Assembly: GCF_000800805.1 (NCBI RefSeq) | Contig: NZ_CP010070.1 | Span: forward strand, 992,001 to 1,056,000 | Direction of reading: 5' to 3' | DNA: 64,000 nt | DNA from: Candidatus Methanoplasma termitum | Lineage (GTDB): Archaea; Thermoplasmatota; Thermoplasmata; Methanomassiliicoccales; Methanomethylophilaceae | Shown here: piece after piece, positions 1 through 64,000 of the stretch | Layout of the letters: every line of letters begins with the position of its first letter | Numbering within the stretch: position 1 is the first letter of the stretch | Program-made: the position numbers and the translations under genes | Notes under the pieces: model-generated | Told to the model about the DNA's origin: nothing | What the model saw: only the letters and a program-made list of their open reading frames with translations | Databases searched by the model: none

Positions 1-1060
1 CGATGGTGAAGGTGTTGCCTTCCGGATCCAAAGCGGTGAGGTCTACTGTAGCAGTTATCTTTGGCACGTTGACATATCCGCTCTTGTAGAGGATTCCGAA
101 CACATTGTCTGTGTTGCTGTCCGTTACCATTGTTGAACCGCTTCCGTCGTCTATGCCGCCCGGACCTGTAAGGGTTATGTTGACCCTGTTGTACTTTGTC
201 GCGTAGTCGGTGGTCTTGATGAACTGAGCGAGGACCGTCATGTCCGCCGCGGTGTATCCCGTGGGGTTGGCGTAGCTCTTCGCTCCGGACTCTTCGAAGT
301 ATTCGAAGGTGTACGCATCTGTGCCGATGGTGCCGTCCGCCGCGCTGACACTGATCTTCACGACCGATATCGGCACGTTGACGTATCCGTCCTGGTACAG
401 AGTTCCATAGACTGTGCCGTCGTCGCCGGTGATCGTCACGGACCCTGCCTCATCGGGCTGGATGTCCACGTTGATCTTGTGGTACTTTGTCGCGTAGTCG
501 GTGGTCTTGATGAACTGAGCGAGGACCGTCATGTCCGCCGCGGTGTATCCCGTGGGGTTGGCGTAGCTCTTCGCTCCGGACTCTTCGAAGTATTCGAAGG
601 TGTACGCATCTGTGCCGATGGTGCCGTCCGCCGCGCTGACACTGATCTTCACGACCGATATCGGCACGTTGACGTATCCGTCCTGGTACAGAGTTCCATA
701 GACTGTGCCGTCGTCGCCGGTGATCGTCACGGACCCTGCCTCATCGGGCTGGATGTCCACGTTGATTCTATTGTACTCAGTCACAAAGTCTGTGGTGAGC
801 ATGAATGTCGCAGTGACGTCCAGGTTGTCCGCCACTACCATTGTCGGACTGGCATAGCTTGTGTCGTATGCTGTTCCGCCAACAGGTGTGATATCGAAGC
901 ATACGAAGGAGTATGTGGCTCCATCGGCTCCGGTCAGAGCAATATTGGCCATTGGTGTTGTTCCATCAGCATGCATCTTGGGGATACTGACTATTCCACT
1001 ATTGTAGAGAGTTCCGTATATCGTTCCATCTCCATTTACTATTACTGTTCCATCTGAGAT
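1..1060 (-). repeat. Tandem 97-residue (291 bp) repeats in the adhesin
   Basis: Two almost identical 291 bp units lie at about 190-480 and 481-771, with a diverged unit on each side. Each encodes a module containing ADMTVLAQFIKTTDYATKY and ending in a VNVPISVVKISV-like strand. The units run off the left edge, so the copy number is unknown. Confidence 0.85.
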
Positions 1061-4000
1061 AGTTGGATCAAAAATTACATTGACCAGATAATAGTCGTTG
1101 GCGTCACCAAACACCGCATATATCGTGTCGCCGTTGGCCACGGTGTAAGTGGTCGGGCTCACAGAGGATACGGGTCCGGAGTTCTGCTTGAAACTGACGA
1201 ACACCGCCGGGGATACCGCCGTCGCCTTGAAGGTCAGGCTGTATCCCGACGCTACGGGTATGGCCACCGTCGATGTGACCGATACTGTCGCGATCGTCGT
1301 TGTTCCGTCTGAAACGGCTACCGATCCGGGTCCGCTGACATCCACTGTTATGTTGTAATAGACCGAGGAATCGGCGTTGAACACCGCGTATATCGTGTCG
1401 CCGTTGGCCACGGTGTAAGTGGTCGGGCTCACAGAGGATACGGGTCCGGAGTTCTGCTTGAAACTGACGAACACCGCCGGGGATACCGCCGTCGCCTTGA
1501 AGGTCAGGCTGTATCCCGACGCTACGGGTATGGCCACCGTCGATGTGACCGATACTGTCGCGATCGTCGTTGTTCCGTCTGAAACGGCTACCGATCCGGG
1601 TCCGCTGACATCCACTGTTATGTTGTAATAGACCGAGGAATCGGCGTTGAACACCGCGTAGACCGTATCATTGGGAGCCACCGTATAGTATGTGGGGCTG
1701 CTGTATGATATCGGTGTGACGCTGTTCTGCTGGAAGCTGACGAAGACGTTCGGTGCGGTTGTCGAGGCATCGAACTTCAGATAGTATCCTGCAGTGATCG
1801 GCACCGCGATGGTCGATGTTGTTGAGACTGTCTGAGAATATCCCGTTCCGGTGACTGTGACGCTGCCGGTTCCCGTGATATTCACTGTTATATCATACAC
1901 ATCTGAACTGAACATCGCCGTCACCGTGTCGCCGTTTGATATGTCATAGATCTTCGGTGTGACGGCATCCGTCGTTCCCGGTGCCGGTGTCTTCTTGAAA
2001 CTGACGAAGGCGTCCGATACTACGACTGCGGTGAATGTCACGCCGTTGGCATTTGCCACGGGTATAGCCAGGGTGTACGTGTTCGGTCCGACGAACGGTG
2101 TCGCGAATCCCGTCACACTGACATTGCCGTTCCCGACGATGGTCAGGGTCATGTTGTAATAGACCGAGGAATCGGCGTTGAACACCGCGTATATCGTGTC
2201 GCCGTTGGCCACGGTGTAAGTGGTCGGGCTCACAGAGGATACGGGTCCGGAGTTCTGCTTGAAACTGACGAACACCGCCGGGGATACCGCCGTCGCCTTG
2301 AAGGTCAGGCTGTATCCCGACGCTACGGGTATGGCCACCGTCGATGTGACCGATACTGTCGCGATCGTCGTTGTTCCGTCTGAAACGGCTACCGATCCGG
2401 GTCCGCTGACATCCACTGTTATGTTGTAATAGACCGAGGAATCGGCGTTGAACACCGCGTAGACCGTATCATTGGGAGCCACCGTATAGTATGTGGGGCT
2501 GCTGTATGATATCGGTGTGACGCTGTTCTGCTGGAAGCTGACGAAGACGTTCGGTGCGGTTGTCGAGGCATCGAACTTCAGATAGTATCCTGCAGTGATC
2601 GGCACCGCGATGGTCGATGTTGTTGAGACTGTCTGAGAATATCCCGTTCCGGTGACTGTGACGCTGCCGGTTCCCGTGATATTCACTGTTATATCATACA
2701 CATCTGAACTGAACATCGCCGTCACCGTGTCGCCGTTTGATATGTCATAGATCTTCGGTGTGACGGCATCCGTCGTTCCCGGTGCCGGTGTCTTCTTGAA
2801 ACTGACGAAGGCGTCCGATACTACGACTGCGGTGAATGTCACGCCGTTGGCATTTGCCACGGGTATAGCCAGGGTGTACGTGTTCGGTCCGACGAACGGC
2901 GTCGCGAATCCCGTCACACTGACATTGCCGTTCCCGACGATGGTCAGGGTCATGTTGATCGTTGTGTTGGCATTCGGATCGAACGTCGCCGTCACCGTGT
3001 CGCCGTTGAGGATCGAGTATGTGACTGGGCTGTAGCTGTCCGTCGTTCCCGGTGCCGGTGTCTTCTTGAAACTGACGAAGACGTTGGGCGATGTGTGGGA
3101 TTCCGTGAACTTAATGCTGTTCGCAGAGGCCACGGGTATAGCCAGGGTGTACGTGTTCGGTCCGACGAACGGCGTCGCGAATCCCGTCACACTGACATTG
3201 CCGTTCCCGACGATGGTCAGGGTCATGTTGATCGTTGTGTTGGCATTCGGATCGAACGTCGCCGTCACCGTGTCGCCGTTGAGGATCGAGTATGTGACTG
3301 GGCTGTAGCTGTCCGTCGTTCCCGGTGCCGGTGTCTTCTTGAAACTGACGAAGACGTTGGGCGATGTGTGGGATTCCGTGAACTTAATGCTGTTCGCAGA
3401 GGCCACGGGTATAGCCAGGGTGTACGTGTTCGGTCCGACGAACGGCGTCGCGAATCCCGTCACACTGACATTGCCGTTCCCGACGATGGTCAGGGTCATA
3501 TCGTAGTGCGTGTTAGCAAACGCCGCAGTGATAGTGTCACCATTCCCTACATCATATGTCATCGGGCTGTAGTTGACAGGCGTTCCGGCGGATCCTCCCG
3601 ACGGGGTCTTCGTGAAACTGACGAAATTGTCAGTTCCGGCGGTTGCACTGAATGTCAGACTCGTGGTGGTGAACGGAACAAGTATCTGATATGTTCCCGG
3701 CCCAACGTACGGCGACCCGCTGACGCCTGTTCCTGTGACATTGACCGAACCGTTACCCGTTATTATCAATGTTACAATGTTGCCGGCGGCCGCTATTAGC
3801 TGGTTGTCGCCGTTAACGGTTGGAGTTACCGACCTTGTAGTAATCGTGTATGGAGATTGCAAACCCGAATATGGCTTGACCTGCCCGGCTGGAGTTCCAT
3901 CTATCAGAACAAGTACTTTTGTAGTATCTACGCCTGTCGGCACATCAAAGGACACCGCGGTGGTCGCGGGAATAGTCGTTATATCGGTGACCGTCGAATA

Positions 4001-7000
4001 TACATAGGATGCGTCAGGGTTGCCCTTGAAATACAGCGTTGAACCGGATGCGGATTTTGACATATCGAAGTTGCCGACGATCTTGCTGGTAGGTGCTCCG
4101 AACGTGACCGTGTTCACACCGGATCCCAGAACAACGTTGCCGTTGACAGTACCGTTGTTCGTAAGGGTGACCGGCCAGATCGCAGTGTTGTCTGCTGTTA
4201 TTCCGTTAGTTGTACCGTTGATCGTCGCGCCTGCGTTGTTCGTTATCAATGCCTGAGTTGAAGGCGAGCTGTAGATACCTGTCGGACCTGTTATGGTTCC
4301 GCTGTTTTCCACCACCGCACCTCCTGTGCAGCTCAGGTTGATACCGATGGTACTTCCAATGATAGAACCGCCATTGAGGTTCTTTATCTTTGAAGGCATA
4401 CCGCCAGTAACGGACACACCTGCAATGGTTCCGCTGATATCTCCCGAATTCTCTATGATGCAGCCATTGCCGCCGCCTACATAGATACCGTATGTTCCTT
4501 CGATGTTGCCTGGAGAGGATCCTAAAATAGTATTATCACCGCTCTCGTTGTATATCATTACGCTTCCGTCGCTAACCTCTATACCTGGGCCATTGCTGCC
4601 GTTGATCCATCCGTTCCCGTTATGAACGACTGCGTCGGACTGTATTAGAACTCCTTTTGATGCTCCGTTGATCACACCGCCTCTGTTATCAAGGTTCACG
4701 GAACCTGAACCCACCGATATCTGTACGGCTGCATTGGCTGCGGCGGAGGTGTTCTTGATGTTTGCATTGTTCTTGATCGTCACGCCGTTCTTCAGCTCAA
4801 CAGTGCTTGGGTAAGAAGTGGCGGTAACTGCTCCATGCAACGTGATCTCGCCCCAATCGTTGCCGGAGGCCCCGCCGTCGAATGTAATGGCAACGTTGCT
4901 ACCTATATCCAGTGTGCCGGGATCTGTTGGATTCGTAGCCGGGTCGCCCCAGAACGTTATCGAACAGTCGTGGCCTGCGGCATCGCCTTTGATGGCTTCG
5001 ACAGCGAGCTGAACATTCGTCTGATCGAGTGCGACCGTTCTCCATGTGCCGTCCAACAGCCTTTCATATGCGGAGTATAAACTAATACCGGGAGTAGAGT
5101 TATTGCTTGTAAGTATGTAATCATATGTGGGAACATATGGTTGCACTTTGTACACAAAGTATATTACGTCATTCACACCGCCGGTCAAATAAGTCCTGGA
5201 TGGCTGACCGGGGGTGACAGGAGTATAATCCGTAGCGTTCGTTGGAGGGCTGTCCCATTTGTATCCAAGGATCGCGTAATCAGGAATGGGCGGGATCGTT
5301 CCGATATATGTTCCGTCGACACTCGTATCCATTATATGCAGGGAATCGGTCTGTATATACTCGGGGGGAGAGGCGGCTATCTTGTCTATGTCCAAATAGA
5401 ACTCATTGACAGATGATAGTTTGATGGGGAGATCCTGTACAAACTTGATGCGTAAGAACGGTACGCCGGTGGGGTCGCCTGTATATGCATATGTGTCATA
5501 TCCTGTTTTTGAGTTTGTTGTATGGATCTGTGGGCTGTTGTTATAGGCGCTGTTGCTGCTGACTATTTTTGCTGTGTATATTGGAGTTCCCACTCTCACT
5601 CCTTCTGCATAAATTGTATATGTCGTACTTGATGTGGCATTGGGGAATTGGAAGGCAAAGGGCCTGTTGTTTGCTCCCAGTTCGGGGAAAGTCATCATCG
5701 ATGCGCCGGTACCTGCGTCCGAATATATCCTCAGAGAGTAGGGGTAAGTGTAAAAAAGCTGGGGGATCTGATACCCGCCTGGTCCGCTGGGATCATTAGC
5801 ATAAACACTTACAAAATAACCGCCTCCCGTGATAGAGGTTGCACCGATGGCTTTTGGTGATGTAGTATATATGCCCCAACACCATGCCTTTAAGGTCACT
5901 CCTGGTTCAAGAGTAAGGGCTGTGCCGGCGCCGTTGTTTGATGAGGCACCGGCTCCGCCTCCAATGGCTGACCCACCCTGAGAAGACGCTGTTACTACTG
6001 CATTGTCAAGGAGTTTGATCGTGCCGCCGCTACCTCCGCTACCGCTTTCGCCTGTCTGATTAGTTGGACCGCCGCCTCCGATACCTGCGCCGTATTTTGA
6101 GGTCCTGTTGTCTGCTGTCACCACAGCATTGCCGCCGATCGTGATCGTACCGGCTGGGCCTCCGGCACTGTTGAGAACGTTGGATCCTCCACCTCCGATT
6201 GCTGCGCCGCCATTAGAAGTGGTCATTTTAACTGTCACCACGGCATTGCCATTGATCGTGATCGTGCCGCCTCCGGCGCCCGGACTTCCTCCGCCGCCTC
6301 CGATACCTGCCCCTGTGCCCGTAGAGGTTGCGGTCACATTGCCGCCGGAAATATTGATTATACCTCCGGCATGACCTCCGGCGCCTCCGATGGCTGCGCT
6401 GTTTCCGGAAGCTGTGGCTGTTATCGTTCCGCCCTTTATGTTAATGGTATATGTCAGTGTGGCAGCGGTACTGTTGCCTCCAATAGCTGCGTTGTTTGAG
6501 GTAGCAGACGTAATGAGCGAACCGCTTTTCATGCCGGTGCCTGCTGCACTATCGATTGTAACTGTTGCGGTAGGGGACACCTGTATCGCTTTGACAGTGT
6601 TCGTGCCGTCCAACAAAAGGGTGACGTTGGCGGTGCCCTGTAAAGTGATAGTGCTGTCTCTGACTGAGGGGGATGTGATCTGACTTAAATTGATATTACT
6701 AAGTACAACAGTACTGAGAGTAACGCCCGTTTGGAATACTATATCTCTAGTCAAAGCTGTTGTTGCAGGTTGGTTTTGCGTGATTGTATATGTACTGCCA
6801 TTCGCCCCTGCGGCAAATGTCACAATATTATTTGCGAACGTCACATTTGCATTCGCAGGTGAAATGGTCATTGAATTGAGGTTTATCGTGTAGTCTGTCG
6901 TTGGCGGCGTAGCCAACGTTTCTTCCAAATCTTTATCTTCTATCGTTATCGCCACAAACACTCCTGACAATACGAGCATTGCAGCCAAAATCACCAGAGC

Positions 7001-7036
7001 TGAACCGCGTCCGCTCCTTCCCAGATTAAGTCTCAT
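1..7036 (-). CDS. Giant adhesin-like surface protein, N-terminal part (C-terminus beyond left edge)
   Basis: The minus-strand frame is open from an ATG at 7036 to the left edge, so at least 2,345 residues are present and the gene is partial. The start is preceded by a purine-rich GGGGAGAAGGA. Residues about 10-32 form one hydrophobic segment (SALVILAAMLVLSGVFVA) acting as signal or anchor. Then comes a Gly/Ala/Thr/Asn-rich stretch with repeated AIGGGG-type turns (about 5960-6520), typical of parallel beta-helix adhesins, a central Thr/Ser-rich part (3800-5700), then at least ten Ig/InlB-like modules of about 90 residues (1081-3770) and a second family of 97-residue repeats (1-1060). Large adhesin-like proteins are common in gut and termite Methanomassiliicoccales; attachment to host or syntrophic surfaces is inferred. 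No catalytic motif is visible. All plus-strand reading frames here are shadows of the repeats. Confidence 0.85.
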   Translation of the reverse strand, partial: MRLNLGRSGRGSALVILAAMLVLSGVFVAITIEDKDLEETLATPPTTDYTINLNSMTISPANANVTFANNIVTFAAGANGSTYTITQNQPATTALTRDIVFQTGVTLSTVVLSNINLSQITSPSVRDSTITLQGTANVTLLLDGTNTVKAIQVSPTATVTIDSAAGTGMKSGSLITSATSNNAAIGGNSTAATLTYTINIKGGTITATASGNSAAIGGAGGHAGGIINISGGNVTATSTGTGAGIGGGGGSPGAGGGTITINGNAVVTVKMTTSNGGAAIGGGGSNVLNSAGGPAGTITIGGNAVVTADNRTSKYGAGIGGGGPTNQTGESGSGGSGGTIKLLDNAVVTASSQGGSAIGGGAGASSNNGAGTALTLEPGVTLKAWCWGIYTTSPKAIGATSITGGGYFVSVYANDPSGPGGYQIPQLFYTYPYSLRIYSDAGTGASMMTFPELGANNRPFAFQFPNATSSTTYTIYAEGVRVGTPIYTAKIVSSNSAYNNSPQIHTTNSKTGYDTYAYTGDPTGVPFLRIKFVQDLPIKLSSVNEFYLDIDKIAASPPEYIQTDSLHIMDTSVDGTYIGTIPPIPDYAILGYKWDSPPTNATDYTPVTPGQPSRTYLTGGVNDVIYFVYKVQPYVPTYDYILTSNNSTPGISLYSAYERLLDGTWRTVALDQTNVQLAVEAIKGDAAGHDCSITFWGDPATNPTDPGTLDIGSNVAITFDGGASGNDWGEITLHGAVTATSYPSTVELKNGVTIKNNANIKNTSAAANAAVQISVGSGSVNLDNRGGVINGASKGVLIQSDAVVHNGNGWINGSNGPGIEVSDGSVMIYNESGDNTILGSSPGNIEGTYGIYVGGGNGCIIENSGDISGTIAGVSVTGGMPSKIKNLNGGSIIGSTIGINLSCTGGAVVENSGTITGPTGIYSSPSTQALITNNAGATINGTTNGITADNTAIWPVTLTNNGTVNGNVVLGSGVNTVTFGAPTSKIVGNFDMSKSASGSTLYFKGNPDASYVYSTVTDITTIPATTAVSFDVPTGVDTTKVLVLIDGTPAGQVKPYSGLQSPYTITTRSVTPTVNGDNQLIAAAGNIVTLIITGNGSVNVTGTGVSGSPYVGPGTYQILVPFTTTSLTFSATAGTDNFVSFTKTPSGGSAGTPVNYSPMTYDVGNGDTITAAFANTHYDMTLTIVGNGNVSVTGFATPFVGPNTYTLAIPVASANSIKFTESHTSPNVFVSFKKTPAPGTTDSYSPVTYSILNGDTVTATFDPNANTTINMTLTIVGNGNVSVTGFATPFVGPNTYTLAIPVASANSIKFTESHTSPNVFVSFKKTPAPGTTDSYSPVTYSILNGDTVTATFDPNANTTINMTLTIVGNGNVSVTGFATPFVGPNTYTLAIPVANANGVTFTAVVVSDAFVSFKKTPAPGTTDAVTPKIYDISNGDTVTAMFSSDVYDITVNITGTGSVTVTGTGYSQTVSTTSTIAVPITAGYYLKFDASTTAPNVFVSFQQNSVTPISYSSPTYYTVAPNDTVYAVFNADSSVYYNITVDVSGPGSVAVSDGTTTIATVSVTSTVAIPVASGYSLTFKATAVSPAVFVSFKQNSGPVSSVSPTTYTVANGDTIYAVFNADSSVYYNMTLTIVGNGNVSVTGFATPFVGPNTYTLAIPVANANGVTFTAVVVSDAFVSFKKTPAPGTTDAVTPKIYDISNGDTVTAMFSSDVYDITVNITGTGSVTVTGTGYSQTVSTTSTIAVPITAGYYLKFDASTTAPNVFVSFQQNSVTPISYSSPTYYTVAPNDTVYAVFNADSSVYYNITVDVSGPGSVAVSDGTTTIATVSVTSTVAIPVASGYSLTFKATAVSPAVFVSFKQNSGPVSSVSPTTYTVANGDTIYAVFNADSSVYYNITVDVSGPGSVAVSDGTTTIATVSVTSTVAIPVASGYSLTFKATAVSPAVFVSFKQNSGPVSSVSPTTYTVANGDTIYAVFGDANDYYLVNVIFDPTISDGTVIVNGDGTIYGTLYNSGIVSIPKMHADGTTPMANIALTGADGATYSFVCFDITPVGGTAYDTSYASPTMVVADNLDVTATFMLTTDFVTEYNRINVDIQPDEAGSVTITGDDGTVYGTLYQDGYVNVPISVVKISVSAADGTIGTDAYTFEYFEESGAKSYANPTGYTAADMTVLAQFIKTTDYATKYHKINVDIQPDEAGSVTITGDDGTVYGTLYQDGYVNVPISVVKISVSAADGTIGTDAYTFEYFEESGAKSYANPTGYTAADMTVLAQFIKTTDYATKYNRVNITLTGPGGIDDGSGSTMVTDSNTDNVFGILYKSGYVNVPKITATVDLTALDPEGNTFTI
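1081..3770 (-). repeat. Array of about ten 260-270 bp Ig/InlB-like modules
   Basis: Modules begin near 1081, 1351, 1621, 1891, 2151, 2421, 2692, 2952, 3222 and 3492. Each carries a MTLTIVGNGNVSVTGF-like strand, a FVSFKKTPAPG segment and an NGDTVTATF end. Units 1 and 2 are identical over most of their length, as are units 8 and 9. They resemble bacterial Ig-like/InlB B-repeat stalk modules, which is a family-level inference. Confidence 0.85.
1419..3020 (-). repeat. Near-perfect 801 bp direct duplication (three modules each)
   Basis: The block 1419-2219 recurs at 2220-3020 with an exact 801 bp offset (267 codons, in frame). The only difference I noticed is a T/C in the codon near 2100 versus 2901. 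It is a recent in-frame three-module duplication, so copy number may vary between cells or be collapsed in assemblies. Confidence 0.85.
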
Positions 7037-7265
7037 TTCCTTCTCCCCTATTACATGAAAAATTGCACACAAAGATGGTGCATCCCATGAAGAAAGGATG
7101 CTTGTAACGCACACGATGAGGCCCCCTATCGGCCTCACCATCCTCCCCTATGGTGCCTGCATAAAGTTATCCATATGCAACTTTTTGTTCTATCATGCAC
7201 ATTTCTAAACTGATATATGAAGTTTCGTAGTATCAATATCATACTAAGTAACATATATAATATAC
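7037..7265 (-). promoter_or_regulatory. Promoter and hairpin-rich 5' leader of the adhesin gene
   Basis: Read on the minus strand, an AT-rich TATA-like segment lies at about 7250-7262 and the adhesin ATG at 7036, suggesting a leader of nearly 200 nt. The leader holds two perfect stems: GAGGCC/GGCCTC at 7118-7136 (7-nt loop) and GCATCC/GGATGC at 7080-7101. Such a long leader is unusual beside the many leaderless genes here. No known riboswitch class is recognised. The remainder to 7556 shows no gene. Confidence 0.45.
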
Positions 7266-7556
7266 AATCGCTGCCAGCATGTGCACCATAATATATAGAA
7301 CATATAGAAATATGAGGGACTGACCGCATTGCTCACCGCAAAAGATGGTTTCGGATCTCCTCTGACATCCGCCCGTAATTCAGTTGCAGTGTCCGTTTTA
7401 CACAACCTTTTCCGACCCGTGTAAAGACGCACTGCATCGGAACACAGGTTATGCGTAGGACGAATTCCTCCGAGACAACGGCCTGTCGATTTTTTCATTT
7501 TAAGTCTCAAGGAAAGATTATTAAGAGACCTCTCAATCCAATGGATAGGTAGGCCG

Positions 7557-8909
7557 ATGGGTAGAGAGATAATCGTCATAGGTTCGGGCGGCGCCGGAAT
7601 GACCGCGGCTTCCACCGCCAGAAGGACCGACCCGAATTCAAAAATAACAGTCATTACCGAGGATACGGACATAGCGTACTCATCATGCGTGATACCTTGG
7701 GCGATCGAGGGAAAGGTATCTTGGGACAGTGCGGTGATGCATACTCCAGATCACTATTCGGCCAAGAAGAAAATAGATGTTCTCACCCAGACCAAAGTAG
7801 AGTCCGTGGACGATTCCGCAAGAACGGTCACCGCAGGCGGGAGAACGTACAGATACGATTCTTTGGTCATAGCCACCGGCGGAAAGGTCTTCATACCGCC
7901 GATAAAAGGAACGGACCTGAAGGGAGTGTTCATCGTAAGGACCATCCGGGACGGAAAGGATATTCAATCGTACACAAAAAAAATCAAAAAGGCCGTGGTA
8001 TGCGGCGCGGGGGTCATAGGTCTGGAGACCGCTTTGGCCCTGTCGCATCTCGGGAAGGATGTCACCGTCATCGAGATGTTCGATCAGATAATGCCCCGTA
8101 TGGCGGACAAGGACATGGCCGATGTAATGCGGGAATACCTTGAGGGCAAAGGGATCAAGTTCGTGCTCAGTACGCCGGTGCAATCGGTCAACGGCTCGGA
8201 GAAAGTGAGCGGCGTGACCGCCGGGAATACCGTATATCCGTGCGAGCTGGTCATTTTCGCTACCGGCATAAGATCGAATGTCGACATCCCCAAACAATTG
8301 GGATTCGATATCGGGCAGCTCGGAGGGGTCGTCGTGTCGCCTTCGCTTAATCCTTACAGAAAGGGGGAACTTATAGAGGACATTTATCTTGCGGGCGACG
8401 TCATACAATGCGAATCGGCGGTCGTTCCGGGCCCTGCGATGAGCCAGCTCGGATCGTCCGCGGTCAGGCAGGGAAGGGTCGCCGGCATAAACGCCGCCGG
8501 CGGCAAGGCTCTTTACGGGCCCGTGGCAAGCCCGTGGGTGAGCGTCATGGGGGATGTCGAGATCGCAGGCACGGGACTGTCGACGGGGTTGGCCGCCTGG
8601 TACAAAGTGCCCACCGTTTACGGAAAGGCGGAGGGCCTTACGCGCGCCAGATATTACCCCGGGGCGAAGAAGATGAAGGTGAAGATCATCGCCGATGCGG
8701 CGACGCACCGGCTGATAGGAGCACAGATAATCGCCGGAGAGGGCACCACGGGCAGGATCAACTGGCTTACTTCCGCCATAATCTCAAAGATGACGGCAGA
8801 GGATTTCCTCATCCGTTCGGAGAACGCATATTGTCCTCCCACATCGATGGTCAAGGACGTCATCGTCTCGGCGGTCGAGGACCTTTGTAAGAATTTCGAG
8901 GCTCAGTGA
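7557..8909 (+). CDS. FAD-dependent NAD(P)H oxidoreductase, CoA-disulfide reductase/NADH oxidase family
   Basis: The 450-residue protein has an N-terminal FAD-binding GSGGAG motif (residues 9-14), a second nucleotide-binding GAGVIGLE near 150, the FAD-site motif IYLAGD near 275, and a C-terminal dimerisation domain. A lone Cys44 in YSSCVIPW is the redox cysteine of the CoADR/Nox/persulfide-reductase subgroup; there is no CxxxxC pair, which excludes dihydrolipoamide dehydrogenase. The likely role is NAD(P)H-dependent reduction of CoA-disulfide, polysulfide or O2 in the cytoplasm of an anaerobe. A long minus-strand frame inside it (7683-8708) is a codon-bias shadow. It is followed 4 bp later by the TPD-family gene, so the two are probably co-transcribed. 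Confidence 0.85.
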   Translation: MGREIIVIGSGGAGMTAASTARRTDPNSKITVITEDTDIAYSSCVIPWAIEGKVSWDSAVMHTPDHYSAKKKIDVLTQTKVESVDDSARTVTAGGRTYRYDSLVIATGGKVFIPPIKGTDLKGVFIVRTIRDGKDIQSYTKKIKKAVVCGAGVIGLETALALSHLGKDVTVIEMFDQIMPRMADKDMADVMREYLEGKGIKFVLSTPVQSVNGSEKVSGVTAGNTVYPCELVIFATGIRSNVDIPKQLGFDIGQLGGVVVSPSLNPYRKGELIEDIYLAGDVIQCESAVVPGPAMSQLGSSAVRQGRVAGINAAGGKALYGPVASPWVSVMGDVEIAGTGLSTGLAAWYKVPTVYGKAEGLTRARYYPGAKKMKVKIIADAATHRLIGAQIIAGEGTTGRINWLTSAIISKMTAEDFLIRSENAYCPPTSMVKDVIVSAVEDLCKNFEAQ

Positions 8910-8913
8910 TAGA

Positions 8914-9708
8914 ATGGAATATGATGTGTACAAGAAGCTCTACGATTCTCTGAACAAACCCGGGGACATAGAGATACTCCTCGAAAAAGGCTACGACCGA
9001 AGGCTGCTGGAGACGCTTTACACTCAAAAGATAAGCAGGGACGTGAAGAAAAGATTCCATTTCATTAAAGATAAGGCCCCATACATGCTGAGGGAATGGA
9101 AGAAAGGGAAGACGCTGATGGAGATATCCGACAAATACAAGTTCCCTCCCATCTTGACCGCAATGATGATATTCCAAGAGGACGGCGCCAACAGGAAGCA
9201 GTTCTGGGATTTCATAAAGCATCCCGAAATGCTTGAGAGCCCGCAGACCGCCGAAGAGGTCCGGGAGGTTGTCAAGAACGATCTGGTCTATTCTCCGGAA
9301 GCCAACGACAGGCATGCGGAGAGGGGTCTGTGGGGGGAAGGGCTTCTCCACGAGTGGCTTGACGGCCAAGGGATAACTTACAAGACAGAATGCGACCTCC
9401 GCGGAGGAGAGGGCGTGAAAACACCGGACTGTCTTCTGGACAGACCGATGGTGTACGACGGGAAGAAGATCTGCTGGATAGAAAGCAAAGCGTCCTTCGG
9501 GGACAATGTAGAGTTCAGATACAATTCGAGAAAGCAGCTAATTCCGTACACAAATCTGTTCGGTCCCGGCCTTGTCATATATTGGACGGGATGCCTTTAC
9601 GATCTCGAATGGCCCCCGAATGTTTATGTTTCGGATATAACCGTCCTTGAGAAGAAACTTGAGCCCTTCAGCGGCGACGAGACGTGCCTTTATTGTACTC
9701 GGCCCTGA
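8914..9708 (+). CDS. TPD-domain (CDIN1/C15orf41-like) putative nuclease
   Basis: The 264-residue protein has a helical N-terminus with an HTH-like segment around 65-90 (GKTLMEISDKYKFPP) and a C-terminal restriction-endonuclease-like core: RGLWGE, then KTPDCLL, then IESKASFGD. The TPD motif plus ExK pair defines the TPD family conserved in archaea and eukaryotes. The substrate is unknown. Its 3' end overlaps the convergent mptA gene by 41 bp. Confidence 0.7.
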   Translation: MEYDVYKKLYDSLNKPGDIEILLEKGYDRRLLETLYTQKISRDVKKRFHFIKDKAPYMLREWKKGKTLMEISDKYKFPPILTAMMIFQEDGANRKQFWDFIKHPEMLESPQTAEEVREVVKNDLVYSPEANDRHAERGLWGEGLLHEWLDGQGITYKTECDLRGGEGVKTPDCLLDRPMVYDGKKICWIESKASFGDNVEFRYNSRKQLIPYTNLFGPGLVIYWTGCLYDLEWPPNVYVSDITVLEKKLEPFSGDETCLYCTRP

Positions 9709-10573
9709 GCTCTTCCAACGTGGTCGTCCTTTCGGCAAACGCATTATGTTTATGGATGGATTCCTCAGACTCGCTTTTCACCGTTATCAGGACGTCGTCC
9801 GGAAGTTCTTTGAATCGCTCCACAACGAATTCCAGGACATTCCTGACCACATCCTCCACGAACCTCGGGTTCTTGTGGGCGTTGATCACCACTTGTCCTT
9901 CATCATCTCTTTTCAAAAGCTCGTATGTGGGCGACGAGAATGCGCCTTGAACAAGATCTATTATCTCGTCCGCTTCGATGTCGATATCGTCGTTCATTGT
10001 GAACAGCGCCGTGCAGACATTCCTCTGGTTATGTGACATCACAGGGTTCTCGTTGCCGCAGGATATCATCTCGGTCACGGTCTGCTGTGCGCAGGGGCAT
10101 GCCGTCATGCCTATGACCTCGACGCCGATGGTCTTCCTTATGCCTTTCCCCCTCACGGCGGAACCGCTCGCAAGGAGTTTGTATATCTCCAGCGTCCCTC
10201 TTCCGAACGGGGTCCTGCTTTCTCTGAAATATTCCGCACTGATGTCCACATGGGCCGTCTTAGCATATTCGTGATGTGCCAGCAGCTTCTTGCAAATGTC
10301 GCTGGCCATGTTCTCGAGGCCTGTCACCGGGACCTTCAGGCTCTCCTCGACGACCTCGTTGAGCACCTCCACATTCCTGGACAGGTGCGAACCTTTCTGC
10401 TCCGCGGGAAGATCCACAAAAATATCGATGGAACAATTCAGCGCTCCGTTGAGAGCGCTGTTCGCACCGTACCTTTTCACCGCCACCGGTTTCCTGACGC
10501 CGGTCACCCCGACCTTCGTCAGTTTGGACCATGTGTCCCCCTTACGGTATTGTACATCACATTTCAAAGCCAT
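9668..10573 (-). CDS. mptA: GTP cyclohydrolase MptA (GTP cyclohydrolase IV, FolE2-like)
   Basis: The 301-residue protein has the hallmark GMTACPCAQ segment with its metal-binding cysteine, an upstream HVDISAEYF strand, and a downstream MSHNQRN motif typical of the FolE2/MptA group. It converts GTP to 7,8-dihydroneopterin 2',3'-cyclic phosphate, the first step of methanopterin-type pterin synthesis in methanogens; the length fits the family. It is convergent with the TPD gene and divergent from rnhB, with the two start regions about 90 bp apart. Confidence 0.9.
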   Translation of the reverse strand: MALKCDVQYRKGDTWSKLTKVGVTGVRKPVAVKRYGANSALNGALNCSIDIFVDLPAEQKGSHLSRNVEVLNEVVEESLKVPVTGLENMASDICKKLLAHHEYAKTAHVDISAEYFRESRTPFGRGTLEIYKLLASGSAVRGKGIRKTIGVEVIGMTACPCAQQTVTEMISCGNENPVMSHNQRNVCTALFTMNDDIDIEADEIIDLVQGAFSSPTYELLKRDDEGQVVINAHKNPRFVEDVVRNVLEFVVERFKELPDDVLITVKSESEESIHKHNAFAERTTTLEELRAEYNKGTSRRR

Positions 10574-10665
10574 GGGGCTTAATAACGTTCTTACTTAAAA
10601 AGTATAGAGTTACAACTAAATGCGTAGGAGCAACGAATATCATATTGCGATGTGTTCGGGATAAT

Positions 10666-11304
10666 ATGAGATGCGGTGTCGACGAGGCGGGGAGGGGTTC
10701 CGTACTGGGCCCGTTGGTGGTCGGAGCGGTATATTCAGACTCGGATGACGAACTCGTAAAGATGGGAGTAAAGGATTCAAAGAAGCTGCCCCCGAAGACA
10801 AGGGAGCATCTGTTCGAACTCATAACGAAAAAATACGAAGTGAACATCGTCATGATTTCCGCTGCGGGAATAGACGAAAAGCGGAAAGAGATGTCGCTGA
10901 ACGATATCGAATTGGAAATGTTCGTCGAAGCCTGCTCAAAGTTCCCTGTCTCCGAGGTGTACGCAGACTGCCCGGATACTAACGAAGCCGGCTTTTCAAC
11001 AGAAATGGGCAGGAAGATGAAGGGTCCGGAAATAATAGCCAGACACAAAGCCGATGATATCTTCCCGATAGTTTCTGCGGCATCGATAATAGCAAAGGTC
11101 ACCAGAGATCGGATGATCGTCGACATCAAAAAAGAGCTGGGGAAGAACATCGGAAGCGGGTACCCGAGCGACCACTTCACGATGGAGTTCATAGAAAAAT
11201 GGATAAAAGATAACGGTTGTCCCCCACCATATACGCGCTGCTCGTGGGAGCCGGTGAGGAACCTGATGACCCTGTCGAAGAACACGAGGATCAGCGATTG
11301 GTGA
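10666..11304 (+). CDS. rnhB: Ribonuclease HII
   Basis: The 212-residue enzyme cleaves RNA in RNA:DNA hybrids and at single ribonucleotides. The start MRCGVDEAGRG is chosen because the DEAGRG active-site motif begins RNase HII proteins; the frame is open a further 45 codons upstream but that part overlaps the mptA promoter and is not conserved-looking. Other acidic residues are in YADCPD and KADDIFPIVSAASI. It heads a small group followed at 5 bp by the SCP2-like gene and 18 bp later by an exonuclease. Confidence 0.92.
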   Translation: MRCGVDEAGRGSVLGPLVVGAVYSDSDDELVKMGVKDSKKLPPKTREHLFELITKKYEVNIVMISAAGIDEKRKEMSLNDIELEMFVEACSKFPVSEVYADCPDTNEAGFSTEMGRKMKGPEIIARHKADDIFPIVSAASIIAKVTRDRMIVDIKKELGKNIGSGYPSDHFTMEFIEKWIKDNGCPPPYTRCSWEPVRNLMTLSKNTRISDW

Positions 11305-11308
11305 GAAC

Positions 11309-11641
11309 ATGAGCATGGAACCTTCGATACAGACACTCATTGACAAATTCCACAGCAGGATGGATAAGGATGAGCAGGCAAGGGAAGAGGTAAGGCCTCT
11401 CAAAAAAACGATCAACATCGACCTCGGAACGGAATACTATTCAATGAAATTGGAGAATGCTCGGATCAGCGACTTCAAACCGCAGATGCTTGATGAGGCG
11501 GATGTCACTATGATAACAACGCCGGAGAGCCTCCAGGGGCTTATAGACGGCACTCTGAGGCCGATGAAAGCATACATCACAAAGAAGATCTCCATAAAAG
11601 GGAAGATACAGGACCTGATGTTCCTGAAGAAGTTCTTCTGA
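11309..11641 (+). CDS. SCP2 sterol-carrier-domain-like small protein
   Basis: This 110-residue protein looks like a stand-alone SCP2 fold: a central YYSMKLENARIS strand, then DADVTMITTPESLQGLIDGTL and a C-terminal KGKIQDLMFLKKFF helix, as in SCP2 domains. It may bind a hydrophobic ligand; the ligand is unknown. An alternative start two codons downstream is possible. Operon position after rnhB suggests co-transcription only. Confidence 0.6.
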   Translation: MSMEPSIQTLIDKFHSRMDKDEQAREEVRPLKKTINIDLGTEYYSMKLENARISDFKPQMLDEADVTMITTPESLQGLIDGTLRPMKAYITKKISIKGKIQDLMFLKKFF

Positions 11642-11659
11642 AATAATAACGGGGGCACT

Positions 11660-12640
11660 ATGAGATACTTAGCTTTCGACATCGAGTGCGCGGATACCTT
11701 CCATAACACTTCGGACATATGCGCTTTCGGCTATGCGATAGCCGACGAGAACTTCAATATCATCTCGAAAGAAGACATTACGATCAAACCGAAGAAGATC
11801 GGGAGATTCATAGAGAGGAAATTCGGCTGGACGATGGACGATTTCAAGTATTCTCCGAAGTTCATCGAAGTATATCCGAAAATAAAAGAGCTCTTGGAGC
11901 GTCCCGACCAAATGATATTCGCCCATTCGGCGATAAGCGATCTGAAGTTCTTGGGAAGAGAGTGCAGAAAGAACAATTTGGCGACCCCGGAGATAAATGT
12001 GTTCGATACGCAGCCGATCTTCAAGAGATATACGGGGAACGATCGTTTTGCCCTCTCCGATACCAAAGAATGGAGCGGCGCCGAGTTCAAGAACCACATG
12101 GCGGTCGATGATGCGGTCGGCTGCCTGCATATCCCGAAAAAGATATTCGAGATCGAAGGGGAAGAAAAATTCATGATGCTGATGGAAACGTTCAATGATA
12201 CCTTGGTAAGTACCGCGGATGCGGAAGCGGCGCTCGATCACGAGGACCGGGTCGAGGAATTAAGAATGCTGTTCTCAAAGAGGTCTGTGGGTTCGTTCGC
12301 AAATGGCATGGAGGGCCTGACCGTCTCCGTATCAAAGGAAATGTGGTCAAAGCGGCTGGACACAGTAAGCGAGATCGGTACCAGGGTCCTTTTCAATTCG
12401 GGAAGGATGACCGAGGACATGGATTCAGCGGATATACATGTATCCATAGGAGCGATATTCGACAACAGAAGGGTCCAGTTCTCCAAGAGCGGGAAGGAGA
12501 TCATCAGGATGACCGACAAAGAGATACTCGGATCCATGAGCAACGGGAACATCCGGTCGGAAATGGAAAGGATGAGAGAACTCTGGAAGAATGCCGTTAA
12601 GCACGATAGGGACGGGGGCCGTCCCGGATCCGGATCGTGA
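11660..12640 (+). CDS. DnaQ-like 3'-5' exonuclease domain protein
   Basis: Residues 1-175 form a DEDD exonuclease domain: FDIECAD (Exo I), AHSAISDLKFLG (Exo II) and an H-x-x-x-D pair in HMAVDDAVG (Exo III, DEDDh type). The remaining 150 residues show no recognised domain and end in a low-complexity GGRPGSGS tail. It may act in DNA repair or nucleic-acid trimming. It follows the SCP2-like gene by 18 bp. Confidence 0.75.
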   Translation: MRYLAFDIECADTFHNTSDICAFGYAIADENFNIISKEDITIKPKKIGRFIERKFGWTMDDFKYSPKFIEVYPKIKELLERPDQMIFAHSAISDLKFLGRECRKNNLATPEINVFDTQPIFKRYTGNDRFALSDTKEWSGAEFKNHMAVDDAVGCLHIPKKIFEIEGEEKFMMLMETFNDTLVSTADAEAALDHEDRVEELRMLFSKRSVGSFANGMEGLTVSVSKEMWSKRLDTVSEIGTRVLFNSGRMTEDMDSADIHVSIGAIFDNRRVQFSKSGKEIIRMTDKEILGSMSNGNIRSEMERMRELWKNAVKHDRDGGRPGSGS

Positions 12641-12740
12641 TATCGTTCCCATGTTCCAGCAACACTTTTTTTCATGATCCGAAGGTCTGATCCGAACATC
12701 GTTTCGACCCCCGACATTCCTTCTTTATCTGCAGTGAAAG

Positions 12741-12750
12741 TTTTTATACT
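12741..12750 (+). promoter_or_regulatory. TATA box of initiator tRNA-Met
   Basis: TTTTTATACT lies 24-33 nt ahead of the first base of the tRNA, the usual archaeal TATA spacing. Confidence 0.6.
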
Positions 12751-12773
12751 AAATAACAGTAATCGTGTTTAAC

Positions 12774-12851
12774 AGCGAGGTGGGGTAGCCAGGATATCCC
12801 GTCGGGCTCATAACCCGGAGACCGGTCGTTCAAATCGACCCCTCGCTACCA
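12774..12851 (+). tRNA. Initiator tRNA-Met (CAU), CCA encoded
   Basis: The cloverleaf has acceptor AGCGAGG/CCTCGCT, anticodon loop CTCATAA (anticodon CAU) and T-arm with TTCAAAT. The A1:U72 pair and three consecutive G:C pairs in the anticodon stem (GGG/CCC) mark it as the initiator rather than the elongator. Discriminator A and CCA are encoded. Confidence 0.93.
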
Positions 12852-12881
12852 CATTATATAAAATTGGAAAAGATCGAGCCT

Positions 12882-13391
12882 TCAGAGCAGGCTCTTTGCT
12901 TCTTCGGGAGTTATTTCCAGCGCTTTGAGCATGTACTCGAGAGCTTTCTTTGCGTACGGCGCCCTTGCTTTCGGGTCCTCCATTATCTCCCCGTAGGTTG
13001 CCATGACATTGTTGAAATACTCGATGGCGAACTCCGAATAGAGCGATGATTCCAGGGATTCGTCTATCTGTGCGGCCTCGTTGTATGCTTTCTCGGCTTC
13101 ATCGTACTTGTTGACGGAGATGCAGAATGAACCGTAGGACTGATAATAATCAACCTTGTCCCCATCCAATTCGATCGCTTTCTTGTAAGCGTCCATGATC
13201 TCTTCGGTCGAGACCTTGGCACCGAACATGCCCGAGGCGTAATTCGCACATTCCGCTTTGTAATACCATATCTCAGCGTTCTTCGGGTATTCCTCAGCAA
13301 GTTTCTTGAAGTGTGAATATGCTTTTTTGAAGTCTCCCTCGTCCATTGCCTTCATTCCGGCCATGATCTTTTTGTCCGAGTCGTCTGCCAT
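12882..13391 (-). CDS. TPR-repeat protein
   Basis: The 169-residue acidic protein is built of tetratricopeptide-type helix pairs: DEGDFKKAYSHFKKLAEEYP, AYKKAIELDGDK, YDEAEKAYNEAAQID and a final ALEYMLKALEITPEEA. It has no signal peptide or catalytic domain, so is likely a cytoplasmic scaffold. It is a single gene, tail-to-tail with the tRNA. Confidence 0.75.
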   Translation of the reverse strand: MADDSDKKIMAGMKAMDEGDFKKAYSHFKKLAEEYPKNAEIWYYKAECANYASGMFGAKVSTEEIMDAYKKAIELDGDKVDYYQSYGSFCISVNKYDEAEKAYNEAAQIDESLESSLYSEFAIEYFNNVMATYGEIMEDPKARAPYAKKALEYMLKALEITPEEAKSLL

Positions 13392-13460
13392 GACATGCAG
13401 AAAGATAGACTCTTTTAAATCTCTTTCCTTTAAAATCTGCTGTTTTTTGAAAACGGCATC

Positions 13461-14528
13461 TTATTTTGCGAGTTTCTCTTTTTTGATCTCGTCCGCAATA
13501 ACAAGGCAGGTGACGCTTTCAACGACAACCACGGCTCTCGGCACTATGCACGGGTCGTGCCTTCCCTTGACGACGACCTTGGCGTCGCTCTTCGTTTTGA
13601 GATCGATCGTGTCCTGTTCTTTCCCTATCGACGGGGTGGGCTTGAACGCTGCGCGGAACACCATCGGGGCGCCGTCGCTCATTCCTCCGAGTATCCCTCC
13701 CATATTGTTCGTGCGGAGCCTCACTCCGTTCTCATAGTAAAAGGGGTCGTTGCTTTCGGATCCTTTCATCTTCGTCAGCTCGAATCCCCTCCCGAACTCG
13801 ACCCCCTTGCAAGCGGGGATCGCGAACACCGCTCTTGCGATCTCAGCGTCAAGGGATCCGAACCATGTTCCGCCGAATCCGATCGGAAGGCCTGTCGTTA
13901 TACATTCGACCACACCTCCGACGCTGTCCTCTTCCGCGGAGGCCTCCAACACCTCCCGGTTCATTAGAGAATCGAGTTCTTTTGTTGCCGCTCTTGTGGG
14001 ATTGTCTTTTGATCGGACCGTATCTTCAAATGTCCTTTCTTCCTCGTCCCTCACATTCCCTATGGATCTTGTGAACGCGCCTACGTTGATCCCGTATTGA
14101 GCGATGAACTGCCTCGCAATGCTCCCTGCGACGACGACCGACACCGTGAGCCTCCCGGAGAACTGATTCCCGCCTTTGATCTTGTGTCCCGGGAACTTTA
14201 TCAGCGCAGGCAGGTCTGCATGCCCCGGACGGGGCGTCCTGTTGAATATATCGTACTTGGAACTGTCGGTGTTTGTGTTCTTTATCCTGTAGTGTATCTT
14301 TTCGCCGGTGGCCTTTCCGTTGTCCAAGCCGGACAGGAATTCGACCTCGTCCGGTTCCTTCCTCGGGGTGCCTATCCCGGCAGACGGTTTCCGCAGTGCC
14401 AGATCCTTGTTTATTTGTTCGATGTCGATCTTCATTCCCTTCGGGATCCCTTCCAGATAACCTCCGATGTACTCGGCATGGCTCTCGCCATATAGTGTGT
14501 ACACGATCGAGTCTCCGAGTTTGTACAT
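13461..14528 (-). CDS. aroC: Chorismate synthase
   Basis: The 355-residue enzyme makes chorismate from EPSP using reduced FMN. Family features seen: the N-terminal GESHAEYIGGYLEGIP, RPGHADLPALIKF and SGRLTVSVVVAGSIARQF, and a C-terminal RHDPCIVPRAVVVVE. The start MYKLGD is chosen because it overlaps the aroA stop by one base (TGATG) and the frame upstream lies inside aroA. It is the last gene of the aro operon. Confidence 0.93.
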   Translation of the reverse strand: MYKLGDSIVYTLYGESHAEYIGGYLEGIPKGMKIDIEQINKDLALRKPSAGIGTPRKEPDEVEFLSGLDNGKATGEKIHYRIKNTNTDSSKYDIFNRTPRPGHADLPALIKFPGHKIKGGNQFSGRLTVSVVVAGSIARQFIAQYGINVGAFTRSIGNVRDEEERTFEDTVRSKDNPTRAATKELDSLMNREVLEASAEEDSVGGVVECITTGLPIGFGGTWFGSLDAEIARAVFAIPACKGVEFGRGFELTKMKGSESNDPFYYENGVRLRTNNMGGILGGMSDGAPMVFRAAFKPTPSIGKEQDTIDLKTKSDAKVVVKGRHDPCIVPRAVVVVESVTCLVIADEIKKEKLAK

Positions 14529-15787
14529 CACGGCACCTCGACTTTCATTCCCAGCGACCTCATGTGCTCCGGGAATTCCGGATATGAGACGGAACAGCAT
14601 TCCGCGTTGTCGACGGTCACTGCGCCGTCGCATAATAAGGACGCTACCGCCCCCGCCATCATGATACGGTGGTCCCCTAAGGTCACAACGCTTCCCCCTG
14701 CCAATTTTTTCTTTCCTTTGATGATGCATCCGTTGTCAGTGCCTTCGGCCTCCGCACCGATCGCTCTCAGCATGTTCACGGTGGATTGAATGCGGTCGCT
14801 CTCTTTGAACTTGAGCTGGGGCGCACCGTACAATCTGCTGGTCCCCGACGCAGTGCTGAGAAGCACGGCCAATATCGGGAACAGGTCGGGGCATCCGCCT
14901 ATGTCTACGTCGATAGCTTTGAGCTCCTTTTTCTTAACCGTCACCGAATCCTTGCCCACTGAAACATCTGCGCCAACTCTCTTCAGGATGTCGATGATGA
15001 CCCTGTCCCCCTGAGGATCGTCCATACATAACCCCTTCACTGTCACCTGACCGCCCAACGCTCCCGCGACGAGCGGGAACGCCGCAGACGAGAAATCCGC
15101 CGGAACAGTGTAGTCATAGGGGCGGTAGCCCGTCCCGCCTTTGACCTTCATGATGTTCTTGTTCCTTTCCACTTTCACTCCGAAGAGACTCATGATATGA
15201 GTCGTAACATCGATGTATGGTTCGGACACCATTTTGCCTTCTATTATTATCTCTGTGTCATGGGAAAGCATAGGGGAAGTGATCAGAAGGGACGTGATGA
15301 ATTGAGAACTTATGCCTCCGTTTATCGTTACTTTTCCGCCTTTGTTAGCCCCCCTTATTTCCACTGGAGGTCTTCCGTTGTCGGAACGGCATTCCACACC
15401 CATCTGGCTCAATGCGTCGAGGAGAGGACCCATAGGCCTTTTCCTGAGCGATGCGTCCCCCGTGAGGGTCACCCATTCGTCGAACATCGAGACAATGCCT
15501 GTGAACAGGCGTATAGTGGTCCCGGAATTATCCGCATCGACCGTTCTTTTCGGTGCGTGAAGTTTTCCCCCGGAGATGATAACTTCTTTCCCTTTCACGC
15601 TGACCGAGGCGCCCATGGACTCCGCTGCCCCGAGGGTCGCTTTCGTATCATCGGAGATCAGACAGTTGGTGATCCTGCTCTCCCCGTCCGCCATTGCCGA
15701 GAGAAAGAACGCCCTATGCGTATGGCTTTTCGATGGGGGAGGACTGAGCGTTCCTTTCAGTACCGCTTTGCCGAATGACATCATCAT
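14528..15787 (-). CDS. aroA: 3-phosphoshikimate 1-carboxyvinyltransferase (EPSP synthase)
   Basis: This is a 419-residue EPSP synthase: N-terminal PPPSKSHTHRA phosphate-binding segment, DNSGTTIRLFTG near residue 85, KRPMGPLLDAL, and a C-terminal LGDHRIMMAGAVASLL. It transfers enolpyruvate from PEP to shikimate 3-phosphate. Its ATG overlaps the aroK stop (ATGA), consistent with translational coupling. Confidence 0.93.
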   Translation of the reverse strand: MMMSFGKAVLKGTLSPPPSKSHTHRAFFLSAMADGESRITNCLISDDTKATLGAAESMGASVSVKGKEVIISGGKLHAPKRTVDADNSGTTIRLFTGIVSMFDEWVTLTGDASLRKRPMGPLLDALSQMGVECRSDNGRPPVEIRGANKGGKVTINGGISSQFITSLLITSPMLSHDTEIIIEGKMVSEPYIDVTTHIMSLFGVKVERNKNIMKVKGGTGYRPYDYTVPADFSSAAFPLVAGALGGQVTVKGLCMDDPQGDRVIIDILKRVGADVSVGKDSVTVKKKELKAIDVDIGGCPDLFPILAVLLSTASGTSRLYGAPQLKFKESDRIQSTVNMLRAIGAEAEGTDNGCIIKGKKKLAGGSVVTLGDHRIMMAGAVASLLCDGAVTVDNAECCSVSYPEFPEHMRSLGMKVEVP

Positions 15788-16620
15788 TCCTGCACCCCCC
15801 TTGTTCCGGAACTGATTAGTCCGATCAGGCCGCTCCTTTCCACAAAGTTCTCCGCATCTCCTTTCTCCAGGATCATGGCGACAGCCGGTCCGGAGCCCGA
15901 CACTCCCGCCCCCAGCGCACCGTTCTCCAGTGCGATCTCCGCGATCGTGTTGTCTATTCCGGAAACAGCGGCGATCATCCTTCCGTTCTCGGTCATTGCT
16001 TTGAACGGATCAGTCTTCGCCAATTCCACCAGTTTTTCAGATCTGGAAGATAATTTTCTCAGTTCTTCCAGAGGAAGTCCCGTTTTCTTTATTTTATTTT
16101 TTGGCGAGTATATCAATACATCATATTCTCCGATATCCTCATGGAAAAGTATCGTGTCCTTGCGGTTATCCGTTATCACAAGGCCTCCGAGATCGCACCC
16201 GCAGGCGTCGTCGAATGCGCCTGTGACGGTGACCTTTGCTTTCCTGGCACAGTTCACTCCGAGTCTTATCTTATCGACCTTCTCCATATCGAACCTTTCC
16301 GCCAGCAGAACTGACGATAATATCGCATTGCAGGCGGAACTCGAGCTCTTCAATCCGCGCGATATCGGTATCTCGGAGGAAATGTTCAACAGCCAGCCTT
16401 CAGGTTCTTCCATTCCCATGGCCTTGTATGCCTCTGCGACGCATATCCTCGCCATCTCTTTGTTCTCTGACGGGTCGTTCGATATACCGACATCCCTTGT
16501 CTGGCCGCATGGGTTGAAGACAGCGGTCGTTCTCAGTGTTATTCCGATCGTTGAGCCTATTCCGCAAGGCATTGCGTTGATCACGCTGACAGCGCCGTAG
16601 GATGTCCCCTTTCCTATCAT
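15784..16620 (-). CDS. aroK: Archaeal shikimate kinase (GHMP family)
   Basis: The 278-residue GHMP kinase is unrelated to the bacterial P-loop AroK. ATP-binding motif GLKSSSSACNA lies near residue 90 and the C-terminal GAGVSGSGPAVA motif near 250. The start MIGKGTSYG is chosen because it overlaps the aroDE stop (ATGA); the 16 extra codons upstream lie within aroDE. It phosphorylates shikimate between AroE and AroA. Confidence 0.88.
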   Translation of the reverse strand: MIGKGTSYGAVSVINAMPCGIGSTIGITLRTTAVFNPCGQTRDVGISNDPSENKEMARICVAEAYKAMGMEEPEGWLLNISSEIPISRGLKSSSSACNAILSSVLLAERFDMEKVDKIRLGVNCARKAKVTVTGAFDDACGCDLGGLVITDNRKDTILFHEDIGEYDVLIYSPKNKIKKTGLPLEELRKLSSRSEKLVELAKTDPFKAMTENGRMIAAVSGIDNTIAEIALENGALGAGVSGSGPAVAMILEKGDAENFVERSGLIGLISSGTRGVQE

Positions 16621-17927
16621 CTTAGAGCCTCCCTCATTGGTTTGAACAGATTCTTTTTCCCTGTCCACAATTCAAGCGATGCCGCACCCTGCGCCGCAAG
16701 CATATCCTCTCCCGATACGATGACGGCCTCCCTTACTCTTGCCCTTTTTATCAGGGGGGTCTCAACGCCGTAGACCATATCGAAAACCGTGTGATGCCTT
16801 GTTATTTGACATGTGTTCACCGGATAATCGCCGTCGCCGTACATTCCGACGGGCGTGCAGTTGACGATCAGATCGTACAACATCAGTGCGACCGAGGTGT
16901 TCGCTTTGTATTCGCAGCCTATATCCCTGCATATCGAACGGGAAGTACCTTCGTTCCTTCCTGCGATCGTGACCTCGCACCCTCTTTTCTTCAGGGTATA
17001 GGAACAGGCGCGTGCGGCGCCTCCCGACCCCATGATGAGGGCTCTCTTCCCCTTCGGTTCAAAGCCGGCGACCTTCATGGCCTTCTCTATTCCGATCATA
17101 TCGGTGTTGTACCCTTTCAGTACCCCTTTCTCGTTCACAACGGTGTTGGCCGCACCTATCGATCCGACATCCTCATCATAATGATCCAGATGTTCCAGTA
17201 TTGCCGATTTGTAAGGGATCGTCACATTCATTCCTCTGATGTTGTAATCCCTGACCGCATCTTTGACGTGCTTAAGGTCATCGGCCTCGAACTTCAGGTA
17301 AATTCCCTTGACGCCTTTCTTTTTCATGACGGCATTGTGCATCTTCGGAGACAGACTCTTCTCCAACGGATTGCCCAATATGCCCACTATCATAGGATCG
17401 TCGCCGAGGCCGTGCATCTCATCGAGGCTCAGCTGTCCGGGAGCGGTGGGCTCTCCGACATATGCGAAAGTGAAAAGATTGCCGAGAATGTCCTGTCTTA
17501 TCCTGGTAACCGTTCCGAGCCCTCCCATTCCGAGAAGGACGTGCCTTTCCTTTATCTGCTTTGACGCATCGTAGATACTTTTCAGGTCCGTGAACGAATT
17601 GACCTTGAAAGCGCCTTTTTTGACATCCCCTTTTTGCTTTTTCAGAAGGGATATTATCTTTTCAGCCGAAGGGGTGGACTCATGATCGTGGAATGACGAT
17701 ATCACATCGACATCCACATCCGGCACGTCGTATTCCCCAACGTCGATCATCCCCTTGAACCCTTTGGGCAGAACGGTCAGATCCGGAGTTCCTCTGAATG
17801 TGACGATGAGTTCCTTACCCTTGATGTCGGGAACATGACCGAGAAGATCCATTCTTACCTCTGCCATATCTGCTTTTTTGATAAGTTCGATGTCCGAGAC
17901 GGAACTGAGGGAGGCACAGATCTTCAT
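16617..17927 (-). CDS. aroDE: Bifunctional 3-dehydroquinate dehydratase (type I)/shikimate dehydrogenase
   Basis: This is one open frame of 436 residues. Residues 1-172 are a class I dehydroquinase: AEVRMDL, the histidine-bearing SSFHDHES, the Schiff-base lysine in GAFKVNSFTDL, and GEPTAPGQLSL. Residues about 178-436 are shikimate dehydrogenase: LGNPLEKSLSPKMHN, NVTIPYKS, AANTVV, GYNTDMIG, NADP-binding GSGGAARA and GVETPLI. The two domains catalyse consecutive steps, so the fusion could channel dehydroshikimate. Such AroD-AroE fusions are known in plants and a few microbes but are not the usual archaeal arrangement. The frame is continuous across the junction with no sign of sequencing error. 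Confidence 0.92.
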   Translation of the reverse strand: MKICASLSSVSDIELIKKADMAEVRMDLLGHVPDIKGKELIVTFRGTPDLTVLPKGFKGMIDVGEYDVPDVDVDVISSFHDHESTPSAEKIISLLKKQKGDVKKGAFKVNSFTDLKSIYDASKQIKERHVLLGMGGLGTVTRIRQDILGNLFTFAYVGEPTAPGQLSLDEMHGLGDDPMIVGILGNPLEKSLSPKMHNAVMKKKGVKGIYLKFEADDLKHVKDAVRDYNIRGMNVTIPYKSAILEHLDHYDEDVGSIGAANTVVNEKGVLKGYNTDMIGIEKAMKVAGFEPKGKRALIMGSGGAARACSYTLKKRGCEVTIAGRNEGTSRSICRDIGCEYKANTSVALMLYDLIVNCTPVGMYGDGDYPVNTCQITRHHTVFDMVYGVETPLIKRARVREAVIVSGEDMLAAQGAASLELWTGKKNLFKPMREALR

Positions 17928-17974
17928 GCTATCATCCGTTGGTATAGACTACCAATATAATGAACTGTCTTCAT

Positions 17975-18769
17975 TTATCCTTTTATCAGCTTGTATGCCT
18001 CTTTGACTGTAGCCCCCTTTAGGACTATGTCGGATATCGCACGGGTCATCATTTCCACGTTCTTATGCTGGAACACATTCCTTCCGATGGACACTCCTTT
18101 TCCTCCCGCCTGCAGGGAATCGTAGACCATGTTCAGAACATCGAGGTCCGAATTCATCTTAGGGCCGCCTGCTATAACAACCGGCGCCAAAGCCCCTTCC
18201 ACTACTTTTTCGAATGACTTCATGTCCCCGGTATAGCTGCATTTCACGATATCGGCGCCCAATTCGGTCGCCACCCTTGCCGCATGCGCCACCATCTTGG
18301 GGTCGTACGAGTCCTTTATGCTCGGTCCGCGGGGATATGCCATAACAAAGAAGGGCATTCCCCATTCTGCGCACTGTTCCGAGATGACGCCTACATCATA
18401 CAACATATCAGATTCGGATTCCGCACCGACGTTTATGTGAACGGACACTCCGTCCGCACCGATCTTCAGCGCCTCTTCGACGCTCGCAACGAGTATCTTG
18501 CTCCTTGATGTCACACCGACGTCGGTGGAAGCGGAAAGGTGCAGTATCAGGCCGATGTCGTTCCCGAAAGTACGGTGGCTGAAGCGGATCAGTCCTTTGT
18601 GCATGAGAACGGCGGTCGCTCCGCCTTTAGCCACATCATCAACGGTCTTTCTCATATCTATGAGGCCGTCCACGGGTCCGATCGACACGCCGTGATCCAT
18701 CGGAACGATTACGCTGTTCCCGGTCTTCCTGTCGATCATCCTCTCCATTCTGATACTTTTTCCGTACAT
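17975..18769 (-). CDS. aroA': 2-amino-3,7-dideoxy-D-threo-hept-6-ulosonate (ADH) synthase
   Basis: The 264-residue class I aldolase-like TIM barrel has the N-terminal VPMDHGVSIGP motif, PRGPSIKDSYDP, the KCSYTGD segment with the probable Schiff-base lysine and C-terminal GRNVFQHKN. In methanogens this family condenses 6-deoxy-5-ketofructose 1-phosphate with aspartate semialdehyde to begin the alternative dehydroquinate route. A plain FBP aldolase is the alternative, but its place at the head of the aro operon supports ADH synthase. The partner AroB' (DHQ synthase II) is not in the window. Confidence 0.82.
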   Translation of the reverse strand: MYGKSIRMERMIDRKTGNSVIVPMDHGVSIGPVDGLIDMRKTVDDVAKGGATAVLMHKGLIRFSHRTFGNDIGLILHLSASTDVGVTSRSKILVASVEEALKIGADGVSVHINVGAESESDMLYDVGVISEQCAEWGMPFFVMAYPRGPSIKDSYDPKMVAHAARVATELGADIVKCSYTGDMKSFEKVVEGALAPVVIAGGPKMNSDLDVLNMVYDSLQAGGKGVSIGRNVFQHKNVEMMTRAISDIVLKGATVKEAYKLIKG

Positions 18770-18814
18770 ATTATTCCCTTTTTAGGCCGTTAAGGCCTTT
18801 GTGTCGGTCATCAG

Positions 18815-18840
18815 ATTCGGAATAGATATAGATTTGTCGC
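18815..18840 (-). promoter_or_regulatory. Probable TATA region of the aro operon
   Basis: On the minus strand the AT-rich ATCTATATCTATTCC lies about 50-65 nt ahead of the aroA' start; it is the only TATA-like element in the gap to the YhcG gene. Confidence 0.35.
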
Positions 18841-18875
18841 ATAGGAAGACCGGTGTTCAGCTCTGCCCTTTAGAC

Positions 18876-20279
18876 TCAGCCGATATCATCACCGTCCTGT
18901 TCTTCGAGACCCCTCAGGTCCCTCAATTCCCTAAGCCTGTTCTCAAGCAAAGACTTATCCGGCAGACATAATTGATATGCGGCGACAAGCGCCGGGGACA
19001 TGCTGCGGCTTAATGAATACTCAACGACGGCTTCGTCTTTCCCCGCGCAGATTATCAGCCCGACACTCGGGTTCTCATCGGGCTTTTTTACCTTGCGGTC
19101 GAGAGCCTCCAGATAGAACTCGAGCTGCCCCATGTGCTCGGGTTTGAAGTCGGTGATCTTCAGTTCGACCGCGACAAGGCACGAGAGCCTGCGGTTATAG
19201 AACAGAAGATCGATGTAGAAGTCTGTGTTCCCAACGCGTATGCGGTATTCCTCCCCGACAAATGTAAAATCCGTCCCGAGCTCCAAAATGAAATCGCGCA
19301 TGTTCGCAACGATCGCCTTCCTTATGTCTTTCTCGCTATGGCGTTCGGGAAGATCGAGAAAATCGAGAACATAACCGTCGCGGAAGATCGTCAGACCGGT
19401 ATTCTTCGAGACGAGCGGTTTGTTGATCTCGCCTGATATCAAAGTGCGTTCGAACATGTGGCTTTCGACCTGCCGTTCCAACTCTCTGGAGGAATAATTG
19501 TTGCTGATCGCCAACTGCATATAGAACTCGCGTTCTTCATCTGTCTTGCATCCGAGGATCTTCGTGTTAAGGGTCCAGCTTAATTCTCTCAGCAGTGATG
19601 AGAGTTTTTCGTTGTCTTTGTAGGTCTCATAAAGTTGTTTCATGCGCCAAATGTTCTGCGGAGAAAAGCCTTTGATCTCCGGCCTTTTGACTTGAATATG
19701 CTCGGAAAATTCCTTTACGACAGACTTTCCCCATTCTCCGTTCTTGACTTTATTGCTGACGTACATGCCGATGTTCCAGTATAGATTTATGAGCTCACGG
19801 TTCACCATTCTGAAGGTGTTCTCCCTTGCACGATCTATGATGGAAATCATCTCATCAAAGTCGGAATTCAGACGGATCCTGATATTTCTTCCGTTTTCAT
19901 GCGTGAACGCCTCTTTTTTTACAATCTGATTGTCGGAAATATCACGCTTACTGAACTGTGCCAGCCACTGTTTGAACTGCTCTGTTTTTTGAGACCGTAT
20001 TTGTTGAATTATAAGCAGAGTGTGCTCAGCATCTACGACGTCGGTTAAACGCATCTTTCCATCATCGGCAAGCAGTTTCAACTGTACGATTTTTTCGTAC
20101 GGTTGACCTCCTTCGGCCTTTAGTCTGCGCTTCAAATCGCTCCAATAACGCCGGGGATCGTCTGTCCCCGTTAACGCTTCTACCACATCGACAACCGAAA
20201 GGTACCACTCCTGTTCATCCTCTTTCCAAACTGTACGAATGCGCTTGCCCTCGAACAATTGTACTTTTCTTTCTTCCAT
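18876..20279 (-). CDS. BRO-N domain fused to YhcG/DUF1016 PD-(D/E)xK nuclease
   Basis: The 467-residue protein has two parts. Residues 1-112 match the BRO-N/antirepressor type seen in phages (EQEWYLSVVDVVEALTG, DPRRYWSDLKRRL, KMRLTDVVDAEHTLLIIQ, FKQWLA). Residues about 130-467 are a DUF1016/YhcG protein: helical INLYWNIGMYV segment, then nuclease core FYIDLLFYNRRLSCLVAVELK with an acidic residue and ExK. YhcG proteins usually lack the BRO domain, so the fusion suggests nuclease targeting or regulation by a phage-derived DNA-binding module. Two further YhcG genes lie at 34425-36640. A shared upstream motif sits at 20501-20532. Confidence 0.8.
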   Translation of the reverse strand: MEERKVQLFEGKRIRTVWKEDEQEWYLSVVDVVEALTGTDDPRRYWSDLKRRLKAEGGQPYEKIVQLKLLADDGKMRLTDVVDAEHTLLIIQQIRSQKTEQFKQWLAQFSKRDISDNQIVKKEAFTHENGRNIRIRLNSDFDEMISIIDRARENTFRMVNRELINLYWNIGMYVSNKVKNGEWGKSVVKEFSEHIQVKRPEIKGFSPQNIWRMKQLYETYKDNEKLSSLLRELSWTLNTKILGCKTDEEREFYMQLAISNNYSSRELERQVESHMFERTLISGEINKPLVSKNTGLTIFRDGYVLDFLDLPERHSEKDIRKAIVANMRDFILELGTDFTFVGEEYRIRVGNTDFYIDLLFYNRRLSCLVAVELKITDFKPEHMGQLEFYLEALDRKVKKPDENPSVGLIICAGKDEAVVEYSLSRSMSPALVAAYQLCLPDKSLLENRLRELRDLRGLEEQDGDDIG

Positions 20280-20483
20280 TCACGCCGCCCCCGGTATATT
20301 GTTAACACTCATTGTTACACCTCATACCCCTTCGTTTTGGGGTCTGTACCGGGAAACTCATCAGGTTCATCGGCAGTGTCGCTTCCCACAGCTCCGGTCG
20401 CGATCAAAATACTCCGAAGAGATTATCGCAGATCCGTTTTTTTTGAACTGTTTCCGTGCCGATTGATGATACACGGCGGAGAT

Positions 20484-20532
20484 AGTATTTAATCTCTCCA
20501 GGGGGAGGTGTCCGAAAGTACCGAAAGTACAG
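20484..20532. promoter_or_regulatory. Motif shared with 36796-36844: TATA-like element plus GAAAGTACC direct repeats
   Basis: On the plus strand AGTATTTAAT is followed by GGGGGAGG, GTGTCCGAAAGTAC and CGAAAGTACAG. The same order recurs at 36796-36844, also upstream of a minus-strand YhcG gene. The minus strand reads two tandem TACTTTCGG units. It may be an operator or the start of a plus-strand transcript. The remainder of 20280-20600 shows no gene. Confidence 0.5.
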
Positions 20533-20627
20533 GATCTGTTCAAAAAAATGGATTCTCGGAGGCAGTTACCGAGAAGAGAACAGGCTCGGCTTGAACACAG
20601 AAATATATCATAATGCGATTCCGCAGC

Positions 20628-20876
20628 ATGGAGACATCGGTAAAGCACGATGAGGGACGCGGCAGGTTCGACCTTTATGCGGACGGGAAGAAGGGAGGAT
20701 ACCTTACCTACGAAATATACGGCGGGTCTTTGGATATCCAACATACGGTCGTAGAACCGGAGTTCAGAGGGAAGGGGCTTGGGGAAATTCTCCTGGATGC
20801 GGCCGTGAAGTATGCAAATAAAAAAGGGTTGAAGATCGTACCCTCGTGCAGTTTTGCGGCGAAGAAGTTATCATGA
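20628..20876 (+). CDS. Small GNAT-like N-acetyltransferase (NATD1 type)
   Basis: The 82-residue protein has GGYLTYEIYGGSLDIQHT followed by VVEPEFRGKGLGEILL, the acetyl-CoA-binding signature of the short NATD1-type GNATs, and ends PSCSFAAKK. The start METSVK is preferred over one 15 bp upstream because the TATA-like AAATATAT at about 20601-20608 would place transcription start at about 20628, a leaderless start. Its stop overlaps the next small ORF. Confidence 0.75.
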   Translation: METSVKHDEGRGRFDLYADGKKGGYLTYEIYGGSLDIQHTVVEPEFRGKGLGEILLDAAVKYANKKGLKIVPSCSFAAKKLS

Positions 20877-21010
20877 TCCTGTTCTCATGCGACGTGATGT
20901 TCGGCGGGGCCACGGGCTGGGAGAACGTTGTCGTCGTAGTAGTGTTGATAGGGGGTGCATTGGTGATCTCCGCTTTGTCTGATAGAAGGAAGAAGAGAAG
21001 GGAGAAGTGA
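20873..21010 (+). CDS. 45-residue single-span membrane protein
   Basis: The ATG overlaps the GNAT stop (ATGA). The product has a short polar N-terminus, a hydrophobic span of about 20 residues (NVVVVVVLIGGALVISAL) and a very basic tail (DRRKKRREK). It is probably a membrane miniprotein translated with the GNAT. No family recognised. Confidence 0.5.
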   Translation: MILFSCDVMFGGATGWENVVVVVVLIGGALVISALSDRRKKRREK

Positions 21011-21121
21011 GAGGCCACACCTCTCTTAATCACCTACTTCTGTTTCCCTTATCTCTTTTGCGACTCTTGATATGACCTTGAAAAATGTCATCGTGTGGTA
21101 ATCCTCTAGCAAATCGTAGAT

Positions 21122-21265
21122 CTATTCAGTTGCGATTTCTTCCTCTGACTCCTTGAGCTCCTCTGCAATCGTCAATATTGCTTTGGCGTATGCTTTGTGG
21201 TCGTTGGCCATCGTGCAGAGTTTTTCATACAGTTCTTTTTCTTCTGATAGATTTTGTTTTATCAT
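21122..21265 (-). CDS. Small acidic ORFan, LSEE-type family member 1
   Basis: The 47-residue product starts MIKQNLSEEKELYEKL and is mostly helical and acidic. Its first 20 residues resemble those of the 22082 gene (MITRTLSEETELYHRI), so they are paralogous at least in the N-terminus. The start is chosen from that alignment and from a TATA-like ATTATAAAT about 25 nt upstream. Function unknown. Confidence 0.5.
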   Translation of the reverse strand: MIKQNLSEEKELYEKLCTMANDHKAYAKAILTIAEELKESEEEIATE

Positions 21266-21304
21266 AATGAATGGATTTCTTCGTTTTCCATTTATAATGT
21301 GAGT

Positions 21305-21320
21305 ACTACGTGTAGTATAC
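21305..21320. promoter_or_regulatory. Palindrome TACTACGTGTAGTA upstream of small ORFan
   Basis: The CTACGTGTAG core is palindromic-like and recurs at about 22021-22031 ahead of the paralogous plus-strand gene at 22082, suggesting a shared operator or promoter element. Confidence 0.4.
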
Positions 21321-21364
21321 ACTTCGAGATCGACTCATTTAGCGGGTATGAAAATCACAAGAAT

Positions 21365-21610
21365 TCAGTTCATGAAGATCTTCACGTCGTTGATGTAAAT
21401 GTTGCAATAGGTTCTTCCAAAAAAACCGCTATTTATGGTGGCGGTCACTGTCTCTCCGGAAGGCGTCTTCCCAATAAGGCTGCCTCCGAGAGGTCCTCCC
21501 TGGCTGTCGACCTCCTTTCCGTTGATGTATAGTGTGCATTTGTTCCGTCTTTTTTCGACAGAGATTTTATCCCAATTGTGATTGACAGTCCATTTCTGCA
21601 TTCTTACCAT
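21365..21610 (-). CDS. Small beta-rich ORFan, paralogue of the 21645 gene
   Basis: The 81-residue product (a start three codons later is possible) shares KW..NHN..., INGKEVD, LIGKTPSGETV and CNIYINDVKIF with its neighbour at 21645-21896. Alternating hydrophobic residues suggest a small beta-sandwich. No family or function recognised; the two lie 34 bp apart as a tandem duplication. Confidence 0.6.
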   Translation of the reverse strand: MVRMQKWTVNHNWDKISVEKRRNKCTLYINGKEVDSQGGPLGGSLIGKTPSGETVTATINSGFFGRTYCNIYINDVKIFMN

Positions 21611-21644
21611 CCTTTTTTTCTTAACAAATATTTATGAGATGTTT

Positions 21645-21896
21645 TTATGAGTTTTGGAATATCTTAACATCGTCAACATAGATATTACAATGTATTTTCA
21701 ATACACCTGAATTCAGAATTGCCTTCACCGTTTCTCCAGACGGGGTCTTCCCCACAAGCGTGGCGCCTACCGCATACATTCCTTTCATTGTATCGACCAC
21801 TTGTCCGTTAATAAGTAAGGAGCATGAATTCAATTTGTTTTTGACCTCGATCACATTGCCGTTATGTTCTATTCTCCATTTTGGAGATATTCTCAA
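21645..21896 (-). CDS. Small beta-rich ORFan, tandem paralogue
   Basis: The 83-residue product has the same scaffold as the preceding gene: KWRIEHNGNVIEV, LLINGQVVD, LVGKTPSGETVKA, CNIYVDDVKIF. The 'GKTPSGETV' motif is conserved in both copies. It may be a cytoplasmic structural or ligand-binding miniprotein. The 185 bp to the next gene hold only promoter-like AT-rich sequence. Confidence 0.6.
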   Translation of the reverse strand: MRISPKWRIEHNGNVIEVKNKLNSCSLLINGQVVDTMKGMYAVGATLVGKTPSGETVKAILNSGVLKIHCNIYVDDVKIFQNS

Positions 21897-22081
21897 CGTA
21901 TCGGTCAGGGGCTCACATCCCGGTTTTCGAGATCTGCGGACTCACGCATAAAGGCATCATCTCTTTGAGAATATATCTCATCTGTTTTTATTAAACTTGC
22001 AGATTATTATTGCTAAATTGCTACGTGTAGTATAACTGTAGTCCTATGTATTGATATCCTAACAAAGAAAAACCGTCGAAC

Positions 22082-22357
22082 ATGATAACGAGAACATTAT
22101 CAGAAGAAACGGAGCTGTATCACAGGATACTAAAGATCGCAGAAGAATATGAGAGGGAAATGTTCATTGAGGCAATGTTCGAAATAATGGACACCATCTT
22201 GGAAGAGAATCGATTCTCTTTCTACCGGAATCAATTTCCACCGAATTGCCCCGATTGCGGCATAGAGATGGAATTGCGTTTTGGAGACAATCACACATTC
22301 TGGGGATGTCCCAACTCTCGGTTCACCGGATGTAAACAGAGGGCCTACACAGAGTGA
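22082..22357 (+). CDS. Small protein with topoisomerase-type zinc ribbon, LSEE-type family member 2
   Basis: The 91-residue product has an acidic helical N-terminus (residues 1-45) related to the 21122 ORFan and a C-terminal four-cysteine zinc ribbon: CPDCGIEMELRFG....FWGCPNSRFTGCK, the pattern of topoisomerase I C-terminal fingers. It probably binds nucleic acid. A promoter-like CTACGTGTAGTATAACTGTA lies about 50 nt upstream. Confidence 0.6.
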   Translation: MITRTLSEETELYHRILKIAEEYEREMFIEAMFEIMDTILEENRFSFYRNQFPPNCPDCGIEMELRFGDNHTFWGCPNSRFTGCKQRAYTE

Positions 22358-22416
22358 ACAATTATCAAAACCACTTACCCAGCAGTCAATATATGATCTG
22401 CTGGGGCAGTGGTAAC

Positions 22417-22429
22417 CATTTAATAATGG
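22417..22429 (+). promoter_or_regulatory. TATA box of tRNA-Ala
   Basis: CATTTAATAATGG lies 21-33 nt before the tRNA start, the expected archaeal spacing. Confidence 0.5.
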
Positions 22430-22449
22430 TTTTTCATTCAAGTGTTTAC

Positions 22450-22525
22450 GGGCTGGTAGATCAGTGGTTACATCGCTTGCTTTGCAAGCAAGATATCGCG
22501 CGTTCGACTCGCGCCCAGTCCACCA
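22450..22525 (+). tRNA. tRNA-Ala (UGC), CCA encoded
   Basis: The acceptor GGGCTGG pairs with CCAGTCC and includes the G3:U70 alanine identity pair. The anticodon stem CTTGC/GCAAG closes loop TTTGCAA (anticodon UGC); T-loop TTCGACT. Discriminator A and CCA are encoded. The anticodon loop supplies a TTTG followed by CAAGCA, which is matched by the guides of the mini-array just downstream. Confidence 0.94.
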
Positions 22526-22582
22526 TTATTCTACAACACTGCGTTTTTCAGAAAAAGTTTTTCAACCCCCGATCTCCTGCTT

Positions 22583-22714
22583 GATCTACACACAGTAGAA
22601 ATTCTTATTAAATCATAACTCGCGATCTCCTGCTTGATCTACAAATAGTAGAGATTCACTTTTTCGGCGTTTGAACACACGGCTTCATGCTTGATCTACA
22701 AACAGTAGAGATTC
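22583..22714 (-). CRISPR. Mini-array of three diverged Cas12a-type repeats with tRNA-Ala-like guides
   Basis: Read on the minus strand, three 21-nt repeats at 22714-22694, 22657-22637 and 22604-22584 keep the Cas12a pseudoknot stem TCTAC...GTAGA while the 5-nt loop varies (TGTTT, TATTT, TGTGT versus TCTTT in the main array). The following sequences (36, 32 and 30 or more nt) all start CAAGCA; the last two share CAAGCAGGAGATCG. The middle guide matches tRNA-Ala at 22485-22504 in 17 of 20 positions (mismatches at 7, 10 and 17), immediately after a TTTG PAM in the correct orientation. The first repeat overlaps the CARF stop codon, so these elements form the 3' end of that mRNA and are likely substrates for Cas12a processing. 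A T-run after the third guide (about 22557) may end the transcript. Confidence 0.8.
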
Positions 22715-23549
22715 ATTTCGGTGAATAATAGAAAGTATCCAACACAATCTTTCCCTCGTCCGTGAGGAAATATCTTTTCTTGAATTCGTCTCTATACACC
22801 CATCCGTTTGATATCCATTTCTCTACAAAATCGCGGAAATAATACACCGAGTCGGATCTTGTAATCTTGACCTTTCCTTTGTTGTCAAAGACGACCTCCC
22901 CTCCTTCTCTTCGCCAAATATCAAGGTCCTTCAGAACCCTTATTACTTCTGGGCCTTTGGTAGAGAGTTTCTTCTTATTCATTTCATCCAATGCCCTGAG
23001 CCCAAGGATCACATTACGATCTGGTATTGGCATGGAATATTTCGGAAGACACTTAGGGTCGCGGACGGATTCGGTAAGGCCCACAGGCTTGTCATTCAGA
23101 TCATAGAATGTTCCGCGGACATCTTTTACTTTATACTCCACAGTACTGACCGAGAAGGGTATTGTTCCCGGCATCATCATGGATGCGATCGCAGCAGCGG
23201 CCGCATACTCTGACGTGCCCGCAGAAATGTTTACAAAAATGTCCGATGGTTCATCCTTCTTATTCTCTTCTTCGATGATGCTGAGCACCGTTCTCAGCAT
23301 GATGGTGAAGTCGTTAACATTCTCCATGTGTCTGATTATATCAATGGGAACTGTTGCGTTTTCCGATATCAGTTCACATACGCGTTCACAGAATTCCATG
23401 TATATCTTGCCGTTTTCGCTTTGAGGGTCCTTTATGTAATGTATTAGATGAACTTTTGTTGCGTCGTAGAATTTTACTGGATCTGTGATCTTCACAGTCT
23501 CGAATGTAACGCACGAGATCACTATTCTTTCTCTCCGTCCCGACACCAT
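22713..23549 (-). CDS. CARF-domain protein with C-terminal winged helix, putative CRISPR regulator
   Basis: The 278-residue protein has an N-terminal Rossmann-like CARF domain: IVISCVTFETVKITDP, a middle DIFVNISAGTSEYAAAAAIA loop that is the typical ligand-binding segment, and VSTVEY. Residues about 185-278 form a winged helix (MNKKKLSTKGPEVIRVLKDL ... FVEKWISNGWVYRD..KKRYFLTDEGK). This architecture resembles Csa3/DUF6293-type transcription regulators. The start MVSGRRER is chosen because a TATA-like GTATATAAC lies about 25 nt upstream (leaderless); the longer frame would cross into the cas12a promoter. It is divergent from cas12a by 117 bp, suggesting it controls the locus. No type III signalling gene is present to supply cyclic oligoadenylate. 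Confidence 0.75.
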   Translation of the reverse strand: MVSGRRERIVISCVTFETVKITDPVKFYDATKVHLIHYIKDPQSENGKIYMEFCERVCELISENATVPIDIIRHMENVNDFTIMLRTVLSIIEEENKKDEPSDIFVNISAGTSEYAAAAAIASMMMPGTIPFSVSTVEYKVKDVRGTFYDLNDKPVGLTESVRDPKCLPKYSMPIPDRNVILGLRALDEMNKKKLSTKGPEVIRVLKDLDIWRREGGEVVFDNKGKVKITRSDSVYYFRDFVEKWISNGWVYRDEFKKRYFLTDEGKIVLDTFYYSPK

Positions 23550-23564
23550 GTGTGGTGGATTGAC

Positions 23565-23650
23565 ATAGTTATATACAAATATTCTGTTACTACAGACATA
23601 TGTTGAAATAATTGAAAAAATCGTATTTCCCCAAGTAATAAATATATACA
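23565..23650. promoter_or_regulatory. Divergent promoter between CARF gene and cas12a
   Basis: Plus strand: AAATATATA at about 23640-23648 lies 19-27 nt before the cas12a ATG, implying leaderless mRNA. Minus strand: GTATATAAC at about 23568-23577 lies 19-28 nt before the CARF ATG. No obvious palindromic operator is seen between them. Confidence 0.55.
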
Positions 23651-23666
23651 CTTAGTTTCTCTTTCC

Positions 23667-26600
23667 ATGAACAACTATGATGAGTTTACCAAACTGTACC
23701 CAATACAGAAAACGATAAGGTTCGAATTGAAGCCGCAGGGAAGAACGATGGAACACCTCGAAACATTCAACTTTTTCGAAGAGGACAGGGATAGAGCGGA
23801 GAAATATAAGATTTTAAAGGAAGCAATCGACGAGTATCATAAGAAGTTTATAGACGAACATCTAACAAATATGTCTCTTGACTGGAATTCTTTAAAACAG
23901 ATTTCAGAGAAATACTATAAGAGTAGAGAGGAAAAAGACAAGAAAGTTTTTCTGTCAGAACAGAAACGCATGAGGCAAGAGATAGTTTCTGAGTTCAAAA
24001 AAGACGATCGGTTTAAAGATCTTTTTTCAAAAAAATTGTTTTCTGAACTTCTCAAGGAAGAGATTTACAAAAAAGGAAACCATCAGGAAATTGACGCATT
24101 GAAAAGTTTTGATAAATTCTCAGGCTATTTTATTGGGTTGCATGAGAACCGAAAAAATATGTATTCTGACGGAGACGAGATCACGGCTATCTCTAACCGT
24201 ATTGTAAATGAGAATTTCCCGAAGTTCCTCGACAACCTTCAGAAATATCAGGAAGCTCGTAAAAAATATCCAGAGTGGATCATTAAGGCAGAATCTGCTT
24301 TAGTTGCACATAATATCAAGATGGATGAAGTCTTTTCCTTAGAGTATTTCAACAAAGTCCTGAATCAAGAAGGAATACAGAGATACAATCTCGCCCTAGG
24401 TGGCTATGTGACCAAAAGTGGTGAGAAAATGATGGGGCTTAATGATGCACTTAATCTTGCCCATCAAAGTGAAAAAAGCAGCAAGGGAAGGATACACATG
24501 ACTCCACTCTTCAAACAGATTCTGAGTGAAAAAGAGTCCTTTTCTTATATACCAGATGTTTTTACAGAAGACTCTCAACTTTTACCATCCATTGGTGGGT
24601 TCTTTGCACAAATAGAAAATGATAAGGACGGGAATATTTTTGACAGAGCATTAGAATTGATATCTTCTTATGCAGAATACGATACAGAAAGGATATATAT
24701 CAGGCAAGCGGACATAAACAGAGTTTCTAATGTTATTTTCGGGGAGTGGGGAACACTGGGGGGGTTAATGAGGGAATACAAAGCAGACTCTATCAACGAC
24801 ATCAATTTGGAGAGAACATGCAAGAAGGTAGACAAGTGGCTCGACTCAAAGGAGTTTGCGTTATCAGATGTATTAGAGGCAATAAAAAGAACCGGCAATA
24901 ATGATGCTTTTAATGAATATATCTCAAAGATGCGCACTGCCAGGGAAAAGATTGACGCTGCAAGAAAGGAAATGAAATTCATTTCGGAAAAAATATCTGG
25001 AGACGAAGAATCGATCCATATTATCAAAACCTTATTGGACTCGGTGCAACAGTTTTTACATTTTTTCAATTTATTCAAAGCGCGTCAGGACATTCCTCTT
25101 GATGGAGCATTCTATGCGGAGTTCGATGAAGTCCATAGCAAACTGTTTGCTATTGTTCCGTTGTATAATAAGGTTAGGAACTATCTTACGAAAAATAACC
25201 TTAACACGAAAAAGATAAAGCTAAACTTCAAGAATCCAACTCTGGCAAACGGATGGGATCAAAACAAGGTATATGACTACGCCTCCTTAATCTTTCTCCG
25301 CGATGGTAATTATTATCTCGGAATAATAAATCCAAAAAGGAAAAAGAATATTAAATTCGAACAAGGGTCTGGAAATGGCCCATTCTACCGGAAGATGGTG
25401 TACAAACAAATTCCAGGGCCGAACAAGAACTTACCAAGAGTCTTCCTCACATCTACGAAAGGCAAAAAAGAGTACAAGCCGTCAAAGGAGATAATAGAAG
25501 GATATGAAGCGGACAAACACATAAGAGGAGATAAATTCGATCTGGATTTCTGTCATAAGCTGATAGACTTCTTCAAGGAATCCATCGAGAAGCACAAGGA
25601 CTGGAGTAAGTTCAACTTCTATTTCTCTCCAACTGAATCATATGGAGACATCAGCGAATTCTATCTGGATGTAGAAAAACAGGGATACCGGATGCATTTT
25701 GAGAATATTTCTGCCGAGACGATTGATGAGTATGTCGAAAAGGGGGACTTATTCCTCTTCCAGATATACAACAAAGACTTTGTGAAAGCGGCAACCGGAA
25801 AAAAAGATATGCACACCATTTATTGGAACGCGGCATTCTCGCCCGAGAACCTTCAGGATGTGGTAGTGAAACTGAACGGTGAAGCAGAACTTTTCTACAG
25901 AGACAAGAGCGACATCAAGGAGATAGTTCACAGGGAGGGAGAGATACTGGTCAATCGTACCTACAACGGCAGGACACCTGTGCCTGACAAGATCCACAAA
26001 AAATTAACAGATTATCATAATGGCCGTACCAAAGATCTCGGAGAAGCAAAAGAATACCTCGATAAGGTCAGATATTTCAAAGCGCACTACGACATCACAA
26101 AGGATCGCAGATACCTGAATGATAAAATATACTTCCATGTGCCTCTGACATTGAATTTCAAAGCAAACGGGAAGAAGAATCTCAATAAGATGGTAATTGA
26201 AAAGTTCCTCTCGGACGAAAAAGCGCATATTATTGGGATTGATCGCGGGGAAAGGAATCTTCTTTACTATTCTATCATTGACAGGTCAGGTAAAATAATC
26301 GATCAACAGAGCCTCAACGTCATCGATGGATTCGATTACCGAGAGAAACTGAATCAGAGGGAGATCGAGATGAAGGATGCCAGACAAAGCTGGAATGCTA
26401 TCGGGAAGATAAAGGACCTCAAGGAAGGGTATCTTTCAAAAGCGGTCCACGAAATTACCAAGATGGCGATACAATACAATGCCATTGTTGTCATGGAGGA
26501 ACTCAATTATGGGTTCAAACGCGGACGTTTCAAAGTTGAGAAGCAGATATATCAGAAATTCGAGAATATGCTGATTGACAAGATGAATTATCTGGTATTC

Positions 26601-27383
26601 AAGGATGCTCCGGATGAAAGTCCGGGAGGAGTCCTCAATGCATATCAGCTTACTAATCCGCTTGAAAGTTTCGCTAAACTTGGGAAACAGACAGGAATTC
26701 TTTTCTATGTTCCGGCAGCCTATACTTCGAAGATAGATCCGACGACCGGGTTTGTCAATCTTTTCAATACTTCAAGTAAAACGAACGCACAGGAAAGAAA
26801 AGAATTCTTGCAAAAATTCGAGTCGATCTCCTATTCCGCTAAAGACGGAGGAATATTCGCATTCGCGTTCGATTATCGGAAGTTCGGAACGTCAAAAACA
26901 GACCACAAAAATGTATGGACCGCATACACGAACGGGGAAAGGATGAGGTACATAAAAGAGAAAAAACGCAACGAACTGTTCGACCCCTCGAAGGAGATCA
27001 AAGAGGCTCTCACTTCATCAGGAATCAAATATGACGGCGGACAGAACATATTGCCAGATATCCTGAGGAGCAACAATAACGGTCTGATCTACACAATGTA
27101 TTCCTCTTTCATAGCGGCCATTCAAATGAGGGTCTATGACGGGAAAGAAGACTATATCATCTCGCCGATAAAGAACAGCAAGGGAGAGTTCTTCAGGACC
27201 GATCCGAAAAGAAGGGAACTTCCGATAGACGCGGATGCGAACGGCGCGTATAACATTGCTCTCAGGGGCGAATTGACGATGCGTGCGATAGCGGAGAAGT
27301 TCGATCCGGACTCGGAAAAGATGGCGAAGCTAGAACTGAAACATAAGGACTGGTTCGAATTCATGCAGACAAGGGGGGATTGA
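23667..27383 (+). CDS. cas12a: CRISPR effector nuclease Cas12a (Cpf1)
   Basis: The 1,238-residue effector opens with the family signature YPIQKTIRFELKPQGRT. The split RuvC site is intact: D859 in GIDRGERNL, E944 in VVMEELNYGFKRGR, D1190 in DADANGAYN, with the bridge and Nuc region between (MYSSFIAAIQMRVYDGKED). The crRNA-processing WED segment YFHVPLTLNFK and PAM-proximal NPKRKKN are present. It would process its own pre-crRNA and cut DNA with a 5' T-rich PAM. Sequence closely recalls the Cas12a of 'Ca. Methanoplasma termitum' (memory, not searched). Its stop overlaps the cas4 start by one base. Length and motifs suggest a functional protein. Confidence 0.97.
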   Translation: MNNYDEFTKLYPIQKTIRFELKPQGRTMEHLETFNFFEEDRDRAEKYKILKEAIDEYHKKFIDEHLTNMSLDWNSLKQISEKYYKSREEKDKKVFLSEQKRMRQEIVSEFKKDDRFKDLFSKKLFSELLKEEIYKKGNHQEIDALKSFDKFSGYFIGLHENRKNMYSDGDEITAISNRIVNENFPKFLDNLQKYQEARKKYPEWIIKAESALVAHNIKMDEVFSLEYFNKVLNQEGIQRYNLALGGYVTKSGEKMMGLNDALNLAHQSEKSSKGRIHMTPLFKQILSEKESFSYIPDVFTEDSQLLPSIGGFFAQIENDKDGNIFDRALELISSYAEYDTERIYIRQADINRVSNVIFGEWGTLGGLMREYKADSINDINLERTCKKVDKWLDSKEFALSDVLEAIKRTGNNDAFNEYISKMRTAREKIDAARKEMKFISEKISGDEESIHIIKTLLDSVQQFLHFFNLFKARQDIPLDGAFYAEFDEVHSKLFAIVPLYNKVRNYLTKNNLNTKKIKLNFKNPTLANGWDQNKVYDYASLIFLRDGNYYLGIINPKRKKNIKFEQGSGNGPFYRKMVYKQIPGPNKNLPRVFLTSTKGKKEYKPSKEIIEGYEADKHIRGDKFDLDFCHKLIDFFKESIEKHKDWSKFNFYFSPTESYGDISEFYLDVEKQGYRMHFENISAETIDEYVEKGDLFLFQIYNKDFVKAATGKKDMHTIYWNAAFSPENLQDVVVKLNGEAELFYRDKSDIKEIVHREGEILVNRTYNGRTPVPDKIHKKLTDYHNGRTKDLGEAKEYLDKVRYFKAHYDITKDRRYLNDKIYFHVPLTLNFKANGKKNLNKMVIEKFLSDEKAHIIGIDRGERNLLYYSIIDRSGKIIDQQSLNVIDGFDYREKLNQREIEMKDARQSWNAIGKIKDLKEGYLSKAVHEITKMAIQYNAIVVMEELNYGFKRGRFKVEKQIYQKFENMLIDKMNYLVFKDAPDESPGGVLNAYQLTNPLESFAKLGKQTGILFYVPAAYTSKIDPTTGFVNLFNTSSKTNAQERKEFLQKFESISYSAKDGGIFAFAFDYRKFGTSKTDHKNVWTAYTNGERMRYIKEKKRNELFDPSKEIKEALTSSGIKYDGGQNILPDILRSNNNGLIYTMYSSFIAAIQMRVYDGKEDYIISPIKNSKGEFFRTDPKRRELPIDADANGAYNIALRGELTMRAIAEKFDPDSEKMAKLELKHKDWFEFMQTRGD

Positions 27384-27964
27384 TGACCGAGAATGCGATT
27401 TTGCTATCGAACATAAACGACTTTTTATTCTGTCCAGTCTCGATTTATTTCCATAACCTAATGGGAGACTCGGACAGAATGATATCCCAATCAAGATGTC
27501 AGATCAACGGAACACATGCGCATGAAACAATAGAGGATGGGCGGTACACATCAAGAAAAGATGTATTGCAGGGAATGGAAGTCTATTGCGAAAAGTATGG
27601 TTTGATTGGGAAAATAGATCTCTTGGACATAAAGAAAAAAATGTTGACAGAGCGGAAGAAAAAGATATCTCGTCTGTACGATGGGCAGATATTCCAAGTA
27701 TATGGTCAATATTTTGCCCTGAAAGAGATGGGATACGAGATTGAAAAGATCCGTGTATACAGTATGGACGACAATAAAAGCTATGACATCACCGTTCCGG
27801 AGGAAGACCCAGTCATGACGCACAAGTTTGAAGAAACGATCCTAGATATGCACACTTTCAATCCCGATGATTACGTCCAGACGAATCCCTGCAAATGTTC
27901 TAATTGCATATATGAACCAATGTGCGGGAGTTCTAGTCTGGAGGTAAAACATGATGTCAGTTGA
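27383..27964 (+). CDS. cas4: Cas4 adaptation nuclease
   Basis: The 193-residue RecB-like protein has an N-terminal Cys in FLFCPVSIYFH, the acidic GKIDLLDI core, an ERKKK motif, QIFQVYGQYFALKEMGYE and a C-terminal three-Cys cluster CKCSNCIYEPMC completing a 4Fe-4S site. It trims pre-spacers and selects PAM-proximal ends. The start is the ATG overlapping the cas12a stop (TGATG). It overlaps cas1 by 14 bp. Confidence 0.92.
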   Translation: MTENAILLSNINDFLFCPVSIYFHNLMGDSDRMISQSRCQINGTHAHETIEDGRYTSRKDVLQGMEVYCEKYGLIGKIDLLDIKKKMLTERKKKISRLYDGQIFQVYGQYFALKEMGYEIEKIRVYSMDDNKSYDITVPEEDPVMTHKFEETILDMHTFNPDDYVQTNPCKCSNCIYEPMCGSSSLEVKHDVS

Positions 27965-28922
27965 CACATTCCAGAAAAAACAGGCGATCTTCGTTTTTAC
28001 AAGAGACGGCGACAAAATCTCATTTAGCAATGACAATCTTGTGGTAAAGAATGGGGATGAAGTGCGTCTTCAGTCCACATGTTATCGAATCTTTGCTCTT
28101 TTCATTGTGGGAGACGTGACGATAACGTCAGGTATAATCCAAAGATCAAGAAAGTTCGGTTTCCCAATATTTTTGATGTCTGGTTCATTCCGTACCTATG
28201 ACATCATCGGCCACAAGACCGAGGGCAATTATGTTCTGAGGAAGATACAATATGACCACGATGGTCTCGACATAGCGAAACACATCGTGGAGAATAAGAT
28301 CCGCAATCAGATTGATACATTAAAATTACAAAGATGGAAGGATAACGGGATGAGAGCTGACATATCGTCGCTTGAGCGATATGCAGAATCCGTGAGGAAC
28401 TTCGATGACGACTTCAGAGGACTCATGGGCATCGAAGGATCAGCTTCAAGGATATATTTCAGGAACAATTTCAGCATGGAGGCATGGACAGGCAGGAGGC
28501 CACAGATTAAGGCTGATTTTATCAACAGCACCTTGGACATAGGATATACGATCCTTTTCAACTTCGTTGATGCAATGCTGGAGCTATACGGATTCGATAC
28601 TTACAAAGGCGTATATCATAGAGAATTCTACATGCGAAAGTCGCTTGTTTGCGATATGGTGGAACCATTCCGCCCGCTTATAGATTGGCAGGTTAGGAAG
28701 GCTGTGAACTTAGGGCAATGCAAACCAGAGGACTTTAACGTTTCAAACGGACGATTTTTGTTAGATATTTCAAAGAACAAGGATTATGTGGGGTTTTTGA
28801 TGAAGCCACTGTTAGAGTCAAAAGAGCAGATCTTTGTTTATTTCCAAGACTTCTATCGTGCAATAATGAAACATAAACCAATTTCTGATTTTCCAATCTT
28901 CAAGATTTTGGAGGAAGAATGA
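27951..28922 (+). CDS. cas1: Cas1 integrase
   Basis: The 323-residue protein has an N-terminal beta domain and a helical catalytic domain with GIEGSASRIYF (metal-binding Glu), KGVYHREFYMRKSLVCDMVEPFRP (His and Asp region) and QVRKAV. With Cas2 it inserts spacers at the leader end of the array. Its 3' end overlaps cas2 by 4 bp. Confidence 0.95.
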   Translation: MMSVDTFQKKQAIFVFTRDGDKISFSNDNLVVKNGDEVRLQSTCYRIFALFIVGDVTITSGIIQRSRKFGFPIFLMSGSFRTYDIIGHKTEGNYVLRKIQYDHDGLDIAKHIVENKIRNQIDTLKLQRWKDNGMRADISSLERYAESVRNFDDDFRGLMGIEGSASRIYFRNNFSMEAWTGRRPQIKADFINSTLDIGYTILFNFVDAMLELYGFDTYKGVYHREFYMRKSLVCDMVEPFRPLIDWQVRKAVNLGQCKPEDFNVSNGRFLLDISKNKDYVGFLMKPLLESKEQIFVYFQDFYRAIMKHKPISDFPIFKILEEE

Positions 28923-29191
28923 TCCTTATCAGTTATGATATCCAGGATGACAAACTGCGCACAAAATTCTCAAAATACATAAAGAGATTCGGGCACAGGC
29001 TGCAGTATTCTGTATATGAGATCGACAATTCTGAAAGAATACTCGATAATATTATCACAGATATCAACAACAATTTCATGGACAAATTTTCTGAAGCAGA
29101 TTCGGTACTAATCATTAAACTTTCAAAAACATGTGATGTGATAAGGATGGGTTATGCGATACATGAGGAATCAGACATTGTAATCGTCTGA
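28919..29191 (+). CDS. cas2: Cas2
   Basis: The 90-residue ferredoxin-fold protein begins MILISYDIQDDKLRTKF, with the usual early Asp, and has RLQYSVYEID in the second strand. It is the structural partner of Cas1. It is the last cas gene, 134 bp before the first repeat. Confidence 0.93.
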   Translation: MILISYDIQDDKLRTKFSKYIKRFGHRLQYSVYEIDNSERILDNIITDINNNFMDKFSEADSVLIIKLSKTCDVIRMGYAIHEESDIVIV

Positions 29192-29324
29192 TGCAAACCC
29201 CGGTCTTAATTTTTCATTTCGTCAGTTTTCAAATAATTTGTACAATCAAAAGCGTTATATTGTTATTTGATGTTGTCATATATGTAAAAAGCGGGTCTGA
29301 ATAGACCAAAAACCCACAATGAGT
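29192..29324 (+). promoter_or_regulatory. CRISPR leader
   Basis: This AT-rich gap lies between cas2 and repeat 1. A TATA-like CATATATG sits at about 29279-29286 and a short hairpin GGTCT/AGACC at about 29294-29308. Its position at the non-degenerate end of the array marks it as the leader. Confidence 0.6.
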
Positions 29325-32300
29325 CTCAAAACTCATTCGAATCTCTACTCTTTGTAGATAGGCGCAGGACCTGGGCTGTAATCCCTCAAAACTCATTCGA
29401 ATCTCTACTCTTTGTAGATAAATTGTTCAAAAGGATCTTATGAAGCTCAAAACTCATTCGAATCTCTACTCTTTGTAGATTCCATCATTGCGGTATAATA
29501 GATACTCTCAAAACTCATTCGAATCTCTACTCTTTGTAGATAATTTAGAGATAATAAGAAAAAACTCTCAAAACTCATTCGAATCTCTACTCTTTGTAGA
29601 TGTGACCTGTGCACCAGGACTCATGGCTCAAAACTCATTCGAATCTCTACTCTTTGTAGATGTGTTAGCAATATCTATCACCTGTAGGCTCAAAACTCAT
29701 TCGAATCTCTACTCTTTGTAGATATAAGGTTGAAACTATAAATTCTGAAACTCAAAACTCATTCGAATCTCTACTCTTTGTAGATAAACCTAACCAGCCG
29801 ATACTCAGGCGCTCAAAACTCATTCGAATCTCTACTCTTTGTAGATGTACACTCAGGGTGTCTGGCTCTACTCTCAAAACTCATTCGAATCTCTACTCTT
29901 TGTAGATAGCTGAAACCTGATTAGTAACGGCCGTCTCAAAACTCATTCGAATCTCTACTCTTTGTAGATGGATTGATAAAAGTTGTATCTATTGGCTCAA
30001 AACTCATTCGAATCTCTACTCTTTGTAGATGTCTTAGGTGATAAAATGAACAACGACTCAAAACTCATTCGAATCTCTACTCTTTGTAGATGGCTGATAA
30101 CCCTGAATGCGATGAGAGACTCAAAACTCATTCGAATCTCTACTCTTTGTAGATAAGAGTTGAATCCCGACCTGAAGGTCCTCAAAACTCATTCGAATCT
30201 CTACTCTTTGTAGATACTGAGATTGCGCCTGCGCCGTGGATCTCAAAACTCATTCGAATCTCTACTCTTTGTAGATGCCCACAGTTTTACAAGTCCGATA
30301 TCTCAAAACTCATTCGAATCTCTACTCTTTGTAGATGACAAATTAAACAACATGAAAGAGCAGCTCAAAACTCATTCGAATCTCTACTCTTTGTAGATTA
30401 AATGCGCCATGCGTCCCCGCTGGACTCAAAACTCATTCGAATCTCTACTCTTTGTAGATAACACGGCGTTGATTGCGTCCGCGTCCCTCAAAACTCATTC
30501 GAATCTCTACTCTTTGTAGATGGCACAGTTATGGATAATAACCTTCCGCTCAAAACTCATTCGAATCTCTACTCTTTGTAGATGTACTGCACACCCGACA
30601 GCGTGGTACCTCAAAACTCATTCGAATCTCTACTCTTTGTAGATAATGCAGTTAAGCTATTAGCTTAACTCTCAAAACTCATTCGAATCTCTACTCTTTG
30701 TAGATGAGGGATGGACTACTTGCCCAGACGTAACTCAAAACTCATTCGAATCTCTACTCTTTGTAGATGTAATGTGTCAAGCACATACTATGCGTCTCAA
30801 AACTCATTCGAATCTCTACTCTTTGTAGATTAGATATACTCGAAGTCTCGAACATGCTCAAAACTCATTCGAATCTCTACTCTTTGTAGATAGATCAACT
30901 TCGATCATCCGAGGATCTCAAAACTCATTCGAATCTCTACTCTTTGTAGATAACGGAGAACGAAAGATCCTGTCCTCCCTCAAAACTCATTCGAATCTCT
31001 ACTCTTTGTAGATTAACATAACCTTCGCTTCCTGTATCGACTCAAAACTCATTCGAATCTCTACTCTTTGTAGATACGTTCACTAATCTCACTGGCTGTA
31101 AGCTCAAAACTCATTCGAATCTCTACTCTTTGTAGATTTTGTGAACGAAATAACTGCCACATCCTCAAAACTCATTCGAATCTCTACTCTTTGTAGATGT
31201 ATGAGAACCTTGTGATTGGGGTATCTCAAAACTCATTCGAATCTCTACTCTTTGTAGATTCGGAGCTCCAGGGCGGAATGTGCGCGCTCAAAACTCATTC
31301 GAATCTCTACTCTTTGTAGATTATACGGTATCGGATAACGCAGGATCTCAAAACTCATTCGAATCTCTACTCTTTGTAGATAGTGCGCCCTCAAGTACGG
31401 AAAATAGCTCAAAACTCATTCGAATCTCTACTCTTTGTAGATAAGTAGTCAAGGACTTTTGTAACGGCCTCAAAACTCATTCGAATCTCTACTCTTTGTA
31501 GATTCTCAAGATACTGGTTCTGATCGCAGCTCAAAACTCATTCGAATCTCTACTCTTTGTAGATAGTATCGCCGAGTAGTCCCAATTCAACCTCAAAACT
31601 CATTCGAATCTCTACTCTTTGTAGATAAATACACACCAACAGAGTTTTAACCTCAAAACTCATTCGAATCTCTACTCTTTGTAGATTAATAAGAAGGAAC
31701 GCCTAAGTTGGAACTCAAAACTCATTCGAATCTCTACTCTTTGTAGATTAACAGCAACCAAGGCCATCACAGTATACTCAAAACTCATTCGAATCTCTAC
31801 TCTTTGTAGATTCAGGTAATGTTCCTTCTCAGACAGTCTCAAAACTCATTCGAATCTCTACTCTTTGTAGATGACGCCATTCTCGGTGCGTATCGACTCT
31901 CAAAACTCATTCGAATCTCTACTCTTTGTAGATCAAGATACACACCCGGTGTGTAAGGAGCTCAAAACTCATTCGAATCTCTACTCTTTGTAGATTGTAA
32001 GAAAAGGGGGTGGTTCGGTGCTGCTCAAAACTCATTCGAATCTCTACTCTTTGTAGATCTCACTCAGCTAACGAACCTCACAGACTCAAAACTCATTCGA
32101 ATCTCTACTCTTTGTAGATCACAACAGATCGGCCTTGATGCATGGGCTCAAAACTCATTCGAATCTCTACTCTTTGTAGATAACACGTCCATAATCTTAA
32201 CCAGATACTCAAAACTCATTCGAATCTCTACTCTTTGTAGATAAGTCCGCCCATAACCTTTCTTTGTCCTCAAAACTCATTCGAATCTCTACTCTTTGTA

Positions 32301-32662
32301 GATGTCATGGATACGAGGCTTGATTGTGCCTCAAAACTCATTCGAATCTCTACTCTTTGTAGATAAATTCGGTGATGGACAGGGCACGGCGCTCAAAACT
32401 CATTCGAATCTCTACTCTTTGTAGATAGTTATCATTTCGCGCTCAAACTCTTCTCAAAACTCATTCGAATCTCTACTCTTTGTAGATAATATATATACGC
32501 GCGAGCAACTGGCCTCAAAACTCATTCGAATCTCTACTCTTTGTAGATGGCAGCAATCCGCGGATGAGCCCAAGCTCAAAACTCATTCGAATCTCTACTC
32601 TTTGTAGATTCACTAGTGGCAGGGCACAATTTGGAGAAAAAACTCAAAACAAATCTCTTAAT
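29325..32662 (+). CRISPR. Type V-A CRISPR array, 54 repeats plus a degenerate terminal repeat
   Basis: By reading each unit I count 54 copies of a 35-nt repeat that begins CTCAAAACTCATTCG and ends AATCTCTACTCTTTGTAGAT, spaced about 60-61 bp, giving spacers of about 25-27 nt. The repeat hairpin TCTAC/GTAGA with loop TCTTT is the Cas12a handle. The final element at about 32643-32662 (CTCAAAAC then AATCTCTTA) is a decayed repeat lacking its middle, as expected at the leader-distal end. The full repeats look invariant and the array long, implying active adaptation. Confidence 0.98.
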
Positions 32663-32706
32663 ATCCTCTTCTCTTATTCATTCTCAAACATATCGGATGG
32701 GAAAAC

Positions 32707-33978
32707 ATGAGCGGCAAACGTAAAGCGGCGATCGCATTCATTATCATCGTAGCAATAGGCGCAGCAGGATATCTCTACATCCACTCCGACTACTACGGAG
32801 ACGCCGGCCCTCATGATATTACCGTTAAGATCAACTACCCCGATGCGGGGATCCTCTCCACCACGTTCGGCCATGTGGAACATGGGGATCTTTTCTCGGT
32901 GACTGTGGAACCGAACAACAACGGATACACTTTCGTCGGATGGTTCGAAGGGAATACCAAGCGGTCCACTCTTAAGACCTATGTCTTCCTTCCCAAGAGC
33001 GACACCACCTTGACGGCATGGTTCTCCCTCGATCACGACGCATCATTCACCGCTACGCCCGATGTCGCCAACTATCCGTCGACAGTCACCGTCACATCCT
33101 ACCGCAACGTCGAGATCTCTCAGAGGTCGTGGGTCGTGACGGACGAGTTCACCGGCATGGAATTACTGAACACCGCCACGGACGGTGGCGGCGACAGTTC
33201 TTTCTCTTTGAGTATCGACACGGCGAGCCTTCTCTCGATCACGCAGAGCATAACATACACTGACGGTGAAACTTCCACATACACATCACTGAAGGTGGTG
33301 GACGATCTGATAATGAAACACTTCGAGTGGAGATTCAGAGAGGACAGTCTGTATTCGCCGATAACCGATATCTTCAGCATAAACAACGGGTCCATCAAGT
33401 GGGATGTTCAGTTGTCTCAAACATGGTACAATAACGCATTGAACTCACCGCTGCCTAGGGACGGGACGATCGCGGATGATAAGATGGGAAACTTCGTCAC
33501 ATCCGATGACCCAGTGATCAAACAGATGGCTTATGAACTCTCGATGTTCACATCGAAGATGAATGATATCGACAGAGTGAACTGTGTTCTGAAATTCGTC
33601 CAGCAGTGTTTCCCGTACCAGTACGATATTGACGGAAAAGGTGTTATCGATTACTATAAACTGCCTGCCGAAACATTATGGGAGGGCAAAGGGGATTGCG
33701 AGGATCATGCGTTCCTGTTCGCATCGCTGATCAAAGCCATGGGGTACGATGTCGTGCTGTACGGTGTGGAATTCTACGATCAGAACAATGTTCTCATAAG
33801 TGAGCATATGGCGGCGGGAGTGGCTGTTCCGGGAGGGACCGGATACTTCACAACGATCGACGGAGTTAACTATTACTATTGTGAAGCTACGTTCGAGACG
33901 AGTGTTACTTGGTACAACGATGCTAACGTAGGGTATCTCCCGACCGGCTATGTGGTTGTGAAGACTTTCGCCGTTTGA
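32707..33978 (+). CDS. Membrane-anchored transglutaminase-like protein with InlB-like repeat
   Basis: The 423-residue protein has one N-terminal membrane segment (residues about 8-26), a short extracellular beta-repeat (VTVEPNNNGYTFVGWFEG, InlB/Listeria-Bacteroides type), then a C-terminal transglutaminase-like cysteine-peptidase domain: GKGDCEDHAFLFASLIKAMGY (catalytic Cys), ISEHMAAGVAV (His) and a later TIDGVNYYYCEAT strand. It probably acts outside the cell on surface proteins, possibly linking to adhesins like the one at the left edge. A weak RBS-like GGATGGG precedes the ATG, and a rho-independent-like terminator follows at 34061. Confidence 0.75.
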   Translation: MSGKRKAAIAFIIIVAIGAAGYLYIHSDYYGDAGPHDITVKINYPDAGILSTTFGHVEHGDLFSVTVEPNNNGYTFVGWFEGNTKRSTLKTYVFLPKSDTTLTAWFSLDHDASFTATPDVANYPSTVTVTSYRNVEISQRSWVVTDEFTGMELLNTATDGGGDSSFSLSIDTASLLSITQSITYTDGETSTYTSLKVVDDLIMKHFEWRFREDSLYSPITDIFSINNGSIKWDVQLSQTWYNNALNSPLPRDGTIADDKMGNFVTSDDPVIKQMAYELSMFTSKMNDIDRVNCVLKFVQQCFPYQYDIDGKGVIDYYKLPAETLWEGKGDCEDHAFLFASLIKAMGYDVVLYGVEFYDQNNVLISEHMAAGVAVPGGTGYFTTIDGVNYYYCEATFETSVTWYNDANVGYLPTGYVVVKTFAV

Positions 33979-34060
33979 GCATCCGATGTGCCTGCCGCTT
34001 ATCGGCCACTTATCGGCCATGCACATATAGTCAAACTATAATGTGACCGGTTCAATTATT

Positions 34061-34080
34061 GGGGCGGTGCCCCGATTTTT
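34061..34080 (+). terminator. Hairpin plus T-run downstream of the transglutaminase-like gene
   Basis: GGGGC-GGT-GCCCC is followed by GATTTTT, about 80 nt after the stop codon. Confidence 0.6.
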
Positions 34081-34097
34081 GGGTTTACAATTGATGC

Positions 34098-34400
34098 TCA
34101 GTTGTCGCAAATTTTGCGATAACTGATAGTAATTTTCTTTGTCCCAGCAATGTCAAATGTGTGGTCTCGGCGGTGGGGCTTCCTTATTCCAATTACATGT
34201 TCATTTACATGCTCATTTACATGTTCATTTACATGTCCATTCGTGTTTAGAGTGGACATTTTTTCCAATTTATCTCCTCTGTTCTTCGAACAATCTTCTT
34301 TTTGATTTGCTTCGGTGTACGGGATTTTAGAACTCTTTCTAAAAAATGATATTTCGCCCATTGCCAATGGGCGAAATGTAAAAATAACTATGTGGAACAA
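34098..34400 (-). pseudogene. Probable remnant ORF with 12-bp satellite encoding NEHV repeats
   Basis: The minus frame of 100 codons contains about four tandem 12-bp units (34190-34240) encoding NGHVNEHVNEHVNEHV, a tract often seen near the C-terminus of AlbA_2/AAA_4-type HTH regulators. Nothing else of such a protein is recognisable, so I treat this as a decayed fragment or chance ORF around a microsatellite. Confidence 0.3.
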
Positions 34401-34424
34401 AGAGTATGATATTTTCCATCCGGA

Positions 34425-35546
34425 TCATTCATCATCGTCCTTTGCCTCATAATAGTGATCGATCTGTTTGGGAACATCACTGCGTGGCATCCCCTTACGC
34501 CGTTCGAGCCGCTCTTTTGCTTCGGCCGCTATCTCCTTTATCTTGCGCTCGAACTCCTCCTTTGGCGGAAGGTCTGTCCAGTATTCCGCCACCCCGATGC
34601 CGGCTTTATCCATTTCAAGCAATTCCACCTTTTTGCGGTTCGCCGATGTGCAGAGGATAAGTCCTATCGGCTGTTCCTCGCCTTCCTTCCGCTCATACCG
34701 GTTGAGCCATTTCAGATATAACAGCATCTGACCCATATATTCCGCCTTGAATCTTCCTATCTTCACCTCGACTGCGACCAACCTCTTATGTTTCCGATGG
34801 AAGAAAAGCAGATCCAGAACTATATCCTCACCATCTATTATCATCCGTTTTTGGCGTTCTACGAAAGTAAAACCGTTGCCGAATTCGAGTATGAATGATT
34901 CCAGCCCGGCCAGGATGGCTTTTTCGAGATCCGCTTCGTGAAAATTCTCTTTCAAATCGAAAATATCCAACAGATACGGATCCTTGAATACATTGAACGG
35001 AATGACGGATTGCTCCGATATCTCGGTGTTTGCTATCTCCTGTCTTTCATATGCTTTGCGGGATATCTGGCGACGGAGTTCTTGTACCCCATAGTTCCGT
35101 GCGATGGCGTCGTTTGCGTAATACAGCCGCGCCTCATCTGATTTCAACGGCAACAACTCTATAAAGTGAGACCAGCTCAATTTTGCCGACAGCGCCGGCA
35201 AAATCTCTGGGTTAGCAAAACGCTCCGCAAAAAGCATCATTCTATAAAGGTTGCGTTCGGTAAAACTCTGTCCATAGGTTGTTACCAATTTTGCCGACAG
35301 CGTCGTCAAAATCTTTTTACCGTAATCAGCACGCTTGTTTTCGAGTATGGTTGAATTGATATATTGTCCGACCTCCCAGAACATCATTGTCACTTCTTGA
35401 TTTACATGATCATATGCTCTGCGTTTCCGATGCTCGATTATTGCTGCGATGTTTTCGAAAAGGTCGTTCTCGTCTATTTGCTGACCGGCGTTGTCCGGCA
35501 ACTGCGTGCCGGACTCCTGAGGAGCTTTCGAGCGTCTTCCGCTCAT
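34425..35546 (-). CDS. YhcG/DUF1016 PD-(D/E)xK nuclease family protein
   Basis: The 373-residue protein has an N-terminal helical region (HVNQEVTMMFWEVGQYIN, LSAKLSWSHFIELL) and a C-terminal nuclease core (DIVLDLLFFHRKHKRLVAVEVKIG) followed by LILCTSANRKKVE, then a basic tail. YhcG family members are linked to restriction islands and recombination-like cleavage. Its ATG overlaps the stop of the upstream YhcG paralogue, so they are coupled. Confidence 0.82.
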   Translation of the reverse strand: MSGRRSKAPQESGTQLPDNAGQQIDENDLFENIAAIIEHRKRRAYDHVNQEVTMMFWEVGQYINSTILENKRADYGKKILTTLSAKLVTTYGQSFTERNLYRMMLFAERFANPEILPALSAKLSWSHFIELLPLKSDEARLYYANDAIARNYGVQELRRQISRKAYERQEIANTEISEQSVIPFNVFKDPYLLDIFDLKENFHEADLEKAILAGLESFILEFGNGFTFVERQKRMIIDGEDIVLDLLFFHRKHKRLVAVEVKIGRFKAEYMGQMLLYLKWLNRYERKEGEEQPIGLILCTSANRKKVELLEMDKAGIGVAEYWTDLPPKEEFERKIKEIAAEAKERLERRKGMPRSDVPKQIDHYYEAKDDDE

Positions 35547-36640
35547 GGTTCATCACCTCCTTCGCCGGACTCTTCATTCAAGAACCTCTCCCGCTCGAAA
35601 AGCCTCCTTTCCGACTCTATCTCCATGCAAAGCTCTTCTTCGGACGGTATGTACATTTTGTACTTCGAAGCGAAAACCTGTGTGTTGTCCTCGGGAAGGG
35701 TGTACCTTACGATCGTATCGCTCTTGCTGGCACATAATATTATCCCTATGGGCTTGTTGTCGCCTTCCTCCATCAGCTCTCTGGTGTAGTAGTTGACATA
35801 CATCTGCATCTGGCCGATATCCTGGTGCGTTAGTTCGCCCGTCTTGAGATCGATAAGAACAAAGCACTTCAACCGATAGTTGTAGAACACCAAGTCAATG
35901 TAGAAATGGCGACCGTCCAAACTTATCCTTTTCTGGCGTGCCTCAAAAGTAAAGCCGTTACCGAGTTCCAACAAAAACTTCTGCATGTGTGTTATCAAAG
36001 CTTTTTCGAGGGTCGATTCGCGAAAGCCGGAATTGTGATCCAACCCGGCGAACTCCAGAACACTCGGATCTTTGATTATGTCCTCTGCCGTTCTCCCTGG
36101 TTCCTTCTTTATTATCTCGTCTCTTATCTCTTCCTTGTTCCGGCTTGCCAGAACACGTTCGTAGCAGAAGCTGTTGATCTGTCTCTCAAGCTGTCTGGTG
36201 CTCCAGTTGCCGTTTGCGCATTCTTCTAAGTAGTAGTTGCGGGCCCGGGGGTTTTCTACACGAAGGATCAACCGATAGTGGGTCCACGACAATTCGGAAC
36301 GCACTGCGTTCCAGTTTGGCAACGTCGAATAGAACTGCCGCATATAACGTAAGTTGCGATCGTCAAACCCTCTCCCGTATTCTGCCGTTAACTGCTTTGA
36401 CAGACTTTTGATAAGTCCGTCACCGTATGCGGCACGCTCTGCTCCGCCTTGTTTTTCAACAATGAGCCGACCGATTTTCCAATATGCTTCGACCATGAAA
36501 GAGTTCAAAGCCGCATATGCTCTGCCTCTGGAACTGTTCAGAATTTCTCTCACTTCTTTGAAGAGATTCTCTTCGATGATCTCTTCTGGTACGTTCGCCG
36601 CTATTTGCGGCTCGTCCTTATCTCTGATTATTTTTGCCAT
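35543..36640 (-). CDS. YhcG/DUF1016 PD-(D/E)xK nuclease family protein, upstream partner
   Basis: This is a 365-residue paralogue of the 34425 gene. Core: HFYIDLVFYNYRLKCFVLIDLKTG, with DxK in place of ExK, then PIGIILCASKSD. The helical part has LSWTHYRLILRVENPRARNYYLEE. The start MAKIIRD is chosen because GGAG lies just upstream. Tandem unlike YhcG copies suggest a heteromeric complex. The shared motif at 36811-36844 lies about 170 nt upstream. Confidence 0.82.
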   Translation of the reverse strand: MAKIIRDKDEPQIAANVPEEIIEENLFKEVREILNSSRGRAYAALNSFMVEAYWKIGRLIVEKQGGAERAAYGDGLIKSLSKQLTAEYGRGFDDRNLRYMRQFYSTLPNWNAVRSELSWTHYRLILRVENPRARNYYLEECANGNWSTRQLERQINSFCYERVLASRNKEEIRDEIIKKEPGRTAEDIIKDPSVLEFAGLDHNSGFRESTLEKALITHMQKFLLELGNGFTFEARQKRISLDGRHFYIDLVFYNYRLKCFVLIDLKTGELTHQDIGQMQMYVNYYTRELMEEGDNKPIGIILCASKSDTIVRYTLPEDNTQVFASKYKMYIPSEEELCMEIESERRLFERERFLNEESGEGGDEP

Positions 36641-36795
36641 AGTTCGCACTCCTTTTTTGCAAGTGCTTACATATCGGAGATCGCTGCGTTTGCCGCAGCA
36701 TCCCCGCCTATGGCTGAGTTCTAAATGTCCTTACGGCTCATTGAAACAGCTGGTACAGAGACCCGTTTACTCGCTGCATTTTTACATGGAAAGGA

Positions 36796-36844
36796 TGGTA
36801 TATAAGTCTTAGGGAGGGGTGTCCGAAAGTACCCGAAAGTACAG
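36796..36844. promoter_or_regulatory. Second copy of the YhcG-associated upstream motif
   Basis: TGGTATATAAGTC is followed by AGGGAGGG, GTGTCCGAAAGTAC and CCGAAAGTACAG, collinear with 20484-20532. Direct-repeat units are 10 bp apart here and 9 bp apart in the first copy. Confidence 0.5.
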
Positions 36845-36998
36845 ACAAGATGATGATTTTTTTTATATCTGGCTATATGCTTATGCTTGAGTTGATATAT
36901 CATGAATATCTTGACCAAAACGCCGGCATATTTTTGACATTTGAAAAAGGCTACGCACTGCGTGACCAATTGATATGGACGCATTATCGCCTATGCGC

Positions 36999-37340
36999 GT
37001 AAAATCCCTTTTCAGTCTTAATCATGCCCAAAGCAAATACCTAAGCATAGAATATCTGCCCCTCATTTAGTATTCCTTGGACGGGTGGCAGAGAAGTTCT
37101 GACGAAGAAATTGTTTTCTTCTCCGTCTCTGCGACACGACCTTCGATGCATTCGAAACGTTCGCTGACAGCATATCTCTTCAAGATGTAGTCCTTAAGAA
37201 CACAATTTGCCAATTGGGGAAATTGAGTTCCTCATTTTGATTGACACAGTACCCAACAGAAATGATAATGTCAAGATCATAGTAATTTTTTTGCTTGGTA
37301 GAAAAATCGGAATTTCCGATTTTCTTCATTGAGATTGCCT
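36999..37340 (-). pseudogene. Degenerate RhuM-family gene
   Basis: Minus-strand frames carry pieces of a RhuM protein in order but in different frames: KKIGNSDFSTKQKNYYDLD then IIISVGY; after a frameshift LKDYILKRYAVSERFE then IEGRVAETE; after another FFVRTSLPPVQGI; and a stop inside the GQIF-x-A segment. RhuM proteins are mobile-element/phage-associated. The gene is clearly inactivated. Confidence 0.65.
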
Positions 37341-37354
37341 AATCTGGCTCTCCC

Positions 37355-37534
37355 TCAAAACGAACTATAAAGAAATCCTTTATGGTTGGTCTTTATCACA
37401 TTACGTCCATTTTTTTCTCGGGTTGGTGTCCATTTTCCAGAATCATTTACTCCAAAATGCTTCTGTGCGCCTTTTTCAAAGAACTTTAATATATTACCAT
37501 TAGAGTATTGAAAGACAGGTTGCCCCGTGGCAAC
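37355..37534 (-). pseudogene. C-terminal fragment of an unknown gene
   Basis: This open segment has no plausible start codon. It encodes VFQYSNGNILKFFEKGAQKH and then FGVNDSGKWTPTREKNGRNV before a stop. It looks like the tail of a basic protein whose 5' part is lost. Together with the RhuM remnant this makes 36.9-37.8 kb a graveyard of mobile genes; no intact gene is seen in 37535-37854. Confidence 0.35.
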
Positions 37535-37854
37535 TCAGTGGAGAGATGTGGTCCCTATATCACTCACCTTCACATTTTCTATTTCGTCCATCACCGATGG
37601 ACGATTTGGAGGATCGGTGCCGGACCCTGTCGTCTATGAAAAGGAATCGGTCATGGAACCCTCTTATTTGCGCACGTGAATTGGCTATATTACACATTAT
37701 GTTCCTCGATTTCCGATCTGAACCGTTGCAAAATCCGCAACGGTTGATCCGGCGGCGAATTCTTCCTCGGGATGAGAGAAACACATGTTTCCATAAAAAG
37801 TAGTATAACTGTATTGTTTACCTTATAAGTAGATCATGAGACCGATTAGGGAAC

Positions 37855-38106
37855 ATGGAAAGATACTACTTATTCCCTGGAGAAAGAGAGGATTATGAGA
37901 AGTTCGTGATCGCATTGTACGAAGACCGGGAAAAAGCAATGAAGAACAAATGCACTTCGCTTTCAGATGAAATGGTAGTTTATCACATGATCTGTGACAT
38001 GATGGAATTCTTTGAAATAGACATGGTGATGAGAACATTCAAAAAGATCAAAAAGGAAATGAAAGAGGTCGATAACGAATCAAAACGTTCACCGCCTTTT
38101 TTCTGA
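37855..38106 (+). CDS. Small helical ORFan
   Basis: This is an 83-residue acidic/basic helical product (MERYYLFPGEREDYEKFVIA...) with a Lys-rich C-terminus. It is preceded about 50 nt upstream by GTAGTATAACTGTA, an exact 14-nt match to the promoter region of the 22082 gene, suggesting common regulation. Its overall charge pattern resembles the small LSEE-type ORFans. No function recognised. Confidence 0.45.
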   Translation: MERYYLFPGEREDYEKFVIALYEDREKAMKNKCTSLSDEMVVYHMICDMMEFFEIDMVMRTFKKIKKEMKEVDNESKRSPPFF

Positions 38107-38249
38107 AGACAGGGATACCGGAGACCTTGCGTTTTCATGGGATGTATGCGAGGGTCTGCGTATATCTCTCCATTCCAGATATGTTCAGCCTTGGCGTGCC
38201 GTCCGGGAAGCGCCCTACATCGATCCTTTGTCCGTTGATATCGAACACT

Positions 38250-38765
38250 TTATTCCTCTCCGATCAGGTTTACCTGGCACATCTTCATTGTTATAAGGGC
38301 GGCCTTGTGGCTCTCCTCGGTCACGCCGGCGCAGCAGCCTGCGTCCACGGTAACGACGGTCTCCGGGAACTTCGCCTTCAGTATCAATGCGTTCGATACT
38401 ACGCATATATCAGAGCACAGTCCGCACAGCTCGATCTCATCATACTCGCCAAGACCTTCCGCCAATTCCAGCGAACCGAAGGTGGTCTTGTCGAATATCT
38501 TACATCCGGTTGTGTTAAGTTCGTCGGCGATCCTGTGGCCGTCTGTGCCTTCGATACAGTGAACGACAGGGAGCCTTCTTCCCTCCTGCGTCTCCAAATA
38601 ATCGGCATAGTGGGTGTCGCGGGTGAAGATTATCTTGTCCCCCGCCTTTCTGTAGCTTTTTATCTTCTCTTGAACAGCGGGAACGATCGCCTGCGCCTGC
38701 GGCGAGCCTAACGAACCGGTGATGAAATCGTTCTGCATGTCGACCACTATCAACAGTCTTCTCAT
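38250..38765 (-). CDS. pncA: Nicotinamidase (isochorismatase-like hydrolase)
   Basis: The 171-residue cysteine hydrolase has triad candidates D9 (LLIVVDMQNDF), K93 (IFDKTTFGS) and C121 (LCSDICVVSNAL). It deamidates nicotinamide to nicotinate for NAD salvage. A 38-residue C-terminal part, EESHKAALITMK, matches family ends. Its ATG overlaps the stop of the NrtR-like regulator (ATGA), so they form a two-gene NAD operon. Confidence 0.88.
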   Translation of the reverse strand: MRRLLIVVDMQNDFITGSLGSPQAQAIVPAVQEKIKSYRKAGDKIIFTRDTHYADYLETQEGRRLPVVHCIEGTDGHRIADELNTTGCKIFDKTTFGSLELAEGLGEYDEIELCGLCSDICVVSNALILKAKFPETVVTVDAGCCAGVTEESHKAALITMKMCQVNLIGEE

Positions 38766-39490
38766 TGTGCTTCCTTTCCTTTGTTATCCTTTGGTCTTTG
38801 GATGTATATCTTTGCGGGCCGGTGGCCCTTGTCAGCCGTATATCGATCGGTCTCTTCCACCATGTCGTTGATCTTCCTTCGGAAATTGGCGGCGAGCTCT
38901 TTCCTGCCAGTTATGGTCTCGTACACATTCTGCAGTTCCGTCAGGGTGAACTCCTTTGGCATCAGGCGGAAGATGAGATCGGTGTAGTGGATCTTCATAT
39001 GCAGTCTTTCCAACGCCGTGCGGATGATCGTGAAGTGGTCGAACCCGAGATCGTCTTTTGATAGAGGTGTTCCGTTCCTTTCGATTGCAAAGGATGATCC
39101 TTGGGGACGGATGGTGAACCATTCCTCGCCGCTGATGTTATCTGATTGTTCTTCGTTCAGAAGGCAGAGATATGCTATCGAGAGGACCCTTGCACTTGGA
39201 TCCCTTCCAATATCGCAGAAGGTGTAAAGCTGCTCAAGATAGCACTGTGCCACCTTCGTTTTGTCGCTCAGTTTAAGCTTGATGTTATCTTCCGGTAATT
39301 CATCGATGTTGAGGAAACTTCCGGGCAGGCACCATTTCCCTGCAAAGGGTTCTTCCTTGCGTTTATAGAGTAATAAACGCAGTTCGGTCATGGGGAGCTT
39401 ACGGTAGTTGCCGGGCTCCTTTGTGCTGACCGTGAAAACGACCGCATCGGTGGTGACGAAGGGGTGCTCATGGCCGAATATGGGTTTCAT
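38762..39490 (-). CDS. NrtR-type regulator: degenerate Nudix domain plus winged helix
   Basis: The 242-residue protein has a Nudix-like N-terminal domain (LLLYKRKEEPFAGKWCLPGSF) and a C-terminal winged helix (PKEFTLTELQNVYETITGRK, NFRRKI). In the Nudix box the catalytic Arg-Glu and Glu-Glu positions are replaced (KLKLSDKTK), so the domain should bind but not hydrolyse ADP-ribose-type ligand, as in NrtR repressors of NAD genes. Co-transcription with nicotinamidase fits this role. Palindromes overlap its own start. Confidence 0.82.
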   Translation of the reverse strand: MKPIFGHEHPFVTTDAVVFTVSTKEPGNYRKLPMTELRLLLYKRKEEPFAGKWCLPGSFLNIDELPEDNIKLKLSDKTKVAQCYLEQLYTFCDIGRDPSARVLSIAYLCLLNEEQSDNISGEEWFTIRPQGSSFAIERNGTPLSKDDLGFDHFTIIRTALERLHMKIHYTDLIFRLMPKEFTLTELQNVYETITGRKELAANFRRKINDMVEETDRYTADKGHRPAKIYIQRPKDNKGKEAQ

Positions 39491-39534
39491 GATATCATCT
39501 TTATGTTATTAATAAAATGATAATATCATATTAG
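39488..39534. promoter_or_regulatory. Candidate NrtR-like operator palindromes
   Basis: ATGATATCAT at 39488-39498 covers the regulator start codon, and ATGATAATATCAT lies about 30 bp upstream. Two similar palindromes spanning the promoter would suit autorepression. The following 39535-39806 shows no convincing gene. Confidence 0.45.
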
Positions 39535-39806
39535 ATGTATAAAGATTGGGGTCAAATGATAGTCATACGGAGTATGATTACAGAAAAGATGTGAAAAATG
39601 GGACGTGTGTTTTGTTTTTAATCTGTAGAATGGAGAGAGGATCTCCTCGCAGGTGTTGACAAAACCGTCGCTGTCGAGGCCTTCGGGTAGAGGGCACTCA
39701 TTGAAGTGAAATGGGAATGACATTTTTATTTTCCTTTATTGAAAAGAGCAGCATTATGTTCACTTAGTTTCTGTTAATTTATTGGTAATCAGAAATCTAT
39801 CTCACT

Positions 39807-41009
39807 TCATTCTTCTGCTCTCCTGTGTTTGATCTTTGGGTCAGAATGTTTTTTTTCACATTCCTTACAAACATCCTTCCATGGTGAAAGGAACCCTTTC
39901 TTGTACTGACGAGTGCAATCCATGCAAATGAACTTCCCGCAGTCTGAGCATGTGTGTGTTGTCCTCGCCAGAGCCTGACAATAATCACAATAAGTAAGTC
40001 CTTCTGTTCTGATATTCTTTGCTAATAAGGTGAACTTATCATTTTTGTTCTCTATGAATGTCACATCTGATTTCGTTCCAAAGGTCTCGAACTCAATGTT
40101 AGCAACGTAATATTTTAGTAGATACTCAAAGGATACTTTCACGTTCTTCGGCTTCGGTGAGCAGGTCTTTGTGTAATGACTGCCGTTGTTCCCAAAATAA
40201 GAGACATCTTCTGTGAGTCTCTGAATCATCCTTTCTCTGATGTCCAATTCGATCTGCTTTATATTCAGCTGAGCCGGCATAGGCCCCTCAATCTTATCTC
40301 CATCTGATAGCTTAATGGTAATGCCGGATGCCTCTGGTATATTCTCTAACGTGTTGCTATCCAGAAGAACGTTGAACTCTTGATCTAATCTTTTTATCAC
40401 TGTGCCATTCGACATCTTAAAATCTTCGTGCGCTGAGATGTGTAAGAATACGCCATATTTCACGACCCTATCATTTTTTATTATTTTTAGATTCGGTTCG
40501 ACCTTTGTCCTTCCTGAATTTCGGACGTTTATGAAATTGGATGTAATAATGCTCTTAATCTCATTGGGGTCATATGGTGCCAGCGTGCAAATCGTTATGT
40601 TATCCGAGGTGGGATTCAGCAGGATTCTGTACCCATATTTGGAACCAATTGACTTCAGATCATAGAAATCCATTGTTTCAATGTGGAGTCTATTCTCATT
40701 GATGTGATTTATCGCATCATCGCTGAATCCGCCGGTGCATATAAGAAGACCCTTTTTCACGCCATCTGTCATCATTGCCGAGTGTAATTTTTGTACAACG
40801 GGCCTGCCTATTGGTTTGTGGTGATGTTTGCATTCAACGTACATCACATCGGTTGGAGAGAAACGGACGATCAGATCCTTTCCGCCATCGCCGACAAGCG
40901 GTACATCTTCCACTTCTGCTTTATAGTGTCCTTGCAATAGTTTTTGACATAATTTCTCAAACCCCTCACCATCATAGTCGCAGAGGTATATGTTCTTCAA
41001 GTCATCCAT
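39807..41009 (-). CDS. Mrr-like restriction endonuclease with C-terminal zinc-finger (B-box-like) region
   Basis: The protein is about 400 residues. The N-terminus is a PD-(D/E)xK Mrr-type domain: FEKLCQKLLQGHYKAEVEDV, GDGGKDLIVRF, MYVECKHHHKPIGRPVVQKL, GLLICTGGFS. The middle is beta-rich and unassigned. The C-terminus has paired Cys/His fingers (TYCDYCQALARTTHTCSDCG, CMDCTRQ, CKECEKKH), resembling a B-box. It probably cuts foreign or modified DNA. The start at 41009 is preferred for a GGTGA just upstream; 41021 is the alternative. Confidence 0.75.
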   Translation of the reverse strand: MDDLKNIYLCDYDGEGFEKLCQKLLQGHYKAEVEDVPLVGDGGKDLIVRFSPTDVMYVECKHHHKPIGRPVVQKLHSAMMTDGVKKGLLICTGGFSDDAINHINENRLHIETMDFYDLKSIGSKYGYRILLNPTSDNITICTLAPYDPNEIKSIITSNFINVRNSGRTKVEPNLKIIKNDRVVKYGVFLHISAHEDFKMSNGTVIKRLDQEFNVLLDSNTLENIPEASGITIKLSDGDKIEGPMPAQLNIKQIELDIRERMIQRLTEDVSYFGNNGSHYTKTCSPKPKNVKVSFEYLLKYYVANIEFETFGTKSDVTFIENKNDKFTLLAKNIRTEGLTYCDYCQALARTTHTCSDCGKFICMDCTRQYKKGFLSPWKDVCKECEKKHSDPKIKHRRAEE

Positions 41010-41249
41010 TGAGTTCACCATAATTTCATTGAAATGTGTTTAGAGGAGACTAACCATTCTGGGCAGACGTCTCACTAATTAAATAAACTCCTCATATTTA
41101 TCTACTTTTTGGATGTCGGTATAGATAAGGCCTTAATATCAAACAGATGAGATTTCTTGGAGGTTCGTATTTTTTGCTGTGCTTTCCTTTGCTCATATCG
41201 GTGCCAATGTATATTTATATTTCAAAAATAATATTTAGATGGGTGTAAA

Positions 41250-41417
41250 ATGGCTAAAAACACTGGCGAAAGCCATAGACATGGTGCAGTACGAGAACGC
41301 TCTCAGACTTACAATCCAAAAACGGAGCAACATGTGAAACGTAATACAAATGATGGACGTTTCATGGATGTAAAACAAGATGGAAAAAAGTTCAAGGGTG
41401 TGCGTGAAGAAAAATAA
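41250..41417 (+). CDS. 55-residue basic small protein
   Basis: The ATG at 41250 opens a 55-residue product ending in a conserved-looking GRFMDVKQDGKKFKGVREEK block, a tail I recall in small basic proteins near restriction and defence genes. An upstream TATA-like AATAATATTTAG lies about 20-25 nt away. Function unknown, possibly DNA binding. Confidence 0.55.
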   Translation: MAKNTGESHRHGAVRERSQTYNPKTEQHVKRNTNDGRFMDVKQDGKKFKGVREEK

Positions 41418-41552
41418 TTCCATAAAAAAAGCAACCCTCCCATATTACTTTTTCATGGAGTTTATTGTTTGAAGCCCCCTTTTTGATAGATTGTTTAGGC
41501 ATATACCTCCAATTTATGCAATCTTTTTATTCAGATAGACCTTCTCACAAGT

Positions 41553-41996
41553 ATGGGAAAAAACACATTAGGAAGAAACAAGTGTGGAAGACATCTTAAC
41601 CCAAATCCTTCGAGGGCGCGTGTCTTCTTTTCAAGCAGAAATTGCGATGCTGGACAGGTTGGATTTTTAAAATCACAAAGGAGAACAACAAAAAGTCTCG
41701 ACTTCATAGATTATGGGATTAAGAACCCCTATTTATTGGGATGGAAAAATTCTGCAAAATATAGAATACGAAACTCAGACGCAGTTGTTGTTGGAATCGG
41801 AAAAACCACATATAAGAGTAAAAGTGTCAATTGGGAAGTAAAAACCGCTAAAAAATTCAACAAACCAATCATTGGTGTCAAATTAAGTAAGGGCGTAAAG
41901 GTGCCAGATACCATCAGAAAGAACGGTAAAATAATAAACTGGGAGTGTAACACCATTCAGAGGGAAATAGATAAATCAAAAAATAAAAGAACCTGA
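41553..41996 (+). CDS. TIR-like (ThsB/DUF1863-type) domain protein 1
   Basis: The 147-residue single-domain protein has an N-terminal RARVFFSSRN strand, central KYRIRNSDAVVVGIGKTTY and the acidic helix VNWEVKTAKKFNKPIIGVKL with a candidate catalytic Glu95. This is the pattern of flavodoxin-like TIR proteins of Thoeris systems that make cADPR-type signals from NAD. It is followed 19 bp later by a caspase-like gene and then a second TIR gene. Confidence 0.75.
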   Translation: MGKNTLGRNKCGRHLNPNPSRARVFFSSRNCDAGQVGFLKSQRRTTKSLDFIDYGIKNPYLLGWKNSAKYRIRNSDAVVVGIGKTTYKSKSVNWEVKTAKKFNKPIIGVKLSKGVKVPDTIRKNGKIINWECNTIQREIDKSKNKRT

Positions 41997-42015
41997 GTGT
42001 AGAATTAGTGATAAC

Positions 42016-42984
42016 ATGTTTAGAAAAGCCCTTATAATAGGCATAAACAACTATCCACGTTCGCCACTATCTGGTTGCATTAATGACGCAACTGCTGTTG
42101 CTGAACTACTAAAGACCAACCATGATGGAACAAAGAACTTTGATGTATTGTTAATTAATGATGTAAAATCAAAGTCGGAATTGATGAAACACATCAAAAG
42201 CCTATTTGATGGTGCCAATGATGTATCTCTCCTATACTTCTCTGGGCATGGATGCTTTGATGAAATCGGCGGGTATCTTGTCACTCCCGATTATAAAGAA
42301 AATGATATGGGCGTGAATATGCGAGACATCATTACTCTTGCTTCCAAATCGAGGTCGAGGGATAGAATAGTGATTGCTGATTGTTGTCACTCAGGTATGT
42401 TGGGTTCAATGGACATTACCGAAGATACTACTGTTTTGCGCGAGGGAATGACGATTATGGCTGCTTGCAACAGAGAAGAAAGTGCCATAGAGTCATGCGG
42501 GCATGGAGTATTCACAAACTTATTAGTTGAAGGTTTAAAGGGCGGCGCATCAGACTTATCAGGAAATGTTTCCCCAGGCGGCCTGTATGCTTATATCGAT
42601 AGGAGTTTGGGGCCATGGGATCAAAGACCGATTTTCAAAACAAATGTAGCAAGGTTCTCCACAATAAGAAAAACTGCTCCCCCCATAGCTCGCGAAACAA
42701 TGATGAAAATAACAGAGATTTTTAATTCGCCTGACACTGAATTACAATTAGATCCATCTTTTGAATGCACAAATAATCCTACAACTAAACCATTGCTATT
42801 AGAGCCTTTTTCAGATGAAAAGAATGTAAAAACATTCAAAATTCTTCAACAACTAGAGAGTGTTGGCATAGTTGTACCAATTGGAGAGAGACACATGTAC
42901 TATGCGGCCATGAATTCAAAGTCGTGCAAACTTACTTCATTAGGTAAGCATTATTACTACCTCAGCAAAATAGGGAGAATATAA
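42016..42984 (+). CDS. Caspase-like (C14) peptidase, putative Thoeris-type effector
   Basis: The 322-residue protein has residues 1-210 as a caspase-hemoglobinase fold: KALIIGINNYPRSPLSGCIND, catalytic His78 in LLYFSGHGC and Cys124 in ADCCHSG, with oxidised-loop GGYLVTPDY. Residues about 230-322 are a separate C-terminal region ending in a winged-helix-like segment (FKILQQLESVGIVVPIGERH). In recently described type IV Thoeris, a TIR enzyme signals to a caspase-like protease effector; this gene lies between two TIR genes, 19 and 1 bp from them. Confidence 0.82.
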   Translation: MFRKALIIGINNYPRSPLSGCINDATAVAELLKTNHDGTKNFDVLLINDVKSKSELMKHIKSLFDGANDVSLLYFSGHGCFDEIGGYLVTPDYKENDMGVNMRDIITLASKSRSRDRIVIADCCHSGMLGSMDITEDTTVLREGMTIMAACNREESAIESCGHGVFTNLLVEGLKGGASDLSGNVSPGGLYAYIDRSLGPWDQRPIFKTNVARFSTIRKTAPPIARETMMKITEIFNSPDTELQLDPSFECTNNPTTKPLLLEPFSDEKNVKTFKILQQLESVGIVVPIGERHMYYAAMNSKSCKLTSLGKHYYYLSKIGRI

Positions 42985-42985
42985 C

Positions 42986-43369
42986 GTGGCAAAGAGAGCA
43001 TTCATAAGTTTTGACTACGATCATGATTTGGAAATAAAAGAAGCACTAGTTGGGCAAGCAAAGCTCCCCGATTCCCCTTTTAGCATTGTTGATGTCTCCA
43101 TCAAAGAGGCGATTGACACTAACTGGAAAGAATATGCTCGGAAAAAAATCAAGTCGTGCGATGTCGTTGTTGTGCTATGTGGAAAGCACACAAATGGAGC
43201 CAAAGGTGTGACCGCAGAGATATCAATTGCCCAAGAAGAAAACGTTCCTTACTTTCTTCTAAAGGGCCATAAAAATGAAAGTGTCCGACCAGTTGGCGCA
43301 AGGAATTCAGACAAGATGTATGACTGGACATGGGACAATTTAAAAGCACTATTCGCAGGCAGAAGATGA
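42986..43369 (+). CDS. TIR-like (ThsB/DUF1863-type) domain protein 2
   Basis: The 127-residue ThsB-like protein has KRAFISFDYDHDLEIKEAL, NWKEYARKKIKSCDVVVVL, then the helix GVTAEISIAQEENVPYFLLKG with candidate catalytic Glu78. It starts one base after the caspase stop, so it is co-translated. It is more canonical than TIR protein 1; having two TIR proteins may let the cassette sense different triggers. Confidence 0.8.
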   Translation: MAKRAFISFDYDHDLEIKEALVGQAKLPDSPFSIVDVSIKEAIDTNWKEYARKKIKSCDVVVVLCGKHTNGAKGVTAEISIAQEENVPYFLLKGHKNESVRPVGARNSDKMYDWTWDNLKALFAGRR

Positions 43370-43432
43370 GTTTCATCTTAAACGATAGTATCAGAAACCT
43401 ATAAGAACAATAATCAAATACAAGGGTTCAAC

Positions 43433-43508
43433 GGGCTCGTGGTCTAGGGGTTATGACGTTTCCTTGACATGGAAGAGGTCGCCGGTTCAAATCCGGCCGG
43501 GCCCACCA
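43433..43508 (+). tRNA. tRNA-Val (GAC), CCA encoded
   Basis: Acceptor GGGCTCG/CGGGCCC, anticodon stem TTTCC/GGAAG closing loop TTGACAT (anticodon GAC), T-loop TTCAAAT, discriminator A and encoded CCA. It lies between the TIR cassette and the DpnII-type genes and could serve as an integration site for either block. Confidence 0.93.
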
Positions 43509-43567
43509 TACTGTTTTTTAACTGTTGTCCGATCCAGATCGGAAAAAGAAAAACATTGGTTAATGAT

Positions 43568-44518
43568 ATGACTCAGAATGAGAAGAATCAGTACATAGGC
43601 GATCTTCGATTGTGCCAACAAAAAAAAATTGTGTTACGACCTTTTATAAAATGGGCCGGTGGTAAAAACCAACTGCTTCCCGAAATTCAAAAAAGATACC
43701 CTAAAGAGCTCGGGAAGGACATCAATAAGTATGCCGAGCCTTTTGTCGGCGGGGGTGCAATACTATTTGATATTGTCACCAGCTATGATTTGGATAAGAT
43801 TTACATCAGTGACGTTAATAAAGAGCTTATTGCCACTTACAAAGCAATAAGAGATAATCCTGAAAAAATAATCGAGATACTCTCCGAGCTTGAGAAACAG
43901 TACCTTTCAATGGAAGAGTCGGATAGAGAGGAATTTTTTTACAAGAAACGCCAACGGTATAACGAAGTAAAGAAGGATGAAAATGCAGATGAGACAGAGT
44001 TACCAGCACTGTTTATTTTCTTAAACAGAGTTTGTTTCAATGGACTATATCGCGTAAACAGCAAAGGAGATTTTAACGTGCCTCATGGTTCCTATAAAAA
44101 TCCAAAAATATGTGACAAAGACAATCTAAAAAATATTTCTTCTAGTTTGAAAAATATTGAGATTGTTTGCGGAGAATATGACCTTTCCAAAGATTTCATC
44201 GATGAGCACACTTTCGTTTATTTTGACCCGCCTTACAGGCCGATAAATCAAACATCGTCTTTTACCTCATACACAGACTGCTCTTTCAACGATGATGACC
44301 AAAAAGGGCTGGCTGATTATGCAAAGGTTCTCTCAGAAAAGGGAGCTAAAGTCATGGTAAGCAACTCTGATCCTAAGAACTATTCTGATGATGGTTTCTT
44401 TGATGAGCTTTATTCAGACTTTAATATCGAACGTATTCCTGCTACTAGAATGATTAATTCCAACGCAGAAAAAAGAGGAAAAATAAATGAGTTGTTGATC
44501 ACAAACTACAAGGTTTGA
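43568..44518 (+). CDS. Dam/DpnM-type DNA adenine methyltransferase
   Basis: The 316-residue alpha-class N6-adenine methylase has FIKWAGGKNQLLPEI, the SAM motif AEPFVGGGAILF, VFLNRVCFNGLYRVN-type region and catalytic DPPYRP. It methylates GATC in the DpnII/Dam family. The start MTQNEK is chosen because the longer frame runs back through the tRNA-Val gene. Confidence 0.9.
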   Translation: MTQNEKNQYIGDLRLCQQKKIVLRPFIKWAGGKNQLLPEIQKRYPKELGKDINKYAEPFVGGGAILFDIVTSYDLDKIYISDVNKELIATYKAIRDNPEKIIEILSELEKQYLSMEESDREEFFYKKRQRYNEVKKDENADETELPALFIFLNRVCFNGLYRVNSKGDFNVPHGSYKNPKICDKDNLKNISSSLKNIEIVCGEYDLSKDFIDEHTFVYFDPPYRPINQTSSFTSYTDCSFNDDDQKGLADYAKVLSEKGAKVMVSNSDPKNYSDDGFFDELYSDFNIERIPATRMINSNAEKRGKINELLITNYKV

Positions 44519-44527
44519 GATTAAGCA

Positions 44528-45610
44528 TCATTCAAAAAAGGATCTGCTGCTGTTTTTAAGTGCACCCTCCCCCTTGTTCAACTTCCTAAACACGAACAAA
44601 TGCTCATGCATTGTGAGCAAGAAACTTGAATTGGAATATTTTCCAAGGTTTCTATCGCTTTCACAATTCCACTCTTTTTTTATTATATCCTCTTTAAGGA
44701 CAAATCCTTCTTTCAGGAAATCGAACATAAGTCTCGCTGTTATCGGGACGAAGTGGCTTCTGTTGTGAGTGTCACCCATTAATATTGAGCAGTATGCCCC
44801 AGGCTTCAAGACCCTGTGGAATTCTTTGATCGCCTTTTTGAATTCTGAGAAAAATACATCGTAGTCATTAATCTGAGAAAGATCCCCATCAACTGATGGC
44901 GCATACTTTATTATGTTCGCATAAGGAGGATGAGTTGCGATTAGATCTATTGACTCGTCAGCGATCTTGTCCAAGTTTCTAACATCCCCGATAAATGTTC
45001 TATGAACAGTTTTTGGAATTTGTTTTTTCATTGATTCTGGGAGTTCGAGTCTGTTTCTTGTAATAGAAATTGCTCCTTGGTTGATATCGATTGATATCGA
45101 GTTTCTTCCAGTGAGCATACATTCAACCGGCGTTGTTCCGCCACCCACCATAGGATCAAGTACAAGATCTCCTGGTTTAGAATAAAGTTCAATAATATTT
45201 CTCACAACGCGCGGAGACCAATTACCGCGATATTGTGGCGTATGTGATGCCCAATCGCCGCGGTCGGGGAAACTCCAAACTGTTGTTCGTTCTAATTTGA
45301 AATCTGATGGTTGAATCCCCGAGATTTTTCCTTTTTTGTAAATTTCCCAAGGAACGATCTTTTTGTTTTCAACCACCACGTCTTCTGCCTTTGAATCGAG
45401 TATCTCTATCATAGGCTGGTATACTATATCCTTTGAAATATAAAGGTATAGACTACATGTAGTAACGTAGCCGAATCCCGGCAACTTCATTATATCAAAA
45501 AAGTCTGAATTCCTCAGATCTTCTATGGTATTGTAGCCTGCTTCCTTTAGCATTTTCTCCTTCACAGGACCAATGCCCGGTATCCCTAAACCAACGTGCT
45601 TTTTACTCAA
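44528..45610 (-). CDS. Beta-class DNA methyltransferase with N-terminal helix-hairpin-helix
   Basis: This is a 360-residue protein. Residues 1-55 form two HhH-like motifs (GLGIPGIGPVKEKMLKEAG, DIMKLPGFG). The methylase part has LVLDPMVGGGTTPVECML (SAM site after the catalytic-first order is unclear) and THPPYANI, with the usual Asp/Ser replaced by His, then HRVLKPGAYCSILMGDTH. It could be the second methylase of the DpnII set or an independent enzyme. It is convergent with dam and divergent from the endonuclease. Confidence 0.78.
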   Translation of the reverse strand: MSKKHVGLGIPGIGPVKEKMLKEAGYNTIEDLRNSDFFDIMKLPGFGYVTTCSLYLYISKDIVYQPMIEILDSKAEDVVVENKKIVPWEIYKKGKISGIQPSDFKLERTTVWSFPDRGDWASHTPQYRGNWSPRVVRNIIELYSKPGDLVLDPMVGGGTTPVECMLTGRNSISIDINQGAISITRNRLELPESMKKQIPKTVHRTFIGDVRNLDKIADESIDLIATHPPYANIIKYAPSVDGDLSQINDYDVFFSEFKKAIKEFHRVLKPGAYCSILMGDTHNRSHFVPITARLMFDFLKEGFVLKEDIIKKEWNCESDRNLGKYSNSSFLLTMHEHLFVFRKLNKGEGALKNSSRSFFE

Positions 45611-45636
45611 TAAACAAGAATAGATCTCACTAATAA

Positions 45637-45650
45637 AATAGTATAAGTCA
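45637..45650 (+). promoter_or_regulatory. TATA box of the DpnII-like endonuclease
   Basis: AAAATAGTATAAG lies about 13-26 nt before the GTG start, consistent with leaderless transcription and with GTG as the real start. Confidence 0.45.
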
Positions 45651-45661
45651 GATAATGTCTT

Positions 45662-46522
45662 GTGACTTCAAAAAGAGACTTTGATGAATGGTTCTCTCAC
45701 TTCCGCCGTACCATCTATGGCTATAGCTATTATGTGGATTTCAACAAAGTTATTGGAAATGTTAATGCCATAAAAATAGAACTCAATCTGATGAATTCTC
45801 TGGTAGGCTCCAAAAATATAAAAGCGGATTTTATTGCATTGGCAAAAAAATATCCTGAGATATTAAAGACAATACCAGTTCTTATTGCAGTAAGAGAGAA
45901 AGAAATTGAGATAATGGATGAGCAAGCGAAAAACATTACTTATGATTTCAACAAAAGAAACCTCTCAGCGGAAGATTATTCGGTTTTTCTTGAGAAAACT
46001 GGATTGTTCGATTTGATTTCCAAGCACATAATTTCAAATCTCAATGATTATGTGACAGGTGTTGAAACCGGATTAGATTCTAACGCCAGAAAAAACCGTG
46101 GCGGCTCTGCGATGGAGAATCTGGTAGAAAAATATCTGAAGGCGTCTGGGTGTGAATATTACGTGCAGATGTCTGCTTCAACCATTAACAAAAAATGGGG
46201 GATTAATATATCCGGGCTTTCCACAGATAGCAAAGCAGAGAAAAAATTTGATTTTGTTGTGAAACACAGGAATGAAGTGTTCGGTATCGAGGTTAACTTC
46301 TATGCCAGCGGAGGTTCTAAATTGAATGAGACCGCCCGCAGTTACAAAATGGTGGCTGCCGAATCTAAACAGATTGACAGGTTCAACTTCATATGGGTCA
46401 CAGATGGTGGTGGCTGGCACAGTGCCAGAAATAACCTTAAGGAGACTTTTGAGACGATGGAACACATTTATTCAATTGCAGATCTGGAGAATGGTGTATT
46501 GAACGCTTTGTTCAAACCGTGA
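45662..46522 (+). CDS. DpnII/MboI-type restriction endonuclease (GATC)
   Basis: The 286-residue DpnII-family enzyme starts with GTG. Family blocks: ETGLDSNARKNRGGSAMENL, then KKFDFVVKHRNEVFGIEVNF (PD-(D/E)xK-like core), SGGSKLNETARSYK and FIWVTDGGGWHSARNNL. It is expected to cut unmethylated GATC and pairs with the Dam-type methylase 1.1 kb upstream. Confidence 0.9.
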   Translation: MTSKRDFDEWFSHFRRTIYGYSYYVDFNKVIGNVNAIKIELNLMNSLVGSKNIKADFIALAKKYPEILKTIPVLIAVREKEIEIMDEQAKNITYDFNKRNLSAEDYSVFLEKTGLFDLISKHIISNLNDYVTGVETGLDSNARKNRGGSAMENLVEKYLKASGCEYYVQMSASTINKKWGINISGLSTDSKAEKKFDFVVKHRNEVFGIEVNFYASGGSKLNETARSYKMVAAESKQIDRFNFIWVTDGGGWHSARNNLKETFETMEHIYSIADLENGVLNALFKP

Positions 46523-46559
46523 ACAAAGACTTGTTTCCTTGGATCTATTGAAAATAATC

Positions 46560-46976
46560 TTACAGATTAGCCTCCGACAGAATATCGCCCATTATCTCTG
46601 ATAGTGCTGCGCTGATATCAACCTCATCATCGTGCAATTTGTAAAGCCAATCTATTCCATAGTTTGCATAACCTTCGCAGATCTTAACTATTTCTTTCAT
46701 ATCTTTGAGCACTTCTAGCCCGCCCATGGAAAGTGCAATGGCTTTCATTATCCAAAGTCTTCCTTTTTCATCTCTGCTGAGCGTACTTAATACAAACAGA
46801 TCTTGTTTGGGCGTTGCCAATGTTACACTCTTTTTGTAATAGTAACCGATTGCAGCTGCTGCAACAAACACATCCGTCTTTGAATGCTTATAGAATGGAC
46901 TGTTAACGTCATCTACTATTGCATCATAAAGGTGGCTTTTTTCTTTCTCTATGGTTCCTCTGACATCTTCACTCAT
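46560..46976 (-). CDS. Unrecognised 138-residue protein, last gene of the SMC/PLD-helicase operon
   Basis: The all-helical acidic product has TDVFVAAAAIGYYYKKSV, then DLFVLSTLSRDEKGRLWIMK and IMGDILSEA. No signal peptide or known catalytic motif. It overlaps the DndD-like gene by 8 bp (start ATG inside the stop region), so it is surely part of that operon. It is not DndE by sequence. Confidence 0.65.
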   Translation of the reverse strand: MSEDVRGTIEKEKSHLYDAIVDDVNSPFYKHSKTDVFVAAAAIGYYYKKSVTLATPKQDLFVLSTLSRDEKGRLWIMKAIALSMGGLEVLKDMKEIVKICEGYANYGIDWLYKLHDDEVDISAALSEIMGDILSEANL

Positions 46977-48927
46977 AATTTACCACCTTTGAACACATTG
47001 TTTTCTCATCATATCTAATCAGATATTCTTTTCCGATGTGCGGCAATAATTTCTTTCTGACAGCAGGAGAATATTCCTTATCTGTAACAAGCATCACTAC
47101 TTGTGTGTCTTCCAAATAATGCGGCAGAGATTGTGCAATGTTTTCACTCGGCACATCAGAAATTCTACCAAGAGGAGTGTCGATTATCACTGGAACATCA
47201 TACCCGCTTACATGGTAAAGTGCGGCAGTAAACGCAAGTGCCAGCACCTGCCTTTCACCTGCAGAAATACGCCCAAGACTTTCTTTCCCATACTCATTCT
47301 TCAAGGAGATTTTATACTGGGCTCCAAGATCTTCAATATCGACACTGGAGAAGGCTTCCTTTTTCCATATCATGTTAAAGAAATAGCTACGCGTTTCATT
47401 CTCCAATCTCTTTCTGACATCATCAACGATGCTTTTCTTTACTTCATTCATGTAAGTTTCAATGGTTTTTGCATATTCCCAAACTGCATGCGCCTTTTTT
47501 TGCTCAACGCTATTCTTTGAAGATTTTGCAATCACTGCCTTTAGTTGTTCTTTGTCTCTGTGCAAGCTTGCATATTTATTACCGACAGTTCCTATTCTTA
47601 TGTTATTTTTATCTCTTTCAGATTCCAACTTTTGCCTCTCTGCATCTAATGTCCTTACTTCTTCAACGTCGCTTTTTTGGAGTGTGTGAGATATTGCATC
47701 AATGTCAGTGTTTCGTTTACTCAGATCAGAAACTAACTGTCTCTCCTTTTTGAGTAAATTCGAATACTCGGCAGTAAAATTTGTTCTTTTTAACAAATCC
47801 TCAATAACATATTTTCCATCCACGGCATCCCTTACCGTATCGTCTGGAAACACTTTGTTTAACAGTGTTTCGATAGCCACTCTATGTTCAGAGCCTTCTT
47901 CTATGCTTCTTCCACAAATACATACTCCGTTTTCAAGCAGTTCTTCGAGGAATGTATTCTTAATGTTGGGTGGCAAAACTCCTTTTTCGGTTTCACCCTC
48001 AATTAAATCTTTTGAATAACTTAACGCATGAACAGCAAAAACCACGGGCAAGCTTGACGATATTAATTCCTTTTTTGTTGTACCGACATTTTGTATTTGC
48101 CTTGCGATCCCAATTCTTTCATCCTCTAACCGGCGTCTATCTTGTTCAAGCTTGTTTATCATTGCGGGAGACTTATTCAGAAGAACTTCACGTATCTCTT
48201 CTAGTCTACTTGCGATTTTTTTATTTCTATCTACAAGTTCATCACGTTCTTTTTGGAAATTAAGCATATCTTCAGAAATCTTTTCATCTTGTTCTTGTAA
48301 CACGCCTTCTTCTGGTGACGAGAACCCCTTATATTCTTTCCAAAACGTATTTACTGTTGCCTTTATTGTTTGGATTGCACTATTGAGGACATCAATTTGA
48401 GCAATTTTCTCAACGTTTGTCTTAACCTTCGATGTGTCCATGAAATATTCATCCATTTTTTCACCATCGAAGAAAAAGAACCCGACAAGCTCCTCGGGAA
48501 TAAGATGCTTTTCGATATACCATTCGGGAGTTGGAACCTTTCTCCATCCCTTTTGACCATCGATTTCGTTTACAATGCCCGCAGTGGGGCCGTTTCTGAA
48601 CACCTTACCATTTTCTTTAACATATTCGCATTTTCTTTCAATGCTACATTCTGCTTCTTTTTCGCCCCACTTTGTTGTGACTCTGACAACTATTGTTTCC
48701 CCCTCGGATAGCGTTTTTTCAGCATGATCGTTTAGAATTCCTGTTGAGACATTGATTACTTTGTCACCATACATACACCACAAAATCGCACTCATGAGAT
48801 TGGATTTCCCGGCACCGTTTGCTCCCTGGATCATGGTGAAATTTTTCTTAGGATCGGTCGAAATCGGAATTACTGTCGTTCCCCCAAATTGTTTGAAATT
48901 CTCTATCGTAATATCAAGGAGTTTCAT
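46969..48927 (-). CDS. DndD/SMC-like ABC ATPase
   Basis: The 652-residue protein has N-terminal Walker A GANGAGKSNL (residues about 36-45) after ENFKQFGG, and FFFFDGEKMDEYF typical of DndD. Long coiled coils run at 190-270 and 370-520, with a zinc-hook-like CIC between. The C-terminal signature LGRISAGERQVLALAFTAAL and Walker B VPVIIDTPLGR complete the ATPase. DndD works in phosphorothioate modification, but DndC and DndE are absent here, so it probably acts in a distinct defence system, perhaps as a DNA sensor for the helicase. Confidence 0.8.
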   Translation of the reverse strand: MKLLDITIENFKQFGGTTVIPISTDPKKNFTMIQGANGAGKSNLMSAILWCMYGDKVINVSTGILNDHAEKTLSEGETIVVRVTTKWGEKEAECSIERKCEYVKENGKVFRNGPTAGIVNEIDGQKGWRKVPTPEWYIEKHLIPEELVGFFFFDGEKMDEYFMDTSKVKTNVEKIAQIDVLNSAIQTIKATVNTFWKEYKGFSSPEEGVLQEQDEKISEDMLNFQKERDELVDRNKKIASRLEEIREVLLNKSPAMINKLEQDRRRLEDERIGIARQIQNVGTTKKELISSSLPVVFAVHALSYSKDLIEGETEKGVLPPNIKNTFLEELLENGVCICGRSIEEGSEHRVAIETLLNKVFPDDTVRDAVDGKYVIEDLLKRTNFTAEYSNLLKKERQLVSDLSKRNTDIDAISHTLQKSDVEEVRTLDAERQKLESERDKNNIRIGTVGNKYASLHRDKEQLKAVIAKSSKNSVEQKKAHAVWEYAKTIETYMNEVKKSIVDDVRKRLENETRSYFFNMIWKKEAFSSVDIEDLGAQYKISLKNEYGKESLGRISAGERQVLALAFTAALYHVSGYDVPVIIDTPLGRISDVPSENIAQSLPHYLEDTQVVMLVTDKEYSPAVRKKLLPHIGKEYLIRYDEKTMCSKVVNYE

Positions 48928-49105
48928 TTTTATACCCCTTTTTAATAGTGTCCTTACACCTATTGATCTTCAAGGTTTTCACTTCCGTACCGTTTCCTAG
49001 TTCGACCTCTGCCTTGAAAATACTTTTCAATGCCTCTTTTGTAGCATTGCTTGCATCTAATCCATCTATTCCAGTCATTACCAGTGAATTTTTAACGCGA
49101 CTCAT
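48914..49105 (-). CDS. 63-residue protein between PLD-helicase and DndD-like genes
   Basis: The product MSRVKNSLVMTGIDGLDASN... is small and basic, with an LSMT-like strand and a Lys-rich tail. It overlaps the helicase by 14 bp and the ATPase by 14 bp, in different frames, so conservation of the overlaps rather than homology supports it. Role unknown, perhaps a structural adaptor. Confidence 0.6.
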   Translation of the reverse strand: MSRVKNSLVMTGIDGLDASNATKEALKSIFKAEVELGNGTEVKTLKINRCKDTIKKGYKNETP

Positions 49106-51248
49106 TACAATCACCCAATACAATTCCTCTTTTTTCAGCTTCTTTTTTGATGGCCGTCATGCTTTCACTATGGTTCATTGAATATATTGAAAATTCACAA
49201 AACCTTCTAAATTCTTTGTTAAAAATATCAGATTCAGCATCACGATACTTTCCAGATTCTTCACCGGGGATGACGATGAAGTCAAAGATGTTTGCATGTG
49301 TTTTTTCTGACTTTGTTTTCTCATTGAAATATCTTCTCAACACCCGGCCTCTTCTTTGGATATATTCTCTGGGATTTCCAGTGCTTGCCATAATTATTGC
49401 ATTTTCCGTAGAAGGAACATCCACTCCTTCGTCTAAACATTTTATTGCAACAAGGGCCCTAAGATCTCCATTACTGAATAGTTTGAGAATCTCTTTTCTT
49501 TCGGCGTGCTGTTCACTTGATGTGAAACGCCTGCACACAATATTGTCTTGATTCAGTATAGTTATTATTCTTTCTGTGTACGTGATGTTATCGTCATCAC
49601 TTCCATCAGAACAATAAACTATGCAATGATTTAAGAACCCTTTCTTATTCCATTCTTCGAGGTTTTCACCGAATGCAGTCACTTTTGCTGCAGCTCGTTT
49701 TACTATTCTGGATCTATTTATGCGCAGTTGCTCCAACGCTTTTTTTGCGGATTCACTCATCTCTTCTTTTGGATCAGCGCCTGCATATTTTGCGATTTTT
49801 TTAGTAAGTTCCGCATACTCTCCCAGTTCTTCTGGGTTGCATGAAACAAAAATTGGGTAGTAGTTATATGGCGTTAGATAAGACTTTCCAGTATCTGGAT
49901 TAATTGTTTTGATTGCTTTCTCCAAAGAAAAGTCAAAGACACTCCCACCAAAATAATCAACTATTGCCTCGCTTCCTTCATCATCAAAATACCTAGTCGG
50001 TGTCGCACTTAAACCGAGCCTATAACTATAATCCTCTGATAACCCTTCACGATATTTGGTAGCTCCTGCATTATGAACCTCATCACCTATGATTATCTTC
50101 CTTATTTTGAGGCTTCCAATCATCTCTGCAATTGCTCTGGTAGCAAGCGTATCATATGTTGTTAACACAATTAAATTATCAATAACTCCAAACTTCAGAA
50201 GATTTACCGATTCTCTTAGGATTGGTTTCCATACTTTAGAACTGTCAAAAGCCTGTACTATATTCAAATCATCCTTGAAACTGTCAAATGTATCTCTAAT
50301 CGTAACATCCCACTGTGGAATCAGATGTTGAAATGGCACCGCGACTATCAAAATAAATTTGGAAATATTGTTCTTTGCTAATATTTGCTTAACGGCGTTT
50401 GTTGCTGCATAAGTTTTACCCGTCCCGGTGGCCATGCTGAATATTCCAATTCCGTTGTTTTTGATCCAGCTATCGATGGCTTTTTGCTGATAATCCCTCA
50501 GTCTATTTTTTCCTGTTGCTTTTTTCTTAAATATATGAAGATCCAACACACTTTTCGGTACGAGCTCAATCCATTGATTTTTTAATGCCAAAGGAAAAGG
50601 TACAGTCTTTTTTCGTACGTCGGTTCCGTAATTCCAATATCTCTCAAACCGCTCTATGCGATTTTTAATACGATTGTCATCCCCTCGCCAATCACAATAA
50701 ACATCAAAATCTTCAATATTAACAGATAAAGCTGCCCCTGTTGCATTAATTGATCCAGAAAACGCAACAGTGTTTTTTCCATCTTTCAGTATTCCGTATT
50801 TATTATGAAAAATACCTTCCTTATCCACTGATGAACGAACTCGCCCTTCATCGTCAACTAACAACACAATTCTGATCTCCAAAAATCCATTTGCGACCAT
50901 CCAACCCAGCGCTTGAGTGCCGTCGTTTTCGATCTCTTTCGAAGTCAGGGTTTTTGCCAGCACGACCCCTAATTGTTCGCTCAGCGCATCAGGATTATTC
51001 ATTGCTTTATCGAGTATTTCAGCATCTTCCTTACTTAGGATCGGAGATGTTAACAGTCTCATTTTCCCTTTATTGGCTATAAAATTAGCAATGCCCTGTG
51101 CAGATGCTGAAAGAGATGAAGAAGTGAAAAACCCAGATTGCCTGTCATATTCTAAAGCTGCACTCAGTGCGGGCTCAAAAAACTCAATAACTATATCATT
51201 AAAGTTTGAATCGTAGGATTCTTTAAAATCTATTTCTTTTAGCCCCAT
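49092..51248 (-). CDS. PLD-nuclease-domain SF2 helicase
   Basis: The 718-residue protein has an N-terminal phospholipase-D-like domain with one HxK motif (FHNKYGILKDGKNTVAFSGS, residues about 147-166) and possible S-x-N-x-T companion. The SF2 helicase core: RDYQQKAIDSW, Walker A MATGTGKTYA, DEVHNAG (DExH), LSATPTRYF, ALVAIKCLDEGVDVPS and QRRGRVLRR. It likely unwinds and cuts foreign DNA. Its stop overlaps the next small gene. Confidence 0.85.
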   Translation of the reverse strand: MGLKEIDFKESYDSNFNDIVIEFFEPALSAALEYDRQSGFFTSSSLSASAQGIANFIANKGKMRLLTSPILSKEDAEILDKAMNNPDALSEQLGVVLAKTLTSKEIENDGTQALGWMVANGFLEIRIVLLVDDEGRVRSSVDKEGIFHNKYGILKDGKNTVAFSGSINATGAALSVNIEDFDVYCDWRGDDNRIKNRIERFERYWNYGTDVRKKTVPFPLALKNQWIELVPKSVLDLHIFKKKATGKNRLRDYQQKAIDSWIKNNGIGIFSMATGTGKTYAATNAVKQILAKNNISKFILIVAVPFQHLIPQWDVTIRDTFDSFKDDLNIVQAFDSSKVWKPILRESVNLLKFGVIDNLIVLTTYDTLATRAIAEMIGSLKIRKIIIGDEVHNAGATKYREGLSEDYSYRLGLSATPTRYFDDEGSEAIVDYFGGSVFDFSLEKAIKTINPDTGKSYLTPYNYYPIFVSCNPEELGEYAELTKKIAKYAGADPKEEMSESAKKALEQLRINRSRIVKRAAAKVTAFGENLEEWNKKGFLNHCIVYCSDGSDDDNITYTERIITILNQDNIVCRRFTSSEQHAERKEILKLFSNGDLRALVAIKCLDEGVDVPSTENAIIMASTGNPREYIQRRGRVLRRYFNEKTKSEKTHANIFDFIVIPGEESGKYRDAESDIFNKEFRRFCEFSIYSMNHSESMTAIKKEAEKRGIVLGDCNESR

Positions 51249-51330
51249 TAGTTCTACCTATCAGAAAAAAGATCTCTTACCCTGATAAAAATATAGTGAT
51301 CCAGACTGAAACAAATCTGATCGTTCTTGT

Positions 51331-52449
51331 TTAGAGTATAACTATATTTTCACTCAAAACAACATCTCTCTGTTTCTTCTTCCCAAGTATTTCCTGTATC
51401 TTGGAACTGTGAAGCCCTTTGATCTTCTCAACCTCATCAGAGTTATAGTTGGGAGTCCCTTTGGCAATGATCACATCACCGCAAACGATATCCACGATCT
51501 CTCCGCTTGAGAAATGCCCCGACACTCCCACTACTCCCGCCGGCAGCAGGGACTTGTGATCTCTTATCGCCCTTTCCGCCCCTTCGTCAACAAAGATCGT
51601 TCCCTGCGATCTCGCTGATTTCAGCCACCTTCTCTTTTTCGATATCTGGGTATCTGAAATAAAGATGGTTCCGATATCCTCTCCCCTGACAGACTTCAGC
51701 ACAGCCTCGTCGATCGAACTCAGAATGATCATCATCCTGCAGCCCGCATCCTTGCATATCTCCGCCGCTCTGATCTTCGTCCTCATCCCGCCGACGCCCA
51801 TCCCGCTCACCGAGTCCCCCGCCATCTCTCTGATCTCCGGCGTGATCTCTTCAACAACGGAAATGAACTTAGCATCCTTGTGGATGTTCGGGTTCTTGTC
51901 GTACAATCCGTCCACATCCGACATTATTATCAGAAGGTCCGCATCCACTCTGCTCGCCAACACAGCGGACAATGTATCGTTGTCCCCGAACACCGCTCCT
52001 ATCTCCTTGATGGAAACAGCGTCATTCTCATTGAAGATCGGAACTACATTATGCTTTAGAAGCGAATCAATGGTATTATTCAAATTAAGAACACTATCTC
52101 TATCAGAATAGATATCCATCGTCAGAAGTATCTGAGCAACGATTATCCCCTGTTTCTGGAAACTCTCTATCCACTTCTGCATCAGTATGCTCTGACCCAC
52201 CGACGAAGCGGCCTGCCTTATCGGAATGTCGTTCGGATTCGGTTTAACTCCCATCACCTTGAGCCCGATCCCGATCGCTCCCGACGTAACGATGAGAACT
52301 TCCTTCCCTTGATCCTTGAGCGCCTTCACCTGCTCCGCGATGGAATCCATCATATCCTTGGAAGCGGTCGAACTTCCTTTGGTGATGGTTGTTGTTCCTA
52401 CCTTAATGACGATCCTTTCGACATCTCCGAGGAGTTCTTTTCTTCCCAT
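51331..52449 (-). CDS. proB: Glutamate 5-kinase with PUA domain
   Basis: The 372-residue kinase has VIKVGTTTITKGSS, IVTSGAIGIG, FNENDAVS, DVDGLY and GGMRTKIRAA of the amino-acid-kinase fold, then a C-terminal PUA domain (from about 280; SLLPAGVVGVSGHF). It phosphorylates glutamate for proline synthesis. It follows proA by 4 bp. This bacterial-type route is patchy in archaea and suggests transfer. Confidence 0.92.
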   Translation of the reverse strand: MGRKELLGDVERIVIKVGTTTITKGSSTASKDMMDSIAEQVKALKDQGKEVLIVTSGAIGIGLKVMGVKPNPNDIPIRQAASSVGQSILMQKWIESFQKQGIIVAQILLTMDIYSDRDSVLNLNNTIDSLLKHNVVPIFNENDAVSIKEIGAVFGDNDTLSAVLASRVDADLLIIMSDVDGLYDKNPNIHKDAKFISVVEEITPEIREMAGDSVSGMGVGGMRTKIRAAEICKDAGCRMMIILSSIDEAVLKSVRGEDIGTIFISDTQISKKRRWLKSARSQGTIFVDEGAERAIRDHKSLLPAGVVGVSGHFSSGEIVDIVCGDVIIAKGTPNYNSDEVEKIKGLHSSKIQEILGKKKQRDVVLSENIVIL

Positions 52450-52453
52450 AGTA

Positions 52454-53779
52454 TCACAAACTGAATTCCTTATCCAATTTCTTGTGGATGTACTTCTTTG
52501 CGTTCTTTCCGACGTAATCCTTTACCACCTGACCGTTCCCCACAAGCACATACTTGTAGATCATCAGTCCCTCCATCCCCACCGGGCCTCTCGAGTGGAT
52601 CTTGTTGGTGCTTATCCCGACCTCTGCGCCCTTTCCGTATCTGAACCCGTCCGCGAATCTTGTTGATGCGTTGATGAACACATCCGCCGAATCCACCGAC
52701 CTTACGAACTCTGCCTGTTTCTCTTTGTTACCGGTGATGATCGCGTCCGTGTGGTGAGATCCGTGCTTATTGATGAAGTCGATCGCTTCCTCGATATCTT
52801 CCACTATTGCTATCGATATTATCAGGTCGTTGTATTCGGCGTCCCAATCCTCATCCGTCGCATCAATGACCTTGGGATCTTTCGGGATCAACCTCTTGGC
52901 TCTTTTGTCCGATCTTACTTCCACGCCGTTCTCGATGAACAGTTTGACCATCCTCGGAAGGAATTCCTCGGCAATGTCCCAATTCACCAACAGTGTCTCG
53001 ACCGCATTGCAAACAGCGGGATACTGTATCTTCGAATCCAACGTTACAGCAAGTGCCAGATCCACATCCGCTTCATCGTCTACGTAGATGTGACATATCC
53101 CCGCCGAATGACCTAACACCGGGATCTTCGTGTTATTCTGAATGTACTTGACGAACTCGTACGACCCCCTCGGTATCAAAAGATCGATGTCCCCGTCCAT
53201 CTTGAGTATCTCGCTGATGTCCTCCCTGGACTCCATCAGCACGAATGCTTCTTTAGGAACGGCCGCTTCAGCGGCCGCTTCCGTAAGAACATCGAATAAG
53301 ACCTTGTTCGAATGCTTTGCCTCGGAACCGCCTTTGAACGCTACGGCGTTACCGCTTTTCAAACAAAGCGACAATATCTGCGGAACGACGTCCGGACGCG
53401 ACTCGAATATCACTCCCAGCATCCCTATCGGACATTTGATCTGATAAAGTATCAGGTCATCGTCCAACTTAACGGAGGACATCGTCTCTCCCACCGGATC
53501 GTCGAGCTTTATCACATCTTTGATCCCGTCGATCATCCCGGTTATCTTCTCATCGTTGACCTTCAGCCTCTTCACCAAAGAATCGGACAGGTCGCCTTTC
53601 TTTGCCATCTGTTCGGCGTTGGAAACATCCTTGGCGTTGGCTTCCAGGATCTTCTTCCTATTGTCATCTAAAGCATCCGCCATAGCTTTGAGTGCTTTGT
53701 TCTTCGTCTCCGTGTCAAGGGTCGCAAGTACCAGCGCCGCGGACTTGGCTTTCTTTATCTCCGATGTGACATTGCTCAT
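52454..53779 (-). CDS. proA: Glutamate-5-semialdehyde dehydrogenase
   Basis: The 441-residue enzyme reduces glutamyl phosphate. Family motifs: IGMLGVIFESRPDV, SGNAVAFKGGSEAKHSN, IPVLGHSAGICHIYVD and the Cys-bearing KIQYPAVCNAVETLLV, plus NASTRFADGFRYGKGAEVGI and RGPVGMEGL. The ATG at 53779 is preferred to the GTG 12 bp upstream because an AGGTG lies about 11 nt ahead. Forms the proA-proB operon. Confidence 0.93.
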   Translation of the reverse strand: MSNVTSEIKKAKSAALVLATLDTETKNKALKAMADALDDNRKKILEANAKDVSNAEQMAKKGDLSDSLVKRLKVNDEKITGMIDGIKDVIKLDDPVGETMSSVKLDDDLILYQIKCPIGMLGVIFESRPDVVPQILSLCLKSGNAVAFKGGSEAKHSNKVLFDVLTEAAAEAAVPKEAFVLMESREDISEILKMDGDIDLLIPRGSYEFVKYIQNNTKIPVLGHSAGICHIYVDDEADVDLALAVTLDSKIQYPAVCNAVETLLVNWDIAEEFLPRMVKLFIENGVEVRSDKRAKRLIPKDPKVIDATDEDWDAEYNDLIISIAIVEDIEEAIDFINKHGSHHTDAIITGNKEKQAEFVRSVDSADVFINASTRFADGFRYGKGAEVGISTNKIHSRGPVGMEGLMIYKYVLVGNGQVVKDYVGKNAKKYIHKKLDKEFSL

Positions 53780-53821
53780 ATTCTGAAACACCTTATGATA
53801 TTCAGATATTAAGAGATTTGA

Positions 53822-54994
53822 TTACAGTTTTCTCAGCAGATCGTTGCGGTCGGTTTCGACCTGTTTCTCATATTCTGACATTTCATCGGTTCTGATATAG
53901 CTCCTCATGCGCTCCAATTCCGATTGGTCCGATTGGTGATCGTGCATATTGGAATAATACCTAAGCCAGGAACGCTCTATCTGACCGTCATCCTTGTAGG
54001 CGAACCTGTCGACAATCTCGTCGCGCGTATTTCCTCTGCAGACCGAACAATCGCACATGAGCGGATGGCTCGTTGCTTTCCACAGATCTTTTGATACTCT
54101 GATCGAAGCATGGTGTACAGCAACATCGAATTCATCTATTCCATCCAGGTCGGCGGGCGGCTCCTCCATGTTGCGCATATACATAAATTTAGGCGAAACA
54201 GAGTGTTTTTTCCTCGTTATCGAATCCATCCCATGTTGTATGAGATAATCCTCCAGATCCGAATTCACTCCGGTCATATATTCATGATCTCCCTTTGCCG
54301 GCACCTCGGAACAATTTACTATAGCACACATATCGTTCCTGCGTCCCCATAACTCCGCATACTGTAACGAGTTAGTGTATGGATTCGCATATATCATATT
54401 CACGATCGTTATCATTCCGGACCTCGATAGGTCGCACAACACATCCAGTTTCTTTGAGAAAATTACCGGGGCCTCATCCATTCTGAGCTGCGGTACGGCT
54501 CCTTTGTCATAGTTATCCTCCGCAGACTGACACCAATCAACTATCATCCGCTCAAATGCCCTGTGACCGGAATCGATCGGAGGGATGTTTATGTAATCCA
54601 TGTCTTCTACCGAACACTGCATGTCAAATGCGATCTTGAACGGTCTTTTATCATCGAGTTTCAAAGCCGGCAACTGCAATATCGGAAATGATGGGCACAT
54701 GAAAGTCGAATCGGACATTGACTGCAGCTTACGCCGAGTGTCATTCACTACCCCGTTGTTCTTCAAGAACTTTTGATATTTTCCTCCTGTCTTCAGATCC
54801 ACCGGCAGTGCCGCAATGGGTGATGATATCTCTCCTCTGTATCCGAGAAAGGACTTTGCCGTCAATTCCGTCGTCGAGATAGGTCGCGTGGGAGTCTCGA
54901 ACGATCTGGAGCTGCTCACCTTTACACTCAGTGTGCGCGCACCTTTACTGGCCATCGATGAATCCACATATCCGACCTTGACAGATTCGATCAT
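53822..54994 (-). CDS. Unassigned 390-residue protein, possible TGT-like fold with Cys cluster
   Basis: The N-terminus has VSSSRSFETPTRPISTTEL, the middle has FDMQCSVEDMDYINIPP-type segments, and the C-terminal half has a CDCSVC motif followed by His-containing sequence, reminiscent of the zinc site of tRNA-guanine transglycosylase and DpdA-like proteins. I see no clear catalytic aspartates, so the assignment is tentative. It begins directly after the stop of the Panacea-like gene and ends a three-gene operon, suggesting a defence or toxin role. Confidence 0.35.
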   Translation of the reverse strand: MIESVKVGYVDSSMASKGARTLSVKVSSSRSFETPTRPISTTELTAKSFLGYRGEISSPIAALPVDLKTGGKYQKFLKNNGVVNDTRRKLQSMSDSTFMCPSFPILQLPALKLDDKRPFKIAFDMQCSVEDMDYINIPPIDSGHRAFERMIVDWCQSAEDNYDKGAVPQLRMDEAPVIFSKKLDVLCDLSRSGMITIVNMIYANPYTNSLQYAELWGRRNDMCAIVNCSEVPAKGDHEYMTGVNSDLEDYLIQHGMDSITRKKHSVSPKFMYMRNMEEPPADLDGIDEFDVAVHHASIRVSKDLWKATSHPLMCDCSVCRGNTRDEIVDRFAYKDDGQIERSWLRYYSNMHDHQSDQSELERMRSYIRTDEMSEYEKQVETDRNDLLRKL

Positions 54995-55639
54995 TCACTT
55001 TCTCCTGCGGTGCAATGTCCTCTCGAATACGATCGATTCGTCTGTGAATTCTGGATAACGAGTGTAGATATAGGTCATTATCCCGTTCGAATCGAATTGC
55101 TGAAGATCCGCTCTCAGCAGCTTTAGCTTATTCATCTGCTCCGGAGTCAACTTGTCGAGGGCTTCCTTTCCCGAGGCTTTTCCCTTTTCGGTCAAGAAGA
55201 ACCTTTCCTGTTCCGAGTTGGTCCTGCCTCTTGATTCCACAAGCCCTATGTCCATAAGCGAAGCGATATTCCTGTCTATCGCCTCGGTGTATGGACCGAA
55301 CTTATAAGCTCTGAATCCGGGATTCTCAGACGGAATGTCATTTTCCTGTGCAAATTCATAGAGGATAACAAAGATCTGTTTCTGCAGCTTTATTATTCCG
55401 GAGACTGGCGCCCCGTCACCCACATATAGCCAGGCGAGGATCCAGTCCGAAACGAACAAGAACTGATGGTCCCTTGCATAATCCATCAGGCGCTGTGCCT
55501 CCTGCGGCGTGTACTCCACCTTACTGCATCTTGGGCACTGATAATAGAAATAACTGAAACCATCCGGTAGCTTGATGTCTTTACGCGACATTTCACATAC
55601 GCAAGAATCTGCTTTCTTTTTCACTGAAACGGCAGTCAT
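54995..55639 (-). CDS. Panacea/SocA-like (DUF4065) domain protein with zinc-ribbon-like N-terminus
   Basis: The 214-residue protein has N-terminal paired Cys (CVCE ... CPRCSK) and a C-terminal Panacea-type domain: IIKLQKQIFVILYEFAQEND, FRAYKFGPYTEAIDRNIASL, VESRG..ERFFLTEKGK. Panacea/SocA domains are antitoxins in many toxin-antitoxin pairs. The ATG overlaps the preceding stop (ATGA), and the next gene starts immediately after its stop. Confidence 0.6.
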   Translation of the reverse strand: MTAVSVKKKADSCVCEMSRKDIKLPDGFSYFYYQCPRCSKVEYTPQEAQRLMDYARDHQFLFVSDWILAWLYVGDGAPVSGIIKLQKQIFVILYEFAQENDIPSENPGFRAYKFGPYTEAIDRNIASLMDIGLVESRGRTNSEQERFFLTEKGKASGKEALDKLTPEQMNKLKLLRADLQQFDSNGIMTYIYTRYPEFTDESIVFERTLHRRRK

Positions 55640-56098
55640 ATCGGCTCCAGGTGTGAAACGCTCCAAAGGCTCTCCCCTTCAAAGCTGAATTCATCCAATA
55701 TTATGTTGTATATTTTTTTGTCCCTACTTGAACATACCCTTTTCGATCCTCTGCGGAACGGCTTCCCTGTTCTCTTATTTTTAGGACAATCTATCGTCGA
55801 GGACAACATATCACATAGTGTGTATGCATCTATGTGGAATATTCTCATATGAACGAACGCCGAATCGGAAATCCTTACACCGCGATCCTCGAATTGACAG
55901 TCGTCCTTTTTCATTATTTGCGACAAGCTCTTTTCTTCCTCCCTTCTTCACAAAGAATGCATCCCCACGAGCAGTTACCATATGTCCTTCCGCATATAAA
56001 TCACATTGGCCGATTTGGAAATCCGCATTACCCAGAATAGCAATAATCGCTTTCAAAAAATTGTATAGGATCTGTATTTCCGGCCTATCGTTCGGCAT
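55636..56098 (-). pseudogene. Probable single gene split by a frameshift, head of Panacea operon
   Basis: Two overlapping minus-strand frames fit one protein: the first reads MPNDRPEIQILYNFLKAI... through AFFVKKGGRKE, and the second continues from KSLSQIMKKDDCQFE to SHLEPI. The switch falls in an A/G-rich tract near 55935 (GGAGGAAGAAAAGAG). The second frame ends in the ATGA overlap with the Panacea gene, so its 3' end is real. It may be a sequencing error, a pseudogene, or programmed slippage. No family recognised. Confidence 0.45.
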
Positions 56099-56149
56099 TC
56101 TGTATTTCAATTCGGTTTCACTCCCTGTTTCTGTTCATCGTTTGAATGA

Positions 56150-56194
56150 AATCATTTATGATTTACATTAAATTAGTATGAATCATAAATGATT
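56150..56194. promoter_or_regulatory. 14-bp inverted repeat AATCATTTATGATT/AATCATAAATGATT
   Basis: Perfect arms at 56150-56163 and 56181-56194 flank 17 bp, between the 3' end of the 56201 gene and the start of the 55636-56098 gene. Each arm is itself nearly palindromic, so this looks like a two-site operator for the Panacea operon; a terminator is less likely because there is no G:C stem or T-run. Confidence 0.55.
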
Positions 56195-56200
56195 GGTATC

Positions 56201-56794
56201 TCACTTTTCTTTTGCTTCACCGAGGCATTTGTACTGTGCCTTCGCCGTTTCACGCTTTAGGCGGTTGCGTTCATAGAACCATTCCTCCTTCCGTTTGAGT
56301 TCCTTTCTGATCTCGGTAACGTCATATCCAGAATATTTTTCAGCCGCATCCACAAAGGCAGTGATCATACTCGCGGTTAGCTGATAATCGTACCCCTCGC
56401 AATAATCAAATCCGTCCTCCCTTTCGATACGTTTGATCTCTTCATTGAATGAAACGTAGAGGAAATCGTATTTGTACATATGATGATCAAAGAAATAATT
56501 AGGAACGTAAAGCAGATGCTTAACGCCCAATGCCGAAAGGGATCCGTATCTTCTGTATATGCGTCCCTTGACATACCACTCGGGCAGATCTTCGGGGCGC
56601 ATCTTCGTCCAATATCTTCCCTCGGAGTACAAACGGCCCATCGGGTCTGACGGCGCATATCTGTCATCTTCAGTAAATATGTACTCGCTATCCAGATAGA
56701 GTTTCGCTTTGAACCTATTGCTCTTCTTTTTGCCGGTCTGTCCTTCGGTAGCATCTTTGTCCGCCCTTTCAATACCACTTCGGGATGTGCTCAT
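56201..56794 (-). CDS. ORFan, paralogue of the 56769 gene
   Basis: The 197-residue protein shares with its upstream neighbour the blocks DLPEWYVKGRIYRRYGSL, ALGVKHLLYVPNY, DFLYVSF and DAAEKYSGYDVTEI plus KRKEEWF. The N-terminus is polar and the C-terminus basic. No signal or catalytic motif. It overlaps the neighbour by 26 bp. Together with the KilA-N gene this looks virus-derived. Confidence 0.65.
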   Translation of the reverse strand: MSTSRSGIERADKDATEGQTGKKKSNRFKAKLYLDSEYIFTEDDRYAPSDPMGRLYSEGRYWTKMRPEDLPEWYVKGRIYRRYGSLSALGVKHLLYVPNYFFDHHMYKYDFLYVSFNEEIKRIEREDGFDYCEGYDYQLTASMITAFVDAAEKYSGYDVTEIRKELKRKEEWFYERNRLKRETAKAQYKCLGEAKEK

Positions 56795-57242
56795 TGAACC
56801 ATTCCTCCTTCTGTTTGAGTTCTTTAACGATGCTCGTTATATCATAACCGGAATACTCTTCGGCGGCCGAAACAAAATCAACCAGCAGCGGCCCGCGAAT
56901 GACCAGATCGTATCCTTCCAACCGATACCGGCCGTCGTCTCCTGTCTGTTTGATCTCATCAAAATATGAGATATAGAGCACATCGCCATCCAAATTACAA
57001 TCTGCATGATAGTTTGGTTCAAAGAAGAGATGTTTAACGCCCTTTGCGGAAACGTATCCGTACTCTCCGAACACGCGACTGAGAATGAACCACTCCGGAA
57101 GGTCTTTCGGAAGGATCTTCGTTTTATGGATCCCGTTGGAATACAGATACCCATCCCGATCGGTTTCGTCAATACGGCCATCGCGCCGTGAATGCATGAT
57201 ACACCTGGGGGTGTAGAGTATCGGGTCGAACTTTTCGCTCAT
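56769..57242 (-). CDS. ORFan paralogue following the KilA-N gene
   Basis: The 157-residue protein begins MSEKFDPILY; that start overlaps the KilA-N stop (ATGA) and is preferred to one 45 bp upstream. Shared blocks: DLPEWFILSRVFGEYGYV, AKGVKHLFFEPNY, EEYSGYDITSIVKELK. Function unknown; the tandem paralogues may form a heterodimer. Confidence 0.65.
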   Translation of the reverse strand: MSEKFDPILYTPRCIMHSRRDGRIDETDRDGYLYSNGIHKTKILPKDLPEWFILSRVFGEYGYVSAKGVKHLFFEPNYHADCNLDGDVLYISYFDEIKQTGDDGRYRLEGYDLVIRGPLLVDFVSAAEEYSGYDITSIVKELKQKEEWFNEHIPKWY

Positions 57243-57751
57243 TTCATCACTATCCCGATATTCGCAAACTCGCTTTTTGCCGTCCATCCGGATGCTCCAT
57301 GCTCATCCTCTTTCAGGTGCAGAAACTCCTTGATCATGTACATCTTGAACTCTACAGATATCCAGCATGCGAACTGTAGCGCGATGTCGCTGTGCGCATG
57401 TATGCCCCCTCCCCTTCCGGCCCTGATCATAAGCCCCGTCGCACCTGTAGCATCGATCCATTTTTTCGGCGAGAACAAGAATGCATTGGCCTCCGCCTCT
57501 TTCTTGAACTCCTCGAACTGATCAAGTTTGAAATTCGGATTATTCAGGTATTCCCACATACCGAGAAATTCAATGGTGTCTTGTTGCCGCATCCAACTTT
57601 CGACAACAGCCTTCGGTTCAGTTGGATTTTTATATCTGGCTATTTCAATCAAAGATAAGTACTCGCCTTTCTTAGATCGGTTGTTCATAAGATCCGCTTC
57701 GGAGGTCGATTTGGTCTCCGATGTCTTTTGTATTGATGCTAAATGCCTCAT
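57239..57751 (-). CDS. KilA-N domain protein
   Basis: The 170-residue protein is almost entirely a KilA-N domain: EYLSLIEIARYKNPTEPKAV, VESWMRQQDTIEFLG, WEYLNNPNFK, FSPKKWIDATGATGL and GGIHAHSDIALQFACWIS. It is a DNA-binding domain of large DNA viruses and phages. The start MRHLAS follows GAGGTGAGGAAA. Its C-terminus is short compared with usual KilA-N proteins of about 270 residues, so the distal domain seems lost or replaced. Confidence 0.85.
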   Translation of the reverse strand: MRHLASIQKTSETKSTSEADLMNNRSKKGEYLSLIEIARYKNPTEPKAVVESWMRQQDTIEFLGMWEYLNNPNFKLDQFEEFKKEAEANAFLFSPKKWIDATGATGLMIRAGRGGGIHAHSDIALQFACWISVEFKMYMIKEFLHLKEDEHGASGWTAKSEFANIGIVMK

Positions 57752-57790
57752 TTTCCTCACCTCATTTGTTCGCCGCCGGCCCTGATCGAA

Positions 57791-57822
57791 AAACACTGTC
57801 AAACTGCGATCTGACAGTGTTT
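57791..57822. promoter_or_regulatory. 11-bp inverted repeat AAACACTGTCA/TGACAGTGTTT
   Basis: Perfect arms with a 10-nt spacer lie 40 nt ahead of the KilA-N start codon. It is either an operator for this operon or a hairpin in its leader. The remainder to 58007 shows no gene. Confidence 0.55.
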
Positions 57823-58055
57823 CTCAGAGTGGGCCCGGTTGAGGGGATTCTAACTCTGGCATTCAGCTCCGAAAGCTGAAGGAATTATCCTTTGTCTGCC
57901 GATACGCATTGATGATAAATAATGGTTTCAGTAAAAGCACCGCCTTCTCCGACCGTGAGAGATGTCGTGCTCATTGATTACGAATCTTTAAACTCAAAAT
58001 ATTCTATATGCATAAACAGATAATTCTTTATATATTATTATCATTTTGTGCATAT

Positions 58056-58928
58056 ATGCTCTCTAAAAATGAACTCCTTGCGCTGAGAGGGATCAACAGC
58101 GGCTCCAACGATGTCAAGACTCTCTCCGCATTTTTAGATATCAGCAAACCTCAGACCTATAAGATCGTGAGGTCCCTTTTTGATAAAGAGTTCATCTTCC
58201 TCAGACTTGGTACGCTTCTCATAGAAAAAAAGGCACACATCGCAATCCTGCTGGATATTCTGAATGACTCTCCCGATTCGTACATAGTGCTTTCCGACAG
58301 CGGAACGGAAATAATCAGAACTCTCGTCGAACCGTGCACTGTCTCGGAAATATCTTCCAAAACAGGATTGCATCAGACCACCATCACAAGAAAGATCGAC
58401 CTGATGAGAAGAATGGGCATGGTCAAAAAAGATGATATAGTGTATTCAATAAACGAAGAAATGTGGCCAAAGCTTGCGGAGTTTGCGCATTCTTACGACG
58501 AGTACACAAAGCACGTAGACCCGAGAGTGCCTTTCGGTTCCGAGATCTATTACTCATCAAAAGAACTTGTTGTGTTCTCAAACAAAAAAGAGTTGAAGAA
58601 AAAAAGAACAGCGTTCTCAAGGTATGCTGATTTTGGGATGAACATCTATCCGGGAACGAATTACTACTGCTGCATCGATCGCGAACTCGACATCAGGGAT
58701 ATCTTTCTCCATTCTCTTTATGTTGTTGAAAAAGACAACAACTGGAGGAGTAAAATGCTTGCTTTGATCTTCTATGCAATGCATAAAGATGAACTGATTG
58801 ACATAAAGCACCCGATAGTCGATGACATGCATATGGTGTTGAACGGCGTATCTGTTGAAAAATGGGGCACATTGGGAGAAATGAACGAACGCGCAAAGAT
58901 GTACGGAGTTGACCTTTATGATCAGTGA
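58056..58928 (+). CDS. Winged-helix protein, probable antitoxin of HTH/nucleotidyltransferase pair
   Basis: The 290-residue protein has an N-terminal helix-turn-helix (NDVKTLSAFLDISKPQTYKI) and a second wHTH near 85-130 (TVSEISSKTGLHQTTITRKI). The C-terminal half is unassigned. The start MLSKNELL is chosen because a TATA-like TTTATATATT at 58027-58036 lies 20-29 nt upstream. The stop overlaps the next gene by 11 bp, matching the arrangement of AbiEi/AbiEii-like pairs. Confidence 0.7.
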   Translation: MLSKNELLALRGINSGSNDVKTLSAFLDISKPQTYKIVRSLFDKEFIFLRLGTLLIEKKAHIAILLDILNDSPDSYIVLSDSGTEIIRTLVEPCTVSEISSKTGLHQTTITRKIDLMRRMGMVKKDDIVYSINEEMWPKLAEFAHSYDEYTKHVDPRVPFGSEIYYSSKELVVFSNKKELKKKRTAFSRYADFGMNIYPGTNYYCCIDRELDIRDIFLHSLYVVEKDNNWRSKMLALIFYAMHKDELIDIKHPIVDDMHMVLNGVSVEKWGTLGEMNERAKMYGVDLYDQ

Positions 58929-59601
58929 TTTCAAAGAGATACACAAATTCTTCGACGAAGTATCAAAGCATATTGGCGAAAGGGTAGATATCTATCTCAT
59001 CGGCGGCGGGGCACTGATGTACCACAAAAGCAAGAACCTAACAAAGGACATAGACCTTGTCGTGAACACGGAAAGAGAGTTCGATCTGATTGTGCTGGCT
59101 CTAAAGAACATGAGTTTCAGATTGGAGCTGCCAGATCACCACTCGTATTCCAGATTGAACATATCTCAGATGTTCGTCAAAGATGAATTCAGGATCGATC
59201 TTTTCTGTAAGACCGTCTGCAGAAAGTTCTCTCTTTCCGAAGGTATGATCAAAAGAGCTACAACAATTAGAGCGTTTGGAAACATCCTTTTACATGTTTG
59301 CTCAGAAGAAGATATCCTTCTGTTCAAGTGCATTACAGATAGACCGGGAGACCTTGACGATTGCATGCGCATCACCTATGAGCACCTGTTGGACTGGGAC
59401 ATCGTACTGAGGGAAGCTCAGGAACAATCAAGGACGGGGAAAGACGTGTGGATAACATGGATCACGGAAAGACTAGAAATTCTTGAGGAGAATAATATCA
59501 AGGTGCCCATTATCAATGAAATGCGCAGTCTCTCTGAAGAATGTAGAGAAAAATGGGAAATGGATCTTTTGTCTAGAAACCCCGACGCAAAACTGGATTG
59601 A
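58918..59601 (+). CDS. Nucleotidyltransferase-fold protein (AbiEii/DUF6036-like), probable toxin
   Basis: The 227-residue protein starts MISDFKEIHKFFDE. The NTase motif IYLIGGGALMYHKSKNLTKD (GG...DxD-like, with DIDLVV) is followed by FRIDLFCKTVC. Toxins of the AbiEii/MenT type transfer nucleotides to tRNA or other targets. Overlap with the HTH gene supports a toxin-antitoxin role. Confidence 0.75.
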   Translation: MISDFKEIHKFFDEVSKHIGERVDIYLIGGGALMYHKSKNLTKDIDLVVNTEREFDLIVLALKNMSFRLELPDHHSYSRLNISQMFVKDEFRIDLFCKTVCRKFSLSEGMIKRATTIRAFGNILLHVCSEEDILLFKCITDRPGDLDDCMRITYEHLLDWDIVLREAQEQSRTGKDVWITWITERLEILEENNIKVPIINEMRSLSEECREKWEMDLLSRNPDAKLD

Positions 59602-59689
59602 TCTTTCCGCTGAGCCATTATTACTGTTAATAAGCTTGAATCGGTTCCGAATGATATTTTAAATATCAAAACCTGATTGCATGAAACGG

Positions 59690-59775
59690 GCCGAGGTAAT
59701 CTAGTCCGGTAAGGTGGTGGTCTCGAAAACCACTGGCGTTCCGCCTCGGGAGTTCAAATCTCCTCCTCGGCGCCA
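59690..59775 (+). tRNA. tRNA-Ser (CGA), CCA encoded
   Basis: Acceptor GCCGAGG/CCTCGGC, anticodon stem GTGGT/ACCAC with loop CTCGAAA (anticodon CGA), a long variable arm as in serine tRNAs, T-loop TTCAAAT, discriminator G and encoded CCA. Confidence 0.93.
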
Positions 59776-59811
59776 CTTTTCAAAAATTTCAAAGAGAAGA
59801 TTCAATATTCG

Positions 59812-60417
59812 ATGTTCGATATGGAAAATAACATGGATATCCGTAGTTCTATACGCAGCAGGGATCTTATCAAAGAGGACATACCTGATGCGCTTGAGGT
59901 CTCCAGGGAAGAACTGGGTTCCGATTATCTCACCGAAAATGATTTCTTAGGGATCATAAACTCGGATTCCGCTTTCTGTAAAGCAGCAATATACAAAGGG
60001 CGGTTAGCGGGTTTTGAGATGTGCCGGATATTCGGTCCCGAACAAGCGGATGGAATGCTGCACCTTCCGGATTCGCCTGACAAGGATCACTTCCTTTCCA
60101 AAAAGAAGATCGGTCTTTTCGATTCGGTCGCTGTCAGAAGGGACCTTCAGGGTCTCGGAATCGGCACCGAGCTCGAGAGCTCCTGTCTCAGGGAATTCAC
60201 ATCCAGGGATGTCGATATCATATGCGCCATGGCCTGGAAGAGCGTGGACGGCACGATCAATGCCAAAAAAGTTCTGGAAAGGATGGGCCTCACCCCTCAC
60301 ATCGAGGTCCCGAACTACTGGAACCAGATGGTGGACTCTCCGGGCGGCCATGATTGTCCGGTGTGCGGAAGACCGTGTAAATGCTCGGCCGTCCTTTACT
60401 ACAAAGACATGAAGTGA
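59812..60417 (+). CDS. GNAT N-acetyltransferase with C-terminal Cys cluster
   Basis: The 201-residue protein has DALEVSREELGSDYLTE, GLFDSVAVRRDLQGLGIGTE (acetyl-CoA loop) and GTINAKKVLERMGL of the GNAT fold. It ends CPVCGRPCKCSAVLYY, a zinc-binding-like knuckle. The start may be 59812 or a few codons on. It is convergent with terC, their ends abutting. Confidence 0.78.
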   Translation: MFDMENNMDIRSSIRSRDLIKEDIPDALEVSREELGSDYLTENDFLGIINSDSAFCKAAIYKGRLAGFEMCRIFGPEQADGMLHLPDSPDKDHFLSKKKIGLFDSVAVRRDLQGLGIGTELESSCLREFTSRDVDIICAMAWKSVDGTINAKKVLERMGLTPHIEVPNYWNQMVDSPGGHDCPVCGRPCKCSAVLYYKDMK

Positions 60418-61410
60418 TCAGTCCATTCCGTGTTCCTTTCGGACCTGTTTCCTTTTGTAGAGGGACGTAGCAACAGTGATCCCGAGCACAGCGAGTATGA
60501 TGATCAGCGAGTAAATGACATCGATGTGGAACGTTTCGTCCTTGGGCACGCCCAGCAGATATTGCTGGATCGCCGGCAGTATCATCTTTATCCCTATGAA
60601 TGCCAGGATCACGCCCAGACCGTACTTCAGATACTCCAGGTGTTCCATGGATCCCTTTATCGCAAAGAACAGTGACCTGAGTCCCATCACGGCGAAGATG
60701 TTGGATGTGTAAATGATGAACCTGGCGGTCTCTATATCCAGTCTTATTGTCACAGAGAACACCGCGGGTATGGAATCGAAAGCGAACATGATATCGGTCA
60801 GTTCGATCACGATGATACAGAGAAGCAGCGGGGTCATCAGCTTCACGCCGTTATGCATTGTGAACAGCTTATCCCCGTCATAATGCGGGGAGACCTTGAA
60901 CCATCTGCTCAGCCTCTTTGCCATCTTGTTCTCTCCGCCTTCCTCCTCTTTCTTGAAGACGGTCTTGATCGCGGTGTAGATCAATATCGCACCGAATATG
61001 TAAATGATGAAATCGAATGCGGCTATGAGCTCCGTCCCTACGAATATGAATATCCCTCTGAACACCAAAGCCCCTATTATCCCATAGAAGAGTGCTTTGT
61101 GCTGGTACTCGTCCGGCACCATGAAGTATGCGAAGATTATGATGAATACGAACAGATTGTCGATGCTCATCATCTCTTCGATCACATATGCGGTGATATA
61201 TGCGGTGAGATTGCCGGTGCCCTGTCCCGGCTCCGACAACAGGAAAATAATTATGCCGAAGGCAAGTGCCAGGGCCACCCAGAACGCCGTCATCTGCAAT
61301 GCGCGCTTGGTGGTGATGTGCTTGGACCCTTTGTTGAACAGCCCGAGATCAAAGGCGAACATCGTCCCGATGATCGCAAAGAACATTACCCACATCCACC
61401 ATTCGAACAT
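60418..61410 (-). CDS. TerC-family membrane protein
   Basis: The 330-residue protein has about nine hydrophobic spans and the family motifs EMMSIDNLFVFIIIFAYF and VIELTDIMFAFDSIPAVF, whose acidic residues probably bind metal. TerC proteins are linked to tellurite resistance and manganese export. A cytosolic Glu/Lys-rich loop lies near 160. Confidence 0.88.
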   Translation of the reverse strand: MFEWWMWVMFFAIIGTMFAFDLGLFNKGSKHITTKRALQMTAFWVALALAFGIIIFLLSEPGQGTGNLTAYITAYVIEEMMSIDNLFVFIIIFAYFMVPDEYQHKALFYGIIGALVFRGIFIFVGTELIAAFDFIIYIFGAILIYTAIKTVFKKEEEGGENKMAKRLSRWFKVSPHYDGDKLFTMHNGVKLMTPLLLCIIVIELTDIMFAFDSIPAVFSVTIRLDIETARFIIYTSNIFAVMGLRSLFFAIKGSMEHLEYLKYGLGVILAFIGIKMILPAIQQYLLGVPKDETFHIDVIYSLIIILAVLGITVATSLYKRKQVRKEHGMD

Positions 61411-61464
61411 CGCTTATTGCCCTTCCCTTCAGGCAAAGAACGGATAGGATGTTTATAATTGTGT

Positions 61465-62625
61465 TTAAAGCTCGTCCAGTTTCTCGTCGATCTTCTGTCT
61501 CAGTTTGGACTTGCTCTTACCGGGGGGCTTCTTTCCGGCGTTGTCGTCCAGTTTTGTCAATAACTCCTTTTCATACGCTGACACTTTGTTGGGAACGTTC
61601 ATCATCACTCTGACGAACATGTTGCCTCTCGTATTCTGATTGAGTTTCGGAAGGCCTTTGCCGGCTATCCTCAGAACGCCTCCGACCTGTGTTCCCGCGG
61701 GGATGGTCACTGATATCGTCTCGCCGTCGATGGTCTTGACGGTCTCTTCTCCGCCCAGCACCAATTTCGGATAGGTTGTGGTGACCGCGGTCCAAAGGTT
61801 CATGCCGTCCCGTTCGAAGTTCTTATCCCCTTTGACGTGTACCACAACAAAAAGATCCCCGGAAGGACCGCCGTTGGCTCCCGCATCCCCCGCACCGGCC
61901 ACTTTGAGCCTCATATCCTCTTCCACCCCTTTCGGGATGTTCACGGATACTTTCGAGGTTATGTTCGTCCTGCCGGACCCTCTGCATTTGGGGCAGCGTT
62001 CTTTGAATGTCTTTCCGCTTCCGTTGCAGTTGCCGCAGTCCCCGACGGAGACCATGTTGCCGAAGGGCGTTCTGCTCACCTTCTGGACCTGTCCTGCGCC
62101 TTTACAGACCTGACAGGTCTCTATCTGACCGTCCTTGCCCCCTGTCCCTCTGCAGTCGCTGCATTGGATGGAATGGGGGACGGAGAGCTCGGCGGTCTTC
62201 CCTTTCAGAACATCCTGAAGTGTGACCTCCAGATCATATCTTAGGGAATCCCCCTGTCTGGGGGAGTTCCGGGACCTTGATTGCTGCCTTCTTCCGTAGC
62301 CCCCGCCGAACATGCTGCCGAAGAGATCCCCGAATATATCGCTGATATCATCGGCGTGGGTGAAGTCCTCCCAGGAGAACCCTCCCTGACTGAACTGCTG
62401 GTTCACTCCCGCATGTCCGTATTGGTCATACGTTTTGCGTTTGCCTTCGTCCGAGAGCACTTCGTATGCTTCCGACAGTTCCTTGAACTTGGCCTCCGCC
62501 TCCTCCTTGGTCAGATCGGTCACGTCCGGATGATATTTCTTCGCAAGCGTACGGTACGCTTTCTTGATATCGTCCTGTGATGCGTCCTTTGCGACGCCCA
62601 GCACCTCATAGTAGTCTCTCGGCAT
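61465..62625 (-). CDS. dnaJ: Chaperone DnaJ
   Basis: The 386-residue class A J-protein has a J domain with HPD (YHPDVT), a Gly/Phe region ([13 protein letters not shown]), four CxxCxGxG zinc motifs ([32 protein letters not shown]) and a C-terminal substrate domain. It stimulates DnaK ATP hydrolysis. It follows dnaK by 10 bp. Confidence 0.96.
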
Positions 62626-62635
62626 TCAGCTTACC

Positions 62636-64000
62636 TTATTTTTCGTCGTCATCCACGATCTTGTAGTCCGCGTCGACGAATTCCTCGCCGTCCGCATCGC
62701 CGCCGGCCTGGTCCGCACCGGGGTTCGCACCCTTGGCCTGCTGTTGCTGCGCAGCCTCTTGGTAGACCCTCTGGCTGATGGGACCCATAGCCTTCATCAA
62801 AGCATCGAGTTTGGACCTGATGGCCTTCGCATCGTTGCCTTTCATCGCAGATTCGAGGTCGCTGATCGCCGCCTCGACGGATGCTCTCTCTTCCTGAGAG
62901 ACCTTCTCGCCCAGCTCTTCCATGGATTTGCGGACAGAGTGTATCGCAGACTCGGCCTGGTTCTTCGCTTCGATCACTTCGAATTTCTTTTTGTCGGCGT
63001 CGGCGAATTGTTCGGCCTGTTTGACAAGGTTGTCTATCTCTTCCTTCGACAGCTTGTTGCCTGAAGCGATGGTGATCTTCTGTTGTTTGTTGGTCCCCTT
63101 GTCCTTTGCGGTGACGTTAATGATACCGTTAGCATCGATATCGAACGTGACCTCGATCTGAGGCATTCCGCGCGGTGCGGGGAGTATCCCTTCAAGGACG
63201 AATCTTCCCAGCGATGTGTTGTCCGCGGCCATTTTCCTCTCTCCCTGGACAACGTTTATCTCCACCTGCGGCTGATTGTCCGCGGCCGTGGAGAATATCT
63301 GCGACCTCTTGGTCGGGATCGTCGTGTTCCTGTCTATCAGTACGGTGGATATGCCGCCCAGCGTCTCTATCCCCAGGGACAGGGGAGTGACATCCAGCAG
63401 CAACACGTCCTTGATCTCTCCGGAGAGCACTGCGCCCTGAACGGCCGCTCCCATCGAAACGCACTCCATCGGGTCTATCCCCCTCTGGATCTTCGGTCCG
63501 ACGATACTCTCGACAAAGTTCTGCACTATCGGCATCCTTGTCGGGCCTCCGACCATTATTATCTTGTCTATCGAGTCTGCGGGCATCTTCGAGTCGGAGA
63601 TGGCCTGGTCGATGGATTTCTTGCATCTTTGAACTATCGGTTCGACAAGCTCTTCCAGCTTCGATCTGTTGATCGTCTGTATCAGGTGTTTCGGTCCGGA
63701 TGCGTCCGAAGATATGAACGGAAGATTGATCTCCGTCTGCATCGTGGTTGAAAGCTCTATCTTCGCTTTCTCGCATGCTTCCCTTACCCTCCAGAATGCC
63801 ATGTTGTCCTTGGAGAGATCTATTCCCGTCTCTTTTTTGAATTGTCCGATCACATATTTCGTGAGGATCTCGTCCATATCGGATCCTCCGAGCTGTGTGT
63901 CCCCGGATGTTGATATCACTTCGAAGACGCCGTCGCTGAAGTCCATTATCGTGACATCGAGGGTTCCTCCGCCGAGATCGAACACCATGATCTTCTGGGC
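62636..64000 (-). CDS. dnaK: Chaperone DnaK, C-terminal three quarters (5' end beyond window)
   Basis: About 455 residues are present; the frame is open to the right edge, so the N-terminal part of the ATPase domain is missing. Seen: [22 protein letters not shown], and [16 protein letters not shown] in the substrate-binding domain, then a helical lid and an acidic tail. It is probably the full-length Hsp70, often laterally acquired in methanogens. Confidence 0.96.

Follow-up and report, generated by a model that had tools for sequence, protein, structure and literature searches.

A crRNA-like mini-array beside a Methanoplasma Cas12a locus carries guides that resemble alleles of the adjacent tRNA-Ala(UGC) gene

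The delocalised crRNAs of the CAST V-K and I-F systems are encoded outside the array, retain only a partial repeat and target an adjacent tRNA gene (PMC11656645, PMC8730458). A second kind of off-array RNA, represented by CreA of the CreTA modules and by CreR, joins a degenerate repeat to a guide that partially matches a neighbouring native gene (PMC12737573). Finally, viruses carry mini-CRISPR arrays, which Medvedeva et al. describe (PMC6858448) as short arrays with host-type repeats directed against related genomes.

Here, we describe a mini-array in the archaeon Candidatus Methanoplasma termitum that resembles each of these systems in part. Like the CAST crRNAs, its units lie off the main array, keep part of the repeat and are directed at an adjacent tRNA gene; like CreA and CreR, they match a neighbouring native gene only partially; and like the virus-borne arrays, they form a short array with repeats of the host type. 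The analysis covers a stretch of 64,000 nucleotides, referred to as the window, which corresponds to G000:C1:992001-1056000, where G000 is the window's own genome.

The mini-array, its apparent target and its setting

The minus strand of the window at 22564-22714 contains three units, each consisting of a 21-nt Cas12a crRNA handle followed by a guide that begins with CAAGCA. The handles (GAATYTCTACTNTKTGTAGAT) occupy 22714-22694, 22657-22637 and 22604-22584, and the 5-bp stem is intact in every one; the coordinates thus bear out the original prediction, which had placed three Cas12a repeats with intact stems and a common guide start on this strand beside tRNA-Ala. Handle 1 (GAATCTCTACTGTTTGTAGAT, 22694-22714), whose first bases are overlapped by the stop codon (TGA) of a CARF gene, has a stem that folds with -4.7 kcal/mol, similar to the main-array handle, and leads into guide 1 (CAAGCATGAAGCCGTGTGTT, 22674-22693), which matches the resident tRNA at 14 of 20 positions and in which the tRNA likeness extends to nt 24. 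Handles 2 (GAATCTCTACTATTTGTAGAT, 22637-22657) and 3 (GAATTTCTACTGTGTGTAGAT, 22584-22604) were verified by a sequence check. Guide 2 (CAAGCAGGAGATCGCGAGTT, 22617-22636) agrees with the resident tRNA at 17 of 20 positions, with mismatches at 7, 10 and 17, and guide 3 (CAAGCAGGAGATCGGGGGTT, 22564-22583) at 16 of 20, with mismatches at 7, 10, 15 and 17, before running into a T-rich stretch, a T-run resembling a terminator. The match of the middle guide to 22485-22504 directly after TTTG, and the disagreement of all three guides with the tRNA at positions 7 and 10, were likewise as predicted.

The handles comprise exactly the part of the repeat that is kept in mature Cas12a crRNA, the repeat having lost its 5' half (CTCAAAACTCATTC). 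They have the form of a type V-A crRNA, AAUYUCUACUNNNNGUAGAU with a UCUAC/GUAGA stem, located directly 5' of the guide. A handle followed by CAAGCA occurs exactly three times in the window against zero expected, and a PAM followed by a match to the guides occurs once, also against zero expected. A chance origin of the mini-array was rejected on these two expectations, together with its conservation in relatives. These observations support the reading, made from sequence, of the three units as functional-looking crRNA units aimed at tRNA-Ala(UGC).

The apparent target, a tRNA-Ala(UGC) gene with an encoded CCA, lies on the plus strand at 22450-22525, convergent with the adjoining mini-array. It was identified by ARAGORN and by a whole-genome tRNA scan (62.2 bits) in which all tRNAs were typed, and it is single copy in the 1,488,669-base, single-contig genome; as the sole tRNA with this anticodon, it is presumably essential. 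An Rfam gathering scan of the window omitted the 22450-22525 tRNA, probably a filter effect, as the genome search with the same family scored 62.2 bits. Within the gene, a TTTG PAM at 22481-22484 (tRNA positions 32-35) precedes the 20-nt protospacer at 22485-22504 (tRNA positions 36-55) on the plus strand. This TTTV-type PAM is on the correct strand, and TTTG is also present in the tRNA genes of two relatives, G056 and G069. The PAM covers anticodon bases U34 and G35 and the seed begins at anticodon base C36, so that no mutational escape is available to the target across these three bases, and a site of this kind fits an adversary better than routine control. In the whole genome, only tRNA-Ala(UGC) and two of the mini-array units lie within three mismatches of the PAM-plus-guide consensus. 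The shorter string PAM plus CAAGCA is found in the window at tRNA-Ala(UGC) and at one other site, 46017; near the locus it is found in the tRNA alone.

Directly upstream of the mini-array and on the same strand is a gene for a CARF protein with an HFX_2341-like N-terminal domain (22713-23651, minus strand; Pfam PF19810, 5.8e-13; PADLOC CARF3, 4.4e-123), and the two are therefore probably co-transcribed. The probable start of the CARF protein is an internal Met near 23549, and the protein is 77% identical in G056. A second CARF homologue, about 40% identical and split over two reading stretches, is found at G000:C1:895286-896141, and similar CARF genes occur in G058, G060 and G062 with no Cas12a nearby. 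A stem-loop near a CARF gene of G062 was considered and dropped, as it is inside coding sequence. Divergent from the CARF gene is a full-length Cas12a gene (23667-27383, plus strand; TIGR04330, 1205 bits; Cas12a relatives in the PDB), in which a motif check found the RuvC motifs GIDRGER, MEELN and DADANGAYN all present. It is followed on the plus strand by cas4, cas1 and cas2 of type V-A (27380-29191) and by the main CRISPR array (29315-32654), whose repeat was read from the sequence as CTCAAAACTCATTCGAATCTCTACTCTTTGTAGAT. Three genes for DUF1016/YhcG PD-(D/E)XK nucleases, one of them with a BRO N-terminal domain (PADLOC candidate PDC-S02), lie on both sides of the Cas12a locus (18876-20279, 34425-35546 and 35543-36649, all on the minus strand), and genes for a Mrr-type restriction endonuclease and a DNA methylase-like protein are located near it (39807-41021 and 44528-45610, minus strand). 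With the DUF1016/YhcG nucleases and the Mrr-type enzyme, the flanks of the Cas12a locus form a defence island.

Recurrence in Methanoplasma and resemblance to tRNA-Ala(UGC) alleles

Among 147 genomes of the order, Cas12a is present in four and the guide pattern in three, all of them Methanoplasma. Comparison of the locus across the order, which the original prediction had proposed as a check, revealed that the layout recurs: of 16 further Methanoplasma genomes searched, G056 and G069 have guides of this type next to their tRNA-Ala(UGC). The order tRNA-Ala, one unit, CARF, cas12a is the same in G056 as in the window, with guide CAAGCAGGAAGTCGCGCGTG set against its own tRNA CAAGCAGGAAGCCGGGGGTT, and the whole Cas12a locus and array are situated between tRNA-Ala and alaS. 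In several other genera, tRNA-Ala(UGC) adjoins shikimate (aro) genes and is close to alaS. G069 has two units with full-length repeats adjoining its own tRNA-Ala, at a contig end. No mini-array follows the CARF gene in G032 and G099, the other two Cas12a genomes, and the tRNA of G032 is of the consensus type. When one genome for each of 84,980 species was scanned, the guide pattern was found only in a Methanoplasma bin, which holds the public copy of the G069 contig, and in one chance match, in Flavobacteria, which is inside a sulfatase-like gene. The recurrence in two related species argues that the mini-array guides are real and kept for a purpose.

Between G000 and G056 the divergence of the locus is ordinary and vertical-like, with about 84-86% identity in cas1 and 85% in the neighbouring aro gene. 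The tRNA gene encodes its CCA in three of three carriers and in none of four congeners without a mini-array. Sequence patterns did not find tRNA-Ala(UGC) in ten of the 17 Methanoplasma genomes (G060-G066, G068, G070 and G071), whose assemblies are incomplete; most of these have another tRNA-Ala, and the missing gene may reflect an assembly gap, an intron or strong divergence of the tRNA. In the Cas12a gene of G032 (G032:C5:30960-34638, locus L065), the reading frame contains a TAG and shifts near residue 980. TAG can be read as pyrrolysine by these archaea, but the shift points to gene decay or an assembly error.

The guides were compared with an allele pool made up of the 25 nt that follow the PAM in each of 75 further genomes of the family, in which the consensus target allele is CAAGCAAGAAGTCGCGAGTT. 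At pool-invariant positions, the six guides of the three carriers retain the tRNA base in 73 of 78 cells within the first 20 nt and in 11 of 24 at nt 21-25 (Fisher P about 1e-6), and 22 of the 26 mismatches between guides and their own tRNA fall on the seven naturally variable sites (binomial P about 3e-7); both tests treat the six guides as independent, and because the guides are related these P values are optimistic. Conservation of the guides stops at nt 20, the length that Cas12a reads. The retention of invariant positions to nt 20, together with the placement of mismatches at variable sites, leads us to read the guides as tRNA-Ala(UGC) alleles. Each guide differs from its own tRNA at three to six positions, mostly located at sites where the tRNA tolerates change, and the number of matched bases before the first mismatch is 6-11 in five guides and 3 in the remaining one. 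Ordinary spacer acquisition would not repeat one protospacer register six times, so that the units probably share an ancestor, with selection to keep matching tRNA-Ala.

Whether the guides are nearer to the resident allele or to foreign ones was addressed in the same pool. The resident tRNAs are neither especially near to nor especially far from the guides (the fraction of alleles that are closer ranges from 0.05 to 1.0) and are no outliers, and for six of six guides the nearest foreign allele is closer than the resident. The G056 guide matches the allele of G078, of another genus, at 19 of 20 positions with the sole mismatch at nt 20, and guide 2 of G069 matches that of G038, also of another genus, at 19 of 20 with a mismatch in the seed at position 4. 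An exact cognate allele for the three window guides was not found in the pool, where the best candidates have two to three mismatches. Guides 2 and 3 of the window share an A at position 11 with the resident tRNA. Among 400 genomes of the class no other has this state in its tRNA, which links the two guides to the resident lineage and not to foreign alleles; guide 1 of G069 also carries A11. The G056 guide shares an 11-nt PAM-proximal start (CAAGCAGGAAG) with its own tRNA, and this start was found in one other pool genome. The shared start, too, ties a guide to the resident lineage, and the 19-of-20 foreign matches point outward.

The three mini-array genomes have the three most divergent tRNA-Ala(UGC) genes of 15 compared (chance 1/455), with mean pairwise distances of 10.0, 10.4 and 6.9 versus 3.4-6.5 in the others; in the tRNA-Ala(CGC) and tRNA-Ala(GGC) genes of the carriers, such an excess is mostly absent. 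The divergence of the resident tRNA extends outside the target and includes the D-arm, and therefore does not reflect escape from the guides only. A T at guide position 10 is seen in the tRNAs of two carriers. It was dropped as a state private to mini-array genomes, as G112 and G115, which have no mini-array, also have T.

Explanations for guides directed at a resident tRNA gene

We tentatively favour a model in which the mini-array arms the neighbouring Cas12a against tRNA-Ala(UGC) genes while the linked, mismatched copy is spared, a natural form of allele exclusion that might be paraphrased as 'cleave other alleles, keep mine'. Transcription continuing from the CARF gene, followed by processing by Cas12a, would yield the guide RNAs; well-matched tRNA-Ala(UGC) alleles would be cut and the mismatched resident allele would not; and the benefit would be the retention or spread of the Cas12a locus. 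Incoming DNA from strains without the locus could be cut before it is able to replace the locus and, conversely, the unmodified tRNA gene of a recipient could be cut and repaired from an incoming copy, with the locus carried along. Allele exclusion is favoured because the adjacency of guides and tRNA needs explaining, because the site is one that no target can abandon and because the differences fall where a tRNA can afford them. The recurrence beside tRNA-Ala(UGC), the 19-of-20 foreign matches, the unusual divergence of the carriers' tRNAs and the intact Cas12a motifs also speak for it. It is weakened by guides that are not significantly farther from the resident tRNA than from other alleles, by the failure to find an exact cognate for the window guides, by a tRNA divergence that reaches the D-arm, by T10 in two genomes that have no mini-array, by the private A11 and by the vertical-like divergence of the locus. 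A precedent is provided by archaeal mating, in which CRISPR cutting biases recombination towards the CRISPR-bearing strain (PMC12814878). The fuller proposal, that the locus is a natural cleave-and-rescue element that resists loss and can spread because it cuts foreign alleles in the anticodon arm while its own copy is cut-resistant, is more doubtful.

The main rival to allele exclusion is Cre-like repression, in which partially matching crRNAs hold Cas12a on the resident tRNA-Ala(UGC) without cutting and lower its transcription, for autoregulation, growth control or Cas12a addiction. CreA and CreR RNAs do use partial guide-target matches, and CreR has been reported for type V-A (PMC12737573); the 17-of-20 match of guide 2 next to a PAM, the private A11 and the 11-nt match in G056 are all compatible with such a role, as is the identity of the guides with the coding strand, through which they would pair with the template strand. 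The target, however, is the tRNA body rather than a promoter, regulation would not require conservation to nt 20, and no toxin gene adjoins the mini-array, an extra tRNA-Ala not being an obvious toxin. Furthermore, all window guides mismatch at positions 7 and 10 and so fall short of the approximately 17 matched PAM-proximal bases needed for stable binding by AsCas12a (PMC6050341), a requirement that may not apply to the Cas12a of the window. We regard Cre-like repression as somewhat unlikely. Of the earlier interpretation, the crRNA units aimed at tRNA-Ala and their recurrent layout stand; CreA/CreR-like binding without cutting is not established, since the guides are no closer to the resident than to foreign alleles. 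It is also unlikely that the guides defend against mobile elements bearing tRNA-Ala(UGC) sequence, be it a complete tRNA or half of an attachment site, the host gene being shielded by its mismatches. The 3' halves of tRNA genes are common integration targets in archaea, the guides resemble several different tRNA-Ala alleles, and the locus lies among defence genes (DUF1016 nucleases and Mrr). Nevertheless, a viral source of the guides was rejected: in the 49 viral contigs with the PAM and target pattern, nearly all matches fall within complete tRNA genes on phage-like contigs, we saw none that could be assigned to these archaea, and no mini-array was found in a scan of viral contigs. The family genomes listed contain no second TGC tRNA or 3'-half copy, and defence against elements would leave unexplained both the adjacency to the sole target tRNA and the six guides in one register.

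RNA-guided homing, by which the Cas12a locus would insert beside tRNA-Ala(UGC) at a cut made by its own crRNAs, would fit an anatomy like that of the CAST V-K and I-F crRNAs, the position of the G056 locus between tRNA-Ala and alaS, two genes that lie close together in several other genera, and the encoded CCA seen in the carriers but not in the four congeners. We nonetheless consider it improbable, as no transposase is present among the neighbouring genes scanned, there is no target-site duplication, and inheritance of the locus in the three carriers may have been vertical, judging from the identities of cas1 and aro between G000 and G056. Least probable is a relic, an old self-targeting mini-array under weak selection only and with no present function. 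The loss of the repeat 5' halves in the window and the three to six mismatches of the guides to the resident tRNA would fit decay, but decay would not halt at the borders of the mature crRNA, and three species have conserved the handles, the seeds and those guide positions that are invariant in the tRNA, though not the flanking bases. The original prediction had also allowed that the copies are chance remnants of tRNA-integrating elements. This was rejected, since handle and guide join exactly, the repeat is reduced to its mature-crRNA part, conservation ends at nt 20 and the tRNA 3' end is not duplicated: an integrated element would be bounded by an att direct repeat, and the window contains no second copy of any 14-mer from the tRNA 3' half.

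The mini-array among described systems

The locus departs from the CAST V-K and I-F systems (PMC11656645, PMC8730458) in having a full Cas12a with nuclease motifs, no transposase that we could find, three guides instead of one and an archaeal host. Instead of the Tn7-like transposase and nuclease-dead Cas12k that characterise CAST, the Cas12a motifs are intact and the neighbours scanned include no transposase. It departs from CreA and CreR (PMC12737573) in that the guides address a single-copy tRNA gene within its body rather than the promoter of a toxin or cas gene, tRNA identity is kept to nt 20 and no toxin gene is present. A CreTA module has an adjacent toxin gene and a guide matching its promoter; here the guides match the tRNA body, and no toxin-type gene was seen beside the mini-array for the suggested toxin-antitoxin link in the CreTA sense. 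CreR guides match the promoter of their own cas operon, and no PAM plus CAAGCA occurs at the cas12a/CARF promoter. Compared with the virus-borne mini-CRISPR arrays (PMC6858448), the units described here are chromosomal, lie beside their own effector and address one tRNA protospacer in one register.

Guides of crRNA type that link a Cas12a locus to an essential tRNA gene next to it have not, as far as we could find, been reported. Repression of the tRNA, if true, would to our knowledge be the first case of a tRNA gene under crRNA-steered control. Allele-specific cutting, if true, would offer a new answer to the persistence of CRISPR loci despite their frequent loss. Engineered cleave-and-rescue elements direct a nuclease at an essential, conserved gene and carry, linked to it, a version of that gene that resists cutting. 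The mini-array locus differs from these in being natural and in that its cleavage step is putative; should its cutting prove allele-specific, it would be a natural counterpart of the synthetic cleave-and-rescue designs.

Follow-up and report, generated by a model that had tools for sequence, protein, structure and literature searches.

An apparently intact PbeABCD cassette with no DndC in its genome, beside a DpnII-type restriction-modification system at a tRNA-Val/proB hotspot

The window analysed here is a stretch of 64,000 nucleotides from Candidatus Methanoplasma termitum. Between a tRNA gene and proB it has a variable island of 7.8 kb (43509-51330), which holds four overlapping pbe genes and a DpnII-type restriction-modification (R-M) cassette. 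The island and its edges are made up as follows:

43433..43508 (+), tRNA-Val(gac), bounding the island on the left
43568..44518 (+), Dam-family (GATC) adenine methyltransferase (TIGR00571 5e-90)
44528..45610 (-), HhH + N6/N4 DNA methyltransferase (PF01555 3e-27, HHH_5)
45662..46522 (+), DpnII-type GATC restriction endonuclease (PF04556 5e-105)
46560..46976 (-), pbeD, 138 aa, DndE-like tandem ribbon-helix-helix protein (predicted)
46969..48927 (-), pbeC, 652 aa, coiled-coil ABC ATPase resembling DndD, of the CxC (Zn-hook) type
48914..49105 (-), pbeB, 63 aa from ATG, small, fast-evolving helical protein (predicted)
49092..51248 (-), pbeA, 718 aa, HKD (PLD-type) nuclease and ResIII/DEAD helicase
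51331..52449 (-), proB, right edge, conserved beside tRNA-Val in congeners

These coordinates agree with the overlaps of 14, 14 and 8 bp that an earlier sequence-only reading had reported for the four minus-strand genes, and ORF analysis found all four frames open and intact. An alternative TTG start would give a PbeB of 69 aa. The Dam reading frame begins at 43469, inside the tRNA, and has an ATG past the tRNA at 43568. The proposed defence setting is also borne out, with the DpnII R-M cassette and TIR-like and caspase-like genes nearby. The latter lie left of tRNA-Val at 42016-43369 (+), where a caspase-like (Peptidase_C14) gene is directly followed by a ThsB-type TIR-like gene, possibly as another defence pair.

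PADLOC places the two large proteins in known families, the 718-aa one in PbeA (7e-214) and the 652-aa one in PbeC (E=0). Pfam finds ResIII, Helicase_C, and a weak PLDc_2 in PbeA, which has the motifs HxK(x5)D (residues 148-156), GSxN (165-168), Walker A MATGTGKT, and DEVH; every column invariant across ten aligned PbeA sequences is kept, including those of the HKD and helicase motifs. The earlier description of the ATPase as DndD-like holds: PbeC is a DndD-like ABC ATPase of the CxC type, as judged by the PADLOC match, its CICG hook, and a tree in which it groups with PbeC. The sequence C-x-C[G/N/K] is present in the hook region of 45 of 54 PbeC proteins and in none of the 14 DndD compared.

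The two small proteins, neither of which has a PADLOC match, had both gone unrecognized in the earlier reading. The AlphaFold model of PbeD (pLDDT 94) has as its top structural match the DndE of Natronorubrum (7x4e, Z 9.6 over 109 residues), followed by the DndE crystal structures 5wtu (Z 9.0) and 4lrv (Z 8.8) and then by chains of the F-plasmid relaxosome (Z about 7). Sequence comparison gives weaker results than the fold: hhalign against the DndE profile gave E 1.7e-4 with a probability of 49%, and a sequence search of the PDB returned nothing useful, so that only the fold comparison is informative. PbeD also matches TIGR04062 (dnd_assoc_4, phosphorothioation-associated protein 4) at 1.7e-6, which is under the curated cut-off, and several PbeD of other loci match the same model below cut-off. 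Its modelled fold makes the 138-aa protein a relative of DndE, which agrees with Rakesh, Aravind and Krishnan 2024 (PMC10853773); the DndE partner that was thought to be lacking is therefore present as the product of this gene. The 63-aa protein remains without a family match in PADLOC, Pfam, and TIGRFAM-type searches, and its sequence matches none of the named PbeB proteins; its structure model has three helices at modest confidence (pLDDT 71). An ORF of 43-80 aa occupies the PbeB place in most other Pbe loci, and the 63-aa protein is PbeB by place and size, its sequence similarity being too weak to serve.

Given the overwhelming matches of PbeA and PbeC, the DndE fold of PbeD, and a canonical gene order, the operon is identified as PbeABCD, which was described by Xiong et al. 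2019 (PMC6459918) and is also called the CxC-ATPase/DndE system (PMC10853773). It had instead been proposed as an unnamed system. The lack of PADLOC matches for PbeB and PbeD would fit that proposal, but against the evidence just given it is scarcely credible, and the named matches to PbeA and PbeC contradict it directly. Its broader idea, an SMC/ABC-like ATPase combined with a nuclease-helicase, is sound and agrees with published predictions. The search for the same four genes in other genomes, which it had suggested, found the order A - small ORF - C - D conserved in about 50 loci, which come from archaea, from numerous phyla of bacteria, from plasmids, and from phage or viral contigs.

Three known systems come closest to the cassette. 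DndCDEA-PbeABCD of Haloterrigena jeotgali A29 (PMC6459918) shares all four genes and their order, is likewise archaeal, and has a PbeA with PLD, ResIII, and helicase domains; its PbeB has 66 aa (63 here) and its PbeD 152 aa (138 here). Unlike that system, the present one has no DndC in its genome, has a PbeC from a clade without adjacent DndC, and has a DpnII R-M neighbour. The CxC ABC-ATPase - clade-2 DndE systems with methylases (PMC10853773) share the CxC hook, a DndE-like PbeD, the HKD-SF2 helicase, the small protein, and the absence of a phosphorothioate (PT) writer. The resemblance extends to the nearest PbeC relatives of the window, the haloarchaeal loci L038, L039, L051, and L100, which adjoin methyltransferases; in contrast to those systems, the methyltransferases here are outside the operon, as part of a self-standing DpnII R-M cassette. 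Canonical DndABCDE also has a DndD-like ATPase and a DndE-fold protein, whereas the present cassette has no DndC, and its ATPase has a CxC hook and groups with PbeC.

The DndC partner had been reported missing from the operon, and this is true of the whole genome (one contig, 99.96% complete), where the best DndC match scores 27.7 bits and the cut-off is 290.4. Among 60 genomes with PbeA in the genome collection, DndC is adjacent in 15, elsewhere in 9, and absent in 36. The PbeC of the window falls inside an 11-member clade (SH-aLRT 99) in which none of the 11 has DndC alongside, and no DndC was found elsewhere in those member genomes that could be searched; the tree was built quickly and has long branches, and the positions of loci within the clade are not firm. 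In the four haloarchaeal members named above, the adjacent methyltransferases are of the PF01555 type (N6/N4). Solitary cassettes are not rare: 320 of 553 Pbe cassettes were reported as such, with 155 of these 320 near methyltransferase genes, and the same study left undecided whether such cassettes are defunct or rely on a different mark (PMC6459918). The present locus is a clean case on which this question, left since 2019, can be tested, since its genome is complete and has one Dam gene and a congener has an empty site.

The neighbouring cassette is a DpnII type II R-M system with an endonuclease and a Dam-family methyltransferase. The triple of DpnII, Dam, and HhH-methyltransferase is present without Pbe in G009 and G013, genomes of the same taxonomic order, and is therefore a separate R-M system; a similar set is found in L224. 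The HhH-methyltransferase was considered as a component of Pbe and rejected, as it accompanies DpnII and Dam in genomes where Pbe is absent. The site is a defence hotspot, where the genus swaps defence genes: in congener G064 it is empty, with the tRNA-Val end 7 bp from the proB stop, while G056 has a C5 methyltransferase (dcm) in the gap, G057 has a Dam gene just beyond tRNA-Val, and G060 has dndC, dndD, and dndE just beyond it. Pbe is found in one of the 17 genomes of the genus. Integration of the tRNA type, which would leave the tRNA end as a direct repeat, was also rejected, since no direct repeat of the tRNA-Val 3' end of at least 12 bp was found elsewhere in the window. The hotspot suffices to explain the adjacency of Pbe and DpnII. 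In G060, the DndC, DndD, and DndE genes (L244, G060:C12:1-3666) end just before tRNA-Val, and the contig begins inside dndC. The reading preferred here, with a probability of about 0.85, is that the cassette is a complete and apparently intact PbeABCD that was acquired horizontally along with or beside a DpnII-type R-M system at a tRNA-Val/proBA hotspot.

An antiviral role for the cassette is predicted from its family: in H. jeotgali, loss of any one pbe gene weakened protection against virus SNJ1 (PMC6459918). From published work and knowledge of the families, PbeC and PbeD would form an ATP-driven DNA-scanning clamp whose ribbon-helix-helix domains would read sequence, PbeA would act as the effector, a helicase/nuclease that halts the replication of DNA entering the cell, and PbeB might couple or restrain PbeA. 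Cleavage by the HKD domain is argued for in one study (PMC10853773), and a replication block without cleavage was seen in the other (PMC6459918). With the PT writer absent, self DNA would be marked otherwise, or the cassette would be idle. The likeliest self mark, tentatively, is a methyl mark from a methyltransferase acting in trans, the adjacent GATC enzymes being one candidate; a trigger independent of any mark comes second and is somewhat doubtful, and a dormant cassette ranks after both. It is likewise only tentatively suggested that the cassette represents a PT-free PbeABCD lineage, in which PbeC-PbeD may read Dam GATC methylation or another methyl mark, or may sense the unmarked invader.

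Dormancy would make the cassette a stranded restriction half whose PT writer was lost. Without PT modification the H. jeotgali PbeABCD gave no protection (PMC6459918), so that a solitary cassette may be inactive; the genome has no DndC, and the DndCDE genes by the same tRNA in G060 indicate that the site gains and loses writers. Still, dormancy is judged unlikely, as the four frames are intact, the catalytic motifs are kept, and the PbeC clade has no DndC-adjacent member, a pattern that speaks for a stable existence without PT and not for a recent loss. A re-wiring to the neighbouring R-M system, in which GATC methylation by Dam/HhH would mark self and PbeABCD would block replication of DNA without the mark, is tempting because haloarchaeal PbeABCD works with PT at GATC too (PMC6459918). 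The Dam gene, at a distance of 2 kb from pbeD, is the genome's sole PF02086 (D12) gene, Dam is near Pbe in L039, L052, and L068 as well, and in L073, a Saccharibacteria contig, the same triple directly adjoins a very divergent PbeABCD (Dam 57%, DpnII 59%, and PbeC 21% identical). However, the triple and its like occur without Pbe, the hotspot gathers unrelated cargo, and the arrangement differs, with DpnII adjoining pbeD here and Dam adjoining pbeA in L073. Of 36 genomes with DndC-less Pbe, 2 have Dam within reach of it, where random placement would give 0.41 (P 0.065). This comparison disregards defence islands, contigs that end early may undercount Dam in it, and the window itself does not count because it had prompted the test. 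Dam adjacency as a sign of functional coupling is thus unsupported statistically, and the re-wiring is distinctly improbable.

Having no DndC is different from having no sulfur chemistry. In 16 loci without recognized DndC (L054, L055, L059, L065-L067, L069, L072, L078, L082, L086, L101, L105, L106, L113, and L115), a class-V aminotransferase of the cysteine desulfurase type is directly upstream of pbeA and is possibly part of a divergent sulfur writer; in L055 and L066 a PAPS-reductase-type protein is near as well. In five others (L071, L076, L081, L111, and L138) this position is held by a PP-loop ATPase (SGGKDS, PAPS-reductase-like, 265-368 aa) that is too divergent for the DndC model, and one of these five genomes has DndC elsewhere. 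The window contains neither type of gene.

Other Pbe loci have further neighbours. A radical-SAM-type protein adjoins Pbe in five DndC-less loci, in some of which it overlaps the neighbouring gene:

L047:13968-15992 (-), radical-SAM gene
L058:7897-10011 (+), radical-SAM gene
L136:4732-6630 (+), radical-SAM gene
L085:9301-9951 (+) and 14782-15957 (-), radical-SAM genes
L063:8940-10382 (+), radical-SAM gene

The gene is beside pbeA except in L063, where it is beside pbeD, and the motif TRGCxxxCxxC is present in L058, L085, and L136. The protein could be an unrecognized DNA-modifying partner; no gene of this kind was found in the genome of the window at E 1e-8. The association is new, in that the available portions of PMC6459918 and PMC10853773 do not describe it with Pbe. 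In the cyanobacterial loci L083, L087, L088, L089, L093, L095, L096, and L109, where the N-terminal PLD part of PbeA is missing (about 490 aa), the gene immediately upstream of pbeA, in the same orientation, is of the LexA type.
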